Notes under the pieces: generated by a model
What the model was told of the DNA's origin: nothing
What the model saw: the letters and a program-made list of their open reading frames with translations, nothing else
Database searches by the model: none
Made by a program: the position numbers and the translations under genes
Assembly: GCA_902615915.1 (NCBI GenBank)
Contig: CACMQQ010000002.1
Span: 124,001 to 188,000, forward strand
Length of the DNA: 64,000 bases
DNA from: an uncultured Fidelibacterota bacterium
GTDB taxonomy: Bacteria; Fidelibacterota; Marinisomatia; Marinisomatales; TCS55
Direction: 5' to 3'
Part shown: positions 1 through 64,000 of the stretch, piece after piece
Layout of the letters: the number at the start of each line of letters is the position of its first letter
Numbering within the stretch: the first letter of the stretch is position 1

Positions 1-1838
1 TCATCAGAATTTGAAGTAATTAAAGATAATTTTTTCCCTTTTTTAGCAGCAAGCAACATCCCTTCAGATTGTATTCCAAAAATCTTAGAACCTTTTAGAT
101 TGGTAACAACGATTATATTTTTTCCTACGAGATCTTCTAAATTGTAGTGCTTTGAAATACCAGAAACAATCTGAATCTTACTTTTCCCAATATCAGCGAT
201 AATTTTATATAGTTTATCTGAATTATCAATTTTTACAACTTGTTTTATTTGTGCAACTTTTAATTCAATATTGGAAAACTTTTCATAAGAAATAATATTA
301 TCAGAGGGGTTCATTTTATGGCTTTTATTGTGATTTTTTTTAATACTAACATCGATTCTGGGAAAAAGGGGTTCATGTTTTTTAACAGTTAAACCATTTT
401 CAAAGAAACCCCAATCACAATTAAATGAATTATCTCCCAAAATATTTAAAGCTTGATTCATTTTATTTGGCATAACAGCTATTAATGATAGACATGAAAT
501 TCTTAAAGCTTCAGCAGAGGTAAGCAAAACACTGGATGCAGCCGTCATATCAGTTTTTACTAATTTCCAAGGAGCCATAGATTCAATGTACTTATTAATA
601 CTTTTTATACAATTCATTGAATTATCAATTGCTTCATTAATTTTCATTTTACGAAAGCATTCGTTTGTAAAACTTATAACTTTAGAGCTCTCAACCTGAA
701 CTATTCTTCCCCTTGATGATTTATCAAAACCTGAAGATAATTTACCTTCAAAAAATTTATCAATGAGATTGGTTATTCTACTGAGTAAATTTCCTAGGTC
801 GTTCGCTAGATCACTATTATATCTAGTAAAAAATAATTCCTCAGAAAAATTTGAATCCTGTCCTAGTTTCATATCTCTCATTAAAAAGAATCTTAATGAA
901 TCTTCGTCAAACTCATCTATTAAGTCTAGAGGATTTATCACGTTGCCTACTGATTTGCTCATCTTTGAATCTTTGTTAAGCCACCAACCATGTGCGAAAA
1001 TTGTTTTTGGAAGATCCAAACCTATCGACATAAGCATAGTTGGCCAATAAACACAATGGGTTGTTAAAATGTCTTTACCTATCAAATGAATATTGGCTGG
1101 CCAAAACTTTCTAAATTTTTCATTACTATTTGAGTAACCTATTGAAGAAATATAATTTATTAAAGCATCAAACCAAACATAGGTAACGTAATTTTTATCA
1201 AAAGGCAGTTCAATACCCCATTTTAAACGCGATTTAGGTCTAGATATGCATAAGTCATTAAGTGGTTTATTTAAAAATCCAAGAACTTCGTTTTTTCTGT
1301 AATCCGGCATTATAAAGTCAGGATTTTGCTTAATGTGTTCAATTAATTCTTGCTGATAAGCTGACATTTTAAAAAAATAATTTTTTTCCTTTAATTTCTT
1401 AATATCTTTGAAAATACCACTCTCTGCTTCCTTCTCAGTTATAAATCTTTCCTCTGAGATTGAATAGAGCCCTTCATATTCATCAAAATAAATATCTCCG
1501 TTATCATATACCTTTTGTAAAATTTTTTTAACAATAGTGGTGTGCCTATTCTCAGTGGTCCTAATGAAATCATCATACTTTATATTAAGCTTATCCCATA
1601 ATTCTTTAAATCTTGGAACCATTGAATCGCAATGCTCTTTAGGGCTAATATTATTTTTAATAGCTGCTTGTTCAACTTTTTGACCATGCTCATCCAATCC
1701 AGTTAAAAAGATAGAATTAATTTTTTGGAATTTATATTGCCTGGAAATAACATCTGCTAAGATAGTGGTGTAGGCATGGCCTATATGAGGCCTATCATTG
1801 ACATAGTAAATAGGTGTGGTTATATAGAAGTTTTTCAA
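1..1838 (-). CDS. metG: Methionyl-tRNA synthetase (3' end cut by window)
   Basis: Class I aminoacyl-tRNA synthetase that charges tRNA-Met in the cytoplasm. The HIGH motif is at residues 18-21 (PHIGHAYTT) and KMSKS at about 291-295, followed by VGNV. A C-terminal EMAP/Trbp111-like tRNA-binding domain begins near residue 510 and runs to the window edge, so only the last residues are missing. The connective-peptide segment near residues 112-128 (YSISEERFITE) has no zinc-knuckle cysteines. The start is a TTG at 1838-1836, chosen because the conserved N-terminus FYITTPIYYVN follows directly and a stop lies four codons upstream. The TTG overlaps the holB TGA stop as TTGA, which suggests translational coupling. 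Confidence 0.95.
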   Translation of the reverse strand, partial: MKNFYITTPIYYVNDRPHIGHAYTTILADVISRQYKFQKINSIFLTGLDEHGQKVEQAAIKNNISPKEHCDSMVPRFKELWDKLNIKYDDFIRTTENRHTTIVKKILQKVYDNGDIYFDEYEGLYSISEERFITEKEAESGIFKDIKKLKEKNYFFKMSAYQQELIEHIKQNPDFIMPDYRKNEVLGFLNKPLNDLCISRPKSRLKWGIELPFDKNYVTYVWFDALINYISSIGYSNSNEKFRKFWPANIHLIGKDILTTHCVYWPTMLMSIGLDLPKTIFAHGWWLNKDSKMSKSVGNVINPLDLIDEFDEDSLRFFLMRDMKLGQDSNFSEELFFTRYNSDLANDLGNLLSRITNLIDKFFEGKLSSGFDKSSRGRIVQVESSKVISFTNECFRKMKINEAIDNSMNCIKSINKYIESMAPWKLVKTDMTAASSVLLTSAEALRISCLSLIAVMPNKMNQALNILGDNSFNCDWGFFENGLTVKKHEPLFPRIDVSIKKNHNKSHKMNPSDNIISYEKFSNIELKVAQIKQVVKIDNSDKLYKIIADIGKSKIQIVSGISKHYNLEDLVGKNIIVVTNLKGSKIFGIQSEGMLLAAKKGKKLSLITSNSD

Positions 1839-2983
1839 ATTACTTTTTTAATTTTTTTGCCCTTCAATAGGGTTTGCATTGACATAAGAAAATTAATTAG
1901 TGTCAAATTTATATCAAGATTTAGTTTCAAAGCACTCAAAGTATGTTCAATTAATTTGTTGATTTCAACAAGATCTGCATTGGGATAATTTTTGTTAAAT
2001 TCTCTAATTTTGTTTTCAATTCTTTTTAACTCCAAGCTATGGGATTCATATTCGCTTCTAATTTTCATAGCATGATTGAACCAGGCTTGAGCTAATTGAA
2101 AATTCAAATAATATTCATCAGGGTTCCTGTATGCTAACATACTAAATTCCTTTAAAAACAATTCCCAATTATCTCTTTTAAAAACAACTATTTGCTCAAT
2201 AAACTTTTGAGTCTTACGAAAGATAGAGGTATTAGAAATATTAATTAAACTGCTTGCAAATTGTATATTTCCAAATGAAAATGATGCTATTTCTGTAGCT
2301 TTCTCTTTATCAATACCCTGGTCTTCTAAGTACAATTGAACACTAGAAATGTCAATGTCTGAAAAGAAGTATTTCTGACATCTGCTCAAAATTGTTGGTA
2401 ATAATTTGTTCTTAAAATCTGTCGTTAGAATGAACAAGGAGTTTTCAGGTGGCTCCTCTAAAATTTTCAATAATGAATTTGCTGATTCACCTGAGCCTAC
2501 ACAAAGAAGATGAGCATCAAAAATAATAAATACTTTTTTACCTGCATGTTCTAACTTTAAAAAACTGTTTTTTTTTATGTCTTTAATAGAGCTTAGTAGA
2601 ATTCTTTGCGCGCCAGGAATGTTTATTTTGTAAAAAGGGTTTTCAGATTTTTTGTTTAATGAGTCAAGTAAAATTTCATAATTATCCTGTGATAAGTTTC
2701 CAATACTGTCTTTTTTTTTGTTTTCTTTTTTTGATGCAGGAAGAGGAAATGTCATAAAAAGATTAGGGTGTTGGAGAGATTTAAACTTAATGCATGATTC
2801 GCACGAATAACAGGATGTATTTTCTTTATTAAAGCAATTTAAAATTCTTGCAAACTCTAAAGCAGCCCACTCTTTGGCGCATCCTTGGGTTCCGTAAAAT
2901 AGATAAGCATTAGATAATTTATTTAAACGAACAGACTTTAATAAAACACTCCAGATATTCGGCTGAAAATCTATGATATTCAT
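1835..2983 (-). CDS. holB: DNA polymerase III delta' subunit (clamp loader)
   Basis: A 382-residue clamp-loader subunit of the AAA+ fold. The N-terminal P-loop region is degenerate (YGTQGCAKEWA in place of GxxGxGKT), as often in delta'. The CysxxCysxxCys zinc module lies near residues 58-65 (CYSCESCIKF). A Walker B-like segment (KVFIIFDAHLL) and the SRC motif (LPTILSRCQ) near residue 200 are clear. The C-terminus is the usual helical collar domain. It lies between the upstream EnvC-like gene (4-nt overlap) and metG (4-nt overlap), so the three are probably co-transcribed. Homology to gamma/tau is possible in principle, but the size and degenerate P-loop favour delta'. Confidence 0.88.
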   Translation of the reverse strand: MNIIDFQPNIWSVLLKSVRLNKLSNAYLFYGTQGCAKEWAALEFARILNCFNKENTSCYSCESCIKFKSLQHPNLFMTFPLPASKKENKKKDSIGNLSQDNYEILLDSLNKKSENPFYKINIPGAQRILLSSIKDIKKNSFLKLEHAGKKVFIIFDAHLLCVGSGESANSLLKILEEPPENSLFILTTDFKNKLLPTILSRCQKYFFSDIDISSVQLYLEDQGIDKEKATEIASFSFGNIQFASSLINISNTSIFRKTQKFIEQIVVFKRDNWELFLKEFSMLAYRNPDEYYLNFQLAQAWFNHAMKIRSEYESHSLELKRIENKIREFNKNYPNADLVEINKLIEHTLSALKLNLDINLTLINFLMSMQTLLKGKKIKKVI

Positions 2984-4179
2984 TTATTTCTTAACCAATC
3001 TTCAGGATTTAATTTTTTTCCTTGACCCCAAATTTCAAAATGCAATTGTGATCCATTTATTGACCCTGAATCTCCCATATATGCAATAACATCACCACTT
3101 CTTACTTGACTGTCTTCGGTTACTTCAATATTTGCTACATGGCTATATACAGTATAAAAACCACTGCCATGATCAATGATAATGGTTGTACCAAATCCCC
3201 TTAGGAACGTTATGGTGGTTACAACACCGCCAAGAACTGATTTTATTTGAGAGCCAGGTTGGCCTTTTATGTCAATTCCAGTATTTTCAGTAGTTGTTTT
3301 TAATTTTGGATTCCATTGCAATCCAAACTTTGATACCACCCTACCTTGAGCAGGCCATGAAAGCTGTCCTTTTAATTTAGGAAATTCTTTTGTTTGTAAT
3401 GCCAATTGCTGTTTTCTGATTCTTTCTTCTCTCTCTACTCTTGCAATGTCATCTTGAATTCTCCTAATAATCTCTTCCAATTGTCTCATTCCAGCTTGCT
3501 TTTCAGTAAGGTAAGATTTTAAATCTTTTTGGCTTTGCCTTATTTTTGCTAATTCTCTTTGCTCATTCTTTTTCTTTAATCGCAAAGAAGACAAAGCTTT
3601 CTCTCTTTGATTTTTTAAATTTATTTTTCTCCTCAAGGCAGTTTCAAGTTGAAGCTTTTGTTTACCTATTTGTATAAGCAAGGATCGGATTGCATTATAA
3701 GTTTTTTTATCAATCTCAGAGATTATTTTGAGGTATTTTGCTCTATAGATTGCTTGTCTCCATGAAGTTGAGCTTAAAACTTTTTCCAAAGATGATGAAT
3801 CACCTTTTTTATATATTTTCTTTAGCCTTTTAGAATATCTTAATCTTAGTTCATCTAATTCTTTTTCGCTTTTGTTTATCTGACTCTCGGTTCTTTTAAT
3901 ATCTTTTAATAAGTTTGACTCTTCCTTTTTTATTTCCTTAATTAATCTCTGAATTAAGGAAATTTCTTCAGATAAGCTACTAACTTTTCTTACGGAGGAT
4001 TTTTCTTTTCTACTTTCAGATTGTATTCTTTTTTTTGTTCTTTCAATTTCTTCTTTTAAGGATTCAATAGCAGAATTTTGAATTTTTAATTCTTTTTCAA
4101 ACTCTTTTTGAGTTTCTTGTCCGTAAAGGAATTGGACAAATATCATAAAGCAAATAAACGTTTTTAAATTAAAATACAT
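2980..4179 (-). CDS. EnvC-like murein hydrolase activator (coiled coil + LytM/M23)
   Basis: Periplasmic protein of about 399 residues. A signal peptide (MYFNLKTFICFMIFVQFLYG) is followed by a long Lys/Glu-rich coiled coil to about residue 270 and a C-terminal LytM/M23 domain. In the LytM domain the usual HxGxD zinc motif reads NTGID, so the first zinc histidine is replaced by Asn. YSHV and LHFEIW keep the later histidines. EnvC/NlpD-type proteins with degenerate sites activate amidases and do not cut peptidoglycan themselves, so that is the inferred role. I chose the ATG at 4179, which begins a clean signal peptide. An upstream in-frame TTG at 4203 would add eight residues. The gene is divergent from the cyclic-nucleotide-binding gene. 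Confidence 0.85.
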   Translation of the reverse strand: MYFNLKTFICFMIFVQFLYGQETQKEFEKELKIQNSAIESLKEEIERTKKRIQSESRKEKSSVRKVSSLSEEISLIQRLIKEIKKEESNLLKDIKRTESQINKSEKELDELRLRYSKRLKKIYKKGDSSSLEKVLSSTSWRQAIYRAKYLKIISEIDKKTYNAIRSLLIQIGKQKLQLETALRRKINLKNQREKALSSLRLKKKNEQRELAKIRQSQKDLKSYLTEKQAGMRQLEEIIRRIQDDIARVEREERIRKQQLALQTKEFPKLKGQLSWPAQGRVVSKFGLQWNPKLKTTTENTGIDIKGQPGSQIKSVLGGVVTTITFLRGFGTTIIIDHGSGFYTVYSHVANIEVTEDSQVRSGDVIAYMGDSGSINGSQLHFEIWGQGKKLNPEDWLRNK

Positions 4180-4229
4180 GTTTAAAAGTAATGAATGATT
4201 CAATGGTAACGCAATTTCATTGTATATTT

Positions 4230-4239
4230 AGATTAATCT
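4230..4239. promoter_or_regulatory. 10-bp perfect palindrome in divergent intergenic region
   Basis: AGATTAATCT reads the same on both strands. It sits between the EnvC-like gene and the divergent cyclic-nucleotide-binding gene, 8 nt upstream of the candidate -35 element. It could be an operator half, but in DNA this AT-rich a 10-bp palindrome can occur by chance. Confidence 0.2.
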
Positions 4240-4246
4240 ATTATGA

Positions 4247-4275
4247 TTGTTAAATAATGATTTACAATTTAGATA
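4247..4275 (+). promoter_or_regulatory. Candidate sigma70-like promoter for the CNBD/permease operon
   Basis: TTGTTA (4247-4252) and TAGATA (4270-4275) are separated by exactly 17 nt. They lie about 25 nt upstream of the TTG start at 4301, with a good Shine-Dalgarno GAGGAG at about 4290-4295. The -10 box is imperfect, so this is a plausible promoter and nothing firmer. Confidence 0.35.
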
Positions 4276-4300
4276 AAAAAAGAAGCTAGAGGAGCAATAA

Positions 4301-4807
4301 TTGAAAAGTGCAAAATGGGAAAATATTTTTAAAGGGTGGAATCGCAAAGAGAGCAATGAGATATTAACTCTCAAACAAGTACCTGTTTTTAAAGATTTTC
4401 AATACTCTGATTTTAGAGAATTAGAAAATTTAATGCATAAAAGGGAATACAAAGCTGGTGATTATATTTTTAAGAATAGAGCACCAGGTGAGGGGATGTA
4501 CATCATTGTTAAAGGTAATGTTAAAATTACGGTAGGCACTAGGTCAAAAAAGGAGAATGTATTTGCAAATCTTACAGATGGTGAATTTTTTGGAGAGCTA
4601 GCTCTTTTTGACGATGAACCAAGGTCTGCAAATGCCATTGCCACTGAAAATACACAATTGTTAGGCTTCTTCACACAAGACTTAATGACATTGCAAGAAA
4701 GGAACCCAGTCCTTGGTCAAAAAATATTATTTAATTTAGGTGGATTGTTGGGCGAAAGATTAAGAAAAACAAACGCTCTTTTGGTTAAAGAACAAACAAA
4801 AAAATGA
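4301..4807 (+). CDS. Stand-alone cyclic-nucleotide-binding domain protein
   Basis: A 168-residue protein made almost entirely of a Crp/CAP-type cyclic-nucleotide-binding beta-roll (residues about 28-145). The phosphate-binding cassette is FFGELALFDDEPRSANAIA, which keeps the GELAL...PR...A pattern of cNMP-binding members. No helix-turn-helix follows; the chain ends in a short basic helix, so it cannot be a classical Crp regulator. The start is TTG, supported by AGAGGAG a few bases upstream. Its stop overlaps the start of the permease gene (ATGA), so it may act on or with that membrane protein. The ligand (cAMP, cGMP or none) cannot be told from sequence. Confidence 0.82.
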   Translation: MKSAKWENIFKGWNRKESNEILTLKQVPVFKDFQYSDFRELENLMHKREYKAGDYIFKNRAPGEGMYIIVKGNVKITVGTRSKKENVFANLTDGEFFGELALFDDEPRSANAIATENTQLLGFFTQDLMTLQERNPVLGQKILFNLGGLLGERLRKTNALLVKEQTKK

Positions 4808-5922
4808 GTGATCAAAAAAATTACATTCAGTTAATTTATCGAATTATAGTCGGCTTAATATTAGTTTGGTTTTTATCAACTATTTGGCCATACATATCAA
4901 ATGTAATTTTAATGTTAGTTTTTGCATTTCTTTTTACAACAATTCTTTTATCAAGCGTTGATAATTTAGAAAGGAAGATAAACAATAGAGGCGTTTCCGT
5001 ATTGCTAGTCGTTATCCTTCTGTTGGGTTCCATAGGTGGTTTTTTGGGAAGTTTTATTTCCCAAATTTCAAAACAGGCTATAGATTTTTCTAAACGTGTT
5101 GATAAAGAAACGTTAACTATTGAATTTGCAAACTTAGTTGAAAAATTTACATCCTCACTTCCAAATTTTTTAAAAACTGGACAATCTTCAAATGAGGATT
5201 TTGCTTCAAAATTAGCTGAATTTACACAAACCGTTTTGGGTTCCCTTGCTTCAATGGCTGGAGCTGTTGGAAATTTTATGTTTCTTGCAACTATGATATT
5301 TATTTTTACGATCATTCTTTTAGCAGAGTATCATGTTTTTAGAAAATCTTTAGTCAGCATGATACCGAATAAATATTTTGAAATTGGCTTAAAGCTTATT
5401 TTTAATATAGAAAAATCGGTATCTAGCTATCTGAAAGGACAATTTTTATCTGCTAGCAGTGTAGCTGCAATGTCAATTGCAGGGCTTATCATTTTAAATT
5501 TAGCTGGTGCTAATTTAACATTAATTATTTTTATAGGTATAATAGCTGGCCTATCAAATCTTATTCCACTAATTGGCCCCTTCGTTGGAATGGTACCAGC
5601 TATCCTAATATCATTTATGAACAATATTGGCAATGATGCTTCAACTGCGCATATGCTCTTTGGAGTGTTGCCTTCGCCTTTTTTTATATTTGATATTATT
5701 TTGATGTTTCTTGTTGTTCAGCAAATTGAGGGAAATCTTATAACACCCACCTTGGTCGGTAAAAGCGTTGGGCTGCATCCAATGCTAGTAATGATTTCTC
5801 TTTTAATAGGAGGTACTTTATTGGGCCCACTTGGTATGCTCTTTGCAGTACCTGCAAGCGGTATAATAAAAGTAATAGTTAAAGAGGTTGCTTTCGTTAG
5901 ACAAAATGCTCAATATCTTTAA
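4804..5922 (+). CDS. AI-2E family (PerM-like) inner-membrane transporter
   Basis: A 372-residue polytopic protein with about eight hydrophobic segments: paired helices at residues 10-55, one at 65-90, one at about 155-175, then a C-terminal bundle from 210. It has the family features FIGIIAGLSNLIPLIGPFVG and the near-C-terminal PLGMLFAVPASGIIK. Family members have been linked to export of autoinducer-2 or to sodium/proton exchange, so substrate assignment is uncertain. It starts within the stop codon of the upstream gene (ATGA) and ends 6 nt before the stop of the convergent gene. The coupling to a cyclic-nucleotide-binding protein is the notable context. Confidence 0.88.
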   Translation: MSDQKNYIQLIYRIIVGLILVWFLSTIWPYISNVILMLVFAFLFTTILLSSVDNLERKINNRGVSVLLVVILLLGSIGGFLGSFISQISKQAIDFSKRVDKETLTIEFANLVEKFTSSLPNFLKTGQSSNEDFASKLAEFTQTVLGSLASMAGAVGNFMFLATMIFIFTIILLAEYHVFRKSLVSMIPNKYFEIGLKLIFNIEKSVSSYLKGQFLSASSVAAMSIAGLIILNLAGANLTLIIFIGIIAGLSNLIPLIGPFVGMVPAILISFMNNIGNDASTAHMLFGVLPSPFFIFDIILMFLVVQQIEGNLITPTLVGKSVGLHPMLVMISLLIGGTLLGPLGMLFAVPASGIIKVIVKEVAFVRQNAQYL

Positions 5923-5928
5923 TTCTGT

Positions 5929-7746
5929 CTATTCTTCAATTTTAAATAATTTGTAATCAATAAAGGTTAATGTTATGGTGGTTTTTTTGTCATAACTATA
6001 AATCCAAAGCATATTTTCATTTGAATTAGATTGTGAAATTATTTCTTTGGGTTTGCCCATAATGTTTTCTACTTCTGAAATGGTCATTCCTAGAACAATT
6101 GGCTTAATTGATTTTTCTTTTGCGATGTCTTTCAACAAAATATCTTTTATTCTTTTTTTTGTCTCATAATCACTTTTAATGGAAATTTTCTTTTCAAGTT
6201 TGTCTAAGATACTTTGGTTCGATTTGCTTAAACCTCCTGCCAATTTTTTTGATTCCTCGAGAGCATAAAGAATAAAATTTATCGATTCTTCATTGCTCAA
6301 AGAATCAGCCATTGATAACAAGTCATATGCAATACCTTGCTCAAAAACACCAACTTCAAGAGCTAAGCCAGGATCAATTTGAAGCGCTTGATAAAAATAT
6401 TTTAATGCAGCGTTATTTAAACCGATCCCGTATAGTTTTTCACCTTTATCCATAATATTTACGACCTTAATTCTTTTGACATGGTGTGATATTTCAGGAT
6501 ACCAGCCAGCAACATAAGAGATATGCGATACAGCAGAATCTCCAAACCCATCATTTAATAATATTTCAGATTTTTCAACTTCTCTAAAAGCAATCTCTCT
6601 AAGTCTTTCATCAATGACATCTTTTAGTAAAGTATCAGATAATGTTTTTGCTAATAGATATTTTTCAACTGCTTGATTAGTTTTACCTCCTTTATCAAAA
6701 CTCATACCTTGTCTAATCAGTTGATAAGGTATCTTTCTTTCGCTTTCGATAATGAGTTTTTTTGCTCTTAAAATGTTCGAGTGATCAGGATTTTCATCGA
6801 CAAACTCTTCTAGTAAACGCTTTGCTGCAATATAATCTCTAGTGAAATAATATCTTTTACCGATATCCCCTTTTGATTTTTCACCTCCAAAAAAAGCTGA
6901 TGCTGTAATATATAAACCTACATTTTGAACTTTATAACTTTTTATGGGCGAAAAATTGCTTTGGTCATTTATATTTTTGATATCACTTGAAGTATATTTT
7001 AAATCAACTCCAATTGTAAAATTATTATTTAAATCAGAATCGATAATATATCGAGCTCCAATTGTAAACGATTGCGCAGGGCCAAAACCACTTAATTTTT
7101 TTTGATCTTTGTAGAGCTGTGAAAAGGCATATCCATAAGTATATCTATAATTTGTATACCAGCTATCAAACCATTGTAAAATCAAAGATTGACTCCATGA
7201 TAACTCGAATATTTTAGAATTGAATTTTGAATTTGATTTCCAATTTTCATTAATGCTAGACCATCCTTCAGGTACTTTTGAGGGCAATAATAAAGATGAA
7301 TATCTAAAATTAATCCCACTATGCATATCTAACCAACTATTGCCAAATATGTAATAAGCTAAGTTTGTCTTTAAAATGTCAAGATCTAGATGATGATTGA
7401 TTCTTGATGAAATATTTCCTCCATCAAATTTCTCAACATCCTGTTCGTATGTCATCCAATTATCATTTAATTTGCCCAATCCTAAAGCTCCTCCACCTAA
7501 ATTATAAGCAAAGCCATATCGTAATTCAATTGGTATGAAATATATTGGTTTTTTAAATTCTCTTGAGCGAAATATTCTGTCTAATAAATATCCTTTTTCA
7601 TATTTTTTTAAATAGTCTTCTTCAATATCAAAAATATTAAAAATTAACGATTTTGTAGAATCGTTTGCGGAACCTAGAGCGCTTAATATGGTTACATTAA
7701 TTAAACATATTATTATCAACTTTGATTTAATAAAATATTTTAACAC
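5929..7746 (-). CDS. Secreted barrel/TPR protein with C-terminal BamE (SmpA/OmlA)-like domain
   Basis: A 605-residue protein of unknown function with a GTG start and an N-terminal signal peptide (hydrophobic residues 8-25). Residues about 50-290 have alternating aromatic and polar strands (WLDMHSGINFRYSS, SFTIGARYIID, VGLYITASAFF) typical of an outer-membrane barrel. Residues about 295-540 are helical with TPR-like repeats (AAKRLLEEFVDENPDH, AALKYFYQALQIDPG). The last 55 residues look like the SmpA/OmlA fold of BamE (VLGMTISEVENIMGKPKEI then strands). I infer an envelope role, but no single family name fits the whole chain. It converges on the permease gene and diverges from the DUF4159 operon. 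Confidence 0.7.
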   Translation of the reverse strand: MLKYFIKSKLIIICLINVTILSALGSANDSTKSLIFNIFDIEEDYLKKYEKGYLLDRIFRSREFKKPIYFIPIELRYGFAYNLGGGALGLGKLNDNWMTYEQDVEKFDGGNISSRINHHLDLDILKTNLAYYIFGNSWLDMHSGINFRYSSLLLPSKVPEGWSSINENWKSNSKFNSKIFELSWSQSLILQWFDSWYTNYRYTYGYAFSQLYKDQKKLSGFGPAQSFTIGARYIIDSDLNNNFTIGVDLKYTSSDIKNINDQSNFSPIKSYKVQNVGLYITASAFFGGEKSKGDIGKRYYFTRDYIAAKRLLEEFVDENPDHSNILRAKKLIIESERKIPYQLIRQGMSFDKGGKTNQAVEKYLLAKTLSDTLLKDVIDERLREIAFREVEKSEILLNDGFGDSAVSHISYVAGWYPEISHHVKRIKVVNIMDKGEKLYGIGLNNAALKYFYQALQIDPGLALEVGVFEQGIAYDLLSMADSLSNEESINFILYALEESKKLAGGLSKSNQSILDKLEKKISIKSDYETKKRIKDILLKDIAKEKSIKPIVLGMTISEVENIMGKPKEIISQSNSNENMLWIYSYDKKTTITLTFIDYKLFKIEE

Positions 7747-7815
7747 GGCTTCTTAATTTAAGAAATCATTATTCAGAATGGATACTAAAGATAATTATAT
7801 TATAATTTTTAATTA

Positions 7816-7829
7816 ATCAATAGATTGAT
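7816..7829. promoter_or_regulatory. 14-bp inverted repeat in divergent promoter region
   Basis: ATCAAT-AG-ATTGAT is a perfect inverted repeat about 37 nt upstream of the DUF4159 gene start and within the 119-nt space between two divergent genes. Its position is compatible with an operator; no other copy was noticed in the window. Chance occurrence is possible. Confidence 0.22.
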
Positions 7830-7865
7830 AGTTAAATTAACTTGTAGTAAAACGATTCAGTTTGT

Positions 7866-8507
7866 ATGAAAAAAATCTTATTTTTTATATTTATAATTTA
7901 TAAAATCCATGCTCAAGGTTTTTCAATAGCAAGAATTCATTATAGTGGGGGTGGTGACTGGTATAGCGACCCTAGCAGTATTCCCAACTTAATCAATTTT
8001 GTAATAAATAATACAAATATCAAAATGGACAATAAAGAATACAGGTTAAAATTAGATGATCCTAAAATTTTTGATCATACGTATATATATATAACTGGGC
8101 ATGGCAATATCAGATTTAACGAAAATGAGATTTTAAATTTGAGAAAATTTTTATTAAATGGTGGTTTTTTACACGCAGATGATAATTATGGAATGAATAA
8201 GTCTTTTAGGAGGGAAATGAAAAAGGTTTTTCCTGAAAAAGAATGGATTGAGCTACCAAAAAATCACAACATTTATAATACTTACTTTAACTTCCCAAAT
8301 GGACTACCAAAAATCCATGAACATGATGGAAAAAAAGCTAAAGGCTTTGGTCTATTCGAGAACAATACATTAATAGCTTTTTATTCATATGAATCAGATT
8401 TAGGAGATGGATGGGAAGATCAAGAAGTACATAATAATCCATACGAGATAAGACTGAATGCGCTAAGAATGGGCACAAATATCATTTGGTACTCAATGGT
8501 AAGATAA
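7866..8507 (+). CDS. DUF4159 family secreted protein
   Basis: A 213-residue protein with a short signal peptide (MKKILFFIFIIYKIHA). The rest matches the DUF4159 pattern: IARIHYSGGGDWYSDPSSIPNLINFV near the N-terminus, an YIYITGHG strand, and NLRKFLLNGGFLHADD, the glycine-rich loop resembling glutamine-amidotransferase/ThuA-like folds. The typical nucleophile cysteine of GATase folds is not visible, so activity is unproven. It heads a tight plus-strand operon: 3 nt to the DUF4175-like gene. In related phyla DUF4159 genes occur near MoxR/DUF58/DUF4175 clusters of unknown envelope function; I know that from memory. Confidence 0.82.
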   Translation: MKKILFFIFIIYKIHAQGFSIARIHYSGGGDWYSDPSSIPNLINFVINNTNIKMDNKEYRLKLDDPKIFDHTYIYITGHGNIRFNENEILNLRKFLLNGGFLHADDNYGMNKSFRREMKKVFPEKEWIELPKNHNIYNTYFNFPNGLPKIHEHDGKKAKGFGLFENNTLIAFYSYESDLGDGWEDQEVHNNPYEIRLNALRMGTNIIWYSMVR

Positions 8508-8510
8508 ATT

Positions 8511-11500
8511 ATGAATAAAGATGTTTCATTATATTTAAGAAAAATAAGAAATGCTTTTATAGTGAATGACCTACGATTATTTACTTGGAAAATATTTTGT
8601 TCAATTATTTTATTTTTTCTAATAATCATTGCCATTGAGAGCAAATTTTATTTAACAACGGTCGAGAGAATTTTTACAATTAGATTTTTTATTGTTGGAA
8701 TTCTATTAACACTATTTTCATTAACAATTATCTATTTACTTATATTAAAAAATAGATTTAAACCTTATCAATGGAAAACAATTTCAGAGAAAATCGGTAG
8801 AGACCAATTTGAAGATCATGATCATTTATTTAATGTGTTCCAGATAGAAAATCAAAAAGGTAACAATCAGTCCGAGACATTAGTTAAGTCGCTATCTAAC
8901 GAAACCCTTTCTAGGCTTAAAAAAATTAAGTATAAGTCATTTTTTCCAACTCCAAAAATTAATAAATGGAAAAAAATCAGCTTTTATTTATTATTAATAA
9001 CAAATTTTTTTATTTTATATAATTTCAAAACATCTTCTGAAGCTGTGACTAGGTGGTTTAATCCCAGTATTGAGTTCAAACCCCCTATTCCATTTAAAAT
9101 TAACAGCTCTTTGAGGCATGTTAATGTATTGGCTGGTGAAGATGTTAATCTTATATTCAGTTTCGATGGAAAAGCGCCTGATTCATTACTATTAGAACTT
9201 AAAAGTTTTAATCTAAAATCTAATAAAGATTCCATTCAAACTTTATCATCTCCAATAATAGATGATAAAGTTTCTTTTAATATTAAAAACGTTCTTCAAA
9301 ACTTTAGATATAAGGGTTTTTATAGATCCAAAAGTTTTTGGGATCCATGGGATGAAATAACCACTGATAATTTCTCAATATCAATAATTGATCGTCCCTC
9401 TATCGAAGATTTTACTGTTTCAGTTATACCTCCTAAATATACCAAGCTAGATACGTTCTATCAAAAAGCAAATCAGTCTGAAATTAAAGCTCTATATGGT
9501 TCAAAAGTAAATATTTATGTTAAATCAAACCTTCCTTTAGCTAGAGCTGAAATTGAATTTTCAAATGAGATTTATAAAATGACAGTAAATAATTATAAAG
9601 GAAGATTTGATTTTGAATTAGAAAAAGATGACAACTTTACTATTAATCTCACAGATGAAAGAGGTGTGCGAAATCGAAATCCAATCCCATTTAGACTTAT
9701 AAAAATCGATGATATCAAACCCAATATTTACGTAAACGCACCATTGCCAGTTTCAGAAATAAAAAGCGATCAAATAATACCCTTAGATATAACAATTAAA
9801 GATGATTATGGATTCTCAAGCCTTCAACTCGCCTATGAAATTAAAAGACCAGAGTATTTTAAAAGTGAGCCAATTATTTCCATGTTTAATATTCCTATCA
9901 ATATTAATAATGAAAACAAGCAGGATATTAAAACAACCTGGAATTTAAATCCTTTAGGTCTCATGCCTGAAGATGAGATTAATTTTCACTTTGAATTATA
10001 TGATAATGACGTATTAAACGGTCCTAAAAAAGTTATATCGAACACATTAAAGCTAAGACTGCCCTCGTTAAACGATCTTTTTAGATCATTTACCTCTAAA
10101 GAAGACGAGATCACAGATTTTGTCAGATCAGAAATAAAAGATTTTAATAATATACAAAAGCAATTAAAAAAAGCTGAACTTGACATGTTAAAATCAAATG
10201 ATCCTTCATGGAGTGATTCTGAAAATTTGAAAAAAATACTAAATGAAACCTTAGATAAAATATCAGAATTCAAAACCCTTAACCAAGAATTAGAAAAATT
10301 ATCTTCTTTAGGTAGTGAGCAAAAATTATTTTCTGATAACATGATAAAAAAGTTTAGCGAACTAAACAATCTAATAAAAAAAATTATACCTGAAGATCTA
10401 GCAAACGAATTAAATAAGCTTAAAAACGACTATGATCAAATGAAGACAGAAGATTTGCTTGAATCAATTAAAAAATTAGCAGACAATATTAATAGTGTTG
10501 AAAGTGAATTGAATAGATTTTTAGAAATCTTTAAAAAAATTAGGACTGAGCAAATTGTTGAAGAAATTAGAACTAGGACAAAACAAGCTGTAAAAAATCA
10601 AAATAACATTGACAAAAGATTGCGTACAGTTAATTCATCGAGCGATAAAGAACAATTAAAGAAGCTAGTTTCTGAACAAGATGTTAATAATAAGGAAGTC
10701 GATAATATTCTTAAAGACCTCAAAAATAGCGTTGAACCTATAAAAGAGTTTAGCAGAACTACTGCACAGTCCTTAGAAAATATATCTCGCTCAGATAATG
10801 CAAAAAAAACACAGAAAAATTTAAAAAATATAACTGCTAAACTAAAAAAAGATTTACCTTATGAAGCAATGGATGCAAGCTCTTCAGCAATTGAGTCCTT
10901 GTCTTCAATGGGAAACGATATAGATAAAGCACTTGACAAATTTCAAAAACAATCTGTTCAGAAAATGGTATCAAAATTTCAAATTTTATTAAATGATATC
11001 ATTGTCATATCTAAGTCCCAAGAATCTCTTTTAGAGTATTCGAAAATAATTCCAAGAAATTCCTCTAGGCTATCAGAATTAGCCAATGAACAGCAACTGT
11101 TGCAAGATCAATTGAAGCTTACAATGAAAAAAGGATTTGACTTATCTAAGGAAACTTTTTTCATATCACCAGAAATGGGAAAAGAGTTTGGCATAGCCTT
11201 TGGCCAAATGAATTCATCCAAAAGTAAATTGTTTGAAAGAAACACACTATCCTCAGTTCAAAATCAAGAAAAAGCTATGAACGCTCTCAACGAGACTGCT
11301 AGAAAAATCATTGAAAATATTAAAAAAATGAGAGAATCAGAAACCACTAGTGGGTATGAAGAATTTCTAGAAAGAATGAAGTCTATTTCAGAAAAACAAA
11401 GCTCAATTAACGGCCAAAGTATGGATTTATCTCTGGGTCAATTTTTTGCTCAAAAAAAAGATGGCGTGATTGGCAGTGTTTTAAATCAACAGAATGGTAT

Positions 11501-11933
11501 TAAAAAGTCACTGCAACAACTAATGAAAGAATTTGAAAATAATCCAAACATAAGTAAAGAATCATTAAATGGTATTTTAAAAGAGATTGATGAAGTCATA
11601 AAAAATATCGAACAAGGAAATAGTAAGCAAACCATAATTAGTAGACAGAAAAAAATTCTATCAAGAATGATCGATAGTCAAAAATCTTTGACTATGAGGG
11701 GTGAAAAGGAAAAAGAGCGAACGTCCACAACCGCTCAACAAAAAGAATACGATGAGATAATGAAATCAAACACAAATAATGATCAAACTAATTTGATCAT
11801 TATAGATGCAATGAATGAGGCTTTGTCTTCTGGATTTTCTATTGAATATCAGAAAATGATTCGTAGATATTTCAATTCTATGTTAACTACAAAGCTAATC
11901 ATTGATGAAAAAGATGATAAATCCAATGATTAA
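8511..11933 (+). CDS. DUF4175-like large membrane-anchored coiled-coil protein
   Basis: An 1140-residue protein with transmembrane segments at about residues 26-46, 57-79 and 150-170. A beta-rich periplasmic part (about 200-500) contains KINSSLRHVNVLAGEDV and KDDYGFSSLQLAYEIK, a feature of the DUF4175 family. A very long Lys/Glu/Gln-rich helical region runs from about 520 to 1110. No catalytic motif is evident. It lies between DUF4159 and a TPR protein with almost no spacing, so the three probably work in one envelope-associated complex. The exact role of this family is unknown to me. Confidence 0.75.
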   Translation: MNKDVSLYLRKIRNAFIVNDLRLFTWKIFCSIILFFLIIIAIESKFYLTTVERIFTIRFFIVGILLTLFSLTIIYLLILKNRFKPYQWKTISEKIGRDQFEDHDHLFNVFQIENQKGNNQSETLVKSLSNETLSRLKKIKYKSFFPTPKINKWKKISFYLLLITNFFILYNFKTSSEAVTRWFNPSIEFKPPIPFKINSSLRHVNVLAGEDVNLIFSFDGKAPDSLLLELKSFNLKSNKDSIQTLSSPIIDDKVSFNIKNVLQNFRYKGFYRSKSFWDPWDEITTDNFSISIIDRPSIEDFTVSVIPPKYTKLDTFYQKANQSEIKALYGSKVNIYVKSNLPLARAEIEFSNEIYKMTVNNYKGRFDFELEKDDNFTINLTDERGVRNRNPIPFRLIKIDDIKPNIYVNAPLPVSEIKSDQIIPLDITIKDDYGFSSLQLAYEIKRPEYFKSEPIISMFNIPININNENKQDIKTTWNLNPLGLMPEDEINFHFELYDNDVLNGPKKVISNTLKLRLPSLNDLFRSFTSKEDEITDFVRSEIKDFNNIQKQLKKAELDMLKSNDPSWSDSENLKKILNETLDKISEFKTLNQELEKLSSLGSEQKLFSDNMIKKFSELNNLIKKIIPEDLANELNKLKNDYDQMKTEDLLESIKKLADNINSVESELNRFLEIFKKIRTEQIVEEIRTRTKQAVKNQNNIDKRLRTVNSSSDKEQLKKLVSEQDVNNKEVDNILKDLKNSVEPIKEFSRTTAQSLENISRSDNAKKTQKNLKNITAKLKKDLPYEAMDASSSAIESLSSMGNDIDKALDKFQKQSVQKMVSKFQILLNDIIVISKSQESLLEYSKIIPRNSSRLSELANEQQLLQDQLKLTMKKGFDLSKETFFISPEMGKEFGIAFGQMNSSKSKLFERNTLSSVQNQEKAMNALNETARKIIENIKKMRESETTSGYEEFLERMKSISEKQSSINGQSMDLSLGQFFAQKKDGVIGSVLNQQNGIKKSLQQLMKEFENNPNISKESLNGILKEIDEVIKNIEQGNSKQTIISRQKKILSRMIDSQKSLTMRGEKEKERTSTTAQQKEYDEIMKSNTNNDQTNLIIIDAMNEALSSGFSIEYQKMIRRYFNSMLTTKLIIDEKDDKSND

Positions 11934-13794
11934 ACCTCAGAATACTGTCATTTGGATTGCATCTATATTTTGTATTGTTTTAGGTCAAGACAGAAATTAC
12001 AATAATTTTCAGGAGGGCTTATCTCTTGAAAGATCCGGTAAAATAGAAGAAGCAATTATTATTTACAAAGAAATCTTAAATAATGCACCTGACCACCAGC
12101 CATCTTTTTTCCAATTAAAAAATATTTATTATGATAGATCTAAAAATAAAGATGGAATAGAGGTTGTAAGTAAATGGCTGGCTAATAAATCTACAGATTT
12201 ACAATCTATGCTTTTGCTTAGTGAATTCCATTTCAGGGATTCAAATGAAAGGGAAGCAAGAAAAATTTGGGCTCAATTTGAGAAAGATCATCTTTCAAGC
12301 AAATCAACCTATCGAATGTTATTCCACACCTACGCTAAATATAATCAAGTTAAAGAGATGGAAAGGCTAGTTAAAATATCTAGAGATAAATTAAATGAAC
12401 CATATTTATTTGCAATTGATCTGGCTAACTACTTCCAGGCAAGGCAAACATTCTCTAAAGCGGTAGATGAATATATCTTGCTCATAACTTATCAAAAACA
12501 ATATTTGCAATTTGTAACAGATCGAATACTGCTTATCAGTGATGATAAAACAACGCATGAAATGATTGTATCGAAATTAAATAACTTCACTTCTAATCTA
12601 AACGAATCAAGAAATATTTTAGCTGCTTTTTACTTTAAAACTGGTAATTATGAATTATCATTTGAAGAAAATAAAAAAATTGTTACAACTAATATAAATG
12701 ATATTAAAAGATGGGAAGATTTTGCAACCAATCTAAGAAAAGAAAAAGAGTATGATATTTCAATAAGATCATACCACTACCTTCTGCAGAATTTTAATGT
12801 TAATGATCCAAAAATATTAGGTGACGCATTGCTTGGTCTTGGATTTGCCTATGAAGACCAAATTAGTGAAAATCAAAATAAATTAAAGTTTACCTCTTGG
12901 TATGCAGATAACATTTTTTTCCCAAAAAAAATAATAGGATCAAAGTCATTTAAAGAAAATTCTTTTTTAAATACTATTGAACATTATCAATCAGTTTTAA
13001 CGCTTCTTCCCTCTTCTCATACTACTGCAATTGTACATTACAAGCTTGGAGAAATTCAAGCAAATGTTTTAGATGATTATGAGGGAGCGCTCTTCTCATA
13101 TGAAGCTGCAAAAAAATCCTCACCTAATGAAAATCTAAAAAAAGAAATCAATCTTAAAATTGGCAAACTGCTAATGAATGCAGGTAAATTGAATGAATCG
13201 TTAGATTACTTTCATCCTGGTAAAAAATTTTACATAAATGATAGAACCGTAAATTTCATAAATAGTATGCTCTATCAAGGCCAGATTAATAATACAATAT
13301 CCTTCTTAGATACAACCTTTATGAAAATTGAGCCTGAAAATATTTACTTTAATGATTTTATTGAATTAAAAGGTATTATAGATAATTTTTATTCAAATGG
13401 CACCGCTAATGACAAGTATGCTTTTGCACTTTTTTTTAAATCTGAAAATTTCATAAACCAAAACAAAATTAATGAAGCCATTAATACTCTTCAAATGATT
13501 ACATCGGATCATGAAAGTGCTTTAATATACCCCCTAGCACTTAAAAGACTTTCATTAATCTTTTTAGCATTAAATGAAAAAGATAAAGCAAAAAAAATTG
13601 CCACACAATTAATTGACAATATAGATTTTAAAGATCAGGCTTTAATTTTGAATGGTGAGATTGAAGAATATTACTTTAATAGTATAGATACAGCGCTTAA
13701 ATACTATAAAGAATTCTTAAGAGAATGTGAAGATTCAATTTTTTTAGAACCAATAAGGTTGCACATTAGACAAATTTCAGAAAAGAATATTTAA
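11905..13794 (+). CDS. Secreted TPR-repeat protein
   Basis: A protein of about 629 residues with a signal peptide (hydrophobic IWIASIFCIVLG) followed by TPR units. The first is clear (YNNFQEGLSLERSGKIEEAI...YKEILNNAPDH), and further helix pairs continue throughout (ALFSYEAAKKSSPNE; ALKYYKEFLREC). It most likely scaffolds protein-protein contacts in the periplasm. ATGs at 11905, 11914 and 11926 are all in frame and all overlap the end of the upstream gene. I give 11905, but 11926 (8-nt overlap) leaves the tidiest signal peptide. It ends one base into the next gene's start (TAATG). Confidence 0.75.
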   Translation: MKKMINPMIKPQNTVIWIASIFCIVLGQDRNYNNFQEGLSLERSGKIEEAIIIYKEILNNAPDHQPSFFQLKNIYYDRSKNKDGIEVVSKWLANKSTDLQSMLLLSEFHFRDSNEREARKIWAQFEKDHLSSKSTYRMLFHTYAKYNQVKEMERLVKISRDKLNEPYLFAIDLANYFQARQTFSKAVDEYILLITYQKQYLQFVTDRILLISDDKTTHEMIVSKLNNFTSNLNESRNILAAFYFKTGNYELSFEENKKIVTTNINDIKRWEDFATNLRKEKEYDISIRSYHYLLQNFNVNDPKILGDALLGLGFAYEDQISENQNKLKFTSWYADNIFFPKKIIGSKSFKENSFLNTIEHYQSVLTLLPSSHTTAIVHYKLGEIQANVLDDYEGALFSYEAAKKSSPNENLKKEINLKIGKLLMNAGKLNESLDYFHPGKKFYINDRTVNFINSMLYQGQINNTISFLDTTFMKIEPENIYFNDFIELKGIIDNFYSNGTANDKYAFALFFKSENFINQNKINEAINTLQMITSDHESALIYPLALKRLSLIFLALNEKDKAKKIATQLIDNIDFKDQALILNGEIEEYYFNSIDTALKYYKEFLRECEDSIFLEPIRLHIRQISEKNI

Positions 13795-15044
13795 TGAAAA
13801 TTAAAATAATTTTTCCACTAATATTTAATTTTTTGCTCAGTCAAAAGATAATGATCCCAATGGATGTAAGACAAAATGATCATTTAAAAGCTTATGGGTT
13901 TGCTTTTTGGGCCCTGAATCAAAATATAAATGTTGAATGGTTACTAAATTATCGAGGAGGTTCTTTTCTTTTAGATGAATTTTCAGAAATTATCGAAGTT
14001 GCTAGAGTAAGAGGTGTTACATACGAGACGATAGATTCAGAACAAGCATTAAATATCTTTAATGAAATTAATTTAAATAATATGGAAATAGTGCTTTTAG
14101 AAAAAGCTCCAAAAATTGCTATTTATTCTCCTCCAAACAAACAACCATGGGACGATGCAGTTACATTGGCCCTTACATATGCCGAAGTTCCATATGATGT
14201 ATTATGGGATAAAGAAGTGTTTGATGAAAAACTAGCTAGATATGATTGGCTTCATTTACACCATGAAGATTTTACGGGTCAGTATGGAAAATTTTATAAG
14301 AATTATAGATCAGCTTCTTGGTACATAGAACAAAAAAAACAATATGAGACTATTTCTAGAGATCTCGGCTTTGATAGTGTACATAAACAAAAAAAAGCTT
14401 TGGCGCAGATAATTAAAAACTATATTGGCGGTGGAGGATTTTTATTTGCTATGTGCTCAGCAACTGATTCATTTGATATTGCGCTTGCTACGCAAAATAC
14501 TGATGCTGCACATGAAGCATTCGATGGAAGTCCAGTTGATGTAGATCTTGAAAAAAAAATCGATTATAACAATACTCTAGCATTTTATGACTTTTCTATA
14601 ATTACAAATCCAATGATATACGAGTACTCTGATATAGATTTTCCTCAAAGTGAAAATATAAATGCAAAAGGCGCTGAAGCTGATTTTTTTACCCTATTTG
14701 ATTTTTCTGCTAAGTATGATCCAGTTCCTGCAATGTTAACCCAAAACCACAGTAGAACTATTAAAGGATTTATGGGGCAAACTACTGGGTTTAAAAGAGA
14801 TATTGTAAAAAAACATATTGTTATCATGGGTGAAGACGTGACAAGCCCTCAAATTAAATACATACATGGCAATTATGGTAAAGGTACATTTACTTTTTTG
14901 GGAGGCCATGACCCAGAAGATTATCAGCATTTTGTTGGAGATCCTCAAACTGATCTTTCTTTATACAAAAATTCGCCAGGATACAGATTAATTTTAAATA
15001 ACATTCTATTTCCAGCAGCCAAAAAGAAAGAAAGAAAAACATAA
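13794..15044 (+). CDS. Secreted protein of the family often labelled 'asparagine synthetase B'
   Basis: A 416-residue protein with a short hydrophobic N-terminus, then IPMDVRQNDHLKAYGFAFWAL and WLLNYRGGSFLLDE, a signature I recognise from Bacteroidetes proteins annotated as asparagine synthetase B. It has neither the PP-loop (SGGLDS) nor an N-terminal Cys glutaminase, so that name is very probably wrong. The middle (IAIYSPPNKQPWDDAVTLALTYAEVPYDVLWD; GGGGFLFAMCSATD) resembles a class I amidotransferase/ThuA-like fold, with Cys in MCSATD at the nucleophile-elbow position. It is the last gene of the DUF4159/DUF4175/TPR operon, translationally coupled to the TPR gene. DUF4159 in the same operon has a similar fold. 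Confidence 0.68.
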   Translation: MKIKIIFPLIFNFLLSQKIMIPMDVRQNDHLKAYGFAFWALNQNINVEWLLNYRGGSFLLDEFSEIIEVARVRGVTYETIDSEQALNIFNEINLNNMEIVLLEKAPKIAIYSPPNKQPWDDAVTLALTYAEVPYDVLWDKEVFDEKLARYDWLHLHHEDFTGQYGKFYKNYRSASWYIEQKKQYETISRDLGFDSVHKQKKALAQIIKNYIGGGGFLFAMCSATDSFDIALATQNTDAAHEAFDGSPVDVDLEKKIDYNNTLAFYDFSIITNPMIYEYSDIDFPQSENINAKGAEADFFTLFDFSAKYDPVPAMLTQNHSRTIKGFMGQTTGFKRDIVKKHIVIMGEDVTSPQIKYIHGNYGKGTFTFLGGHDPEDYQHFVGDPQTDLSLYKNSPGYRLILNNILFPAAKKKERKT

Positions 15045-15058
15045 ATAGTTTTTTACTT

Positions 15059-16012
15059 TTACCTTATAAAACTTTTATACCAATCAATAGTTTTTTTTAA
15101 TCCAATCTGAAGTGAAACTTTTGGTTTGAATTTTAGCATCTTATTAGACTTTTTAATATCAGCATAAGTTTTAAAAACATCGCCAGCTTGCATATCTTTA
15201 AAAACTATATTCGCCTTAATATTTAGTTCTTTTTCAATTATTCTTATCATTGTCATAAGATCTTCACTTTTGCTATTACCTAAATTAAAAATCTCAAAAT
15301 TAAAATCTTTTTCAATAGTATTTCTTATTCCATCAACTATGTCATCGATGTAAGTAAAATCTCTTTGCATATTGCCATGATTAAACACCTCAATTTTTCT
15401 ACCTTCAATTATTTTTTTTGTAAAAGAAAAATATGCCATATCTGGCCTACCCCATGGGCCGTAAACTGTAAAAAATCTTAAGCCAATAGTTTTGAGACCA
15501 TACAGATGTGAATATGCATGCGCAACAAGCTCATTTGATTTTTTAGTAGCGCCATAAAGAGAAACGGGATAATCGGTTTTATCATTAACACTAAAAGGAA
15601 TTTTTTTGTTCAAGCCATAAATTGAAGAACTTGAAGCGTATATTAATTTTTCAATCTTACAACTTCTACATTGCTCAATTATATTATGAAATCCAATCAA
15701 GTTAGAATCTAAATAAGCTTTCGGATTTTCGATACTATATCTAACTCCTGCTTGGGCAGCTAAGTGTATAACAATAGATGGATTAAAATTTAAAAAAACA
15801 TTATTTAATTTTTTTTCATCAATTAAATCAATTTTTTTAAAAGAGAAATTTTTAAAACTTTTTAATCTTTTTAATCTTTGTTCTTTTAAATCTGTGTCAT
15901 AATAATTATTAAGGTTATCAACACCAAAAACTATAATACCATCTTCAAGCAAAGACCTTGACAGATGATATCCAATAAATCCAGCAGCCCCAGTTATTAA
16001 GATTTTCTGCAT
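15059..16012 (-). CDS. NAD-dependent UDP-glucuronate 4-epimerase-like enzyme
   Basis: A 317-residue extended short-chain dehydrogenase. It has the Rossmann motif GAAGFIGYHL (residues 7-16), YGATKKSNE with the catalytic Tyr-x3-Lys, and the subgroup signature GVDNLNNYYDTDLKEQRLKRL near residues 35-54, typical of UDP-glucuronic acid 4-epimerases (CapI/LpsL type). The product would be UDP-galacturonate for envelope polysaccharides. It is followed by mazG 4 nt upstream in the minus-strand run and converges on the plus-strand operon. It is separate from the main glycan locus that begins past 20.7 kb. Confidence 0.82.
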   Translation of the reverse strand: MQKILITGAAGFIGYHLSRSLLEDGIIVFGVDNLNNYYDTDLKEQRLKRLKSFKNFSFKKIDLIDEKKLNNVFLNFNPSIVIHLAAQAGVRYSIENPKAYLDSNLIGFHNIIEQCRSCKIEKLIYASSSSIYGLNKKIPFSVNDKTDYPVSLYGATKKSNELVAHAYSHLYGLKTIGLRFFTVYGPWGRPDMAYFSFTKKIIEGRKIEVFNHGNMQRDFTYIDDIVDGIRNTIEKDFNFEIFNLGNSKSEDLMTMIRIIEKELNIKANIVFKDMQAGDVFKTYADIKKSNKMLKFKPKVSLQIGLKKTIDWYKSFIR

Positions 16013-16016
16013 AAAG

Positions 16017-16781
16017 CTATTTTACACTTTCCCATAATTTAGAAATTTCTTCATTAGACATTTCATTTATCTTTTTACTCATTTTAGAAACTTTAAGCTC
16101 TACCTCTTTAAACCTTTTTGAAAACTTATTATTTGTTTTTCGGACGCTGTTTTCAGCAGAAATATTTAAATGTCTGGCTAAATTTACGAGCGAAAAAAAA
16201 CAATCACCTATTTCCTCTTCAATAGATTTTAATTGACCTTTTTCACAGGCTATTTTTAATTCATCAATTTCTTCATAAAGTTTATCCCAAACATCGTCTA
16301 TATTATCCCAATCAAAACCCACAGAACTAGCCTTTTCCTGCAATCTCTGAGATTTTATAATTGATGGTAAAGAGATTGGAGTTCCATCTAAAATAGAAGC
16401 TCTATTTTTACTTTTTTGCTTATTTATTTCCCAACTTTTTTTATCAAAGCTTATTTTTTCTTTACCGTTATTCTTAAATATATGTGGATGTCTTTTAATT
16501 AATTTTTTATTTATATTTTTTAAAACATCATTAAGATTAAAATAACCTTTTTCGTTTGCAATGCTACTTTGGAAAACTATATGTAGCAATACATCCCCAA
16601 GTTCTTCTTTAAGGTCGTCATTATTATTTTCTATACATTCAACAACCTCGTAAACTTCTTCAATAAAAAATGGAATAAGAGATTCGCTTGTCTGTTCTTT
16701 GTCCCAGGGACATCCATTTTCAGATCTTAACAAGTCTACTATTTCAGTTAGTCTATTGATTTCACTGGTTTTATCCGACAT
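16017..16781 (-). CDS. mazG: Nucleoside triphosphate pyrophosphohydrolase MazG
   Basis: About 254 residues with two MazG repeats. The first carries CPWDKEQT (the RxxxxCPWDxxQT region) and the metal-binding ExxE...ExxD pattern FFIEEVYEVVECIE...LKEELGDVLLHIVF. The second (LYEEIDELKIA...SIEEEIGDCFFSLVNLAR) repeats the pattern. It hydrolyses NTPs to NMP and pyrophosphate. I start it at the ATG at 16781 (MSDKTSEINRL), inside the ybeY 3' end. A TTG 18 nt further upstream is the alternative. The overlap with ybeY suggests coupling. Confidence 0.93.
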   Translation of the reverse strand: MSDKTSEINRLTEIVDLLRSENGCPWDKEQTSESLIPFFIEEVYEVVECIENNNDDLKEELGDVLLHIVFQSSIANEKGYFNLNDVLKNINKKLIKRHPHIFKNNGKEKISFDKKSWEINKQKSKNRASILDGTPISLPSIIKSQRLQEKASSVGFDWDNIDDVWDKLYEEIDELKIACEKGQLKSIEEEIGDCFFSLVNLARHLNISAENSVRKTNNKFSKRFKEVELKVSKMSKKINEMSNEEISKLWESVK

Positions 16782-17217
16782 TAAACCATTCACAATCAAC
16801 TTTTTTCAAATAGTAGTTTTCCTTACTAGTCATGAGATCTTTACTCTCTTTTTCATTATCTTTGTAGTTAAGTAAATGTAGTATTCCATGAATCAAAACT
16901 CGAGAGATTTCGTTGGTTTTTTTTTCATTATATTTTTTTGCATTATAAAATACTCTTTCCACGCTGATGTAAACTTCTCCTTCAACATTTTTTTCACCAT
17001 AATCATTAAGCCTAAAAGCAATTACATCAGTTAATTCATTAATTTTAAAGAAAGATTTTTTTAACGAACTTACTAGTTCATCATTAGTAAAAATTATAGT
17101 TATGTGAAAATCACAAACATTTTCTTTTTCATATACCGTTTTAATAATTTTTTCAATTTTAGTTTCATTTGGTTTTAAAATGTTGGCTGGATCACAAGAA
17201 ATATCAACTTTAATCAT
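16771..17217 (-). CDS. ybeY: Endoribonuclease / rRNA maturation factor YbeY
   Basis: A 148-residue single-domain protein needed for 16S rRNA maturation and ribosome quality control. The zinc signature near residues 109-119 is HGILHLLNYKD: the first two His are conserved, but the third ligand, His in most YbeY (HGxLHLxGYDH), is Asp here. From memory, Bacteroidetes-type YbeY proteins also show HGxLHLxGYxD, so this is probably a lineage variant and not a dead enzyme. It lies 2 nt downstream of the 7TM-HD gene and overlaps mazG by 11 nt. Confidence 0.9.
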   Translation of the reverse strand: MIKVDISCDPANILKPNETKIEKIIKTVYEKENVCDFHITIIFTNDELVSSLKKSFFKINELTDVIAFRLNDYGEKNVEGEVYISVERVFYNAKKYNEKKTNEISRVLIHGILHLLNYKDNEKESKDLMTSKENYYLKKVDCEWFNVG

Positions 17218-17219
17218 AA

Positions 17220-19508
17220 TTAATTTGCTTTAGAATTAGGATATTCAATTCTAATATGATATATACCTCTTAGGACAGGCAATAAACCTGTACTTCCATC
17301 GATCTTCCCTTTAATTTTAGATAACTCATCCATTGTCAAGGGACAATCTGATAATTGACGAGAGGCAATTCTAGAATCAATAATATTTGAAATCATTTCC
17401 TCAATCTTAAAAATATCTGGATCTTTAATAGAGCGTACGGCTGCCTCAACCGCTTCGCAGATCATTAATATACCAGTTTCTTTAGTATTTGGTTTAGGGC
17501 CAGGATAACAAAATTGCAGTTCATCTACTTTTTCTCCGCTCTTGACAGCAGTTCTGTAAAAGTATTCAACTCTTGTTGTCCCATGATGCATTGGTATAAA
17601 GTCACTTACTTTTTTTGGTAATCCATACTCTTTTGCCAACTTTAAACCATCTATAACATGATTTTTAATAATTTTAGCGCTCATGACTGGGGTTAATCCA
17701 TCGTGTTTATTATCTCCACCATATTGATTTTCAATATAATATTCTGGTCTCACCATTTTACCTAAATCATGGTAATAAGCGCCAACTCTACAAAGAAGCG
17801 AATTGGCACCGATAGCATCAGCGCATGACTCAGCTAAATTGCCAACAACAATGCTATGATTAAAAGTTCCATTAGCTTCTTTTTGCAATCTCTTTAGCAA
17901 AGGGTGTTGAAAATCTAATAATTCTAATAGTGTAAGGTTGGTTGTGATATTAAAAATACTTTCAAAAAACCCAACAAGTCCATACGTAATAAGTGGTGAA
18001 ATAATAGCAATAAAAGAAAGAGCAATTATATTATCAACCATATTTTGAATTGAATATCCTAAAAAAAAGCCATGGCCAATCACGATGAGTATACTTGACG
18101 CAATCAATGCAAAAATGGCTTTAAACAATTGACTCCTTCTTCTCAAGCTTTTGACTGAATATATTGCGACTAGTGAAGTAAATAAAGAAGTAGTCAGATA
18201 TTCAAAATCATTACCTAAGATTATTGAGATTAATAAAATAGTTGTTACCATGCTCATAAATGCAATTTGAAAATCAAATAATATAGTTAAAACCATTGCT
18301 GCTATTATTATAGGAATTAAGTATTCAGAGAAATTAAATCTCTGTGTTAAAACATATGCTGCTGCTATTTCAAAAATAATTATAAAACTAATTAATGAGA
18401 ATAATTTATAATCGTTAATTATATTTTTTCTAAAAGTTAGCAAATAAGAGACCAAAAATAATATAATTATGCTAATAATTATTATTCTTCCAACGAAGCT
18501 GTAAAGAGAATCAGAAAAATTTGATCTAGCTGCTTTTTCATCAATAGCAATTGAGAGGGAACTTAATTTTTGAAGATCGTCGTCTGTAATTCTAGTATTT
18601 CTATCTACTATCCTTTCATTTTCTAAAATAACACCTTTATTCCTGGGTATATTGTCTTGCCTATTTTTTTGCCTTCTTTCAGTTGTTTCTTGATCATATA
18701 TTATGTTTGGTTTCATAAATTCAATAACGAGACCATACCCAAGCTCTCTTTGAATATCATATTCGTTTGAATATATAGTATTAATTTCAAGTTTTGCCTT
18801 TGTCCATGCTTCTTGGATATCGTTATACAATTTAGCTTGGCTTAATCTTGAAGGATTTTGGTCATTTAAGTAAACAGCAATTTGGTTACTAATTATTTCT
18901 GAGAAACTTATGTTTATTATTCCTTCAGACCACCGATTGCGAATAATTTGAATTATATTTTTTTTTAAATCATTTAAATTTATTTCTAAAGAGTCATTTT
19001 TAAGAAAACTACTCCATGCATTATTGTCGTTTATAAAAGAAAATTGTTCGCTCATTTCATCTAGCAAAACTTGATATTCAGTGCTATCAGATTGAAACAA
19101 AACTCTTGACTCATCATACTTTTTTGAAAATCTATTTCTATAGAGTTTAGCTTTAGAAATAATTAATTTTTTTTGACTTCTTTTAATCTTTTCAGCAATA
19201 TTAAAATATTGATTTAATTTATTAGTCTGTTCTTCAATAACCAGTTGATCTCTGATAAAATAAAAGGGCTCAGCTTTTAATGCCTCCTCTAAATCATTTT
19301 TTAATTCTTGATTTGATTTTAAGATTGGAAAATTAAATGGAGCTACAATCTCCTCTTTTGCAACATCGTTCAATTTATATGAATAAAGTAAAGTGTTGCC
19401 CGATGGAAAGAAAAAAGAAATTAGAACAATAGTTAAAATTAATATTGAAATTTGCTTCCAATAATTGCTTAAAATTTTATATTTTTTTTTGCGTGATTTT
19501 TTAAACAT
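17220..19508 (-). CDS. PgpH-type 7TM-HD domain phosphodiesterase
   Basis: About 762 residues. One N-terminal membrane helix (residues 18-40) precedes a large extracytoplasmic domain (7TMR-HDED type, to about 325). Then come seven membrane helices (about 330-550) and a C-terminal cytosolic HD domain: TFNHSIVVGNLAESCADAIG, YYHDLGKMVRPEYY, MHHGTTRVEYF. Family members such as Listeria PgpH hydrolyse cyclic di-AMP, so c-di-AMP turnover is the inferred function. The start ATG at 19508 is preferred over a TTG at 19517. It lies directly downstream of rnpB and upstream of ybeY; a 7TM-HD/ybeY pairing is common in many bacteria. Confidence 0.9.
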   Translation of the reverse strand: MFKKSRKKKYKILSNYWKQISILILTIVLISFFFPSGNTLLYSYKLNDVAKEEIVAPFNFPILKSNQELKNDLEEALKAEPFYFIRDQLVIEEQTNKLNQYFNIAEKIKRSQKKLIISKAKLYRNRFSKKYDESRVLFQSDSTEYQVLLDEMSEQFSFINDNNAWSSFLKNDSLEINLNDLKKNIIQIIRNRWSEGIINISFSEIISNQIAVYLNDQNPSRLSQAKLYNDIQEAWTKAKLEINTIYSNEYDIQRELGYGLVIEFMKPNIIYDQETTERRQKNRQDNIPRNKGVILENERIVDRNTRITDDDLQKLSSLSIAIDEKAARSNFSDSLYSFVGRIIIISIIILFLVSYLLTFRKNIINDYKLFSLISFIIIFEIAAAYVLTQRFNFSEYLIPIIIAAMVLTILFDFQIAFMSMVTTILLISIILGNDFEYLTTSLFTSLVAIYSVKSLRRRSQLFKAIFALIASSILIVIGHGFFLGYSIQNMVDNIIALSFIAIISPLITYGLVGFFESIFNITTNLTLLELLDFQHPLLKRLQKEANGTFNHSIVVGNLAESCADAIGANSLLCRVGAYYHDLGKMVRPEYYIENQYGGDNKHDGLTPVMSAKIIKNHVIDGLKLAKEYGLPKKVSDFIPMHHGTTRVEYFYRTAVKSGEKVDELQFCYPGPKPNTKETGILMICEAVEAAVRSIKDPDIFKIEEMISNIIDSRIASRQLSDCPLTMDELSKIKGKIDGSTGLLPVLRGIYHIRIEYPNSKAN

Positions 19509-19547
19509 TTTTAACAATTTATTAAATTAACAAAAAAATTACCTTTA

Positions 19548-19907
19548 AATAATTTGAGCTGATCTATAAGCCGAGTTCTGTTATTGATAGACATTCATCT
19601 GGATTAATTATTACTAATTAATTCATGCAATCAACCCGCCTCTTAACATTGCAGACTACAAATTGAGGTTTACTTGATTTTGCACCGGATGGGGTTTACA
19701 AGCCTTAGAATTTTCAAACTAAGCTGGTGGTCTCTTACACCACCTTTTCAACCTTACTAAAAAAATTTAGCGGTATTTTTTCTGTTGCACTTTCCATATT
19801 GTAAAAACAATTCACCCTGTTAGGATGCATCCTGTCTTGCGGTGCTCGGACTTTCCTCTTTATATGAACAATCAGTTGACATAAAGCATCTATCCGATCA
19901 GCTCGAA
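19548..19907 (-). ncRNA. rnpB: RNase P RNA (bacterial class)
   Basis: Catalytic RNA of ribonuclease P, which matures tRNA 5' ends. On the minus strand, the 5' end GAGCTGATC (19904-19896) pairs perfectly with the 3' end GATCAGCTC (19564-19556), forming helix P1. The conserved GAGGAAAGTCCGAGC block follows P1/P2. AGGGTGAA, AGAGACCACC and the 3' ACAGAACTCGGCTTATAGATCAGC block are the other universal landmarks in the right order. The length is about 360 nt. It lies between the zinc-ribbon gene and the 7TM-HD gene on the same strand. I see no terminator between it and the latter. Ends are approximate. Confidence 0.95.
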
Positions 19908-19940
19908 AGAACTTAAAAACAAATAATATCTTTACAAAAG

Positions 19941-20642
19941 TCATTCATTAGCCCAAAAAAGAAATCTGCTACAACTTTCGCAATTATGATAATTTTTTTT
20001 TGCTCTAACCTCAGATATCACCTGGGGAGGTATAAAAGCTCCACATCCACCACAACCTGTACCATTTATTGGCACAACAGCAAGTCCATTTCTGGCTTCA
20101 AAAACTTTATCATATCTTTGTAAAATCATTTTATCTATTATTGTTCTTTTTTTGGATTTTAGAGCTTCAAATTCTTTTTTTCTTTCAGCGTTTTCACCCA
20201 TTAATTCTTCTAACCTTTTTATTCTTTCTTTCAAGTCACCGCTCAATGAATCAAGATTTTGCTCTTCATCACTTACTTTTTTCTCAGTAGTCTCTTTTTC
20301 TTCAGTTAAATCAATAATTATATCTTCCTTGGAATCGATTTCATTTTTAAGGTTATCTATTTCTGCCTGTAATGCATCGTACTGCCTATTGTTTGTTACT
20401 AAAAAAAGTTGATCCTTTTGTTTGTCTATTTTGTCAATTAATGAATCTACATTGCCTGTATGACTCTTTATTTCAAGATCAAGTGATAATATTTTTTTCT
20501 TTCCTTCTTCAATTGATGTTTGAAGTGATTTTTCCTCATTTTTCAATGAAGATACTTTAGACGGAAGATCGCCTAATAAATCTTCAATCTCTTTTAGTTC
20601 TGAATCAATATCTTGTAAATCTATGAGGTCTTGAATAGACAT
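19941..20642 (-). CDS. C4-type zinc-ribbon, coiled-coil protein (DUF164/CT398-like)
   Basis: A 233-residue protein. A long antiparallel coiled coil (residues about 10-175, rich in Lys/Glu/Asp) is followed by a C-terminal zinc ribbon with two CxxC pairs: GCGGCGAFIPP and HNCESCSRFLFW. This architecture matches the bacterial zinc-ribbon family often near rnpB or Nif3/YqfO genes. Proposed roles involve nucleic-acid or secretion-chaperone contacts, but none is settled. A strong AAGGAG Shine-Dalgarno lies just upstream of the ATG, immediately after the terminator that ends the polysaccharide locus. rnpB starts 34 nt downstream. Confidence 0.85.
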   Translation of the reverse strand: MSIQDLIDLQDIDSELKEIEDLLGDLPSKVSSLKNEEKSLQTSIEEGKKKILSLDLEIKSHTGNVDSLIDKIDKQKDQLFLVTNNRQYDALQAEIDNLKNEIDSKEDIIIDLTEEKETTEKKVSDEEQNLDSLSGDLKERIKRLEELMGENAERKKEFEALKSKKRTIIDKMILQRYDKVFEARNGLAVVPINGTGCGGCGAFIPPQVISEVRAKKNYHNCESCSRFLFWANE

Positions 20643-20658
20643 TATTTATATTTTCTCC

Positions 20659-20689
20659 TTAAAATAAAAAATGCACCACTTGGTGCATT
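20659..20689 (-). terminator. Rho-independent terminator ending the polysaccharide locus
   Basis: Read on the minus strand: an 8-bp perfect stem AATGCACC / GGTGCATT with an AAGT loop (20689-20670), followed by a T-rich tail (TTTTTATTTT). It lies 71 nt after the stop of the last glycosyltransferase gene and just before the ribosome-binding site of the zinc-ribbon gene. It should separate the long polysaccharide transcript from the core-genome genes. Confidence 0.8.
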
Positions 20690-20759
20690 AATTTTGACAT
20701 GTATACTTTTTAAAATTATTAAAACATAATATCATTTTATAATTTAATAAAATTGATAA

Positions 20760-21959
20760 TTAAAGGGAATCATAAAGCTCATTAATAATCATGTCATATT
20801 TTTTTCCAATTAATTGAATATCAAAATTTTTTCTAATATGATTAATTGAATTTTCAGATAGGGATCTATATAATTTTTTATTGTTAATAATATTAATTAA
20901 TATTTTTTCCAACTCAAATGAGTCATTAGGTTTAATCAAAAAACCATTAAAACCATTATTTATAGCATCAGATATTCCTCCAACATTAGTGCCAATAACA
21001 GGCTTACCACATGCATTAGCTTCCAGAAAAGTTATACCAAATCCTTCACTGTCTCCTTTTTCATCCGTAGGCATTGATGTCATAATGTATAAATCACATA
21101 AATTATATATGATTTTTTTTCTTGCCTCACTTATATAACCTAAAAAATTAATATTTTTTTCTAGATTTAACTTTTTTACATAATGTTTTAATTCTTGTTC
21201 ATAGGACTTATCTCCAGTGCCAGCAATAAGATAAAATACATTTGGATTCTTTCTTATAATAGGTTTTAATGCCTTGATAACTGTGCGATGTCCTTTTCTC
21301 TTGACAAGTCTTGATAAGGTTAATAAAATTATATCAGTTTCTCTATATGTAAAATCATTAATAAATAATTTTTTATTAATTGGGTGAAAATTTTTAAAAT
21401 TTACAAAATTTGGTATTACATCGATATTTAAATCATTTTCGTTCAATGATTCTGCAACCTTCTTAGTATATTGGCTTACAGCAATAATTTTATCGGAACA
21501 CATGAGTGTTTTTTTAAAACTACTTACTCGATTTTTATATTTGAGAGAATTTAAACGCGTAACTTCTAGGCCATGTAAAACAGTCACCAATGAGAATCGG
21601 AAAAAATTTTTATAAATGAAAATCCCTTGAGACAACTCCCAATTTGTTGAAATAATTATTGGCTTATTTTTATTTTTTAAATATTTAAAAATTGAAAAAA
21701 AAATATACCATTTTTTAAAAAATGCCCAATCTCTACCCGCAATCAAATGGATTTTATATGGCAGATTTTTGATATCAAAAGATTTTTTAATACCTCCATG
21801 CTTTTTTAAATAAACAGTTACGTTATAACTTTTACTATGAAAATAATCTGCAATTTCACGCGACCATGTAGCAATACCTCCTTTCAGCGATGGTCTAAAT
21901 TCTTCTGTAACAATACAAATATTTTTTTTATTTATTTTTTTATTTTTAAATATGACCAA
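20760..21959 (-). CDS. Glycosyltransferase family 4
   Basis: A 399-residue GT-B fold enzyme that transfers a sugar from a nucleotide donor to a growing glycan at the cytoplasmic membrane face. The N-terminal acceptor domain has EFRPSLKGGIATWSREIADYF. The C-terminal donor domain has LTLSRLVKRKGHRTVIKAL and the E-x7-E motif in EGFGITFLEANACGKPVIGTNVGG. The only conventional start is a TTG at 21959, inside the end of the Wzi-like gene; the Shine-Dalgarno there is weak, so the start is uncertain. It is the last gene before the terminator. Donor and acceptor cannot be inferred. Confidence 0.88.
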   Translation of the reverse strand: MVIFKNKKINKKNICIVTEEFRPSLKGGIATWSREIADYFHSKSYNVTVYLKKHGGIKKSFDIKNLPYKIHLIAGRDWAFFKKWYIFFSIFKYLKNKNKPIIISTNWELSQGIFIYKNFFRFSLVTVLHGLEVTRLNSLKYKNRVSSFKKTLMCSDKIIAVSQYTKKVAESLNENDLNIDVIPNFVNFKNFHPINKKLFINDFTYRETDIILLTLSRLVKRKGHRTVIKALKPIIRKNPNVFYLIAGTGDKSYEQELKHYVKKLNLEKNINFLGYISEARKKIIYNLCDLYIMTSMPTDEKGDSEGFGITFLEANACGKPVIGTNVGGISDAINNGFNGFLIKPNDSFELEKILINIINNKKLYRSLSENSINHIRKNFDIQLIGKKYDMIINELYDSL

Positions 21960-23338
21960 AACCGTATTGAAGTTCTTGATTGAATTCCAGCGTTAAAATA
22001 TTTTTGATTTTCAAAAGTAATTGTTAAAAAAGTGAGCTTGCTTAATTCAACCTCAAAACCAAAATTCAAATCATAAAGGAAGCTCAGGGGGGGAGTCGGA
22101 AAGCCAGGATGTTTATAATCGTAATTAAAATTGCCATCTTTATCTTCCCAAGGATTATCAAATGGAGTTTCTAATCCATTATTTCCTTTTATCAAGTAAG
22201 AAAAGTCAAGGAAGGCTTTGCTAATTTTTGAATTAAATAATTGTGTGTATCGAAATCGATAATTGATGAAATCATTCCCAAAAAAATGACCAATTGGAAA
22301 CCCATTGTGAGTATAAATATGAGAGGGGTGGAATGATTGATAAACTTGATCTAGGATATTTGAATATTCAGCCCAAATATTTGAAGAACTGAAAGGAAAT
22401 GATGTTTGTTGAAAACCTAGCATATAACCATATCTGTTTAAATAAAAGGCATTTTCTTGATGAAAATTTACATCATCAATTAAAACTTCTCCATATAGCC
22501 TTGAAGTTGAATTAAATTTGAATGAAAATCCTGAATATAGAAAAGCGTTAATTCCTTTATCGGTGCTACCAATATTCTCCCAAGACCATAAACTAAAGGG
22601 ATTTAAAAAATTTAAATTTATTGATTCATTTACACCTGATGAAATTATAGCTTCACCAAAGGTTAGATTTATTTTATCTGAGCTATAGCCTATAGTATGC
22701 ATATAAAGATATCTTTTATGATCAGCTATTGAGTCTAAGCTGATAAGAGCTATTTTACTTTTTAATTTTTTAAAATTTGCTTCAATAGAAAATTGATCAA
22801 AAGGTCTCGAATAATCACTAAAAAAAATTCTTGATTCATTACCATAGCCTTCATACAAAAAATCTCTCCCAACTTTTAAATTATATTTTAAGCTGTCAGA
22901 GTAATTATAATATTTAAAGTATGCTTGATTTGTATACATCGTGACGTCTTTGATTGTCCTAACAAATCCTCTCATGGCATGTTTTCTGTCATTTGCAAAA
23001 AACATCGAGTTAACTATTTCAAAATTTGAAAATGAAAATTTATAATTAGTCAATAAACCATTTCCAATCAAATCTGATTTTTCTTGAGGGATAATTGTTT
23101 TAGAATCAGAAGATAGCTTTATAAAAAGTCCAAAATGGTGTAATTCGTTATTTTGAGGATTTTTTCTTTTTTTGTAGTCTATCCACAAGTTTAAAGAATC
23201 TTTAGGTGTGGTTGAAAATTTATTTTTTGAGGATAATTCCCAATTTTCAATCTCCTGTAACCCAGTATAAAAAAACTGGCCATTGCAAAAATGGAACAAA
23301 AATAAACAAACTTTGATTGTATTTTTTATAATATTCAT
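21932..23338 (-). CDS. Outer-membrane barrel, Wzi-like capsule assembly protein
   Basis: A 468-residue protein with an N-terminal signal peptide (LFLFHFCNG) and a chain of amphipathic strands throughout, ending in an aromatic C-terminal strand (SIRFWSYLKIKK). The segment INLNFLNPFSLWSWENIG and the overall layout resemble Wzi/AlgE-type capsule-assembly barrels. The diagnostic WWGPG...SNN motif of the family is not present here, unlike in the second barrel at 42385-43941. It may attach or guide surface polysaccharide. It is followed by a GT4 gene with a 28-nt overlap. Confidence 0.6.
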   Translation of the reverse strand: MNIIKNTIKVCLFLFHFCNGQFFYTGLQEIENWELSSKNKFSTTPKDSLNLWIDYKKRKNPQNNELHHFGLFIKLSSDSKTIIPQEKSDLIGNGLLTNYKFSFSNFEIVNSMFFANDRKHAMRGFVRTIKDVTMYTNQAYFKYYNYSDSLKYNLKVGRDFLYEGYGNESRIFFSDYSRPFDQFSIEANFKKLKSKIALISLDSIADHKRYLYMHTIGYSSDKINLTFGEAIISSGVNESINLNFLNPFSLWSWENIGSTDKGINAFLYSGFSFKFNSTSRLYGEVLIDDVNFHQENAFYLNRYGYMLGFQQTSFPFSSSNIWAEYSNILDQVYQSFHPSHIYTHNGFPIGHFFGNDFINYRFRYTQLFNSKISKAFLDFSYLIKGNNGLETPFDNPWEDKDGNFNYDYKHPGFPTPPLSFLYDLNFGFEVELSKLTFLTITFENQKYFNAGIQSRTSIRFWSYLKIKK

Positions 23339-23345
23339 TGGTCAT

Positions 23346-24110
23346 TCAAATTTTTTTAATTTTAATTTTTAATGAATTTGGAAGTGAATTAAATAAAGCT
23401 GAACGTAATACTTTTAAATTATAAACATATTGCTCACCAAGACCCATCACAGGCCTTAAGTTCTTATTGATTTTTAATTTACGGGCTATATGTCTTTGCC
23501 ATTTTCCCTTAATAATTGAATTGTCATAAGATATAAATTGATGTTGCGTTGAAAAAAACTTATCGTATTTGTAAGCTCTTTTTGATCCTTTAATTTCAAA
23601 GTCCCAAGCTGATTCTTCCGAGTTTAACATTTTACTTAAAAAGTTTCTGTTCCAAATTGATGGCATTAACGATACCTTATAGGGGGATATTTTAGGCAAA
23701 GCACCTATTAAACCATCATAATAATCTGGCTTAAAAGAAATGTGCAATCTTAAATAATTAGGACTGTTGAATTTTAACCAATTGGATATTTTTGTAAAAT
23801 AATTGTGAGAAATTGTTTTATTTATAATCAAATCATCAATAAATAACATTACATATTTTTTCTTTAGGCTTTTTATTCCTTTTTTCAAGTTAGCAGACCA
23901 CGAAGTATCTTCTCCTATATTTATATTATTTACTTTTTCATGATTAAAAGTTTTTTTATTAGAAATTAAATAAATCTCTAAAGGGCAATCTTGCCAATTT
24001 TTAAAAAAATTATTGAAGAAATAAGGCCAAACATCAGAGTAATTATCACATGAAATAACAACAATGTCAATATTGTAATCTAGGTTTTTATTAATCAAAT
24101 CTTTACTCAC
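23346..24110 (-). CDS. Putative glycosyltransferase (GT-A-like, unassigned family)
   Basis: A 254-residue protein with a GTG start. The N-terminus IDIVVISCDNYSDVWPYFFNNF and the VMLFIDDLIINK segment near residue 93 look like a GT-A Rossmann core with an acidic DD metal site. PSIWNRNFL and a His-rich acceptor region follow. I do not recognise a named family beyond proteins of this shape in Bacteroidetes glycan loci. It sits between a nucleotide-sugar reductase and the Wzi-like barrel. A sugar-transfer role is inferred from fold and context. Confidence 0.55.
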   Translation of the reverse strand: MSKDLINKNLDYNIDIVVISCDNYSDVWPYFFNNFFKNWQDCPLEIYLISNKKTFNHEKVNNINIGEDTSWSANLKKGIKSLKKKYVMLFIDDLIINKTISHNYFTKISNWLKFNSPNYLRLHISFKPDYYDGLIGALPKISPYKVSLMPSIWNRNFLSKMLNSEESAWDFEIKGSKRAYKYDKFFSTQHQFISYDNSIIKGKWQRHIARKLKINKNLRPVMGLGEQYVYNLKVLRSALFNSLPNSLKIKIKKI

Positions 24111-24325
24111 TTTAATATTTTACAAAAATTTACGAAATCTTAGACACTTGTTTTAAATCACTTTAAATTGCCTTTAATGTAGCATTAATCGTAAAAAAAA
24201 TACTATTTTTTAATATAAATTTAGATTTTGCATCATGAGAGATTATAAAAAGAATATTTAGATAAATATTGAAAATTTACTTTTCTTATATCCGTTATAA
24301 TGTATCACTTTATGAAAAATTTTAA

Positions 24326-25210
24326 TTAGCTAAATTCATTATATTTTTCATTGATTGAACTTATTGTACTGGATAGCCCCTCATCTAAATCAGTGGGTGA
24401 TTCAATTTCAAAAAAGATGGCACCATCTAAACTCTTATCAAAGGGTGAAGTTTTATAATGTATATTATACTTATTAGAACTAAATAATTTTTTAATGTCT
24501 TTTCCTAATAGAGAAATAATTTTATCCATAAGTTCAGAAATGCTTATAGACTGAACTCCAATTAAAACAACTTTTTGTTTATTATACTTGCTTTTCAATG
24601 ATTCGATAGCTGCATTAACAACATCTTTAATATAAATGTATTGACGCACTTCATTGCCAGTGCCATAATGCTCCATAACTCCATTAGCAATTGATTCAGT
24701 AATTAACCTATTAATTAAATTTTTTTTCGTTGAATTTGGCCCATAAACTGAACCGAGTTGTAAAATAGTATAATTTAAGCCATGCATTTTATCGTAATCT
24801 TTAATTAATAATTCGCACGCTTGTTTAGTTGATTTATAAATACCTCCAGTTTTACTATATACATAAACGCTACTGGAAAAAATTAATCTTTGAATTTTTT
24901 CTTCAATACAAGAATCTAGAATATTTGAGGTGCCTGCTATGTTTATCTCAATAGCTGAAGCCGGGTTTCTATTGACAGTATCTAAGTCTGTCATTGCAGC
25001 AAAATGATAAACAATATCAACGCCTCTCATTGCTTCAGCAACTAGAGTCTTGTCCAAAATAGATCCTTTAATAAAGGTCGTATTCTTATGTTTGTCTTTG
25101 GGCGGAATTATATCAAATTCAATTACTTCATTTTCCTTAATTATAGTCTTAACCAATTGATTGCCTAGAAATCCTGATGAACCAAAAACTAAAATTTTTT
25201 TATTTTTCAT
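24326..25210 (-). CDS. NAD-dependent epimerase/dehydratase (extended SDR)
   Basis: About 294 residues. The Rossmann motif GSSGFLGNQLV is near the N-terminus, SSSVYVY forms the substrate loop, and the catalytic Tyr-x3-Lys is in YKSTKQA. QLGSVYGPN matches the RxxxVYGP region of sugar-nucleotide epimerases and reductases. I start it at the ATG at 25210 (MKNKKILVFG); a TTG at 25255 would add 15 residues not typical of the fold. It lies about 60 nt downstream of gmd, so it could act on GDP-4-keto-6-deoxymannose as a reductase/epimerase. The exact reaction is not fixed by sequence. Confidence 0.8.
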   Translation of the reverse strand: MKNKKILVFGSSGFLGNQLVKTIIKENEVIEFDIIPPKDKHKNTTFIKGSILDKTLVAEAMRGVDIVYHFAAMTDLDTVNRNPASAIEINIAGTSNILDSCIEEKIQRLIFSSSVYVYSKTGGIYKSTKQACELLIKDYDKMHGLNYTILQLGSVYGPNSTKKNLINRLITESIANGVMEHYGTGNEVRQYIYIKDVVNAAIESLKSKYNKQKVVLIGVQSISISELMDKIISLLGKDIKKLFSSNKYNIHYKTSPFDKSLDGAIFFEIESPTDLDEGLSSTISSINEKYNEFS

Positions 25211-25272
25211 TAAGGATTTTTTTATTTGAATTGAGCTTTCAATTTTTTCATACAATAAAGCTTATACTTACT

Positions 25273-26247
25273 TCACTCATAAATTCCTAACCAATGGTCA
25301 ATCATTTCATCCATTAGCATTTCAAAAGTATACTTTGGTTCCCAACCAAAAGTATTTCTTAGTTTGGATGAGTCGCCTCTTAAATATTTAAGCTCTTCTG
25401 CTCTTAAAAACTTTTCATCCTGAAATACATAATCTTTATAATTTAAATCTAACTTACTAAAAACATAGTTACACATATCTCTAACAGAATTAGTTATTCC
25501 AGTGGCGCAAACAAAATCGTCAGGAACAGAATGATTTACTATCATGTGCATAGCTCTTACATAATCTTTTGAGTGGCCCCAATCTCTAAAAGAATCAAGA
25601 TTTCCCAAAAGCAATTTTTGATCTAATCCTTTTTTTATTCGAACTGCTGATTTAACAACCTTGTTCGTTACAAAGTTTGAACCTCTTCTAGGAGATTCAT
25701 GATTGAATAAAATTCCATTAGTTGCAAACAAATTATATGCTATTCTGTAATGTTGGACCATATTGAATCCAAATACTTTTGAACATCCATATGGGCTGGT
25801 TGGACTCATTCTTGTTGTCTCTCTTTGGAATCCATCATCATCTACAGACCTACCAAACATTTCAGATGATGAAGCTTGATAAAAACGAGCTTTTGGATAA
25901 TTATTCTTATATGCTTCAAGGATATTTAACAACCCGATTGTGTTTGTTTGGACGGTAAACTGAGGAATATCCATACTAATTCTTACATGGCTTTGCGCAG
26001 CTATGTTATATATTTCATCAGGCTTAATAGTCCTAATCATCCTTTCTAATGAACTCACATCCAGCAAATCACCATATTCAGTGTGAACGCCATTGCCAAC
26101 CAAGTGGTCAATTCTACTTTCCTGATGCTCTGCTATTGAATTTCTCCTAACTATACCAAAAACATCATAATCTAAACCCAATAAATATTCTGATAAGTAA
26201 CTCCCATCCTGACCATTTATTCCTGTTATAAATGCTTTTTTTTTCAT
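25273..26247 (-). CDS. gmd: GDP-mannose 4,6-dehydratase
   Basis: A 324-residue SDR enzyme converting GDP-D-mannose to GDP-4-keto-6-deoxy-D-mannose, precursor of GDP-fucose, GDP-rhamnose, perosamine or colitose. Visible signatures are GINGQDGSYLSEYLL, IVRRNS, QSHVRISMDIP, SSSEMFG (Ser-Glu catalytic pair), YGCSKVFG (Tyr-x3-Lys) and LFNHESPRRGSNFVT. It starts inside the stop of the mini-DegT gene (4-nt overlap). The adjacent SDR at 24326-25210 may carry out the next step. Confidence 0.95.
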   Translation of the reverse strand: MKKKAFITGINGQDGSYLSEYLLGLDYDVFGIVRRNSIAEHQESRIDHLVGNGVHTEYGDLLDVSSLERMIRTIKPDEIYNIAAQSHVRISMDIPQFTVQTNTIGLLNILEAYKNNYPKARFYQASSSEMFGRSVDDDGFQRETTRMSPTSPYGCSKVFGFNMVQHYRIAYNLFATNGILFNHESPRRGSNFVTNKVVKSAVRIKKGLDQKLLLGNLDSFRDWGHSKDYVRAMHMIVNHSVPDDFVCATGITNSVRDMCNYVFSKLDLNYKDYVFQDEKFLRAEELKYLRGDSSKLRNTFGWEPKYTFEMLMDEMIDHWLGIYE

Positions 26248-26834
26248 TTAAAAATATCCATTTCTCTTAAGTCTGGCCAATCTGACAACTTCCAGTTTCT
26301 AGGTTTTTTTTGTTTAACTTTTGGTAGTTTAATTAGACCATCTTCAGCGATCTCAGGAGTCATATTATAATGATAACCAGTTGTGTTAATATTTTGTTCT
26401 CTCCAAGGGATATCTGGATTTCTACCATCATGAGACATTTTTTTTAATTCAATTGAAGCAAGTTTATCATCTGTTAGTATCATGCCACCCTTTCCTATAT
26501 TTAGATGCTTTTGAAATTGAAAACTTAAACACATAAACGAATTAGGAATATAGGATTTTTCTTTCCAGTATACAGCTGCATCAATTATATTTGTATTTCC
26601 GATGTAATAATAGTTTTGCCATTTCTCATCCTTCCAGTCCCATTCAATGCCGAGCTTATCCCCTAAAAATGCAACTGATAGATAAGTATGTGTAGGTATT
26701 CCTATTTTTTTAGGCTTAATGTATCTTAGGCATAGCTCAATTGCATGTGTGCATGAGTCTACACCTACAGCATAAGGTGCTCCATAAAATTTTGCAATTT
26801 CATTTTCAAATTTTCTAACAATTTCAAAACTCAT
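26244..26834 (-). CDS. Compact DegT/DnrJ/EryC1-like protein (half length)
   Basis: A 196-residue protein corresponding to the large, PLP-binding domain of DegT/DnrJ/EryC1 aminotransferases, which are usually 360-400 residues. It has FENEIAKFYGAPYAVGVDSCTHAIEL, the NIIDAAVYW strand (Asp for the pyridine nitrogen) and SFQFQKHLNIGKGGMILTDD with a Lys in the expected Schiff-base region. The C-terminal small domain is missing, yet the reading frame is clean and coupled on both sides (ATGA with the methyltransferase gene and with gmd). It looks like a genuine short family, not a broken gene. Whether it is a transaminase or isomerase is unknown. Confidence 0.7.
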   Translation of the reverse strand: MSFEIVRKFENEIAKFYGAPYAVGVDSCTHAIELCLRYIKPKKIGIPTHTYLSVAFLGDKLGIEWDWKDEKWQNYYYIGNTNIIDAAVYWKEKSYIPNSFMCLSFQFQKHLNIGKGGMILTDDKLASIELKKMSHDGRNPDIPWREQNINTTGYHYNMTPEIAEDGLIKLPKVKQKKPRNWKLSDWPDLREMDIFK

Positions 26835-27367
26835 TTTTTTGACTCAACATTCAGACTAATCAGCATTCCTTTTTCTTTTTCAAAATGAGGTAAATATGCT
26901 TGAGAATGGTCATCGAATTTTGCATGTTCAGTTTTCCTCCAATCATAAATAAAAATATCTTTCATGCCAATATCTTTTAAGATCTTCTTTAAACTTTTAA
27001 AATCAAAAACAGTTTTATGATATATCAGCTTATCACCCATCTTCATTTTACCATATAGGGGGCCCAAAAAATTATCCAATGGATATAATCCCTTCGAATA
27101 TAATTCAACGCAAGCTTTAAAGTCTGGAACAGCTAATCTAAGAATACCATTTTTCTTTAAAACTTGCTTCCATTTTCTAAGTAGTGATATTATTTCATCT
27201 CTATCAAAATATTCTATGAAATGCGAAGAGTAAATTAAATCAACAGAATCATTTTTGAATGATTCTAATGAAATATCATTACTGTCTATGTGGCTAAAAT
27301 TAGCTCCATCAATATGTATCCATTTTTGACCGAAATTTCTTTTTCCACAGCCTATGTTAAGTTTCAT
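26831..27367 (-). CDS. Small SAM-dependent methyltransferase
   Basis: A 178-residue class I methyltransferase. Motif I is LNIGCGKRNFGQKWIHIDGA, motif II DLIYSSHFIEYF, and post-motif LKKNGILRLAVPDF. It has the compact form common in glycan loci, where the substrate is usually a nucleotide sugar or glycan. It overlaps the cupin gene by 11 nt and the mini-DegT gene by 4 nt, so the three form one translationally linked cassette. The methyl acceptor is not predictable. Confidence 0.82.
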   Translation of the reverse strand: MKLNIGCGKRNFGQKWIHIDGANFSHIDSNDISLESFKNDSVDLIYSSHFIEYFDRDEIISLLRKWKQVLKKNGILRLAVPDFKACVELYSKGLYPLDNFLGPLYGKMKMGDKLIYHKTVFDFKSLKKILKDIGMKDIFIYDWRKTEHAKFDDHSQAYLPHFEKEKGMLISLNVESKK

Positions 27368-27788
27368 TTAAAAATTCTTTATCAAATTTTTGCCCTTTAT
27401 AAGGACCAGTTTTAAATTCATAAACATATGTATCTTCCTCAAGAATTGTATAAGTATGACCGCCTTCCAATGTGATACTGCAATCACCCTTTTCTAATAT
27501 AGGCTCTGCTAGTATTTGTTGATCTAGATCATAAAACTTACATTTAACAGAACCATTAATAACAACCCACGATTCTTGAGCAATTGTTCTTTCTTGGCCA
27601 TTTTTCCAAATGTGGAAGTGAGGCCTAAATGATTGGTCTTTTTTTAATTTTAATGCTGATAATTGGATGAACTGGTCTGGGCTAACCAAATCTTTTCTTG
27701 ATTCTTTGGCCATTTCATTGAAGTCATCTTTTTTAAAAACAATATGTAAGATTTTATTTTTTCTGACTTTAGATTTATATATTTTCAT
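27357..27788 (-). CDS. Cupin-fold protein
   Basis: A 143-residue protein with a single cupin barrel: PHFHIWKNGQERTIAQESWVVINGSVKCKFYD (cupin motif 1, with two His) and EKGDCSITLEGGHTYTILEEDTYVYEFKTG (motif 2, His). It resembles sugar-locus cupins that act as isomerases or metal-binding accessory proteins (WbuC/FdtA-like), but I do not see a decisive signature. It overlaps the PglE-like aminotransferase gene by 4 nt and the methyltransferase gene by 11 nt. Confidence 0.72.
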   Translation of the reverse strand: MKIYKSKVRKNKILHIVFKKDDFNEMAKESRKDLVSPDQFIQLSALKLKKDQSFRPHFHIWKNGQERTIAQESWVVINGSVKCKFYDLDQQILAEPILEKGDCSITLEGGHTYTILEEDTYVYEFKTGPYKGQKFDKEFLNET

Positions 27789-28915
27789 TTTTTTAAATAA
27801 TTTTTTATGCCCAAAGATATTAAAAATTGATCTTCTTGTTTTAAGTTACATCCTGATGGCAAGCAAATACCATTTTCAAATAAATATTTAGAAACAGATT
27901 TTTTATTAATTGAGAAAAAATCTGATTTTGAATAGAGAGGTTGCATATGCATTGGCTTCCAGATTGGTCTACACTCAACATTATTTCTATTAAGATAAAC
28001 AATTAAATTTTTAATTTCTTTATGAGATTTTTCTTTTAGAAGAAGCACACTTAACCAATTTGTTGATCTTCCTCCTTTGATTTCTGGCATAAATTCAATT
28101 TCATTTACACTTTGCAAATTTTTTTTATAAGTTTGAAAAATCTCTCTAGTTTTATTTACATAATCATCAAGAGAATTTAATTGAGCTAATCCTAATGCAG
28201 CTAGAATATTACTCATCCTGTAATTATACCCTAATTCAGCATGTTCATAGTGAAGTTTTTTCTCTCTAGCTTGGGTTGACAGTTTTTTAGCTTTCTTAAT
28301 GTGGTCTTCATTATTTGATAAAATCATACCTCCACCCGAAGTTGTTATGATTTTATTTCCATTAAATGATATGATTGATAATTCTCCAAACGATCCACAT
28401 TTTTTTTTATAATACTCAGCTCCTAAGCTTTCAGCAGAATCCTCAATAATCGGGACTTTGTATTTACTGCAAATATCCTCTAAGTCTTTATAATTAGCAC
28501 TTTGTCCATAAATATCAGTTACTATAACAGCTTTTGGTAAATAAGTTTTAAATGCTTTTTCTAGAGACTTCGCACACATATTCCACGAAGTTAAATCTGA
28601 ATCTATAAATATCGGTTTGGCACCTATATAATTAATTGCATTTGGGCTTGCAACAAAAGTTAAATCAGAACAAAAAACTAAATCTCCTTTATTCACGTTT
28701 AACACTCTTAATGCTAAATGTAAAGCTGCTGTACCAGAAGATAGTGCTGCAGCATAAGAACGGTTTAAATATTTTTTCATTTTTTTTTCAAAATTTTCAA
28801 TATAAGGGCCAACTGGTGCAATCCAATTAGATTCTATAGCTTTGCAAACGTATTTAATCTCATCGCCACTTAAAACAGGTGGCGATAAAAAAATTTTATC
28901 AGAAAATTTTTGCAT
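27785..28915 (-). CDS. DegT-family sugar aminotransferase (PglE/perosamine-synthase-like)
   Basis: A 376-residue PLP enzyme. It has LSPPVLSGDEIKYVCKAI at the N-terminus, SSGTAALHLALR, PIIEDSAESLGA (Asp for the pyridine nitrogen) and SFNGNKIITTSGGGM with the Schiff-base Lys. The C-terminal region YNYRMSNILAALGLAQL is also standard. It transfers an amino group to C4 of a UDP- or GDP-4-keto-6-deoxy sugar. Together with the PglD-like acyltransferase and PglC-like transferase upstream it forms the common aminate, acylate and load block. No UDP-GlcNAc 4,6-dehydratase is in the window, whereas Gmd is, so the substrate may be GDP-linked or made elsewhere. Confidence 0.88.
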   Translation of the reverse strand: MQKFSDKIFLSPPVLSGDEIKYVCKAIESNWIAPVGPYIENFEKKMKKYLNRSYAAALSSGTAALHLALRVLNVNKGDLVFCSDLTFVASPNAINYIGAKPIFIDSDLTSWNMCAKSLEKAFKTYLPKAVIVTDIYGQSANYKDLEDICSKYKVPIIEDSAESLGAEYYKKKCGSFGELSIISFNGNKIITTSGGGMILSNNEDHIKKAKKLSTQAREKKLHYEHAELGYNYRMSNILAALGLAQLNSLDDYVNKTREIFQTYKKNLQSVNEIEFMPEIKGGRSTNWLSVLLLKEKSHKEIKNLIVYLNRNNVECRPIWKPMHMQPLYSKSDFFSINKKSVSKYLFENGICLPSGCNLKQEDQFLISLGIKNYLKK

Positions 28916-28925
28916 AAAGCTTTAT

Positions 28926-30413
28926 TTATAATTCTATTTGAGGAGTGAATTCCATTTGATTAAGAATGTCATTTTGCATATTTATACCAGGAAAAACTTC
29001 TTTCAGTATTACTTTGCCATTTTCAACTTTAAAAATACATCTTTCAGTAATAATTATGATTACATCTTTTCTTTCGTTGTGATAAATTGGGCTAAAAGTA
29101 ATTTCTTTAACATTTTTAACAGCTTTGCGAATTTTTCCTTCATTTATTACAGAAATTTGATTTTTAGATTTTTTAACCACCAGACCTTTTGCTGTAAATG
29201 ATCCTACAAATATAATCTTTTTTGCTGAATGACATATATCTATATAACCTCCACATCCAAAATAATCTTTACCAAGCTTGCTCACATTTATATTTCCAAA
29301 CTGATCAAATTCAACGAAACTTAATATTGCCGTATCTATGTGACCACCATTAAAGCCCGCAAATTGGTGATCTTGAGTCAAAAACGCACTAGGATTAAAC
29401 GCTACACCAAAATCAGGTCTTCGTTCTGGGATTCCACCTATAACGCCTGATTCCATAAATGTTAATAAATTTTTATATATTTCTACATTTTTACGAGCCA
29501 AAACACCAACCATCTCTGGCACTCCTTGGCCCAGGATAATATTTGAAACAGGGTTAACGTGCTCAAGTGCTTTTTTAGCGATTATTTTTTTATAAGGTGG
29601 GTCATCGTTGAGGGTAATTTTGTCATTACATTCTCCATTATTGAGCAATCCTTTATGGTAGGTGTATTTATTTGTTTGTCTGTGATCTTTTTCAATATTG
29701 TCGGCAATGACATAACCATCAACTAAATGTGATGGTAAATCAATTTCATTTGGTGGCAATAAGTTGTTTGACTCGCTCGATACTTGTACATAAACTTTTC
29801 CTCCACATGATCTTGCGGCTTGCGCCATTGATAAAAATTCTGTCTTTACAGGTTCATTTTTCATTGAAATATTTCCCATTTTATCAGAAACAGTTCCTCT
29901 AATGAGTGCTATATCAATATCTATTTTTTTATAAAAAAGATAATCTTTATTTTTGATTTTTATTCTCTCAATTACATCATTTTTTGTTCTACTATTTAGT
30001 TTTCCTCCATTAAATAAGGGGTCAACATAGGTATTCATACCAATTTTAGATATTAATCCGGGACTTCCCCTTGCTATTTCCCTAAAAAGGAGCGATAATT
30101 GGCCTTGTGGTAAAGAATATCCACTAATTAAATTTTTTTCTACAAGTTTTCTTATTTTTGGGATTGAGCCATAATAACTACCATATGAACAAGATAAAAG
30201 ATCTGGATGAGCAAGATGGTCAATTCCTGGATCTGTAGCTGAGCTTGTAAATATTATTGTTACATTATTTGGCTTGCCATGATAATCGAAACTTTCTCTA
30301 ATTGACCGTAAAAGTAATTGAGGAGTGCCTGACCACCTAAAACCAGTTACAGTAAAATTATTATAATTACGAATAGATTCTTGAAATTTTTCAATAGAAA
30401 TTAACTTGTTCAT
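28926..30413 (-). CDS. Family I CoA-transferase
   Basis: A 495-residue CoA-transferase containing both halves (alpha plus beta) in one chain, like propionate/acetoacetate CoA-transferases (YdiF/Pct type). Features are ALIRGTVSDKMGNISM near residue 170, ILGQGVPEMVG, and LTFMESGVIGGIPE near residue 325, where the Glu of ESG is the expected thioester-forming catalytic residue. Then come FVEFDQFGNINVSK and GCGGYIDICHSAKKIIFVGSFTAKG. Placement between the PglD-like acyltransferase (2 nt) and the PglE-like aminotransferase (10 nt) is unusual. I infer that it supplies an acyl-CoA for sugar N-acylation. Confidence 0.85.
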   Translation of the reverse strand: MNKLISIEKFQESIRNYNNFTVTGFRWSGTPQLLLRSIRESFDYHGKPNNVTIIFTSSATDPGIDHLAHPDLLSCSYGSYYGSIPKIRKLVEKNLISGYSLPQGQLSLLFREIARGSPGLISKIGMNTYVDPLFNGGKLNSRTKNDVIERIKIKNKDYLFYKKIDIDIALIRGTVSDKMGNISMKNEPVKTEFLSMAQAARSCGGKVYVQVSSESNNLLPPNEIDLPSHLVDGYVIADNIEKDHRQTNKYTYHKGLLNNGECNDKITLNDDPPYKKIIAKKALEHVNPVSNIILGQGVPEMVGVLARKNVEIYKNLLTFMESGVIGGIPERRPDFGVAFNPSAFLTQDHQFAGFNGGHIDTAILSFVEFDQFGNINVSKLGKDYFGCGGYIDICHSAKKIIFVGSFTAKGLVVKKSKNQISVINEGKIRKAVKNVKEITFSPIYHNERKDVIIIITERCIFKVENGKVILKEVFPGINMQNDILNQMEFTPQIEL

Positions 30414-30415
30414 TT

Positions 30416-31045
30416 TTATTTATTAATTGGCTTTGCAGGCACTCCTACAACTGTTGTTTCGGGAGGAACGTCATTTATTACTGCAGCGCCTACACCTACT
30501 ACAGAGCCCTTGCCAATCTTTACACCAGGTTTTATAGATGCTCCTACTCCAATTGAAACATAGTCCTCAGTAATAACAGATCCACCAAATGACACATTTC
30601 CACCTATTAAAACATGATTGCCTATTTTATTATGATGACCTACAAGTGCATCTCCTCCTAAAAAAACATTATTACCAATTTTACTACATGTATGAATAGC
30701 TGTGCCCATTTCAATAATAACATTATTGCCATACTCAACTTTAGTATCAATTAATGACTTTGGATGAACAACTGAAAGCATATTAAAGCCTTCCTTTTGT
30801 AAAAATTGATATTTTTGTGATCTAGCTTTATTATCCCCTATAGCGCATATTGCATTATTTATGCTTTTTTTTATCGAAAAGTCTATCAAATCACTAGTTT
30901 TATATATAGGTATACCATCAATTTCTCTTCCTTCATTTTTTGGGTTATCATCGCCAAAAGCACAAACATCAATATTGTTAAACTTTGAGAGATTGAGAAT
31001 TAATTCACCAAATTCACCTGCTCCAAAAACTATGATTTTTTTCAT
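30416..31045 (-). CDS. PglD/NeuD-like sugar acyltransferase
   Basis: A 209-residue enzyme with an N-terminal Rossmann-like sugar-nucleotide binding domain (IIVFGAGEFGELILNL, residues 4-19). A left-handed beta-helix of hexapeptide repeats follows (residues about 95-205: VIIEMGTAIHTCSKIGNNVFLGG and onward), including the catalytic-type VGHHNKIGNH. The family N- or O-acylates amino sugars on nucleotide carriers using acyl-CoA. The CoA-transferase gene follows 2 nt downstream, which may provide the donor. Confidence 0.88.
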   Translation of the reverse strand: MKKIIVFGAGEFGELILNLSKFNNIDVCAFGDDNPKNEGREIDGIPIYKTSDLIDFSIKKSINNAICAIGDNKARSQKYQFLQKEGFNMLSVVHPKSLIDTKVEYGNNVIIEMGTAIHTCSKIGNNVFLGGDALVGHHNKIGNHVLIGGNVSFGGSVITEDYVSIGVGASIKPGVKIGKGSVVGVGAAVINDVPPETTVVGVPAKPINK

Positions 31046-31057
31046 TTAAGTGGTTTG

Positions 31058-31969
31058 CTACTGAAATTTAAAAAAATTATTATTCAATTTAGCATTTATT
31101 GCAGATTCAAACTCCATAATCTTTTTCTTTTCATAGCTATGTTTATATTCAAAAGAAAAAAAGCTTGAAAGAGCTTTTGAATGTAAAAATCTCCATGAAA
31201 TTTCTTCTTTGCCTGGGATTATAGGAAAAAAAGAAATGTCATTTTTTTTAGCTGCGTAAAAATCTGACGGGGAATCTCCTATCATTAAAACTTTACCTTT
31301 ATCATACTTTTCTTTTGTTGCAGCCTCAATGATATCAATTTTGCTACCAGTTTCTTGACTGCAAATCATAGAAGCGACATCCTTCATATTATAATTACTC
31401 CAATCTTTGCATAAAGCAGTAAATGGGGTATTTGATACAACAATTATGTCTGCATGCTTTGAGAGATAATTTATTGTTTGAGAAGCGCCTGAAATCAAAG
31501 GCATGTCTTTGGCTAAATTCATTACTTTTTCATTTACTGCTAAACTCCACGATATAGCCTTATTTATATCTGAATATTCATCTTCATCAATCTTTTCCCT
31601 TAATTTTTTTAGATTTTTATCAGTCAATGGGATGTTTAGATCTCTCAAATGTTTAATGGGTTTTAAATTTGGATAAGAATAATCAGATATGGCTTCAAAA
31701 TTCAAAAATTTTAATTTTTCAAAAAAAATTATGAGTGCTTCAAATCGATTTACTCCTCTATTAATTGAGTACAGATTAATTTCTTTCCACATTTGCTCCG
31801 ATTGCACAGAAACTTTGCTTAAGTTATAAATATTAATAAGAGGATCAATGAAGCATTGACTATGTTTTATATTCATTGAATCAAAAACAGTACCGTCAGA
31901 ATCAATTCCAATTAAATAGTCAAATTTTGGTTTAAATTTTTTTATATCATTTATTGTTACCATCTTCAT
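31058..31969 (-). CDS. HAD-superfamily phosphatase-like protein
   Basis: A 303-residue HAD hydrolase. Motif I is IGIDSDGTVFDS near residue 20, motif II VVSNTP (Thr/Ser loop) near 175, and motif IV GKVLMIGDSPSDFYAAKK near 225. A large helical cap lies between motifs I and II (about 40-150). The substrate is probably a sugar phosphate, given the glycan setting, but nothing in sequence fixes it. It overlaps the sugar-phosphate transferase gene by 23 nt and precedes the PglD-like gene. Confidence 0.8.
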   Translation of the reverse strand: MKMVTINDIKKFKPKFDYLIGIDSDGTVFDSMNIKHSQCFIDPLINIYNLSKVSVQSEQMWKEINLYSINRGVNRFEALIIFFEKLKFLNFEAISDYSYPNLKPIKHLRDLNIPLTDKNLKKLREKIDEDEYSDINKAISWSLAVNEKVMNLAKDMPLISGASQTINYLSKHADIIVVSNTPFTALCKDWSNYNMKDVASMICSQETGSKIDIIEAATKEKYDKGKVLMIGDSPSDFYAAKKNDISFFPIIPGKEEISWRFLHSKALSSFFSFEYKHSYEKKKIMEFESAINAKLNNNFFKFQ

Positions 31970-32558
31970 TTCCCATAAATTCTGGCATTATTTCAGATTC
32001 TAAAGAATTGACACCTATACCTTTAAAAACAATCATAAAAGTTTTTAATAAAATATAAATATCAAAAGAAAAGGATTGTTTTGATAGATATTTAATATCT
32101 AGACTAAACTTTTTCTCCCATGACAAATTATTTCTTCCGGAAATTTGAGCTAATCCTGTAATTCCAGGTTTGATATTTAATCTCATAATTTGATAATCAT
32201 TAAACCTTTTTAAATATTTTAATGGCATTGGCCTGGGGCCCACTAAACTCATATTACCTTTTATTACATTAAATAAAACAGGAACTTCATCTAAGCTTGT
32301 CTTCCTTAATAATCGCCCAAACTTAGTAATTCTTTTAACATCATCTTCAGCGCTAATAGATGGACCAACAAGCATTGATCTAAACTTTATCATTTTAAAT
32401 GGCTTTCCATTTAATCCCAATCTTTCATGAACAAAAAAAATTGGAAAACCATGAGTTATAACACAAGTTAGACAAATTATTATCATAACAGGAGAAATAA
32501 AAAAAAGAATTATTAGACTAAGAGTTAAATCTAGTAAACGCTTTAAAAATCTATGCAT
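31947..32558 (-). CDS. PglC-type undecaprenyl-phosphate sugar phosphotransferase
   Basis: A 203-residue monotopic phosphoglycosyltransferase, the short form without extra TM helices. It has one N-terminal re-entrant hydrophobic helix (residues 9-32), VHERLGLNGKPFKMIKFRSML, the catalytic Asp-Glu in TSLDEVPVLFNVIKGNMSLVGPRP, and the C-terminal PGITGLAQISGRN. It starts a lipid-linked oligosaccharide by loading a sugar-1-phosphate onto undecaprenyl phosphate. It lies next to PglD- and PglE-type genes, consistent with an amino-sugar substrate. A second, unrelated initiating enzyme (WecA type) lies at 43970-45484. Confidence 0.92.
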   Translation of the reverse strand: MHRFLKRLLDLTLSLIILFFISPVMIIICLTCVITHGFPIFFVHERLGLNGKPFKMIKFRSMLVGPSISAEDDVKRITKFGRLLRKTSLDEVPVLFNVIKGNMSLVGPRPMPLKYLKRFNDYQIMRLNIKPGITGLAQISGRNNLSWEKKFSLDIKYLSKQSFSFDIYILLKTFMIVFKGIGVNSLESEIMPEFMGNEDGNNK

Positions 32559-33378
32559 TAGTTTTTTTTGCTATTCCAATCAATAAACTGCCTTTACCAA
32601 TTGAAGCTGAGAAAGTAAAAAAGAGTTTTTGCAATAAAGAATATTTCCGCACTTGTCCCCAAGTTATATCATTGTTACTACATGTAAAAATATCTCTAAT
32701 TATTAATTGATTTTTTTCAAATAGTTGTTTAATTGTATGGCTAGAATATGCTCTCATGTGCATTGGAGGTTGAATAAATCCATAATCATATGATAAAATT
32801 GGAGAGATTCTTCTAATAGAGGATGATAAGCTAAAATGATTTGGAATTTCAAGATGTAAAATACCGCCTGGTTTTAAAATTTTTAATATTTGATTCATAA
32901 ATTGCATTGGATTTTCTACATGCTCAAGAACTTGGTGCGCAGTTATGATATCAAACTTTTCTTTAATTTCTTTTAAATTTTTTTCTAAAATTGGAATCTT
33001 ATTTTTTTTTCCAAATTCTAACCAAAAGGGGCTGACCTCAACACCTTTCCAATTTATTGATAAATCTTTATAAGGCTTGTAAAAAACACCTGGGCCACAA
33101 CCTATATCCAAAATATTTTGACATTTTCTTTCGAGCATTTTTTCATATTCTACTATCCTCTTTTTGACATAAAGAGAGGCAATTTTTTTTGTTTTAAAAA
33201 ATGAATCTTCCATCATTTTAATTCCGATGTCATCTACTGGTGAAGAATTGCCTTCTATTTCAACAAGTTCAGGGCAAAAATATAACTTACAATATTTACA
33301 ATTATAAATTTCATAATTGTTCCACACAAACTTTATTAAATTTTTTGCATTGCTGCATACTAAACATTCTATTTTCAT
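32551..33378 (-). CDS. SAM methyltransferase with N-terminal zinc-ribbon-like motif
   Basis: A 275-residue class I methyltransferase. The N-terminus has CLVCSNAKNLIKF and YNCKYCKLYFCPE, two CxxC pairs as in TylF/StiK-like and other zinc-ribbon methyltransferases of glycan loci. The core has ILDIGCGPGVFYKPYK (motif I), ITAHQVLEHVENP and LKPGGILHLEIPN. The acceptor is likely a sugar or glycan chain. It overlaps the PglC gene start by 8 nt. Confidence 0.85.
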   Translation of the reverse strand: MKIECLVCSNAKNLIKFVWNNYEIYNCKYCKLYFCPELVEIEGNSSPVDDIGIKMMEDSFFKTKKIASLYVKKRIVEYEKMLERKCQNILDIGCGPGVFYKPYKDLSINWKGVEVSPFWLEFGKKNKIPILEKNLKEIKEKFDIITAHQVLEHVENPMQFMNQILKILKPGGILHLEIPNHFSLSSSIRRISPILSYDYGFIQPPMHMRAYSSHTIKQLFEKNQLIIRDIFTCSNNDITWGQVRKYSLLQKLFFTFSASIGKGSLLIGIAKKTNA

Positions 33379-33391
33379 AAATGTTATAAAA

Positions 33392-34591
33392 TTAACCTTT
33401 CAATGAATTTAGAGTCTTTTCAAAAACTAAAAAGTTTTTTTCAATTGAAAAAGAGTGAGAAAGTTTTTTTGAAGAATCTTCCATGCTAATTATTTTTTCT
33501 TCATCAAAAATATACCTATTTATAATTTCTGAAGCTTTCTTTGGGTTGTTATTTGGAATAGTAAAACCAGCATTATTTTTTTTTATTAATTTTGACTGCC
33601 AGCCACCATAATTAAGCATTAATGGCTTACCTGCTGCTAAACCATCAAAAAATTTGTTTGCAGAATTATTTTCCATTTCAGGTAGGTCTATAAATAATGA
33701 ACTTACGATTGTAGCAGCAGATAAAAGTTCAGGCATTTTATTTTTTGAAATGAAATTCATCATAAAAAGATTATTATTTAATAAATTAAGTTTTCTTGCT
33801 CTATCTTCTATTGTTTTACTTTGATGACCATTGCCAACTATTAGAATCTTTATATCCAATTTTTTTTTTTGGAGAATTTTAGCAATGTCAACTAAATAAT
33901 TAACATTGTTTATTCTTCCCAAAGAACCGGCATACAATATTATAGGAGAGGAATTAAAATTTAAATATTTTCTTTTGAAATTTTTTCCAACTGCTTTGGA
34001 GACTGTAAAATTTTCAATGTCGCATAAATTTGTAATAACGACAATTTTTTCTACATTACCACAAATTTTAAAAATTTCATTTTTCATTCCATCAGATAAC
34101 GCAATAATTTTATCTGACTCTTTATAAATTTTATATTCTAACCATTTTAAAATCTTTATTAATGGTTTAAACTTGATCGCGCCTAAAGCAATTGGAAGTT
34201 GTGGCCACATATCTCTCACTTCAAAAACCATTTTAACTTTTTTTATTTTTTTTAATATAACAGCTGGTATGCCAACTGTTAATGGCGTACTAGAAGCTAT
34301 AATTAAATCATAATCAAGCGATAAACCTTTTCTTAATGCAAAAAAGGCAAATGTGGTGAATGAAATAATTCTTCTCAAATAATTCATTTTATTTGAGTAA
34401 GTGCTTGAGCCCCAATATACTTCGATCCCTTCTTCAATTGTAAATTTTTTATCTGACAATTTTTGCCAGTTAGAAGTAATCATATATACAGAATTACCAT
34501 TATTTGTCAACCTTTTTGCAAATTCAAAAGATCTAGTAGATCCTGGCATTTCATCAGTGTTGAAGTATTGATGTATATATAATATTTTCAT
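33392..34591 (-). CDS. Glycosyltransferase family 4 (WbuB-like)
   Basis: A 399-residue GT-B enzyme with the WbuB-like N-terminus ILYIHQYFNTDEMPGSTRSFEFAKRL and VFEVRDMWPQLPIALGA. The C-terminal donor domain has LYAGSLGRINNVNYLVDIA and ENNSANKFFDGLAAGKPLMLNYGGWQ. WbuB family members transfer L-FucNAc or related amino sugars as an early step, but the donor here is not known. It overlaps the upstream GT2 gene by 4 nt. Confidence 0.88.
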   Translation of the reverse strand: MKILYIHQYFNTDEMPGSTRSFEFAKRLTNNGNSVYMITSNWQKLSDKKFTIEEGIEVYWGSSTYSNKMNYLRRIISFTTFAFFALRKGLSLDYDLIIASSTPLTVGIPAVILKKIKKVKMVFEVRDMWPQLPIALGAIKFKPLIKILKWLEYKIYKESDKIIALSDGMKNEIFKICGNVEKIVVITNLCDIENFTVSKAVGKNFKRKYLNFNSSPIILYAGSLGRINNVNYLVDIAKILQKKKLDIKILIVGNGHQSKTIEDRARKLNLLNNNLFMMNFISKNKMPELLSAATIVSSLFIDLPEMENNSANKFFDGLAAGKPLMLNYGGWQSKLIKKNNAGFTIPNNNPKKASEIINRYIFDEEKIISMEDSSKKLSHSFSIEKNFLVFEKTLNSLKG

Positions 34592-35400
34592 TTTTTTAAG
34601 TATTTATTTATAAAATAAAAATGTGAACTTTTGGCATAATTATATAATTCTTTACCACTTAATTTTTTTGAAGCAGTGTGCGAATTGTGCTTGATCAATA
34701 AATATGGTATATAAAAAATTTTACATCCTACCTTCTTTGAAATTTCTGCAGTTGAGAGTTCCTCGCAAAATAGTTTAAAATTATCATCTAACCAGCCACC
34801 GCTATCAAAAAAATATTTTGAAAATATCATCGCTGATCCATGAATAGCGTAAACTTCTTGAGTTTTTTGGTTGTTATGATTTGATTTAAAGTTTTTAAAA
34901 CTTTTAAAAACTTTTAAAAAAATTGATATATAATATGATTTAAAAAATAGATTCCAATAAAATAATCTAAACTTGCTCATAGGTTTAATCATAAAAGGAT
35001 TGAGATTCTTATTTTTCTCATCAATAATTTTAGCTCCTATGACATGGTAGGTTTTACTATCTAGGCTATATAGTTTATTGAAAAAATTAACATCATCAAT
35101 TAATATATCATTATTACAAACAATTGTCCATTTTGCTTTTTTCTCTTTCAATTCTGCTAAGCTTTTTTTTATAGCTGGCCAGTAAAAATAGTTTTTTTTA
35201 AAAGGGACAATTAGTGTTTTTAAGCTTGAATTAATTACAATTTTATTTAATTCATTATAAGATTTTTTCGTTGATTCATTATCAATAATAACAACAAATA
35301 CGCTTTCTGAATTTTCACATTTTTCAATAGAAGCTATTAAATCTCTTGTGGGATTGTGATTTTTAAAATTAACAGTAAGTACTAAGGTTTTTAATTTCAT
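34588..35400 (-). CDS. Glycosyltransferase family 2 (rhamnosyltransferase-like)
   Basis: About 270 residues, GT-A fold. It has TLVLTVNFKNHNPTRDLIASIEKC at the N-terminus, VIDNEST, WTIVCNNDILI (the DxD-like metal region), and the later AIHGSAMIFSK and FKLFCEELSTAE motif with Glu-Glu. The start is the ATG at 35400 (MKLKTLVLT), which overlaps the wzy TGA by 4 nt; a GTG 36 nt upstream would add an unrelated tail. It transfers a sugar to the lipid-linked repeat unit. Confidence 0.85.
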   Translation of the reverse strand: MKLKTLVLTVNFKNHNPTRDLIASIEKCENSESVFVVIIDNESTKKSYNELNKIVINSSLKTLIVPFKKNYFYWPAIKKSLAELKEKKAKWTIVCNNDILIDDVNFFNKLYSLDSKTYHVIGAKIIDEKNKNLNPFMIKPMSKFRLFYWNLFFKSYYISIFLKVFKSFKNFKSNHNNQKTQEVYAIHGSAMIFSKYFFDSGGWLDDNFKLFCEELSTAEISKKVGCKIFYIPYLLIKHNSHTASKKLSGKELYNYAKSSHFYFINKYLKK

Positions 35401-36632
35401 ATTTTTAATTTTATTATAAAATATACTATCACCCACGAAAATAATATACTATTGTAATGAAATATGCTAATTAACGGAGAATAAATTGTGAATGAATAAA
35501 ATATTGACATTGGAATGAAGCCGTCAAAATTATTTTTTCTTTTTTTGTCAAATACTAATTGGAAAATTAGTCCAATGAAAAAAGAGATCAAAAGTGACCC
35601 GATAATAGAGAAATCGCTAACCAAAGCTCTCAATGCAGTAAAAATATTTGTTGAAACATCTTTATTTATATAAACAGGTAAATAAAAACCAAGTTCTCTT
35701 TCTGTTATATTTAACAAATTTAGAGGTCCTGCAAAAGTTGAAAATAACGTTTGTGGTGTAAATATTTTCTCATAACTGTCGAACCAAAGCGTAAATGCAG
35801 ACAAATATCCAAAAAGATATGCTTTCATCCTAAGGATTAAATAATCAAATACAATTGGATCTAAGCCTTGCCTAAGCCATTGAACAAACACAAATAAAAA
35901 TAAAAAAAACAACAAAGCAAAAAGTGAAGATAGAAAAATCTTATAACTGTGTATTTTTTCTTTAAAATTGAATTGATTATTTAAACCTGAAATAAAAGAA
36001 GAAAAAAATAAAATAAATCCAATTAATATGCTTGTTCTAGAGCCTTCCAAAATTCCAAGAGCTATGCATATTGCCAATGGTATAAAGCAAAGAAATTTAC
36101 TTTTGAACGTAACTTTAAAATTAGATAAAATGATTCCTGAGAGTAAAGCTCCAGGATATATTAAATATAGACTATATTTTATTAATATTGGATAATAAAG
36201 TTCTCCGCTATACCTATCAATAGATATTAAATTAGGAATTGATAATATCCCTGAGTAAGAAGAAAAACCTTCATAAATATTGATAGAGTAAATTAACAAT
36301 GAAATAATACCGCACATGCTGATAAAGTTTATGATTAAAAGTGATAGAAAGAAATTTTTGTAACCTATATTTTTATTTTTTAGTTGAATTATTGATTTTT
36401 TAAAAGTCACTTTAGTAGCAACTAAACTTCCACATGATAGCGTAATTACAAAAGTTGCTATATACCATATTCCATAAACTCCAATATTAAATTCAGATGC
36501 AAAAAGAATAGGAGTAACTAAAAAAAATAGCCAAAATAATGAAAAAAAAGCACCAGGGGAGTACCAAGTGCCAGTTGATTTTTTTGAAATAAGTGCTGAA
36601 AAAAAAACAATACCTAAAGGTAGATATAACAT
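35397..36632 (-). CDS. O-antigen repeat-unit polymerase (Wzy-like)
   Basis: A 411-residue polytopic membrane protein with about 12 hydrophobic helices and a larger periplasmic loop near residues 260-320 (FVQWLRQGLDPIVFDYLILRMKAYLFG). This topology fits oligosaccharide-repeat-unit polymerases, which lack conserved sequence motifs. The position directly after wzx and before a GT supports it. It would polymerise lipid-linked units at the periplasmic face under Wzz control. A second polymerase/ligase candidate is at 48803-50101. Confidence 0.78.
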   Translation of the reverse strand: MLYLPLGIVFFSALISKKSTGTWYSPGAFFSLFWLFFLVTPILFASEFNIGVYGIWYIATFVITLSCGSLVATKVTFKKSIIQLKNKNIGYKNFFLSLLIINFISMCGIISLLIYSINIYEGFSSYSGILSIPNLISIDRYSGELYYPILIKYSLYLIYPGALLSGIILSNFKVTFKSKFLCFIPLAICIALGILEGSRTSILIGFILFFSSFISGLNNQFNFKEKIHSYKIFLSSLFALLFFLFLFVFVQWLRQGLDPIVFDYLILRMKAYLFGYLSAFTLWFDSYEKIFTPQTLFSTFAGPLNLLNITERELGFYLPVYINKDVSTNIFTALRALVSDFSIIGSLLISFFIGLIFQLVFDKKRKNNFDGFIPMSIFYSFTIYSPLISIFHYNSILFSWVIVYFIIKLKI

Positions 36633-37913
36633 CTATAAAATAAATCTTTTATGATATAAATAATATATCAGACAAAAAAAGCAGTACGATGAAGCTGAAC
36701 ACAAAGATGTATAGGCAGTTGCTATGATGCCAAATTTTGGTAGAAAATAAATATTCCCTATCACATTGATTAACACTGAAAAAGATATAAATATTATCAT
36801 CATGTAAGTATTTTCTTTGAGTTCAATTATTTTATGTGCTAACAATGATAATTGCCATAAAACTCCTGTTAGAATTAAAATAGACATAACATCTATATAA
36901 TCCTTTGTTAAAACAGGTATAATAATTTTTATTAAACTGAAAACACTTTCCTTATAAAAAACTAAAATAAACAATGCTAAAAGTACAATTATGAAAATTA
37001 ATATTATGCTAATGTTTATTAAGATTAGTGCCTCTTTCTTCTTATCGTCATTCCAGAGTTTGGTTATTCTAGGATGTATTGCAAGGGTTAATGGGAGTAT
37101 TAAAAATGAAAAAGCTTTTGTTGTCAATTCGTTTAGACTTGAGTAAATACCTAAAGAGTTAAAATCTAGATATCTTATAATAAAATACCTATCCAAAAAA
37201 ATTAATAATAAACCAATGCTACCCCAAATTGATATAGGAATTCCAAAACTTAGCCATTTTTTCAAATCTGATTTTTCTTTAGATCTGTAAACAATACCAA
37301 AATAATTTCTATTTATTAAATAGGATATAATAGTAGAAATCGAAAAAGACACCCCTACAAAAAACAGTAAATTATTTGCATCTAAAACATAAAAATTGAT
37401 GAAAATAACAGGCAATCCAATTGCTAAAATTGATTGAACAATTGTTAAGAAGAAAACCTTCTTAGGCATAAGAACGCTTTGAAATATAGATTTCAAAAAG
37501 CTAAACAAACCAATTGAAAAAATGACAAAGAAAGCTAATATTAAGTTACTAGATGGAAAATTTTTTATAAAACTAAAAGCCAGTATAATCGGAAAAGATA
37601 TAAAAACACTTAATATAAAATATTGTTCATAAATGATTTTTTTTTGATTTGCATTTTCGATATTGCCGTATCGTATCTGAGATTGATTTAACCATCCAAA
37701 ACAAATAGCTGTAATTAGATTAAATTGTGATAAAAGATAGCTATATCGACCAAATTCTACCGCTCCCAACATTCTTATAAAAAATGTTAAGAAAATTAAA
37801 CCTATCAACGCTGGTATTATTTTTGAAAAAGCATAAATTAATATGTCAAAGATAATTATTTTTTTCTTTTTTATATTTAAAGAAAAATTCAAAAAAGACA
37901 TTTTTGTAATCAA
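36633..37913 (-). CDS. Wzx-type lipid-linked oligosaccharide flippase
   Basis: A 426-residue, 12-14 TM protein of the MOP/polysaccharide-transport family. The N-terminus IIPALIGLIFLTFFIRMLGAVEFGRYSYLLSQFN matches the typical Wzx opening helix and GxxEFGxYS motif. It flips undecaprenyl-PP-linked repeat units across the inner membrane. The start may be the TTG at 37913, which overlaps the wzz stop as TTGA, or the ATG at 37901. It is followed immediately by wzy. Confidence 0.88.
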   Translation of the reverse strand: MITKMSFLNFSLNIKKKKIIIFDILIYAFSKIIPALIGLIFLTFFIRMLGAVEFGRYSYLLSQFNLITAICFGWLNQSQIRYGNIENANQKKIIYEQYFILSVFISFPIILAFSFIKNFPSSNLILAFFVIFSIGLFSFLKSIFQSVLMPKKVFFLTIVQSILAIGLPVIFINFYVLDANNLLFFVGVSFSISTIISYLINRNYFGIVYRSKEKSDLKKWLSFGIPISIWGSIGLLLIFLDRYFIIRYLDFNSLGIYSSLNELTTKAFSFLILPLTLAIHPRITKLWNDDKKKEALILINISIILIFIIVLLALFILVFYKESVFSLIKIIIPVLTKDYIDVMSILILTGVLWQLSLLAHKIIELKENTYMMIIFISFSVLINVIGNIYFLPKFGIIATAYTSLCSASSYCFFCLIYYLYHKRFIL

Positions 37914-39151
37914 ATGTATTTTTCTTTAAAATGTATTATAAAAATTGAAATCATTACTCCAATTATAAAAGACATTAAAATACTTAGGGCTCTTCTAGGG
38001 CTAGTAAGTTTTGTTGGAAAACTTGGACCGTCAATTTGTTGAATCATGTCGTCCCTACCTATTTCATCAATTTTAGCTTTTTCATATTGAGTTTTTAATG
38101 TAACATATAAGCTGTTTTGTAAGTCTACTTCTCTTCCCATTTCCTGAACCTTCATTTGCAATGAAGGGGAAGTTGATAAATTTCTATTATTTTCTCTGAA
38201 AAGTCTCAATTCTTTTTCCATTTCTTTCATTTCTGTAGAAACTTGATCTAACCTTTCTTCAATAAATTGTCTTTTTTGTCTAATTCTTTTTGTTTTAAGC
38301 TCTCTTTGTTTTGAGCTAGAATTTTGAATTAGTTCCCTTGCTAATTCCGAAGCAAATTTTGGCTCAAAACCATCTACATCAATATTTATAATTGAAGATG
38401 AGCGATCTTTGCTAATTTTTATCATTTGCTTTAACTTGTCGACAACTCTATTTTTTCTATCTTGTTTTTCAAATTTTGACAATCTATGCTCATATATCAA
38501 AATATTTTCTAAAGTTTCATTTTTATATTTTAAAGTTAAAAAACTTTTTTCTAACATTGATTCAAGCAGTGCGCCGCTTTTTAAAATTTCTGGATAAATT
38601 TCATCCCATGGAACTTTTCCTCCTATATTGAGAGGAATATTTATGCCTAATTGACTAGCAAAACCAGAAAAGCTATTTGATGTGTTTCCATTTTCTGAGA
38701 TTGGTAACACTTTAGATTTTGACGTATATACTGGTTTAGATACATAAAAAACAAAAATTGTTGTTAAAAATGTTGTTAATAATGGTAATAAAAAAATTAT
38801 AGCTAAGTTCTGTTTCAGAAGTTTAAAAAAGCTGTTCCATTTGTATACTATTTCTTCTTCATTTTTTTCTCTAGAAATGCCCTCCTTTTTTTGCAATAAT
38901 TCAGTTTGTCCTTTATTAATATTTTCATTATTAATTTCTAATTCATATTTCATTATATGCTTTGAAGGAATTTCACCAGATTTAATCCAACCTGACAATG
39001 TTTGAGGTGTAACATTAAAATATTTTGCTACTTGATAATTTCTTCTAAATCCAAAATGCTTCATTATATCCAATACAACTTCTTCTGCATTCTGAGTTTT
39101 ATTATTTTTTTTATTTATATTAATTATTGAAACCCTTTTATTTAATTCCAT
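37910..39151 (-). CDS. Wzz chain-length determinant fused to an N-terminal HTH domain
   Basis: About 413 residues (ATG at 39151; a TTG 15 nt upstream is possible). Residues about 22-72 form a CI-repressor-type helix-turn-helix (EEVVLDIMKHFGFRRNYQVA then YFNVTPQTLSGWIKSGEIPS). A charged linker leads to TM1 (about 114-137) and a periplasmic Wzz region with SKSKVLPISE, PWDEIYPEILKSG and a long coiled coil (about 260-360). A Pro-rich PTKLTSPRRALSIL precedes TM2 (about 387-408). No BY-kinase domain follows. Wzz controls polymer length; the DNA-binding module would face the cytoplasm. The frame is continuous, so this is a real fusion. It overlaps the propeller gene by 14 nt and the wzx start by 4 nt. 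Confidence 0.88.
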   Translation of the reverse strand: MELNKRVSIININKKNNKTQNAEEVVLDIMKHFGFRRNYQVAKYFNVTPQTLSGWIKSGEIPSKHIMKYELEINNENINKGQTELLQKKEGISREKNEEEIVYKWNSFFKLLKQNLAIIFLLPLLTTFLTTIFVFYVSKPVYTSKSKVLPISENGNTSNSFSGFASQLGINIPLNIGGKVPWDEIYPEILKSGALLESMLEKSFLTLKYKNETLENILIYEHRLSKFEKQDRKNRVVDKLKQMIKISKDRSSSIINIDVDGFEPKFASELARELIQNSSSKQRELKTKRIRQKRQFIEERLDQVSTEMKEMEKELRLFRENNRNLSTSPSLQMKVQEMGREVDLQNSLYVTLKTQYEKAKIDEIGRDDMIQQIDGPSFPTKLTSPRRALSILMSFIIGVMISIFIIHFKEKYI

Positions 39152-40337
39152 AGAGTATAATATCAAACAAGCTTGAATTATACGATTTAGTTGAGCCTAA
39201 TAAAATAATTTCACCATTGGGTTTTTCAAATATCGATGACCCCCAATCGTCATGGTCGTCTGTTCCAAAGGCTTGAGAATTTAATAGATTACCATTTGAA
39301 TCAATTTTTAATAAAAATATATCTGAATTTGTCTTATTTGAAATTTGATTTATTGTAGAGCCGACCAATAATAATTCATCATCATCTGTTACATGTAAAT
39401 TGAAATTATGATAGTCAAATGAGTTTGAATTGAATTTTTTTTGCCATTGGATATTACCTGCAGTATCCATTTTGATTACCCTGGGATTGTAACTATTTAC
39501 TTCGCTCGTAGAATTGATAGCGGTTACAATATAGACTTGATTATTTTTATTTGTTGATATGCTATAAGATGTTTCATTTATATCGCTTAAGTCAATTAAC
39601 TCTTTTTCCCATAATTTATTTCCATTTTTATCAGTTTTAATAATTAAAGCATTCTTGCTGCCTTTACTATACCTATCAATAGTAGCAACTATTAAAAAAC
39701 TTTCATCGTCTTGTTGAACAAAATCATTACCCCACTCGTGATTTGGAAAATCTTTATTTCCATATGCTTTTTGCCATATCAAATTGCCATTTACATCTAT
39801 TTTTAATAGGAAAATGTCGGTATTGCCTGACGATATTCCAGGACTGTTGGAGTGCCCTAAAATGCCGTACCCACCCTCTTTCAGTTCAATCACTGCACTG
39901 CCCACTTCCCACATTGATCCACCGTAATTTTTCTCCCATATAATTTGACCATGAAAATCTGTTTTTACCGCGTAAACTTGCTGTTCATTGCCAAAAGACC
40001 ATGAATAACCAACAAATAAAAAGCCTCCGTCTGATGTCGAAATGACATCTAAACCTTCAGAATTAGCATTCCCTCCAAAGGGTTTTTCCCATGATACAAA
40101 TCCATTATCATTAGTTTTTATAGCCCATAACTTCCTTTCTCCATCTATTTCTGGCTGTTGAGACCCGATGATTATTGTTCCATTATCAAATGGTGAATAA
40201 GTTGCGTTCCATCCATAATCATAACCTAATGTTCCGAAAATCCGATAATAAGAATTCTCAAAATTTTCTCTCCAATCATAGTTGGATCCAATATCATCGC
40301 ATGACAAAAAAATAATTAATAGAAATAAAATTTTCAT
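39138..40337 (-). CDS. Beta-propeller-like lipoprotein in the export operon
   Basis: A 399-residue protein with a lipoprotein signal (MKILFLLIIFLSC, Cys13 as lipobox). At least six repeats of about 50-60 residues follow, each with a core like D-I-F-L-L-K-I-D-x-N-G-N-x-x-W-x-K-x-Y-G; examples start IFLLKIDVNGNLIWQKAYG, YAVKTDFHGQIIWEKNYG and IIKTDKNGNKLWEK. The chain ends in the lone strand FDIILYGIK, which could close a propeller. No enzymatic motif is seen. It lies between wza (14 nt) and wzz (overlap), so a role in polysaccharide export is inferred. The family is known to me only as uncharacterised delta-60-like repeat proteins. Confidence 0.75.
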   Translation of the reverse strand: MKILFLLIIFLSCDDIGSNYDWRENFENSYYRIFGTLGYDYGWNATYSPFDNGTIIIGSQQPEIDGERKLWAIKTNDNGFVSWEKPFGGNANSEGLDVISTSDGGFLFVGYSWSFGNEQQVYAVKTDFHGQIIWEKNYGGSMWEVGSAVIELKEGGYGILGHSNSPGISSGNTDIFLLKIDVNGNLIWQKAYGNKDFPNHEWGNDFVQQDDESFLIVATIDRYSKGSKNALIIKTDKNGNKLWEKELIDLSDINETSYSISTNKNNQVYIVTAINSTSEVNSYNPRVIKMDTAGNIQWQKKFNSNSFDYHNFNLHVTDDDELLLVGSTINQISNKTNSDIFLLKIDSNGNLLNSQAFGTDDHDDWGSSIFEKPNGEIILLGSTKSYNSSLFDIILYGIK

Positions 40338-40351
40338 ATCGATATTAAAGT

Positions 40352-42241
40352 TTATTGAGAAGTTGAGTTAGCCAAAATAGCAATTGTTACCAAGGAAGAA
40401 ATTAATGAACTGAACTGCTGAAACCTGTCAGGTTTTACATCTAATTGGTTTGACGGTTTTTCACTAACGATTATTTTACTTCCTGGAGATAGATACTTTC
40501 TGCTATTGACTTTAATTCTATATGCTTCTCCATATGGTTCGATATACGTAACATGTTTTTTATCACCATAAGCTGTTAATCCTCCTGACAATTCAATATA
40601 TTCTTTAGCAGTTCTATCTTCTATCCATTGAATACTTCCCGGATTATGAACAGAGCCTTCAATTGTAACTGTGGCATTTACTGAATTTACAATGATGGAA
40701 TCCTCGGGTGTTAAAAGTATATTGCCATCAGAGGATCCAATAATTAAGGAGTCTCTTTTTATGATTAAGCTTGAGAGGCTAGAAAAACCTACTAATCCCC
40801 CAGCCCTTTCAATTAAGGTATTTAATGTTTCATTATTTCTTATTAGTGGATAATTACCAGGAGAACTAATGTAGCCGCCTATGTACACAGTGCTAATTTT
40901 ATTATAAGCATTGTAGAGCTGTATTGAAATAAAATCATATGGCTCAAAACTAAAGTCAATTTTATCAAAACCATTAAGCAAGTATGTTTCATAATTTATA
41001 TCATCAACTCTTCTAACAATTTCAATTTTTTTAATATTGGATACATTAATATTTCCAAAATCAAAAATATCTTCAAAAGTTAAATTATTAATCCAAGGTA
41101 TATCGAAGGGTTGTCTATTATCTATAGATATAGAAATGTTTTTAGGATTTATATTTTTTAATGGGACAACAAGGCTATCACCATTTAATAGGGTAATTTC
41201 GTCATAATTGTTTTCACTGACATGTAGGTTAAAACCATTGTTTCTATATAAATAAGTCTTATTTAAAGCATTGCGATCTTTGCCTCCAGAATAGTTCATA
41301 ATGGTTTTAATATTGTCATTTTTTAATTCATAAAAACCTGGCATCCTAACAGAGCCGGTTATGGATATCGTTTCACCCTTAGCTGGTACGACCAAATAAT
41401 CACCATCAGACAAATTAAAGCTATCAAAAGAGAAACTTTGTCCACTGATGATTGGGTATAAATCCAAAGAATCAATAGTTACACCATTTCTAATCAAATA
41501 AATTGATCTTAGTGAACCTGTGGTATTAATACCACCAGCAAGAATTATTACATTAAGAACGTTAATTGATGGACTAACAATATAGTTACCTGGAAACTTA
41601 ACATGTCCAGAAATATTGATATTAATATTTTTGACTGAACCAACAGAGATGTTTACAAAAGTTAATTGGGGTTTGGAATTAATAGTTGAATAAACTTTAG
41701 AAAATTTATCATTAACATACGATTTTGCTTCGGCAAGTGTCTTACCTGAAAGAAAAAGCAAGCCAACATTAGAAACATACACAGATCCATCACGTTGAAT
41801 AATTAATTTTTCATATTGTTCTACTTGGCCCCAAACAGAAATTATTACTTCATCTCCGAATCCTAAAACATAATTAGGTGTAATTTTTAAATTATCTAAA
41901 AAATTGATAGAATCACGTAGTGAAAAATAATTGTAACCAAAATCAACTAAAGTAGCAGTACTATCAATTTGAAATAATAGCTTAGACAATTTATTCATTT
42001 CAAATTTTAAAGATTTTATTTTTTCATTATAATACGAATCAATATCAGAAGGAGTTACTAACAACTTAACCGGCCCAACTTCACTTGATTCCATTTCGAT
42101 GCCTTCTTTAACTATATTATTTGCTTGTTGATCAATTTTTATTTTATCATATGTTTCCATGAATTTTTTTAATTCGTCCGGTGATTGAGCATTTAAAAAT
42201 GTGAAAAAAATAAGGTATAATATTAATTTAATTCGGTTCAT
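40352..42241 (-). CDS. Polysaccharide export outer-membrane protein Wza (SLBB repeats)
   Basis: A 629-residue secreted protein with a signal peptide (LILYLIFFTFLNA). The Poly_export domain is at about 125-205 (YVLGFGDEVIISVWGQVEQYEKLIIQRDG as the opening). Several SLBB repeats follow (for example GHVKFPGNYIVSPSINVLNVI, GSVRMPGFYELKND, GYISSPGNYPLIRN, GSVHNPGSIQWIED). The C-terminal hydrophobic stretch (FQQFSSLISSLVTIAILAN) may anchor it. It forms the outer-membrane channel for capsule or O-polymer export. It is longer than E. coli Wza (about 380 residues), like Bacteroidetes-type exporters with extra SLBBs. A candidate promoter lies upstream. Confidence 0.92.
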   Translation of the reverse strand: MNRIKLILYLIFFTFLNAQSPDELKKFMETYDKIKIDQQANNIVKEGIEMESSEVGPVKLLVTPSDIDSYYNEKIKSLKFEMNKLSKLLFQIDSTATLVDFGYNYFSLRDSINFLDNLKITPNYVLGFGDEVIISVWGQVEQYEKLIIQRDGSVYVSNVGLLFLSGKTLAEAKSYVNDKFSKVYSTINSKPQLTFVNISVGSVKNININISGHVKFPGNYIVSPSINVLNVIILAGGINTTGSLRSIYLIRNGVTIDSLDLYPIISGQSFSFDSFNLSDGDYLVVPAKGETISITGSVRMPGFYELKNDNIKTIMNYSGGKDRNALNKTYLYRNNGFNLHVSENNYDEITLLNGDSLVVPLKNINPKNISISIDNRQPFDIPWINNLTFEDIFDFGNINVSNIKKIEIVRRVDDINYETYLLNGFDKIDFSFEPYDFISIQLYNAYNKISTVYIGGYISSPGNYPLIRNNETLNTLIERAGGLVGFSSLSSLIIKRDSLIIGSSDGNILLTPEDSIIVNSVNATVTIEGSVHNPGSIQWIEDRTAKEYIELSGGLTAYGDKKHVTYIEPYGEAYRIKVNSRKYLSPGSKIIVSEKPSNQLDVKPDRFQQFSSLISSLVTIAILANSTSQ

Positions 42242-42326
42242 GTGAATTTATTTCTATGTTTATTATATTAAATTTAAGCTATAATTTTTTTTAAAAAAAA
42301 AGATTAATATTTGATTTTTGTTCTAA

Positions 42327-42353
42327 ATTATATATAAAACGAATTTTTTTCAA
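42327..42353 (-). promoter_or_regulatory. Candidate promoter for the wza-propeller-wzz-wzx transcript
   Basis: On the minus strand TTGAAA (42353-42348) and TATAAT (42332-42327) are separated by 15 nt, in one of the two largest gaps (143 nt, 42242-42384) of the otherwise gap-free locus. It is about 85 nt upstream of the wza ATG. The 15-nt spacing is short and the DNA is AT-rich, so chance is a real alternative. Confidence 0.3.
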
Positions 42354-42384
42354 TTTTTTTAATTGATAAACCGAATAAAATTAA

Positions 42385-43941
42385 TTATTTAATGTTGATT
42401 GATTTAGATATCGAAAAAATTAGAGTTGTAATTAATCTAGTACCAGCAAGCTTTCCATCAGTAGAATCAACCGGATTGTTATTATTATCTACGTAGAAAT
42501 AATCTGGAAAACCTAAAAATGCTTCATATTGTTTTTCAAGATAGATACCATACCATGTATCATTGTAATTATATTTAGCTTCTAACGATAATTCAAATTT
42601 TACCTCAGCAGGTCTATGTGTCACTATCCCATGTCTTTCGTAATTAATTTTAGGTAGTATAATTAATTTATTAGATAAATATCCTAAGTATATTGTCCAA
42701 TCATCTGAGTCAGAACCTGAATGTGCACCCCATCTTCTTCCATAATATGTATTGAAATCATAATTATATTTGTTATACCATGTCCCTGAACCCGATGGTC
42801 TATGCCGCGATGAGTAGGTTGTCATTAGATTTGTCCATTCAAATCCCCATATCCAATTTTTATCTGAACCAATACCATAGTCTCTTATCCCAATTATTGT
42901 TGCCATACTATGGTCTGGCTGAGAAATTAAGTCAGCTAAGTACATCCTATTATCATTAAAGCCTAGTTCCATATATAGTTTTAGATTTCTCTTAGGCATG
43001 TTAAACGTAATGTATGTAGATATAGATTGATCCCAATAATCGTGACCACCTACAGTATATTCTTTCTTTAATAGATTATTTGTTAATAGACCCTCAAATA
43101 TAATTTTTCTTGCATCTGAAGCAGTCCATACGTAATTATTAATGGACATGCCTCCTGTAATATAATTTCTGCTAAATCCGAATGATATGTAAATTGGGCC
43201 ATACCAAGTAACTTGACCATTAAGGGCCGTATAATATATTGCATTAACACCTGTCTCTTCATTCAGTCTGCTAAAAGTATAGAGGCCGTATAAGCCTATA
43301 TTTTTTAATTTGATTTCATTTATTGTGCCAATTATTTGTGATGGCATTGGAGTTGTATTATTTGTCATTTGTAAAGTTGAATGAAAACCTGGCCCCCACC
43401 ATCTATTACCATCGTGCCATCCAAAACCAAAACCTTTATAATGAAAAAAAGCTAAAAAATTTCTAATGTTTTTATTGTTCCTTTTAAAGAAAAAATTTCT
43501 ATTCAACTTTCTGTCATTCAATACTTTAAATGTACCCTGACGATTTATATCTTTAGTGTCATAAAACTTTTCATTATAAATATAAGGCTCAATCATTAGT
43601 GAAAATAGCGGACTATTCAATGCCAGACTAAACGAATTAAATATTCCATATCCTTTAGAAAAATAGCGCAAATCCATATTCTCTTGATTTGGAGAATTAT
43701 TGTTTAGATAGCCTTCAGACAAAAAATTAAAATTTATTGACAAGGAATCTGTCGTGAAAAAAATGGGTCTAAAGCTATTTGAAATAAATGGAATCTTGTT
43801 ATCGTATTGATATTTTTCATTTAAAAAAATATAATTAGGATCTGCTGGCAAGAAGTTTTGCGAAAATAGAAAATTGAGAAAATATAAAATAAAAATATTA
43901 CTTATATAAAAAATTGGTTTAAATATTTGACGAGTAATCAC
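42385..43941 (-). CDS. Capsule assembly Wzi-family outer-membrane protein
   Basis: A 518-residue protein with a GTG start, an N-terminal hydrophobic signal (IFILYFLNFLFS) and a beta-barrel body. The Wzi family signature is clear near residue 180: WHDGNRWWGPGFHSTLQMTN followed by NTTPMPSQIIG. It ends in an aromatic/hydrophobic strand (LITTLIFSISKSINIK). Wzi-type proteins bind exported polymer at the outer membrane and support capsule attachment. It lies between the WecA-like transferase gene and wza. Confidence 0.85.
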   Translation of the reverse strand: MITRQIFKPIFYISNIFILYFLNFLFSQNFLPADPNYIFLNEKYQYDNKIPFISNSFRPIFFTTDSLSINFNFLSEGYLNNNSPNQENMDLRYFSKGYGIFNSFSLALNSPLFSLMIEPYIYNEKFYDTKDINRQGTFKVLNDRKLNRNFFFKRNNKNIRNFLAFFHYKGFGFGWHDGNRWWGPGFHSTLQMTNNTTPMPSQIIGTINEIKLKNIGLYGLYTFSRLNEETGVNAIYYTALNGQVTWYGPIYISFGFSRNYITGGMSINNYVWTASDARKIIFEGLLTNNLLKKEYTVGGHDYWDQSISTYITFNMPKRNLKLYMELGFNDNRMYLADLISQPDHSMATIIGIRDYGIGSDKNWIWGFEWTNLMTTYSSRHRPSGSGTWYNKYNYDFNTYYGRRWGAHSGSDSDDWTIYLGYLSNKLIILPKINYERHGIVTHRPAEVKFELSLEAKYNYNDTWYGIYLEKQYEAFLGFPDYFYVDNNNNPVDSTDGKLAGTRLITTLIFSISKSINIK

Positions 43942-43969
43942 AATGAATAAATATGATATTTTTTAAGTG

Positions 43970-45484
43970 TCAAAAAGACGATAGTTGCCTAAATAAAAAT
44001 CCGATATTAAACCACATGCTTAAAATAATGATAAAAAACCATGTATCATAAATATTAAAAACAAATGAAAGAAAAAATCCGTTCATACAGAATAAAAAGA
44101 CTAATATATCTAAGGCTGAAAAAGTAGTGAAACCTGTACCTTTAGTTTTTTTAAATGTGAAAACAGCGTAAGAAATTATTAATAAAAGAGACATAAGTTT
44201 TGTTAGGATATTAAGATTGGCGCTGTCTCCAATTTCAAGAAATAATATTGAAGCAGTAATTTGAACGAAAGGAATTATTATTTTATCATTGAGATTAAAA
44301 GTAATGAAAATTAAAAAGATTAAAAAAATTAAAGCATTTGATAAATTAAATAATTCTAAATAAACGTTAGATAAAAAAAATAAACATAAAATCATCATAA
44401 AAAAAGAAACCATCAAAGTCTTTTCATATGATTGGCTTTTATATGATAAATCATTTTCTTTTTGCCAAATATAAAATGGCTTAAAATATTTCCATATAAA
44501 ATTAACATAGGTAGGTGCAGGAGGAGTTAAAATAAATAAAAATAAAAGCGAAATTTGAATTAACATACCTAAGGAATTAAAACTGAAAACCTCATTTAAA
44601 TATGCTAAAGATCCTGAAATTGATGACAAAAAGAAAATAATGAACAAAGTCAACAAGTAGCTCCCGCTATTTTGAAGAATCAGATGATGAAGATGGATTG
44701 TATCAGCATCCATTGGGCTCTTACCTGAAACTAATCTAGTTAAAAAAACACGGGTAGTGTCAGCAATTAAAAATGATGATAATATTAAAAAAGGGGTCAT
44801 GTCTAAACTAGAATAATTATCTATATCATATGTTTTTTGAAGTAATGGTATAACCGCAACAAAAAAGCCTAAAAATAAACTGCCTGAATCGCCCATAAAT
44901 ACTTTAGCAGATCTTTGATTAAAAAGCAAAAAAGACAACATCAAAATAGATAAATACAAAGAAAACATTTTAATTTCATTTCCAAAAACAATTGAAATTG
45001 AAATACAAAATAAAAAAATGAAACCAGCAGCTAGCCCATCTAATCCATCTATTAAATTAACAGCATTAAAAACTCCAATAAACCATAAAGAAAATATAAT
45101 TAACAGTACAAATGGACTGACAGGAATTGAAAAATTAAAAAAAACTATTGAATTAAAGTCCCCCCAAAATGTATAGGATATATAAAACATAATTGAGAGT
45201 TGGATTAATAATTTAATACTCCAAGGCAGGTCATATTTATCGTCAAGCGCCCCAATCAAAACTGTAATTAAACCACAGTATACAAACCAATTTGGAGCTA
45301 TGTTTTTAACGGCAATAGTAATTAAAAATATCGTGCTAAAAACTATTCCTCCAAATTGTGGCGTAGCTTTTAGATGTTTTTTTCTTGTATTGGGCTTATC
45401 TAAAAAAAATTGTGGTAAGAGCTTTACAGCAAAACTAAAAATGATTGTACATAGCATAAAATATAATAGAAGTGGTAGTTGCAT
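43970..45484 (-). CDS. WecA/MraY-family undecaprenyl-phosphate sugar-1-phosphate transferase
   Basis: A 504-residue polytopic (about 13 TM) polyprenyl-phosphate transferase. Motifs are KHLKATPQFGGI near residue 38, IGALDDKYDLPWSIKLLIQL, NLIDGLDGLAAG near 140, KVFMGDSGSLFLGF near 195, and DADTIHLHHLIL near 258. The family core ends at about residue 330; an extra 150-residue, TM-rich tail of unknown role follows. It starts a lipid-linked glycan by adding a HexNAc-1-P. With PglC at 31947 the window has two types of initiating enzyme. Confidence 0.9.
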   Translation of the reverse strand: MQLPLLLYFMLCTIIFSFAVKLLPQFFLDKPNTRKKHLKATPQFGGIVFSTIFLITIAVKNIAPNWFVYCGLITVLIGALDDKYDLPWSIKLLIQLSIMFYISYTFWGDFNSIVFFNFSIPVSPFVLLIIFSLWFIGVFNAVNLIDGLDGLAAGFIFLFCISISIVFGNEIKMFSLYLSILMLSFLLFNQRSAKVFMGDSGSLFLGFFVAVIPLLQKTYDIDNYSSLDMTPFLILSSFLIADTTRVFLTRLVSGKSPMDADTIHLHHLILQNSGSYLLTLFIIFFLSSISGSLAYLNEVFSFNSLGMLIQISLLFLFILTPPAPTYVNFIWKYFKPFYIWQKENDLSYKSQSYEKTLMVSFFMMILCLFFLSNVYLELFNLSNALIFLIFLIFITFNLNDKIIIPFVQITASILFLEIGDSANLNILTKLMSLLLIISYAVFTFKKTKGTGFTTFSALDILVFLFCMNGFFLSFVFNIYDTWFFIIILSMWFNIGFLFRQLSSF

Positions 45485-45506
45485 AATCTTTTATTTTTTT
45501 ATTATT

Positions 45507-46655
45507 TCAATTTTTTTTTATATGCTTCTTATAGATGTCTTGAATCAAATTTATCTTTGTATCCCAACCATATTTTTCAGTCACTAGATCTCTGCCATTG
45601 GCACCTACCTGTTTTATTGTTTTACTAGGTAAGCTAAGAATATGATTTAATTTATCAGATAAAGCATAAGCATTTTTAGATGGGACAATCCATCCATTTA
45701 TGTTATTTTTTACCATATTGATATTCTCACCACAATCAGTAACAAGGACTGGCAATGAGGATGCCCATGCTTCAAGCAAAGACAATGGCTGACCCTCAAA
45801 TAAAGATGGTAGAACAAATAAATCAGAATTGCTATAATACTTTGGAAGTTTTTCGTAAGAGATATCTCCTAAAAATTTAATATACTTTTCAAGAGATAAC
45901 TTTCTAACCTCATAAGTAAGCCTATCTAATTGATTGCCACTTCCAATAATTGATAATTCAATGTTATTGTTATTTTTTACAACATATTGTAATGATTTAA
46001 TTAAATATAAAAAACCCTTTTGAGGGTGAAGTCTACCCACTGAAATTATTTTGAATTTAGACCTTTTTTTATTGAGTGAATAAAATTTGTTAATATCAAC
46101 ACCATTGGTTATGAAATGAGCCTTTCTTTTCTTTGGAAATAATTGAATTAATTGAGAATTATCTGTAATTACACAATCGTAATTTATTTTTAGTTGAATT
46201 ATTTTAAGAAAATAATTTTTAATTCTCTTTACGAAATTATACCTATTAGTTTTAAGTTGATATGTTGAACCTTGTATTGAAAAAACGATAGGTTTTTTTT
46301 TAATTGATGATAACAGCTTACCAGGTAATGCGCCTAAATTAGGCATAGAATGAATTAGCGAAAAGCTAATATTGAAAGCAAAAAAAAACGAATGAAAAAT
46401 CCAACTTAGCTTTCCTATTATGCTATCAATCTTAGTTAAATAACCTAATCTATATATTTCTAAATGTCCTTTGTTTATTTCATTGGAATCATAGATTTTA
46501 TCATTTATTCTCAATTTTCTAGTAATCATGGTAACTGAATAATTATGATTTTTAACTAAACCATTAATAAGATATTCTGTAAAAATTTGACCACCACCAA
46601 TAAAAGGCTTCCATACTTCTATAAAAATTAAAATTTTTTTTCTTTTTTTTTCCAT
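45507..46655 (-). CDS. Glycosyltransferase family 4
   Basis: A 382-residue GT-B enzyme. The N-terminus is ILIFIEVWKPFIGGGQIFTEYLINGL. The donor domain has KIISVGRLHPQKGFLYLIKSL and the E-x7-E segment EGQPLSLLEAWASSLPVLVTDCGEN. It is downstream of another GT4 gene (36-nt gap) and upstream of the WecA-like gene, so it acts in assembly of the same lipid-linked glycan. Substrates are unknown. Confidence 0.88.
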   Translation of the reverse strand: MEKKRKKILIFIEVWKPFIGGGQIFTEYLINGLVKNHNYSVTMITRKLRINDKIYDSNEINKGHLEIYRLGYLTKIDSIIGKLSWIFHSFFFAFNISFSLIHSMPNLGALPGKLLSSIKKKPIVFSIQGSTYQLKTNRYNFVKRIKNYFLKIIQLKINYDCVITDNSQLIQLFPKKRKAHFITNGVDINKFYSLNKKRSKFKIISVGRLHPQKGFLYLIKSLQYVVKNNNNIELSIIGSGNQLDRLTYEVRKLSLEKYIKFLGDISYEKLPKYYSNSDLFVLPSLFEGQPLSLLEAWASSLPVLVTDCGENINMVKNNINGWIVPSKNAYALSDKLNHILSLPSKTIKQVGANGRDLVTEKYGWDTKINLIQDIYKKHIKKN

Positions 46656-46691
46656 TATTGTAAGATTAAAGTACCTACTAAAAAAATTTTA

Positions 46692-47801
46692 TTATTTTAA
46701 TAGATCAAAATATATTTTATTATATTTGTGTGACTCTGATTTTTCTGAAAAATTACTCAAGTATCTCTTATATCCATTAGTGCCAAATATTTCACAGATT
46801 TCTTTATTTCCAAATAGTTTATTCATTGCATTTGTCAATTCTTCCACATTGTTTGGCTTCACAACAAAACCTGTTTCATTGTGAAGATTCACATGATCTG
46901 TTGCTGTCCCTAGCGATGTTGTTATACATGGTTTTTTAAAATACATAGATTCTAGTAAGACTTGACCAAATGCCTCTGCAGGCGATATTGATGGCAAAAC
47001 TGTAAATGTTGTGTTTTTTATCAAATAAAATAAATCGCTATCTTCTAGAAAGCCTAAAATCTTAACATTTTTAATTTTTTCTTTATCAATTCTATTTTCA
47101 AGCTTTTCTTTCATTGGGCCAGTGCCAACAATAAAAATTTTATACTTTGTTTTTTTTGAGGCGCTAAGTAGTATATCTAAGCCTTTATACCATCTAAGAG
47201 CGCCTATAAAGATTCCAAAATTATTATTACTTTTTACAAGTTTTTGAATCTCATTAGTTGGTTGAGTTTTTTTACGAAAGCGAGACTCATCCAACCATAA
47301 ATTTATAACTGAACAGTTTTTTTCTCTTGATTTGAGAACACTTGTGTTTTCAATTAACTTCTCACTAGTTGATACTATATGAGACATTTTATTTAAGAAT
47401 TGATTTATAATAGGATTATAAAATGGCTTTATGAATCTATATTTTTCTACATCGCAATGAAAGGTTAATATAGTTGGCTTTTTTATTGTTGTTAGTAAAG
47501 TATGAAGCTCTATTGTTGGCCAAGGAAAATGAAAATGCAGAATGTCGGATTCATCAGTTAAATTTTTAAATTGCTTAAAAAGAGAAAAACTAAATGGGCT
47601 AGATAAAAAAGTAAAATCTTTCTTAAATGATATAGCATCTAAACCATGTATTTTTTCTATTTGATATTTATCTGCTATTGATACAACCCTTACATTAAAA
47701 CCCTCTTTTAATGAAGACTTTCCTATCTGCCTGACAGCTTCTTCAATACCTCCATGAGCAAAAGGGAAAAATGTTTTAGTAAAATGAGTAACAGTTTTAA
47801 T
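46692..47801 (-). CDS. Glycosyltransferase family 4 with apparent AUU start
   Basis: A 369-residue GT-B enzyme. The conventional ATG-initiated frame covers only 47387-46692 and lacks the N-terminal domain. The same frame continues upstream without a stop to 47801 and gives a canonical opening: KTVTHFTKTFFPFAHGGIEE, then LKEGFNVRVVSIAD and LHFHFPWP. A TAG directly precedes the ATT at 47801-47799, no other start-like codon exists, and AAGGAG lies 7 nt upstream. The donor domain has GIFIGALRWYKGLDILLSA and E-x7-E in AEAFGQVLLESMYFKKPCI. So the gene is intact if AUU initiates. The fallback is a start-codon mutation. Confidence 0.85.
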   Translation of the reverse strand: MKTVTHFTKTFFPFAHGGIEEAVRQIGKSSLKEGFNVRVVSIADKYQIEKIHGLDAISFKKDFTFLSSPFSFSLFKQFKNLTDESDILHFHFPWPTIELHTLLTTIKKPTILTFHCDVEKYRFIKPFYNPIINQFLNKMSHIVSTSEKLIENTSVLKSREKNCSVINLWLDESRFRKKTQPTNEIQKLVKSNNNFGIFIGALRWYKGLDILLSASKKTKYKIFIVGTGPMKEKLENRIDKEKIKNVKILGFLEDSDLFYLIKNTTFTVLPSISPAEAFGQVLLESMYFKKPCITTSLGTATDHVNLHNETGFVVKPNNVEELTNAMNKLFGNKEICEIFGTNGYKRYLSNFSEKSESHKYNKIYFDLLK

Positions 47802-47808
47802 CTATGTT

Positions 47809-47814
47809 CTCCTT
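47809..47814 (-). promoter_or_regulatory. Shine-Dalgarno AAGGAG deciding an AUU start
   Basis: Minus-strand AAGGAG, separated by 7 nt (AACATAG) from the ATT at 47801-47799. A near-perfect anti-16S match at optimal spacing with no ATG/GTG/TTG nearby in frame argues that ATT is the real initiation codon. Confidence 0.75.
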
Positions 47815-47826
47815 TTTATGAGTTGA

Positions 47827-48801
47827 TTACCAATAGAAATTTTTATTTTCTTTATAAAAATTAAAAGTATTTATAATACCATTTTCTAAAGAAATAGATG
47901 GTCTCCAATTCAAATGGTTTTCTAGTTTTTTCATACTTATTTCTATAGATCCGGTTTCAACGTTTTCCCAATTCTTCGGCCATTCAGTTTTAACTACATT
48001 ACCACTGCCAATGGTTGCAACAATTAAGTTTGCCATAGTTATAAATTTAGTTGACTTGCCATACCCTAAATTATAAACATTTCCGTTAGTTTTGTCTTCA
48101 AAGGACGATAATATCATCGCATCAGCAATATCATCAACATATATATAATCTCTACGCTGTTCTCCTTCACCAAAAATTTTTATAGTTTTATTCTCCATAG
48201 CTTGTCTTATAAACCAATTCAAAATACAGTAGCTTGGTTTTTTTATTTGAGCTCTTGGTCCATAGGGATTAGTTATCCTAAATGTTACACTTTTTATACC
48301 ATAGTGTTTAAAATATGCACTATAATAATTCTCAGCAGCAAGCTTATTTGCCCCATATACACTTAACGGGTTCATAGGGTGGTCTTCAGTAACTGGATTA
48401 TGCTTTATTTTGCCGTATTGCATTCTAGAACCAGAGAAGATTATTTTAGCATCTTTATTTAGTCTTAAGCACGCATCTAAGACAATCAAATGGCCTTTGC
48501 AATTTATATCATTGTCTAAAATAGGATCTATGAGACTATGATTATAATCAACCTGCCCAGCAAGGTTAAAAATTATATCTTTTTGAATGACTAAGGAGTC
48601 AATTAATTTTTTGTTTCTAATGTCTCCTTTAACATAAGTAATCTTATCTTTAATTTCATTTATATTAAAATGATTACCTCCATACCGAGCAATTTCTGCA
48701 TCTAGGATAGTGATTTCATGCCCAAGATTTATTAACTTTGAAGCAATTGTACTTCCAATCATTCCTAAGCCACCAGTTATAAGAATTTTTTTTATTTTCA
48801 T
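47827..48801 (-). CDS. NAD-dependent sugar-nucleotide epimerase/dehydratase
   Basis: A 324-residue extended SDR. The Rossmann motif is ILITGGLGMIGSTIASKL, with NLAGQVDYNHSLIDP, IFSGSRMQYGK, the catalytic YGANKLAAENYY (Tyr-x3-Lys) and FRITNPYGPRAQ. C-terminal RRDYIYVDDIADAMIL is typical of UDP-glucose 4-epimerase or dTDP-glucose dehydratase relatives. The exact substrate is not fixed. It lies 1 nt from the polymerase gene upstream and 25 nt from the AUU-start GT4 gene downstream. Confidence 0.85.
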   Translation of the reverse strand: MKIKKILITGGLGMIGSTIASKLINLGHEITILDAEIARYGGNHFNINEIKDKITYVKGDIRNKKLIDSLVIQKDIIFNLAGQVDYNHSLIDPILDNDINCKGHLIVLDACLRLNKDAKIIFSGSRMQYGKIKHNPVTEDHPMNPLSVYGANKLAAENYYSAYFKHYGIKSVTFRITNPYGPRAQIKKPSYCILNWFIRQAMENKTIKIFGEGEQRRDYIYVDDIADAMILSSFEDKTNGNVYNLGYGKSTKFITMANLIVATIGSGNVVKTEWPKNWENVETGSIEISMKKLENHLNWRPSISLENGIINTFNFYKENKNFYW

Positions 48802-48802
48802 T

Positions 48803-50101
48803 TTATATTTTTTTAGGTTTTATTGAAATACGTGAATCAAAATATATTATACCAAGTACAATGAGAAAAAAACTCTGGAAAAAATCTGTTTGAAAAGAAT
48901 TACCAAAAAAATTTGCTAAAAAATATCCAGGTAAGAAAGCATATACTCCTTTAAATATTGCTCTATAATATTCATTATTTATTTTGGGATAATTTTGTGC
49001 CATTTTAAACAGGGAATGCCAAGTAACCAATAAAAAAGTGAGGCAAAAAATACCTCCAAAAGCGAGTGAATCTATAAACATATTTTCAAAACTACTTGGT
49101 ATGAATTGATCACCAAATCTAAATATATTTGATGCGACGTCATCATTGTAACCAACACCAATTAAAAAAATTAATGGATAATTAACCAAACCTAAAATAA
49201 ACGATTTCCATATATATATTCTCAAGCTAGCGCTAGTATCATATAGACTTTCTGCGCTAAGTAGACGATTTATCAATCCAAACTGTGAAATTATTTCGAA
49301 CGTGAATGAAAATAAAAGAATTAATCCTGAAAATAAAAAAATAGAATATGAATACTTTTTATTTGTTCGATCAATAACAATGAAGTATGTCAAGCCGATA
49401 AATAACGATAATAGCCCACTTCTACTTGCAGTAAATACTAAAGCAAATAAAAATAAAATATGTGCAATTAAATATTTATATTTATTTAATGTAGTATAAA
49501 GACTCAAAAATATAATTGATAAAAAGGAACAAAAAACCCCTAATTGTACTGAAGTGCCAGCATTACCAATAAAACTCACAGATCCATCAACAAGATTAAA
49601 TGAAGTTAATAATGTTAAATTTACTTTTGGATCCTTACTCCAAAAGTCTCTTAAATCAACTCCTTCAAATGCAAAATTATAAAATATATAAAACAGATGA
49701 ATTATGAATGGAACAGAGTAAAAAAAAATAATTTTTTTTAAAACCTTTAACCTCTCATTTTTTATCAAAAAAAATCCTGAATAGAAAACTAAAACAATTA
49801 AAATTCTTTTTAATGATAACAATGGCATTGAAAAACTAAATACTCCATCTCGAAAAAAATGAGCATAAAAGGTTGAAAAAAATATAATTAACGTATAAAA
49901 GAAAAAATACTTTGTAAAATTATTAATAGGCACTCCTCTAACTAAAAAATAAATTGCCAGTATAAGACCTATTATTTCGCCAGGAAGAAATGGAATTGAC
50001 ATAATTATGAATTTTGGAGTGTATAGTGGCAGCACTGCGCTCAGTATTATAGTCCATCCAAAAAAGCTTATTTTTTTTAAATTTTTAGAACTATCTAGCA
50101 T
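48803..50101 (-). CDS. O-antigen ligase/polymerase family membrane protein
   Basis: A 432-residue, about 11-12 TM protein. It has the features of the Wzy_C/O-antigen ligase family: TASRSGLLSLFIGLTYF (the Arg-containing segment), a periplasmic loop with RIYIWKSFILGLVNYPLIFLIGVGYND, and late helices. It either polymerises repeat units or ligates polymer to a lipid core. It is the second such protein in the locus (first at 35397-36632), which suggests two polymers or a polymerase plus a ligase. Confidence 0.82.
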   Translation of the reverse strand: MLDSSKNLKKISFFGWTIILSAVLPLYTPKFIIMSIPFLPGEIIGLILAIYFLVRGVPINNFTKYFFFYTLIIFFSTFYAHFFRDGVFSFSMPLLSLKRILIVLVFYSGFFLIKNERLKVLKKIIFFYSVPFIIHLFYIFYNFAFEGVDLRDFWSKDPKVNLTLLTSFNLVDGSVSFIGNAGTSVQLGVFCSFLSIIFLSLYTTLNKYKYLIAHILFLFALVFTASRSGLLSLFIGLTYFIVIDRTNKKYSYSIFLFSGLILLFSFTFEIISQFGLINRLLSAESLYDTSASLRIYIWKSFILGLVNYPLIFLIGVGYNDDVASNIFRFGDQFIPSSFENMFIDSLAFGGIFCLTFLLVTWHSLFKMAQNYPKINNEYYRAIFKGVYAFLPGYFLANFFGNSFQTDFFQSFFLIVLGIIYFDSRISIKPKKI

Positions 50102-50105
50102 TTTT

Positions 50106-51200
50106 TTAACTATCTGCGATTCTTTTTATTTCTTTTTCATATTTGTCAATCACATTTTCCAGTGAAAACTTATTTATTGATTTTTTTAGATTATTAATAT
50201 TAAAGACTTTATCTCCATTAATTATTTCAAAAACTCTTTTAATAAATAATTTTCTATCACCATTTGGAACTAAAAAACCATTAACCCCATTTTTAATTAT
50301 TTCTCTTGGACCATGATCTATATCAAATGACACTACAGGGGTACCTAAAGATATAGATTCTAGTAAAACATTTGGCATACCTTCATAATTTGATACCAAT
50401 ACTGTTGTCTTGGCTTTCTTATAAAGATCATAAGGGTTATTGTCATAGTTTTGAATTATAATTTTTTTATCAAGCCCATTAATATTAATGAGCTTGATAA
50501 TTTTATTTTTTAAAGACCCCTCTCCAACCATTCTCATATTAAGCTTATCATCGATTTTTGCCATTTGAGAAAAAAGTTCCAAGAGTGTAAAAAGATTTTT
50601 CTGCTTTTCAAATCTACCGATATAAAGAATTTCATGTAATTTAATTTTGCCTGATTTTATACCATCGCTCTGATTATTTTGCAAAAAAGCAGGGTTATAA
50701 ATTGTTGAAATTTTATTTTCATCTATGCCGAAAAAACTTTTCAAATCATTCTTCATTCCAAGGCTTTGAGCAATTATTAAGTCAGATTTTTTATAAAAAA
50801 ATTTAACGAAAGACTTTACTACAATTTTAGTCCATAGAGAATTTTTATTTGAATATTCATGTGACAATGTGTTAATTGATCTTGAAATGATTTTGAATTT
50901 TTTTTTATATATAATTCTTATCATGACAAGAATTACAGATAGCTGAGGATTATAAGAAAAGATTATGGGTGGATTTTTTTTGTTTAATAGTGTTAGAATT
51001 TTAAAAAAACTAGATCTCGAATATTTTAGATTCAAACTAGTGACTGCTATTTTTTTGCTAAGAGGGATTGACTTTAAATTTATTTTTTGCAAAACCCACA
51101 CATTTACCTCATAGCCTCTTTTAGCAAGTTCATTGCATAATAAAACACAATTTTTTTCAGCGCCACCACCAATTAATGACCCTGTTAAAACAGTAATCAT
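50106..51200 (-). CDS. Glycosyltransferase family 4
   Basis: A 364-residue GT-B enzyme. The N-terminus ITVLTGSLIGGGAEKNCVLLCNELAKRGYEV is the typical GGAE opening. The donor domain has ILYIGRFEKQKNLFTLLELF and E-x7-E in EGMPNVLLESISLGTPVVSFD followed by HGPREIIKNGVNGFLVPNGD. It resembles N-acetylgalactosamine/galactosyl transferases of the PglJ/PglH type but no more can be said. It overlaps the upstream GT4 gene by 4 nt. Confidence 0.9.
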   Translation of the reverse strand: MITVLTGSLIGGGAEKNCVLLCNELAKRGYEVNVWVLQKINLKSIPLSKKIAVTSLNLKYSRSSFFKILTLLNKKNPPIIFSYNPQLSVILVMIRIIYKKKFKIISRSINTLSHEYSNKNSLWTKIVVKSFVKFFYKKSDLIIAQSLGMKNDLKSFFGIDENKISTIYNPAFLQNNQSDGIKSGKIKLHEILYIGRFEKQKNLFTLLELFSQMAKIDDKLNMRMVGEGSLKNKIIKLININGLDKKIIIQNYDNNPYDLYKKAKTTVLVSNYEGMPNVLLESISLGTPVVSFDIDHGPREIIKNGVNGFLVPNGDRKLFIKRVFEIINGDKVFNINNLKKSINKFSLENVIDKYEKEIKRIADS

Positions 51201-52396
51201 TTTAAATTTAATTGCATGTTCATATTTTTGTAGAGACTTAGATAATTTTTTGCAACGAAATTCCAGTCATTTTGAATTAACTTTTTTTTACTGTTTTTTA
51301 TAATCTTTTTTTTAAGATTTATATCTTTTTCTAATCTTATAACAGAGTCTGAAATTTCATTCGGACTATTAGTATTGATCGATAAGCCACTATATTCATG
51401 CTTAATTATATCTTTACAGCCTGGCGCATTAGTTAAAATTAAAGGCAAGCCAGATATTGATGCTTCTACTGCAACATTTGGATGGCCCTCTATGTATGAC
51501 GGTAATACAAAATAGTCTGAACTTTTATATAAACTTATTAAGTCATCAGATGGAAAGGATATATTTCTTTTAGGCTCGATCTTGTCGATTGAAAGAAAAT
51601 TTCTTTCTTGCCCAATTTTTTTTGCATGATTTAAAAGGTTTTTTGATTCTTCTCCCACTATTAATACTGCAAACTTATTTGATTTTTGGTTAAGTATTTT
51701 AAGTGAATCTATTAAATCAATAAATCCTTTTTTTGGATGATTTCTGCCAACTGAAATAATTATTTTCTTATCAACTGGCAAATTAAACTTTTTCCTTGTG
51801 CTGTTTTTATTTATTTTAAAATTATATATTTTATTAACGTCAATTCCGTTTTGAATATTTGTAATTTTCTTTTTTGGAATATTTAATTTTAAATATTCTT
51901 CTCTTATCGAGTCACTAATTGCAATAAAATTATCTACATAATTCAAAGAATTTAAAATCAAATTATTTCTTTTTTTATTTAACCTTACCCCATAATCAAG
52001 ATCATTATCAGTTTGTATGTCATCACCAGCTGTTCTTAAAATTATTGGTTTTCCTAATTTTTTTATATCTTTAGCAACACATATCCATGGCCATGACATA
52101 ATTAACTGGACAATCTCGATTTTATCTGATATGATACAGTCAATTATTGATTTTTTTGTTAAATGATACCACAATCCTCTGCTAATACTTAGCAGAGGAT
52201 ATTTGGCGGAATTGCAGGGCTTTAGTTTGTAGTTAAATACCCAACCGTTTGTTTTTATATTATTAACGCATTTTTTTGAAGCATAAACAGTAACCTCATT
52301 ATCCAAATTTTTTAATGCTGTAGCTAAGCCATGAGCTTGTGTTTGGGCTCCTCCAATAATTGGAAGATATGGAAGCATAAAAATTCCAATATTCAT
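51197..52396 (-). CDS. Glycosyltransferase family 4
   Basis: A 399-residue GT-B enzyme. It begins IGIFMLPYLPIIGGAQTQAHGLATALK and has RTAGDDIQTDNDLDYGVRL in the N-terminal domain. The donor domain has IISVGRNHPKKGFIDLIDSL and E-x7-E in EGHPNVAVEASISGLPLILT. It begins at TAATG, where the upstream gene's stop and this start share one base, implying coupled translation. Confidence 0.9.
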   Translation of the reverse strand: MNIGIFMLPYLPIIGGAQTQAHGLATALKNLDNEVTVYASKKCVNNIKTNGWVFNYKLKPCNSAKYPLLSISRGLWYHLTKKSIIDCIISDKIEIVQLIMSWPWICVAKDIKKLGKPIILRTAGDDIQTDNDLDYGVRLNKKRNNLILNSLNYVDNFIAISDSIREEYLKLNIPKKKITNIQNGIDVNKIYNFKINKNSTRKKFNLPVDKKIIISVGRNHPKKGFIDLIDSLKILNQKSNKFAVLIVGEESKNLLNHAKKIGQERNFLSIDKIEPKRNISFPSDDLISLYKSSDYFVLPSYIEGHPNVAVEASISGLPLILTNAPGCKDIIKHEYSGLSINTNSPNEISDSVIRLEKDINLKKKIIKNSKKKLIQNDWNFVAKNYLSLYKNMNMQLNLK

Positions 52397-53640
52397 TATG
52401 TTCTAACTGTTTCATTTATAATACTTAGCTCTTCATCTATTCTATCGTCCCAAGTATTTAAATATTTTTCTTTTAAAATTTTTATTTTATCAATTTTACT
52501 ATTCATTATATCTTTATTTTTAATTATTTTGTCAATTTTTAAGTGTAAAGAAGAATAGATGTCTTCTTTTTTAATTAAAACAAAAGATTCTCTAATTTTT
52601 TTATCTGTTAAATGCTCATCTCTCTTAGTTATTTTATCAAAGTCTAACTTTATAATACATTTCTCATAATTAATTGCTTCTAAAACAGCATTACTTAAAT
52701 TGCCACATAAATTTAATGATATAAATATATCTGACTGTAGTAAGAAACTATCTATTTCTTTGTGAGGTACAGAACCAATAAAAATTATATTTTTTTGGAG
52801 ATTTTTTTTAATTACAACATTCTGCATTTCATTCAATAATGGTCCTGCGCCAACAAATATTGCAAAAAAATTATAGTTAATTTTTTTTAGTTTAATTAAT
52901 GATTCCACTAATAATTGCGGTGATTTATCAAAAGATATTCTTCCTACTGATAAAATAATTTTTGTTGAAGGATCAAGGTTGTATCTTTCCCTTATATTTA
53001 TTAGAGGTTGAGTTTTCTTAAACTCATCTACACCATTTAGCAAGTGATATGATTTTATATTTTTTTTCATTTTGGATTGAATAAAATGCCTACACGGACT
53101 TCCATCAATTGAACAGATCACAGAAGAAAAGGAGGATTTGAATCCCAGATAATACTCTAATGAGGGGAAAAATGATTTTTTTAAAGGCTTAATAGTGCTA
53201 TTAAGAAATGCTACGCCATGCAATCGTAAAATAACCTTATAGCCTATTCTTGAAAAAATACCACCGTATTCAACGTTTACTCTATCGCAATAAATTAAAT
53301 CATAATATGAGCATCTTATGAGATTATAAAATCTAAATAAGTGTCTTAATTTTAGATATGTTAATCCTGGCAATATTGGTTTTACATATGGGAATAAATA
53401 AAAATTAATATTTTTTAATTCTTTTATTTTAAGTTTTTTATAATTTTTGACTACATCGTCATAATTATGTGAAATAAAAACTACATCAGTGTCAATGTTA
53501 TGTTTATTTAATTTTTCTATTAATTTATATACTGCAGGCATGCCTTTCGGTTGCCATTTCTTATCTTTAAATAAGCTTGAAAAGTGAGAATAAAATCTTA
53601 AAATTAATAATTTTTTTGATTTTTTATTTTTTTTACGAAT
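52396..53640 (-). CDS. Glycosyltransferase family 4 with apparent AUU start
   Basis: About 414 residues. The first ATG in frame (53541) would start at MPAVYKLIEKLN and drop the first beta strand. The 33 codons before it read KKLLILRFYSHFSSLFKDKK then WQPKG, which is the expected GT-B opening (compare the W-x-P-x-GMPA-x-YKLIE pattern of this subfamily). A TAA directly precedes the ATT at 53640-53638. AGGA lies 7 nt upstream, and no ATG/GTG/TTG/CTG lies between. It overlaps the 3' end of the asparagine-synthase-like gene by 8 nt. The donor domain has IILSVGRISFDKSPQLLVESL; the E-x7-E region is degenerate (LCGNLSNAVLEAINYEKCI). Confidence 0.8.
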   Translation of the reverse strand: MRKKNKKSKKLLILRFYSHFSSLFKDKKWQPKGMPAVYKLIEKLNKHNIDTDVVFISHNYDDVVKNYKKLKIKELKNINFYLFPYVKPILPGLTYLKLRHLFRFYNLIRCSYYDLIYCDRVNVEYGGIFSRIGYKVILRLHGVAFLNSTIKPLKKSFFPSLEYYLGFKSSFSSVICSIDGSPCRHFIQSKMKKNIKSYHLLNGVDEFKKTQPLINIRERYNLDPSTKIILSVGRISFDKSPQLLVESLIKLKKINYNFFAIFVGAGPLLNEMQNVVIKKNLQKNIIFIGSVPHKEIDSFLLQSDIFISLNLCGNLSNAVLEAINYEKCIIKLDFDKITKRDEHLTDKKIRESFVLIKKEDIYSSLHLKIDKIIKNKDIMNSKIDKIKILKEKYLNTWDDRIDEELSIINETVRT

Positions 53641-55288
53641 TTATCTTTCCTGTCTTTATTTTATCAATTAGTTCATTTTCTTCCAACCAGGCTTGAACAC
53701 CGAGGGCTATTACACCTCTAGCCTCTGGGGGTACAACTGCTTTTCCTATATGTTTAAAAAAAAATTTAATACCGTAGAACGAATATTGATTATGATAATG
53801 ACTCCAATAACTAAAATATTGATATAATTTCTGATTATTAAATCCTAATATTTTTAGTATAAAACTTATAGGCCTTAAAAATAAAAGCTGACCTATTTTC
53901 CACCTTCTACTTTCTGATTCATAATTTAAAAATAAATTTTTATAATTATAATTTTTCAAGTAAGCCTTAAATAGAGATTGATTTTTTCTTAATTCAATTG
54001 GCAAATTCATAAAAAAGTTAACTAGATTAATATCCCAAAAGGGAAGTCTCCAGCTGTAACCATAAAAATCGTAAAGCTTTTGACCTCCAGAAATTGACAT
54101 TGATTGGCGAGAATACCACTCCCATTTTTCAAATAAGGATGCAAACTCATTCAAGCTTAGAACCTGATTCTTCTTTAGGTTTAAATATTTAAAAATTTTA
54201 TTTTTTATAATTTCAGTAGAAATTAAGGTTAAGTCACTTTTCCAAACTGAATAGTGTTTTTTAATTATAAATTTCACTAAATCCTCAGATTTTATTATAT
54301 CTTTGAATATTAATGGAATGTGGCCACCCGTGACAAAATCACCAGTTTGCCCATTTATAATAATTGAATCTTTATCCAAGATATTTTTAGTTTTTAATTT
54401 ATATATAGCTTCGAATTCCATCATAGATGGTAAAGAATAATAACCGCTTGAAAAATCCCAATATCTATTTCTCTCTTTTGAAAGATATAAATTCCTAGCT
54501 TGTCTTGAGCCTGTTTTTACAAAAATCCAAGGTACATTTAAAATACTTGATACTTTTTTTGCCTGCTGCGCTTCATAGTTTCCTTTTGGCCCATATGAAA
54601 ATGAATACAGATTTGTACAACCAAGTGAAACAAGTTTTGATAAAATGAATCTAGAATCTAGCCCCCCGCTTAAAGGCACCCAAATAGTTCTGTTTTTCGA
54701 TTCTTTAATAATTTTTGAAAAAATTTTATCAATTATTTTGTCTAAATTTTCAAAATGTTTATTTATATCATTGGTTAACCTGACCTTTGTTTTTGGGGAG
54801 TAATCAAAATAACTTTTTTTAATTAAACTATTACTAGATTTATTATAAATAGCTAGCTGCCCGGGTTCTATTTTTTTTAAATTTTTAAAAATTGTTTTAG
54901 ACCCTGATATATAGCTCGATAAATAAAATTCTACCAATGAATCATCACAAATTTTTTCACTTTTTAATACTTTTTTTAATTCTTTAGCAGAATTTGATAT
55001 TTTAATACTTTTTTTTGTTTTAGTGTAGAAAATTGGATAGCTAGAAATTATATCAACAGCAAAATAAATTAATTTCTCATTTTCAATCAAAAATGAGAAA
55101 TTTCCTTCTTGGGTTCTTAAGAATTTTAAAATAGAATGTTCATTAATTTCATTATTGTTAAAAATTCTTATAAAATCATTATATGAATTTGAATTACCAA
55201 TCCATTTTATGTTTGATTGATTAACTATTGATTCTCTAAAATTGTTGGTTTTTTTTGCAATACTAATCAAAGTTTCTTTTAGTCGCAA
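53633..55288 (-). CDS. Asparagine-synthase-like amidotransferase without the N-terminal Cys
   Basis: About 551 residues with a probable TTG start and no good Shine-Dalgarno, so the N-terminus is uncertain. The C-terminal ATP-pyrophosphatase domain is intact: IWVPLSGGLDSRFILSKLVS (SGGLDS PP-loop) near residue 205, SFSYGPKGNYEAQQAKKVS and INGQTGDFVTGG. The N-terminal part keeps a glutaminase-like fold (EGNFSFLIENEKLIYFAVDIISSYPIFY) but lacks the Met-Cys nucleophile, so it cannot use glutamine in the usual way. Such proteins in glycan loci are thought to amidate uronic acids or other carboxyls, possibly using free ammonia. That role is inferred. Confidence 0.8.
   Translation of the reverse strand: MRLKETLISIAKKTNNFRESIVNQSNIKWIGNSNSYNDFIRIFNNNEINEHSILKFLRTQEGNFSFLIENEKLIYFAVDIISSYPIFYTKTKKSIKISNSAKELKKVLKSEKICDDSLVEFYLSSYISGSKTIFKNLKKIEPGQLAIYNKSSNSLIKKSYFDYSPKTKVRLTNDINKHFENLDKIIDKIFSKIIKESKNRTIWVPLSGGLDSRFILSKLVSLGCTNLYSFSYGPKGNYEAQQAKKVSSILNVPWIFVKTGSRQARNLYLSKERNRYWDFSSGYYSLPSMMEFEAIYKLKTKNILDKDSIIINGQTGDFVTGGHIPLIFKDIIKSEDLVKFIIKKHYSVWKSDLTLISTEIIKNKIFKYLNLKKNQVLSLNEFASLFEKWEWYSRQSMSISGGQKLYDFYGYSWRLPFWDINLVNFFMNLPIELRKNQSLFKAYLKNYNYKNLFLNYESESRRWKIGQLLFLRPISFILKILGFNNQKLYQYFSYWSHYHNQYSFYGIKFFFKHIGKAVVPPEARGVIALGVQAWLEENELIDKIKTGKINS
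53648..53651 (-). promoter_or_regulatory. Shine-Dalgarno AGGA for an AUU start
   Basis: Minus-strand AGGA within GACAGGAAAGATAA, 7 nt before the ATT at 53640-53638. It is the same spacing as at the other AUU-start glycosyltransferase gene at 47801. Confidence 0.5.
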
Positions 55289-55318
55289 TTGGTTATATCT
55301 ATCATATTATAAGGAAAA

Positions 55319-56170
55319 TTACAAAATACCTTCATCGTCAACTGAAGCAAAAGTTGCTCCGATTGCTTTTCTAAATTTTCCTCTCGCGATGGGGTAAAAT
55401 CCATGATAAAAATTTAATGATTTATTAAACAATAGTGCCGTATTATTGAGTGAGGGAGGTGTAAATATTATGTCCTCCCACTTATTATCTCTTGCTAAGC
55501 ACAACTCTCCTGAATGTGGCGTTGGAGCAGAAGATATAAATATCATCATTTGCAATCTGTTCGACATATTTTTATTAAGCGACACGCTATCTCGATGCAT
55601 TGCAACACAATTTCCCTCTCTAGCATCAGATAGAATGCCTCCAGAAAATACCATTTTCTGTCCACAAATATTACTGATTCTTATTGCCAAATCATCAGAG
55701 CGAAGATATTCGACAAGTTTTTTATACCATAAAAGTGATTGAATAAAAGGTGTTTCGTTGATTAACAGATCATCTTTGAGGGAATAGGAAATACTATTAA
55801 TATTTTTAAAAGAAAAGCCAGTACTATAAAATTTGTAATAAGAACGACCAACATCAAAATGGAATCTATTAGGCCAATTATCATCGATTTCTTTACATAA
55901 ATCATCGTCTAAAATATTATCAGTGAAACCCCATCCATTTTTCTTATAGCCTTTTATTGTGTCTAGATTTCTGGTTATAACATTGTTAGAAACATTATTG
56001 CTTGAACGATTTAATCTTTTTTTAAGATTAGGATTTGTAAAGACTAACTTATGTATAAACCTGATACATTTTCTTAAGATTTGATGCAATATAAAGATTT
56101 TCATCCTTAAGTAGATAACATCACCCAGTCTCATTCTTTTTTTAATATCGGGATCTGTATTTATTGCCAT
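55319..56170 (-). CDS. 2-oxoglutarate/Fe(II)-dependent oxygenase-like protein
   Basis: A 283-residue protein. The double-stranded beta-helix iron triad is visible: HxD in CVAMHRDSVSLNK (about residue 195) and a distal His in LNFYHGFYPIARGKFRKAIG, with the Arg of KFRKA for 2-oxoglutarate. LQMMIFISSAP and SGELCLARDN are typical prolyl-hydroxylase-like strands. It probably hydroxylates a sugar or a carrier. The first ATG overlaps the upstream SDR gene by 10 nt; internal ATGs (for example MKIFILHQIL) are alternatives. Confidence 0.75.
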   Translation of the reverse strand: MAINTDPDIKKRMRLGDVIYLRMKIFILHQILRKCIRFIHKLVFTNPNLKKRLNRSSNNVSNNVITRNLDTIKGYKKNGWGFTDNILDDDLCKEIDDNWPNRFHFDVGRSYYKFYSTGFSFKNINSISYSLKDDLLINETPFIQSLLWYKKLVEYLRSDDLAIRISNICGQKMVFSGGILSDAREGNCVAMHRDSVSLNKNMSNRLQMMIFISSAPTPHSGELCLARDNKWEDIIFTPPSLNNTALLFNKSLNFYHGFYPIARGKFRKAIGATFASVDDEGIL

Positions 56171-57009
56171 TTTTGTTGATTTTTTTTTGGAACAAAACGC
56201 ATAACTTCATTTTCTCTATACGGTTTTTCTCCAAAAATTAACTTTCCACTAGCATTCCATTTTTTCCACCAGTATGTAGAGAACTCTTTTAAAGTTTGTG
56301 GCTTTCCCCGGCTTAAATTTCGAATTATTGGAATACCGCTTTTTACTTTATTAAAATTTAGAGAATTTTTAAGCTCTTTAACAATGTATTCTATTGAAGT
56401 AAAATCTCTAACTTGCTCACCCTTAGTAAGGATAAAATCATCTCCATTTTCAGCAGCAATCTTCATCGAAGGCCACAACCTGCTTACATCTTCACCTTCA
56501 CCAAAGACTTGAAAAATTCTTAAATATTGAAGTTTTAAATTATTTTCAATTGCCCATTGATAAAATATTATCGAAGAAGCTGCCTTTGAAGCAGAGTAAG
56601 TCATTGTTGGCTTCAGCGGAGTCTCTTCAGTGATAAATTCACATTCCTCCCCAGCTCTACCGTATTCGAAGCCAGTTCCTATGATTATAAATTTTTTTAT
56701 CCCAGCTCGCTTTGCATCCTGCAATAATTTTAATGAAGAAGTTAGATTCCAGTACAAGCAATTTTCTATATTGTCATAGGGAAAATTGGGGCTATGTGCT
56801 GCTAAGTGAATTAAAAATTCACACTCTTTTAATACGGATGAATGATCTCCGTCTATACTTCCCTCAATCCATTCAGGTTCAGTATTTAAAGGAATTCTTG
56901 GCTTGCTATCAATCCTTTTTAAACAAAACAATTTATAATCACTAGATAAGCAATTTATGAGATGAGAACCAATAAATCCTGAGCCGCCAGTAATAAAAAT
57001 TTTTTTCAT
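56161..57009 (-). CDS. NAD(P)-dependent reductase of a CDP-dideoxyhexose pathway (SDR)
   Basis: A 282-residue SDR enzyme. It has IFITGGSGFIGSHLINCL at the N-terminus, FLIHLAAHSPNFPYDN, GTGFEYGRAG and the catalytic YSASKAASSIIF. QYLRIFQVFGEGE resembles CDP-abequose/paratose synthases and RmlD-like reductases. Downstream of ddhA, ddhB, ddhC and an RmlC-like epimerase it is the natural candidate for the final 4-keto reduction (an ascF/abe/prt-type step). The product sugar is not determined. It starts one base after the epimerase stop. Confidence 0.78.
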   Translation of the reverse strand: MKKIFITGGSGFIGSHLINCLSSDYKLFCLKRIDSKPRIPLNTEPEWIEGSIDGDHSSVLKECEFLIHLAAHSPNFPYDNIENCLYWNLTSSLKLLQDAKRAGIKKFIIIGTGFEYGRAGEECEFITEETPLKPTMTYSASKAASSIIFYQWAIENNLKLQYLRIFQVFGEGEDVSRLWPSMKIAAENGDDFILTKGEQVRDFTSIEYIVKELKNSLNFNKVKSGIPIIRNLSRGKPQTLKEFSTYWWKKWNASGKLIFGEKPYRENEVMRFVPKKNQQKWQ

Positions 57010-57545
57010 TAAATAAACGGAGAGCTAAAGTCCTCAAAAGGCTTAAACAATTTATCTCTTTTTGATATTATTGGCTGTTGAACTTCCCATTTATATCCGA
57101 AACTATCCCATCTAATACCTTTGTCATGAGATTTTTTATATGGACTAGTTTGGCAATACACTATTGTGGTATTATTTTTTAAAGACACAAAACCATGAGC
57201 TACCCCTGTGGGTATTATTAATGCATTTTTATTTTGAATTAGATCTATTGCAAGATATTTAGAATAAGTTACAGAAGACATTCTAATATCTAAAATCAAG
57301 TCTACAATCTTTCCTTTTGTTAGAAAAATTAATTTAGAATGATCATGCGGTGGTGTTTGAAAATGCATTCCTCTAATAACGCTTTTTTTTGAGGTTGAAA
57401 AATATATTTCTTTAAAATTTAAATTTATACCTCCTAATACTTTGTTGGTATTATTAAAAACTTTAGAAAATGATCCTCTTTCATCCTTTGCAAAAAAGTT
57501 GTGAATTAGATATGCTCCTGCAATTTCTAATTTTTCAATCTTCAT
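57009..57545 (-). CDS. RmlC-like sugar 3,5-epimerase (candidate AscE-type)
   Basis: A 178-residue cupin of the dTDP-4-dehydrorhamnose 3,5-epimerase family. It has FFAKDERGSFSKVFN (substrate Arg), IRGMHFQTPPHDHSKLIFL with the catalytic His, IPTGVAHGFVSL and VYCQTSPYKKSHDKGIRWD. In this pathway context it probably epimerises a CDP-4-keto-3,6-dideoxyhexose at C5, which would point to an L-sugar such as ascarylose. That is inferred from gene order. It is coupled to ddhC (4-nt overlap). Confidence 0.85.
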   Translation of the reverse strand: MKIEKLEIAGAYLIHNFFAKDERGSFSKVFNNTNKVLGGINLNFKEIYFSTSKKSVIRGMHFQTPPHDHSKLIFLTKGKIVDLILDIRMSSVTYSKYLAIDLIQNKNALIIPTGVAHGFVSLKNNTTIVYCQTSPYKKSHDKGIRWDSFGYKWEVQQPIISKRDKLFKPFEDFSSPFI

Positions 57546-58870
57546 TTATATTTTTTAATAAACTTTTCGAAAATTTCTAATGTATAATCTTGCATTTGAC
57601 TAGTGATTCCGGGATAAACTCCAATCCAAAAAGAATTGTTCATTACATAATTAGTGTTCTCTAGTTTAGATACTACTCTATGATTGAGATTTTTATAAGC
57701 TGGTTGATAAGTTAAATTTCCACCAAACAGCATTCTAGTAGCAATTTTTTTATTTTCTAAGTATCTAACAAGACTGTTTCTCGAAAAAGGTGTGTTTTCT
57801 CGAAGTGTTATAATAAAGCCAAACCAACTCGGTTTAGCCTTCGGATTTTTCTCAGGTAAGAAGAAAAAATCTTCAAACATTTTAAAAGCATCGTAATACT
57901 TTTGATGGTTTTTTCTTCTCTGATCTATAAATCTTGATAATTTATCTAGTTGAGCAAGGCCTACAGCAGCTTGCATATCAGTAGCTTTCAAATTATATCC
58001 TATGTGGGAATACATATATTTATGATCATAACCATGAGGCAAGTTTCCTAAATTCCAATCAAACCTTTTGCCACAGCTATTGTCTTGCCCAGACTCACAC
58101 CAACAATCCCTTCCCCAATCTCTGAATGATTCGACAATTTTTTTTAATTTAGGCTTTGATGTACTAACCACTCCGCCTTCTCCCATTGTAAGATGATGGG
58201 GTGGGTAAAAGCTCTGAGTTGATAAATGTCCAAAAGTTCCAGTTAACTTACCATTCCAAGTGGAGCCCAATGCATCACAATTATCTTCAATAACCCATAA
58301 ATCATTTTGTTCTGCAAATTCCATTATACTATCTAAGTCAAATGGGTTTCCTAAAGTATGAGCAAGAAAAATCGCTTTAGTTTTCTTTGATTTAGCTTTT
58401 TCTAATTCATCAATACAAATATTATGTGTTTTTAAATCGATATCACAGTAGACGGGAACTAAGTTATTTTGATATATAGGATTAACAGTCGTCGGAAATC
58501 CAGCAGCAACGGCAATAACCTCATCACCTCTTTTAACTTGTTTTTCTCCGAGTTTGTCAGATGTTAAAGAGGACATTGCAAGCAAATTTGCAGATGAACC
58601 TGAATTGGTAAGCATAGATGACCTAACGCCTAACAATTTTGCAAATTTAAGTTCAAATTCTTTAGCATACCTTCCTGTTGTTAGCCAAAATTCTAGTGCT
58701 GAATCAACTAAATTTTTACCTTCATTAAAATCATAAACTCTCCCAGCATAGGGTATATAATCTTCACCAGGTTTAAATTCAGATACGGAATGATGATTGT
58801 CAAAATATTCCTTTGTCAACTCTAAAATTTTATTTCTTAAATCTTTTTTATTTTTCATCTCAAATTTCAT
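57542..58870 (-). CDS. rfbH: CDP-4-keto-6-deoxyglucose-3-dehydrase E1 (RfbH/DdhC)
   Basis: A 442-residue PMP/iron-sulfur enzyme that removes the 3-hydroxyl in CDP-3,6-dideoxyhexose synthesis. The known E1 cluster signature C-x57-C-x1-C-x7-C is exact here: Cys198, Cys256, Cys258 and Cys266. The Schiff-base Lys of DegT enzymes is replaced by His in FYPPHHLTMGEGG (His225/His226), as expected for E1. The N-terminus (HHSVSEFKPGEDYIPYAGRV) and GRYAKEFELKFAKLLG are also typical. The partner E3 reductase is not in the window. ATG at 58870 or 58858 are both possible starts. Confidence 0.95.
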   Translation of the reverse strand: MKFEMKNKKDLRNKILELTKEYFDNHHSVSEFKPGEDYIPYAGRVYDFNEGKNLVDSALEFWLTTGRYAKEFELKFAKLLGVRSSMLTNSGSSANLLAMSSLTSDKLGEKQVKRGDEVIAVAAGFPTTVNPIYQNNLVPVYCDIDLKTHNICIDELEKAKSKKTKAIFLAHTLGNPFDLDSIMEFAEQNDLWVIEDNCDALGSTWNGKLTGTFGHLSTQSFYPPHHLTMGEGGVVSTSKPKLKKIVESFRDWGRDCWCESGQDNSCGKRFDWNLGNLPHGYDHKYMYSHIGYNLKATDMQAAVGLAQLDKLSRFIDQRRKNHQKYYDAFKMFEDFFFLPEKNPKAKPSWFGFIITLRENTPFSRNSLVRYLENKKIATRMLFGGNLTYQPAYKNLNHRVVSKLENTNYVMNNSFWIGVYPGITSQMQDYTLEIFEKFIKKYK

Positions 58871-59933
58871 TATTATTTAAGTTTTTTTCGAAATAATCAA
58901 TAGCTCTTAGCCTGTTTTGATAGGGGGATTTATTACTAAGGTCATTGAGATAGCCTTCCGCAGTCAATTTTACAGTTTCTTTAAATCCAAGCATTGGTCT
59001 CCAGCTTAAAAAGTTTCTTGCTTTTGAGATATCTAAATTTAAAAGCTTAGCCTCTACTTTTGTTTTATCGTCTTTAATGATGTAATTAACACTATTGTCG
59101 TAAAATCTTAATTCTTCTACAAGCTCTTTAACGCTTTTATTTGAATTATTTAATGGACCAAAGTTCCATGGCCCTTGGAATTTTTTACCATCTTTATAGA
59201 GCTTATAAGCTAACAACATATACCCATATAAAGGGTCTAACACATGTTGCCATGGCCTTGTTGAATCAGGATTTCTGATGGTTAATTGTGAATCATTTTT
59301 TTTGGATTTAAAAAAATCTGGAACTAACCTAAAATTGCTCCAATCACCTGCGCCAATGACATTTCCAGCTCGTACAGTAGCTATATTTGAAGAATTCTTA
59401 GTTTCAAAAAAAGTAGATAAGTATGATGATGATATAATTTCTGATGCACTTTTTGAAGCGCTATATGGATCTTTTCCTCCAAGTTTATCGCTCTCTCTAT
59501 ATCCCCAGACCCAATTGTTATTAAAATAGCATTTGTCGCTTGTTACATTGATTCCAACTTTTGTGTTTGTAGATTCTCTTAATGCTTCAAAAAAATTTAC
59601 CGTTCCCATTAAGTTGGTTGAATATGTTTCGTGTGGATCTTTGATACCATCTAACACAATTGACTGTGCGGCAAAGTGAAAGGCAATATCAGGTTTAAAC
59701 TTATTAAATTGTTCTTTTAAAAAATCTAAGTCTCTCACATCACCATCAACCCGATTTAATTTTTCGCCTACATTGCAAAGGTTGAAGTTTGAATATTCTT
59801 CTTCAGGCTCATTTAAGGAATATCCAAAAACGTCAGCTCCAAGCTTTGATAACCATATACAAAGCCACGAACCTTTAAAACCTGTATCGCCAGTAACCAA
59901 TATTTTTTTATTTTTATAAAAATTAAATAACAT
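58860..59933 (-). CDS. rfbG: CDP-glucose 4,6-dehydratase
   Basis: A 357-residue SDR that makes CDP-4-keto-6-deoxy-D-glucose. Signatures are VTGDTGFKGSWLCIWLSKLG, FGYSLNEPEEE (typical of RfbG), FHFAAQSIVLDGIKDPHET, TSDKCYFNN, YSASKSASEIIS and RAGNVIGAGDW. It lies directly between the cytidylyltransferase gene (no gap) and rfbH (11-nt overlap), the standard order of the CDP-dideoxyhexose operon. Confidence 0.95.
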   Translation of the reverse strand: MLFNFYKNKKILVTGDTGFKGSWLCIWLSKLGADVFGYSLNEPEEEYSNFNLCNVGEKLNRVDGDVRDLDFLKEQFNKFKPDIAFHFAAQSIVLDGIKDPHETYSTNLMGTVNFFEALRESTNTKVGINVTSDKCYFNNNWVWGYRESDKLGGKDPYSASKSASEIISSSYLSTFFETKNSSNIATVRAGNVIGAGDWSNFRLVPDFFKSKKNDSQLTIRNPDSTRPWQHVLDPLYGYMLLAYKLYKDGKKFQGPWNFGPLNNSNKSVKELVEELRFYDNSVNYIIKDDKTKVEAKLLNLDISKARNFLSWRPMLGFKETVKLTAEGYLNDLSNKSPYQNRLRAIDYFEKNLNNNEI

Positions 59934-60707
59934 TTACCACTTTTTCCAAAATGCTTTATCTTTATTCCAAAGATTGTTTAAATAAACCACATCTCTCTCA
60001 GTGTCCATACAAGCCCAATTACCTTCATTTTTATATACCATCACTTCACCTTTTGATGACAAATTTTCAAGCGCCCCATACTCAAAGTCACAATTTTTGT
60101 CCTCTGTTAAATGATCCAGTAATTCATTATTAAATACCATATAACCTCCGTTTATAAGACCATCTGAGGCTTGAGGCTTTTCTTCAAAAGATAAAACTTC
60201 ACCTTTTTTCTCTTTAATCTCTCCAAATCTTGCAGGAGGCTGAACTCCAGTTATCGTCACCATTTTACCATGAGATTTGTGAAATTGTAATAATTCATTT
60301 AAATCAATATCACATAAACCATCACCATAGGTTAAAAAATTCGTTTTGGTTTTAATAAAGCTCGCTGTTCTTTTAATTCTTCCACCTTTTAAAGTGTCTA
60401 ATCCTGTGTCTAAAAGTGTCACTTTCCAATTATTTTCAAGGTGATGATTATGGAATGTCACTTTTTTTGATCCTAATTCAATTGAAAAGTCAGAATTTTC
60501 AATTTCATAGTTATAAAAATACTCTTTTATAACATCTGCTTTTACACCTAACGCAATTATAAAATCATTAAAACCAAAAGCTGAATAAGTTTTCATAATA
60601 TGCCAAAGAATTGGTTTGCCTCCTACAGTAACCATAGGTTTAGGCATTGTTCCGGTTAATCTTCCAAGTCTAGTACCCCAACCCCCTGCTAGTATAATAG
60701 TCTGCAT
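59934..60707 (-). CDS. rfbF: Glucose-1-phosphate cytidylyltransferase
   Basis: A 257-residue nucleotidyltransferase that forms CDP-glucose. It has ILAGGWGTRLGRLTGTMPKP followed by MVTVGGKPILWHIMKTY, FLTYGDGLCDIDL and TITGVQPPARFGEI, characteristic of RfbF/DdhA. The C-terminus with ENEGNW-like YKNEGNWACMDTERD also fits. It is the first committed step of the pathway encoded by the next two genes downstream. Confidence 0.95.
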   Translation of the reverse strand: MQTIILAGGWGTRLGRLTGTMPKPMVTVGGKPILWHIMKTYSAFGFNDFIIALGVKADVIKEYFYNYEIENSDFSIELGSKKVTFHNHHLENNWKVTLLDTGLDTLKGGRIKRTASFIKTKTNFLTYGDGLCDIDLNELLQFHKSHGKMVTITGVQPPARFGEIKEKKGEVLSFEEKPQASDGLINGGYMVFNNELLDHLTEDKNCDFEYGALENLSSKGEVMVYKNEGNWACMDTERDVVYLNNLWNKDKAFWKKW

Positions 60708-60710
60708 TTT

Positions 60711-61712
60711 TTAAACTTTCATTTTAGTCTCTAAATCAGTTGTTAATTTTGATAAACATTTAGATAAATAAATAGAAAATTTTTTTGTTTTTGTTCTTTT
60801 TTGCCATCTATCAAACTCATATGGTAAGAATTTTTTCAAAAAAAACTCCCATTTCTTAATAATTATGTCAGTAGAAAATTCTCTTTTATATCTTTCAAGC
60901 CCATTGCTAATCATTTTATTTCTAAATTCATTATTTTTCTTTAAAAATAAGACTTTATTAAGTGCTTCATCATAATTATTAACAATTAAAAAGTCATATT
61001 TTGATTTTCTTGATAATAAAATTTCTATTTCATTTCCACAAATCACAGGCACACCAGCGGCCCAAGAATTATATAATTTTTGAGCAGGTTTATGAATTCC
61101 TGACAAAACTCCTGTTTTTCGAACAAAAAAAGAAAGGTCAAAATTTTCAAAATCATACCATTTTTTTCTCTCAATATTAAAAGTTAATCCATGTTGCTTT
61201 AAATCATTTTTCCACTTAGCTGATTTAAATTCCGATGAAAGATTACCATTTGCGCCCATGTAAATGATATTATCAAAACTATTTTTTCTTAGTTTTGATC
61301 TTTTTATTATTTTATCTGAAACCCAATGAGGTATGTAGAAAGAAGGTTCTAAATATGATGTATTAAATGCCTTATCTAGCTCACAAGAAAGAGCTTGGTT
61401 AAAAACAACATGCAAATCTGCAAAGATATATCTAGTCTTGTCAACTTGCATATTTATTAAAAAAAGGTTAGGGTTGAATGAAGGTATTTTTCTCATTGCT
61501 TTATTATTAACAAAGACTATGCCCTTTTTTGGCAGTTTTGAAACTAGCTCACAGTTAAATCCATAATTTTTTAAAACAAAGTATGTGTATAGGATTGAGA
61601 TTTCTAAGGCTGAGTTAAAATTTTGCTTTTTCCAATTGTCAAGCTTAACATCTTTTATCCATGGGGTTTTCCTATGTTGATGATTTGGAAAATAAAAAAA
61701 AAATTTTTTCAT
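60711..61712 (-). CDS. Putative GT-B glycosyltransferase
   Basis: A 333-residue protein with a GT-B-like C-terminal half. SGIHKPAQKLYNSWAAGVPVICGNEIEILL corresponds to the nucleotide-sugar-binding region of GT1/GT4 folds, and NIIYMGANGNLSSEFKSAKW could be the domain start. The N-terminal half (FYFPNHQHRKTPWIKDVKL) is not typical of GT4. I do not recognise the family by name. Lying next to CDP-dideoxyhexose genes (ATGA overlap with the ABC exporter gene), it could transfer that sugar, but this is inference. Confidence 0.6.
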   Translation of the reverse strand: MKKFFFYFPNHQHRKTPWIKDVKLDNWKKQNFNSALEISILYTYFVLKNYGFNCELVSKLPKKGIVFVNNKAMRKIPSFNPNLFLINMQVDKTRYIFADLHVVFNQALSCELDKAFNTSYLEPSFYIPHWVSDKIIKRSKLRKNSFDNIIYMGANGNLSSEFKSAKWKNDLKQHGLTFNIERKKWYDFENFDLSFFVRKTGVLSGIHKPAQKLYNSWAAGVPVICGNEIEILLSRKSKYDFLIVNNYDEALNKVLFLKKNNEFRNKMISNGLERYKREFSTDIIIKKWEFFLKKFLPYEFDRWQKRTKTKKFSIYLSKCLSKLTTDLETKMKV

Positions 61713-63475
61713 GGGTTTTTATCCATACTCATTCTTTTTAAAATATTTTGATAGCCCCCTTCAGCTTCAATACAACCTTTATTTAAGTATACGAATTTAT
61801 CAGCAAAATTCATTTTCTCTACATCATGAGAAACAATAATAATAATCATACTTTTTTCTTCTTTTATCTTTTTAAGGGCGTCATAAAATTTTTCAACGCT
61901 TCTAACATCTAAATCACTGGTTGGCTCATCTAATATTAATACCTTTGCTTCGCTGTATAAAGCCCTAGCAATATCAACTCTTTGCTTTTGGCCTCCAGAA
62001 AGGCTAACAGCATCTTCGCCGATGCTTGTGTAATAACCATTATCCAATTTGCTAATAAATTCATCCGCTCCACTTAAAATAGAAGCTGTTCTAGCTCTTT
62101 TTTCGCTCCTTTCATTGTAGCCGTAGGCAATTTGATCTATAATGCTACTTCCTAAATACATAGGACTTTGAGGCACATAAGCAATTTGTTTTCTTATGCT
62201 CCTAAGAGTCAAGTTTGTGCTATCAATTTTATCAAACAATATTTCTCCCTTTGAAGCAGTTCTTATCTTTGGCAACAAATCAATTAATGTTGATTTTCCA
62301 CTGCCTGAAGGTCCAAGGATGCAAGTTATTTCATTCATTTTAAATGTAAGATTTATATTTTTTAGAACATAATTATCATCATACGAAAAAGAAATATTTT
62401 TTAATATTATTGATTCAGATAATGTTTCTAAATCTTTTTTACCATGATCTATTTCTTTTGAATCTTCAATATTTTTTATATCAAATAAAACTTGATTAAT
62501 AGAGGCTTTACTTTCACTAAGTGACTGTAATTGCATCAGCAAGGTTCTTTGCAGAGGCATCAATTTTATTATCAAAAAGATAAATAATATTATTTCACCA
62601 ATTGCTAGACCTAAGAGTTCTTGACCTACGTAAATCATTGATATGCAAAGACCAATTATAGCTGGCTCAATAACTAGACTGGTTTTTATTCCAAGGGTTT
62701 TAATTTCATTAGATCTTAACATCTGCCTTTTTGTGTAATTCAAGAAATTTTCTGATTCAAGGTCTTGAGTGGATGATATTTTTATTAATTTTGGAAATCG
62801 CAGTCTATTATGCAGAAAAGTAGAGAGCTGTTTATTGGCATGCAATGCTTTCTTGCCGACTACTTTTGAACGTTTTATCCAAATATAAGGCAAGAGTGAA
62901 GCGAGAATTAATATTGGAAGGGTATATAAGGTCATTGTTAACGAAATAATAACCAAAAGAGAAAATGTTGCGACAGAATTAATCGATAAGGAAATAATTT
63001 GAATTGGCGCCATTATTGCCCTGGTGGCATTTGCTGACTCTGTAACAACTAGATTCGCTAAATCGCCAACTGAAACTTTATCCGCGTATGATTCTTTAGC
63101 TTGCAGATATTTTGAAAAAAGCTGGTCTTTAATTACTTTGTGTGTTTTAGACGATACAACAAGGTTTCGTTTTTTTTGATAAAACAAAAATAATTGCTTA
63201 ACTACAAACAGAATAAAGGCAACGAGCAACAAGTGCTCTATTTTGAATTCAACCTTAAAAAATAAAAAAATATCTTTTAGATATTTATAAAACTCACTTT
63301 TAGATGAAATATCAATATTTTGATTATCCTCAATTGTCATCATTTCAAATATTGGAAGAAAAATACCTATTCCAATGAACTCAAAGAAAGTTGACAGCAG
63401 TGATAGGAAAACCAAAAATAGAATTTCTGAATTTTTGAAAGAAAACTTTCTACAGCTTTTTAACCAGAATTTAAT
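61709..63475 (-). CDS. ABC exporter (PglK/MsbA-like) with apparent AUU start
   Basis: About 588 residues. The N-terminal permease has six helices; the C-terminal ATPase has Walker A GPSGSGKSTL, signature LSGGQKQR and Walker B VLILDEPTSD. A TTG at 63415 is the first conventional start, but it leaves out the standard N-terminal helix. The frame is open further up and the ATT at 63475-63473 begins KFWLKSCRKFSFKNSEILFL followed by VFLSLLSTFFEFIGIG, the usual ABC exporter opening. AGGA lies 8 nt upstream of the ATT. This start also sits 26 nt after the upstream stop, as in the rest of the operon. The substrate is probably a lipid-linked oligosaccharide. Confidence 0.85.
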   Translation of the reverse strand: MKFWLKSCRKFSFKNSEILFLVFLSLLSTFFEFIGIGIFLPIFEMMTIEDNQNIDISSKSEFYKYLKDIFLFFKVEFKIEHLLLVAFILFVVKQLFLFYQKKRNLVVSSKTHKVIKDQLFSKYLQAKESYADKVSVGDLANLVVTESANATRAIMAPIQIISLSINSVATFSLLVIISLTMTLYTLPILILASLLPYIWIKRSKVVGKKALHANKQLSTFLHNRLRFPKLIKISSTQDLESENFLNYTKRQMLRSNEIKTLGIKTSLVIEPAIIGLCISMIYVGQELLGLAIGEIILFIFLIIKLMPLQRTLLMQLQSLSESKASINQVLFDIKNIEDSKEIDHGKKDLETLSESIILKNISFSYDDNYVLKNINLTFKMNEITCILGPSGSGKSTLIDLLPKIRTASKGEILFDKIDSTNLTLRSIRKQIAYVPQSPMYLGSSIIDQIAYGYNERSEKRARTASILSGADEFISKLDNGYYTSIGEDAVSLSGGQKQRVDIARALYSEAKVLILDEPTSDLDVRSVEKFYDALKKIKEEKSMIIIIVSHDVEKMNFADKFVYLNKGCIEAEGGYQNILKRMSMDKNP

Positions 63476-63483
63476 AACACATA

Positions 63484-63487
63484 TCCT
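63484..63487 (-). promoter_or_regulatory. Shine-Dalgarno AGGA for an AUU start
   Basis: Minus-strand AGGA, 8 nt before the ATT at 63475-63473. An ATG lying between them (63482-63480) is out of frame and stops after three codons. Confidence 0.45.
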
Positions 63488-63501
63488 ATTACTTAATTTG
63501 A

Positions 63502-64000
63502 CTAAAACAAACTATACCTTGGATTTTTATCTTCTAAAATTCGTTTTAATTCTTCTGCAGCTTTTTTACGCATTTCCATATATGATTCTTTGTTATAAAA
63601 GGCAGCGTGAGGCGTGATAATGAGTTTGCCAGAGATCCAATCATCATCATTCACCCAAGCTTTAATAAAGTTATTTTCGTAATTAATAGGCTCATTATCT
63701 AAAACATCTAGACCAGCTTTATTAACTATTCCTTCCTTGATTGAATCAAAAAGATGGTCAAGGTTTATGATTTCACCCCGAGCAGTATTATAAATAGAAA
63801 TACCTTTTTTAGCGCTTCTAAAAAAGTTTTTATTAATCATTCCCTTTGTTTCATTATTAAGAGGGGTGTGAATAGAAATTATATCAGCTTTACTAGAAAG
63901 CTCTTTTAGCGAATGAGATCTAGACAAGTTCAAAGATTTCTCTATTCCATTACTTCTATAAGGATCATAGAAATTAACATTAAAACCAAATGCCTTTGCT
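63502..64000 (-). CDS. D-2-hydroxyacid dehydrogenase (5' end cut by window)
   Basis: C-terminal part of an NAD-dependent D-isomer-specific 2-hydroxyacid dehydrogenase (3-phosphoglycerate dehydrogenase/CtBP-like). The frame is open to the window edge, where it reads AKAFGFNVNFYDPYRSNGIE, the second strand of the NAD-binding domain, so the TTG at 63933 is not the real start. Downstream are SSKADIISIHTPLNNETKGMINKNFF, YNTARGEIINLDHLF with the catalytic Arg, the Glu of KAGLDVLDNEPIN, and the His of LIITPHAAFYNKES. The role in a glycan locus could be making a hydroxy- or keto-acid precursor, which is inference. Confidence 0.88.
   Translation of the reverse strand, partial: AKAFGFNVNFYDPYRSNGIEKSLNLSRSHSLKELSSKADIISIHTPLNNETKGMINKNFFRSAKKGISIYNTARGEIINLDHLFDSIKEGIVNKAGLDVLDNEPINYENNFIKAWVNDDDWISGKLIITPHAAFYNKESYMEMRKKAAEELKRILEDKNPRYSLF

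Follow-up and report, generated by a model that had tools for sequence, protein, structure and literature searches.

A CI/Cro-type helix-turn-helix domain on Wzz co-polymerases of Marinimicrobia: a candidate membrane-anchored autoregulator of polysaccharide operons

In marine bacteria of the phylum Marinimicrobia, some Wzz-type polysaccharide co-polymerases, membrane proteins that determine how long a surface sugar polymer becomes, carry a CI/Cro-type helix-turn-helix (HTH) domain in front of their first transmembrane (TM) helix. One of them is encoded in the window, by which we refer to the whole stretch of 64,000 nucleotides from the source genome (G000) analysed here, and further fusions are found across the phylum, where some of their operons hold a palindromic candidate operator at the start of the wza gene. 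On balance, we favour the reading that the fusion protein, HTH-Wzz, is a membrane-anchored autoregulator, probably a repressor, with an operator in the polysaccharide operon that encodes it; both DNA binding by the HTH and repression are what we infer from sequence comparison. With a conserved HTH and, for some copies, a palindrome at the start of their own gene cluster, these proteins raise the possibility that the genes of an assembly machine are controlled by the machine itself.

Results

An HTH domain and a Wzz co-polymerase share one reading frame

Positions 37910-39151 of the minus strand form a single uninterrupted frame of 413 amino acids counted from ATG; an alternative in-frame TTG start at 39166 would give 418 amino acids. 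The first-pass annotation had proposed that a CI-type HTH is joined here in one frame to a Wzz protein with two TM helices, and the uninterrupted frame together with the Pfam matches bears this out. The protein matches Wzz (PF02706) with 34.9 bits (cutoff 25.5) and GNVR (PF13807) with 31.1 bits (cutoff 27.7), and its N-terminal 101 residues, searched by themselves, match Phage_CI_repr over residues 27-73 with 24.2 bits (cutoff 22) and HTH_17 with 24.5 bits, below the cutoff of 27. For the full-length protein the Phage_CI_repr score is 21.6 bits, slightly below the cutoff of 22. Searched in all six frames with Phage_CI_repr, the whole 1.8-Mb genome gave two matches, of 26.4 and 23.9 bits, both in Wzz proteins, the second being the HTH of the window; the HTH thus scores above the cutoff of 22 both as an N-terminal fragment and in the genome-wide search. 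The Pfam scan of the protein detected no tyrosine kinase domain. The features of the gene are as follows (class A is one of two HTH classes described below):

37910..39151, minus strand: hth-wzz, class A, 413 aa; cytoplasmic HTH, linker and Wzz/GNVR polysaccharide co-polymerase
38930..39088, minus strand: CI/Cro-type HTH domain, residues 22-74 (Phage_CI_repr, AlphaFold2, class A identity)
38978..39007, minus strand: predicted recognition helix, residues 49-58, PQTLSGWIKS (AlphaFold2 helix 49-58)
38828..38929, minus strand: variable linker between HTH and Wzz, residues 75-108 (class A identity, dN/dS, pLDDT)
38549..38827, minus strand: Wzz domain, residues 109-201 (PF02706, 34.9 bits)
38741..38806, minus strand: predicted TM helix 1, residues 116-137 (AlphaFold2 helix within the Wzz Pfam match)
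37925..38149, minus strand: GNVR domain, residues 335-409, with predicted TM helix 2, residues 387-412 (PF13807, AlphaFold2)

An AlphaFold2 model built from a 40-row alignment reached a mean pLDDT of 87, with values of 93-97 for the HTH helices and below 50 in the linker at residues 87-98. In agreement with the two TM helices expected for the Wzz part, TM-like helices are predicted at residues 116-137 and 387-412, flanking a predicted periplasmic alpha/beta domain with a long helix (264-321), so that a DNA-binding-type domain and TM helices are combined in one chain. Both the N- and the C-terminus of Wzz-type proteins are cytoplasmic. In Foldseek searches, the full-length model matches Wzc, WzzE and KpsE with E-values of 1e-8 to 1e-12. 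The best folds for the HTH-only model are N15 Cro, free and with operator DNA (probability 0.97-0.99), and 186 CI also matches (0.98); the E-values for these are weak (0.05-0.2, best 0.05) because the model is small. Profile searches of the HTH against PDB sequences gave LexA-like, Cro, CI and LacI matches, and those against PHROGs were mostly transcription regulators; RodZ was not seen among the PDB profile and fold matches listed. The structure prediction recommended by the first-pass annotation thus yielded confident helices in a repressor-like fold.

The gene lies in a conserved polysaccharide locus

The locus is of the Wzx/Wzy type, with wzi, wza, wzx-like and glycosyltransferase genes assigned by Pfam and wzy by position only. 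The neighbours of hth-wzz are:

35397..36632, minus strand: multi-TM protein, wzy-like by position and appearance only (no Pfam match)
36633..37913, minus strand: wzx-like flippase gene, downstream of hth-wzz (Polysacc_synt, 63.9 bits)
39138..40337, minus strand: 399-aa putative lipoprotein with propeller-like repeats, overlapping the hth-wzz start by 14 nt
40352..42241, minus strand: wza-like outer-membrane export gene (Poly_export 42.9 bits, SLBB 72.9 bits)
42242..42384, minus strand: gap upstream of wza, no significant operator-like match
42385..43941, minus strand: wzi-like gene for capsule assembly, preceding wza (Caps_assemb_Wzi, 32.9 bits)

Wherever class A loci are assembled, the order is fixed as wza, 400-aa lipoprotein, hth-wzz, wzx-like flippase, multi-TM protein and glycosyltransferase. 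The multi-TM gene has an equivalent position in G093, G106, G145 and G158, the wzi-like gene in G096, and a lipoprotein of the 399-aa type directly precedes hth-wzz in each class A locus assembled that far. This lipoprotein has no match in a Pfam search and might be a factor of export or assembly that has not been described. More generally, wherever the context is assembled, HTH-Wzz genes are found beside or close to wza or other genes for polysaccharides. A separate tyrosine kinase was considered as a partner of HTH-Wzz and rejected, the source genome (87% complete) giving no match to TIGR01007 above cutoff.

HTH-Wzz fusions recur in the phylum with two classes of HTH

A Wzz search of the source genome returned two genes, that of the window and one at C2:226960, which begins with MNFIEFEKIMTKLGLNSLAEIARYLNTTPQAVSNWKSRDQVPN and comes after a wza-like SLBB gene. 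Across the phylum, the search for other fusions that the first-pass annotation had called for found HTH-Wzz in 15 of 245 genomes (at least 17 genes, in ten genera and five families), and the protein is therefore not a one-off. A frame-shift or assembly artefact can be ruled out as the origin of the fusion, given its presence in 15 genomes and its two copies in the source genome. The HTHs fall into two classes that share 17-30% identity: class A (GFRRNYQVAEYF-VTPQTLSGWIK), which includes the protein of the window, and class B (LAxIAREL-VSPQAVSNWKAR), to which the second operon of G000 belongs. The majority of the phylum's Wzz proteins carry no HTH, and some near relatives start at the linker (e.g. 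L012, L013).

In a tree of the HTH, which rests on only 58 columns, class A is nested within a clade of soluble HTH-coiled-coil-PAS proteins (support 95/85) and class B forms a separate clade (98/94). On the tree of the Wzz domain the HTH label takes four changes, at least two of them forced by well supported branches. The existence of two classes together with these two trees suggests that Wzz acquired an HTH at least twice in the phylum, and the class A HTH appears to derive from soluble HTH-PAS proteins resembling transcription factors. Identical or near-identical HTH-Wzz operons occur in genomes of different families (L005/L006 in G106 and G145, L057/L008 in G106 and G158); the class A copies of G145 and G158 may therefore reflect recent transfer or mis-binned contigs. 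A plasmid origin of the fusion was also considered, and a tblastn search with the first 200 aa of a class B fusion gave no match among plasmids. A single scan of other phyla returned Wzz relatives in which, within the reach of its narrow patterns, no HTH was detected. Like the first-pass annotation, which knew of no described HTH-Wzz protein, our literature search, of partial coverage, found none.

The HTH is the best-conserved part of class A proteins

Between pairs of class A proteins, identity is 73-90% in the HTH, 41-78% in the Wzz part and 0-29% in the linker. At the sequence level the HTH is therefore the best-conserved part of class A and the linker nearly unconstrained. Correspondingly, dN/dS is ~0.05-0.21 for the HTH and ~0.3-1.1 for the linker, for pairs with finite, non-zero dS and with dS near saturation for several of them, which indicates that the HTH is subject to purifying selection. 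Occurrence of the architecture in 15 of 245 genomes and this selection on the HTH together argue against a chance fusion.

In five independent class A proteins, residues 33-57 are invariant except for 43, 46 and 47, and residues 48-57, which cover most of the predicted recognition helix, are invariant throughout. The invariant residues of class B are, in the numbering of the window protein, R43, P49, Q50, N54, W55, K56, R58 and P62. The first-pass annotation had named two outcomes that would speak against it, a profile search without significance for the HTH and a recognition helix that varies among orthologues; given the profile scores and the residues conserved in both classes, we found neither.

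A palindrome marks the wza start of several class B operons

The wza starts of the second G000 operon and of the G082 operon share the sequence TACAC-N5-GTGTA, first spotted by eye. In its extended form, RTACAC-N5-GTGTAY, the palindrome has 47 sites across the 245 genomes. Inspection of ~1.5 kb on both sides of each site found a wza-like gene at only four of the 47, namely in the class B HTH-Wzz operons of G000, G082, G060 and G061, which represent three lineages (the second operon of G000; G082; G060/G061). The G000 site, the sole one of its genome, is:

G000:C2:229438-229454: GTACACTTAAGGTGTAC in AATGTACAC-TTAAG-GTGTACATT, 9-bp arms, where wza begins in the second HTH-Wzz operon (same site as L126:2039-2055 and L182:1501-1517)

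It overlaps the wza frame, near the contig end, and in G082 one of the two sites of the genome sits immediately before the wza ATG; both positions would suit repression. In G060 (one of two sites) and G061 (the sole site), the palindrome lies ~93 bp upstream of wza, inside the terminal part of the upstream coding ORF. As these two sites played no part in defining the palindrome, they are, as a sequence match, an independent confirmation of it at class B wza genes. By a rough estimate, the chance of finding a site of such density within 200 bases before a class B wza is ~1e-4, and in the upstream regions (at least 350 bases) of nine wza genes of HTH-less loci the best matches have 3-4 mismatches.

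In G070 and G125 the class B operons are without the palindrome, and those of G080 and G081 contain weak partial forms with two mismatches (15 of 300 shuffles as good) and three mismatches (106 of 300), respectively; the palindrome is therefore not universal in class B operons as judged from their sequences. It could instead be the site of another regulator. Two further occurrences were noted. The site in G016 lies within a gene adjoining an HTH-less Wzz-like gene, without wza, and L200 (G101:C35:1-4700) contains ATACAC-N5-GTGTAT three times in a 2.3-kb span close to genes for small membrane proteins, a density far above chance. Downstream of HTH-Wzz in G082, L064:5484-6110 encodes a protein with a NusG domain (70.7 bits), which resembles UpxY by position and might be a dedicated antiterminator of that polysaccharide locus.

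The class A operon of the window and a related HTH-PAS family

The region upstream of wza in the window (42242-42384), put forward by the first-pass annotation as the target of the HTH, contains no significant match to either of two candidate operators. RTACAC-N5-GTGTAY has no match at the window's class A operon. The other candidate, the element ACTTGAATAATATTA of the HTH-PAS genes, was rejected as the operator of this operon, as it has no match in the G000 genome at up to one mismatch and matches the wza upstream region no better than shuffles do. In G093 and G096 the wza start offers a 12/15 match to this element, a weak hint given that 20-31 of 300 shuffles are as good. Among inverted repeats common to class A wza starts, only GAATA/TATTC was found, in two genomes of the same genus, and this candidate was set aside. 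The proposal that HTH-Wzz acts on its own locus thus gains from the palindrome at class B wza starts, where the sequence is consistent with it, and finds no support in the target region named in the window; presumably the class A protein of the window uses an operator differing from the class B palindrome.

The HTH-PAS element belongs to a family (L043-L056, e.g. L048:3022-3714 and L054:2995-3705) of soluble proteins with a class A-like HTH, a coiled coil and a PAS domain (PAS_3, 27.0 bits), typically encoded once per genome beside envelope-like genes. Directly before the start of most HTH-PAS genes lies a conserved inverted repeat, ACTTGAATAATATTA ... TTATTCAAGT. The exact 15-mer is present at the promoter in ten of the 11 tested genomes with the gene, G095 having a one-mismatch form, and it is absent from G000, where the HTH-PAS gene was not found. 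From this arrangement, the family is probably an autoregulated transcription factor. A second HTH family of 211-218 aa (L114:2563-3195, L115:559-1197, L116:2908-3561, L117:2572-3204) matches Phage_CI_repr with 23.4 bits in L114 and has a C-terminal half of PAS-like look without a Pfam match. In G199, the product of L123:902-1525 joins an excisionase-like HTH to a sequence resembling a response-regulator receiver.

Discussion

In the mechanism we envisage, a cytoplasmic CI/Cro-type HTH on the flexible tether of a two-TM co-polymerase would bind DNA, the linker allowing the membrane-bound heads to reach an operator at their own polysaccharide operon, with autoregulation, probably repression, as the outcome. 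Because Wzz-type proteins form rings, about eight HTH heads would be clustered in each, and ring assembly or disassembly could then change DNA binding and feed the state of polymer assembly back to gene expression; that the assembly state serves as the signal is speculative. A bolder version, in which the co-polymerase is itself a transcription factor whose ring assembly, lumen filling or disassembly directly switches the operon, with at least two origins using different HTHs and operators, we offer only tentatively.

The main rival takes its lead from RodZ, a bitopic membrane protein whose cytoplasmic end is an XRE-type HTH that binds MreB and itself instead of DNA (PMC6946637). By analogy, the HTH of HTH-Wzz would be a protein-protein module docking the co-polymerase to a cytosolic partner such as the cytoskeleton, a glycosyltransferase or a scaffold, without DNA contact. 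Both are membrane proteins of envelope synthesis with an N-terminal cytoplasmic XRE-type HTH, the class A HTH is conserved with no operator found for it, and since the genome has no tyrosine kinase above cutoff, another cytosolic control may be needed. We nevertheless regard this reading as unlikely, given that the conserved positions include those of the recognition helix (48-51, 53-54 and 57), that the closest relatives in sequence and fold are DNA-binding repressors, with RodZ not among the matches listed, that the class B palindrome is operon-specific, and that the class A HTH seems to stem from soluble HTH-PAS proteins resembling transcription factors.

DNA binding might also serve chiefly as an anchor that holds the polysaccharide machine at the chromosome or at its own locus, and have little influence on transcription. 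Membrane location and an unstructured linker would suit such positioning or transertion-like coupling, and G000 and G061 each hold a single palindrome site, at the operon itself; the sites at the wza start of G082 and G000, however, occupy a position that usually affects expression, and we consider mere tethering quite improbable. Least credible of all is that domain shuffling left the HTH behind as a passive by-product that now serves no purpose. The HTH is missing from the majority of Wzz proteins in the phylum and has apparently been gained and/or lost several times; yet it seems to have been acquired independently in the same place, and its dN/dS of ~0.05-0.21 against ~0.3-1.1 in the linker (finite dS, several pairs near saturation) is hard to reconcile with a domain that has no function.

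How does the proposed autoregulator compare with known systems? With Wzz and GNVR domains, a pair of TM helices and a fold that matches WzzE, Wzc and KpsE, it resembles Wzz/PCP-1 proteins (WzzE, WzzB), in which an octamer of WzzE surrounds one WzyE in its lumen (PMC10030265). Wzz proteins are, however, described as having no cytoplasmic domain (PMC10030265), a PCP-1 trait from which the protein of the window departs with ~100 residues, including the ~50-aa HTH, before TM1. It resembles Wzc (PCP-2a) in being a co-polymerase with a cytosolic control module, which in Wzc is a C-terminal tyrosine kinase and here an N-terminal HTH. The closest functional analogue is CpsA of group B Streptococcus, a polysaccharide-assembly protein of the membrane whose N-terminus binds its own capsule promoter (PMC8875755); this LCP-family protein comes from a Gram-positive bacterium and has a LytR-CpsA-Psr ligase domain in place of Wzz. 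Membrane-bound one-component regulators as such are already known: the transmembrane transcription regulators (TTRs; CadC, ToxR, TcpP) are described as widespread in the available text of a survey, which makes no mention there of an architecture like HTH-Wzz (PMC10269533). As in TTRs, a DNA-binding domain and a TM helix share one polypeptide that could act on promoters; in HTH-Wzz, however, the DNA-binding domain is of the CI/Cro type, and the remainder is a biosynthetic co-polymerase with two TM helices, not a dedicated sensor. What seems to be new is this CI/Cro-type, DNA-binding-type head on a biosynthetic Wzz co-polymerase.

Whether the assembly of Wzz rings alters as the polymer grows is debated, and, to our knowledge, there is little explanation of how cells adjust polysaccharide gene expression to what the polymerisation machine is doing. 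If our preferred reading of HTH-Wzz as an autoregulator is correct, the DNA-binding head of the co-polymerase would make the state of the ring readable as transcription, and the question of ring assembly could be reduced to a simple reporter assay. Membrane-bound transcription regulators would thereby come to include a biosynthetic component, and this in a phylum for which we know of hardly any genetics.

Follow-up and report, generated by a model that had tools for sequence, protein, structure and literature searches.

A predicted seven-bladed propeller lipoprotein encoded between wza and wzz in one clade of polysaccharide export loci of the Fidelibacterota

Introduction

How polysaccharides pass the outer membrane is only partly known in most bacteria, and the phylum Fidelibacterota, from which the DNA analysed here originates, is largely uncultured and marine. 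Additional partners of the outer-membrane polysaccharide export protein Wza were still emerging in 2022, as exemplified by the Wzp and EpsX barrels in the available parts of two papers (PMC9603273, PMC9601211). In a stretch of 64,000 nucleotides from an uncultured member of the phylum, referred to as the window in the following, a first-pass annotation had placed a lipoprotein of propeller build between wza and wzz. This locus raises the question whether the gene, hereafter PROP, belongs to the export system and, if so, in what role.

Results

The PROP gene and its operon

The reading frame of PROP starts with an ATG, is open throughout and encodes 399 amino acids (Table 1), and the plus strand across the same interval is packed with stop codons and closed. 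The gene follows the wza frame after 14 nt and overlaps wzz by 29 nt, counted from the TTG start of wzz, or by 14 nt, counted from an in-frame ATG, so the ORF coordinates confirm both the spacing and the overlap that had been annotated. The N-terminus, MKILFLLIIFLSC-DDIG, matches a short lipoprotein signal by eye, ending in FLSC with two acidic residues directly after the cysteine; the leader of the two other full-length orthologues reads ...LLFLLSC-EDIG. With this leader, the open frame and the seven-bladed model described below, the original description of a lipoprotein of propeller build between the two export genes holds. PROP is present in a single copy in its own genome.

Table 1 Features of the export operon around PROP in the window.
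Feature	Position	Strand	Basis
Wzi-like outer-membrane protein	42385..43941	-	PF14052; 60% identical Wza neighbour in L044 (G028)
Wza, outer-membrane polysaccharide export protein (Poly_export PF02563 and several SLBB domains)	40352..42241	-	Domain scan
PROP, lipoprotein, predicted seven-bladed beta-propeller, 399 aa	39138..40337	-	ORF, orthologue leaders, linker repeats, AlphaFold2
Putative lipoprotein signal of PROP, residues 1-13; Cys13 followed by DD	40299..40337	-	By eye
Propeller domain of PROP, residues 29-398, 7 blades x 4 strands	39144..40253	-	AlphaFold2 model
HTH-Wzz, chain-length determinant lacking a kinase domain, with a phage-repressor-like helix-turn-helix at the N-terminus; overlaps the PROP end	37910..39166	-	PF02706 + GNVR
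Wzx-like flippase	36633..37913	-	PF01943
Wzy-like oligosaccharide repeat unit polymerase	35397..36632	-	TIGR04370 above cut-off

On the minus strand, the gene order is Wzi-like, Wza-like, PROP, Wzz-like, Wzx-like, Wzy-like and then glycosyltransferases; further downstream, genes for a putative methyltransferase, an initial sugar transferase, an acyltransferase and a CoA-transferase were recognised by eye. Within this long stretch of polysaccharide genes, there is a second gene for a Wzi-like protein (PF14052; window 21932-23338, minus strand). The model of Wza reached a pTM of 0.33 and was not used for classing the protein beyond a low-confidence C-terminal helix. The Wzz of the window gave no match to a kinase domain and carries near 38933-39070 (minus strand) an N-terminal helix-turn-helix (HTH) that resembles phage repressors, just below the Pfam cut-offs; it is unusual for a chain-length protein to carry a DNA-binding-like domain on what is presumably its cytoplasmic side. 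A Group 1-type Wzc system was rejected, as none of the four PROP-bearing genomes searched (87-93% complete) encodes a Wzc-type kinase above the TIGR01007 cut-off, with weaker P-loop relatives in all four. Consequently, synthesis and export may be coupled by other means here, and naming PROP or the helix-turn-helix for this task would be a guess.

Linkage of PROP orthologues to wza and wzz

Of 245 genomes searched from the phylum, five carry orthologues of PROP, at six places: the window, G024, G028, G016 (on two contigs) and G126. The HTH-Wzz gene is next to PROP at all six, 8-20 nt on or, in the window, overlapping, and Wzx and Wzy then follow in the five places where the contig extends beyond Wzz, which assigns these loci to the Wzx/Wzy type. 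Three of the six contigs end inside PROP; in the remaining three, where the other side is readable, Wza was found each time, at distances of 14, ~149 and ~227 nt. The co-occurrence with Wza in related genomes that had been proposed as a check is thus borne out wherever the flank can be read. Wzi adjoins Wza both in the window and in G028.

Two near-identities were noted among these stretches. The G126 stretch equals one of the two G016 stretches (C50) at 99.98% over 9,000 bp (L045 versus L047), although the two genomes are assigned to different families; transfer and misbinned contigs cannot be told apart here, and five independent loci rather than six were therefore counted. Similarly, over 7 kb a stretch of G158 matches the other G016 stretch (C12) at 97.9% (L046 versus L156), again between genomes assigned to different families, by recent transfer or misbinning. 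The other genome of the window's genus, 87% complete, contains neither PROP nor this Wzz (n = 1 genome).

In a wider search with one genome per species, at least 261 stretches were confirmed, and the best 79 loci were analysed. Five of these 79 are orthologous loci with 40-56% identity to the window copy, and the remaining 74 are relatives at 36% identity or below. In the flanking DNA read at these 74 loci, which ranged in length from almost none to 10 kb, the profile search (E up to 0.01) found neither Wza nor Wzz. The same profiles recovered Wzz in 33/33 and Wza in 25/33 control loci, the profiles having been built from rows among these controls. One distant relative among the best 79 loci from at least 261 stretches (L072) has a Wzi-like gene ~6 kb away. 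Hence, the outcome named beforehand as speaking against the annotation, orthologues scattered and unlinked to export genes, did not appear: scattering holds only for the relatives at up to 36% identity, whereas the orthologues at 40-56% all lie beside Wzz and are tied to the export operon.

The broad propeller family is common and scattered. Many of its flavobacterial members (L070-L130) have a neighbourhood in common, which comprises MbnP, a MauG-type di-haem peroxidase and an LVIVD/MAM protein with a T9SS tail (for example L097:6204-7136, L103:162-1556 and L113:7070-9859). Among the 74 distant loci from the best 79 of at least 261, the MbnP cluster occurred in 29, the di-haem peroxidase in 27 and the LVIVD/MAM secreted protein in 39, where each cluster was named from one scanned representative and, being single-linkage, may mix families. 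This neighbourhood suggests a further dedicated role for this type of propeller. As the build is common across the family, the fold itself is uninformative on polysaccharide, and it is the operon that points to it. No relative was found on viral contigs, and PHROGs gave no match.

PROP and the Wzz clade

For the converse test, Wzz proteins of this type were collected (E up to 1e-25) and found in 23 of the 245 genomes. Of 28 Wzz stretches read outside the window (10 + 18), five carry PROP, one (G158) is cut off by the contig end within the 5' part of its Wzz gene, and the other 22 are without a propeller in a profile search with E up to 0.1; one of these 22 is another Wza-Wzz pair from the genome of the window itself. 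A maximum-likelihood tree of 29 Wzz rows groups G158 with the six PROP-linked rows in a single clade (support 100/100). Two label changes were counted on this tree because G158 was scored as lacking PROP, and a single gain of PROP at the base of the clade is the simplest history. A reading of PROP as a general Wza/Wzz subunit was rejected, since the gene is restricted to one Wzz clade in one phylum (5/245 genomes) and missing from the 22 other Wzz loci read. Clade-bound orthologues within a scattered broad family rather indicate a dedicated accessory of one lineage-specific exporter.

Several further features of export loci in the phylum were observed along the way. N-terminal phage-repressor or YdaS-like HTH domains are frequent in its Wzz proteins (PF07022 in 6/10 and YdaS in 6/10 scanned), with further HTH-Wzz at L042:6052-7506, L048:5709-6944, L049:7151-8371, L051:6023-7459, L157:5116-6312 and L172:1-903. 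Directly before a large Wza, five loci of family f7 have a frame of 255-273 residues starting with MSSIY[RK]KGRDG, which is possibly another lineage-specific export accessory (L159:1583-2392, L163:5408-6193, L165:2516-3322, L170:4875-5639 and L171:4957-5775). Between Wza and Wzz, L159 has a frame resembling a flavin oxidoreductase by eye (5161-6348) and L157 two short frames (2775-3697).

Predicted fold and nearest structures

AlphaFold2, given an alignment of three full-length and three partial orthologues, predicted 28 strands after the leader, i.e. seven blades of four strands (pLDDT 79, pTM 0.84), and the model matched many seven-bladed chains with Z >30. The motif [DN]xxG[NQFH]xx[WN] occurs six times in PROP (residues 76, 127, 181, 236, 291 and 346) as linkers of the type DxNGNxxW spaced 51-55 residues apart; in 20,000 shuffled versions of PROP this pattern, which was composed post hoc from PROP, averaged 0.18 copies and never exceeded four. 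Given 28 predicted strands, the six repeats correspond to the linkers that join the blades of a seven-bladed ring. The "about six repeats" of the first-pass annotation are thus present as inter-blade linkers and not as blades, and the structure prediction proposed for the blade count supported the propeller but gave seven blades rather than six.

Among solved folds, the closest is the CylK propeller (Z ~43.7, 21% identity), which is also the sole sequence match of PROP in the PDB (E 2e-9); YncE (Z ~34) and other propellers follow well behind. PROP shares the propeller with this Friedel-Crafts alkylating enzyme, which differs by an extra N-terminal part of ~250 residues: the alignment spans CylK 248-651 only, PROP consists of leader plus propeller, and membership among CylK enzymes was rejected. 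No Pfam family scored above its cut-off, including the propeller repeats DUF5122 (14.2 vs 27 bits) and BNR_2 (12.6 vs 31.4 bits). The best NCBIfam match was LipL53 (NF047494, E 4.6e-15), a family of Leptospira lipoproteins for which we know of no link to export; PROP shares the lipoprotein type and related repeats with it but, with 55.2 bits against a curated cut-off of 400, is not a member. BamB, the lipoprotein of the BAM outer-membrane machine, is an eight-bladed PQQ-type propeller, and identity with it was dismissed in view of the seven blades of the model and the absence of any PQQ family among Pfam matches with E up to 1.

Sequence conservation

Between L043 and L044, PROP showed a dN of 0.07 and a dS of 0.87 (Nei-Gojobori) and is under purifying selection. 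Wza is less conserved between the same loci (68% vs 89% identity), its dS being saturated in most segments. Identity inside PROP is mosaic, adjacent segments of 100 codons matching at 95% and 78% of nucleotides; recombination between clusters therefore adds to the conservation, which is not read as selection alone. The two clusters of the G016 bin are 85% identical in PROP over the shared 210 aa and 37-38% in Wzx and Wzy, a pattern more in keeping with a machine component than with a protein that reads a single repeat unit. Among the three full-length sequences, blades 2-3 are the most conserved relative to L043 (37/51 and 40/54 identical) and blades 5-6 the least (21/55 and 20/55), three being too few for naming a binding site. 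A conserved ring face was not apparent, the loop and strand classes being little apart, with fractions between 0.44 and 0.65 identical across the two close orthologues.

Discussion

We conclude that PROP is very probably, with a probability of about 0.85, a dedicated component of this export system, and that the exporter served is of one lineage-specific, apparently kinase-less Wzx/Wzy type. The evidence does not separate a scaffold, a polymer binder, an enzyme and a sensor. The idea that PROP is a mere passenger, i.e. an ordinary propeller lipoprotein picked up by a recombining capsule-type cassette with no export role, draws on the small number of loci, limited to one clade and mostly to one family, on cassettes that recombine or move and on the scattered broad family, but is very unlikely given that the same gene neighbours are kept at 40-56% identity to the window copy with low dN/dS and that a copy at this identity was seen nowhere else among the best 79 loci from at least 261 stretches or in the 245 genomes of the phylum.

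With regard to the role, we tentatively favour, at somewhat less than even odds, an accessory that is lipidated at Cys13, resides in the outer membrane and is docked on the outer-membrane end of the channel. In this mechanism, PROP would be lipidated, carried to the outer membrane and dock on Wza, possibly together with the adjacent Wzi, at the channel exit, where it might act as a scaffold or lid aiding polymer passage. The docking is proposed by analogy with propeller lipoproteins on outer-membrane machines, BtuG on BtuB and BamB in BAM. Our confidence is held down by the 22 related Wzz loci that manage without PROP, by the share of recombination in its conservation and by the three of six contigs that end inside it. 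As for localisation, BamD-like proteins in three of four genomes (G016, G028 and, by eye, G000) start with CSS or CAG at the presumed cleavage site, and PROP starts with CDD or CED. In enterobacteria, an aspartate after the cysteine can favour inner-membrane retention; to our knowledge, there is no lipoprotein sorting rule for this phylum. According to the available part of PMC5080379, acidic residues near the cysteine accompany surface export in Bacteroidetes, with C-x-K-(D/E)2, Q-A-(D/E)2 or SDDDD/SDDFE after the cysteine as minimal signals. The C-DDIG and C-EDIG of PROP have two acidic residues directly after the cysteine without a preceding K, Q or S, and these signal rules are those of Bacteroidetes and may not be those of the host.

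The same acidic residues would also suit a surface lectin or anchor, with the propeller, by itself or together with Wzi, keeping the exported polysaccharide attached to the cell. In its mature form, PROP contains 12 Trp and 18 Tyr and has a net charge of -23, the Wzi gene adjoins Wza in the window and in G028, and direct binding of exopolysaccharide by the Bap1 and RbmC propellers is stated in the available part of PMC10102183. We nevertheless regard this alternative as unlikely, since PROP is far more conserved than Wzx and Wzy between the two clusters of one bin, which is odd for a binder of a variable polymer unless a shared part is bound, and since a binding site could not be pinpointed.

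An enzyme that acts on the polymer (lyase, hydrolase or modifying) and would trim or edit the chain in the course of export is less probable again. The Foldseek matches of PROP include propeller lyases and sialidases as well as BtuG2, and CylK, whose fold is closest, is an enzyme too, but the Foldseek matches reflect general propeller likeness (TM ~0.5, 8-12% identity), CylK aligns only from residue 248, the N-terminal part with the mutated Y37 of the entry titles is absent from PROP, and no catalytic set was identified.

Comparably improbable is a sensor partner of HTH-Wzz, where the propeller would read the state of the polymer or channel in the envelope and the cytoplasmic HTH of Wzz would relay it to gene control. 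The linkage of PROP is tightest with HTH-Wzz (8-20 nt or overlap, versus 14, ~149 and ~227 nt to Wza), and a Wzc-type kinase above the family cut-off is found in none of the four PROP-bearing genomes searched; HTH-bearing Wzz proteins, however, occur without PROP too, their DNA binding is putative, and gene spacing is weak evidence. We likewise give little credence to the extended form of this idea, in which PROP and HTH-Wzz would make up a kinase-free export control loop with Wzz doubling as a membrane-bound DNA-binding protein.

The first-pass annotation had remarked that no named export subunit of this build came to mind. We know of none either, and a search of open-licence papers likewise found no description of a propeller lipoprotein in polysaccharide export; the available part of PMC12419801 holds no relevant statement on the subject. 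What is new is a lineage-restricted accessory on a known export system. Relatives of the same build occur in other envelope gene sets, and one solved case could guide others. Among known systems, the dedicated accessory proposed here resembles BtuG2 of Bacteroides, a seven-bladed propeller lipoprotein of the surface that caps the outer-membrane transporter BtuB as a lid, according to the available part of PMC10404256. BtuG2 differs in serving vitamin B12 import without polysaccharide export genes, and its likeness to PROP amounts to a TM of ~0.5 at ~10% identity. The propellers of the Vibrio cholerae matrix adhesins Bap1 and RbmC are linked to exopolysaccharide and bind their polymer (PMC10102183, available part), but they have eight blades, belong to secreted multi-domain adhesins and are not encoded in a wza-wzz operon. 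By analogy, BtuG2 on BtuB would be the nearest working precedent for PROP, and Bap1/RbmC the nearest polysaccharide precedent. Wzp and EpsX, as described in the available parts of PMC9603273 and PMC9601211, are extra outer-membrane partners encoded beside a short wza, just as PROP adjoins wza. Unlike PROP, they are 18-stranded membrane barrels, and the word "propeller" occurs in neither main text (PMC9603273, PMC9601211); a propeller lipoprotein wired into the Wza-Wzz operon would thus add a non-barrel partner of Wza.
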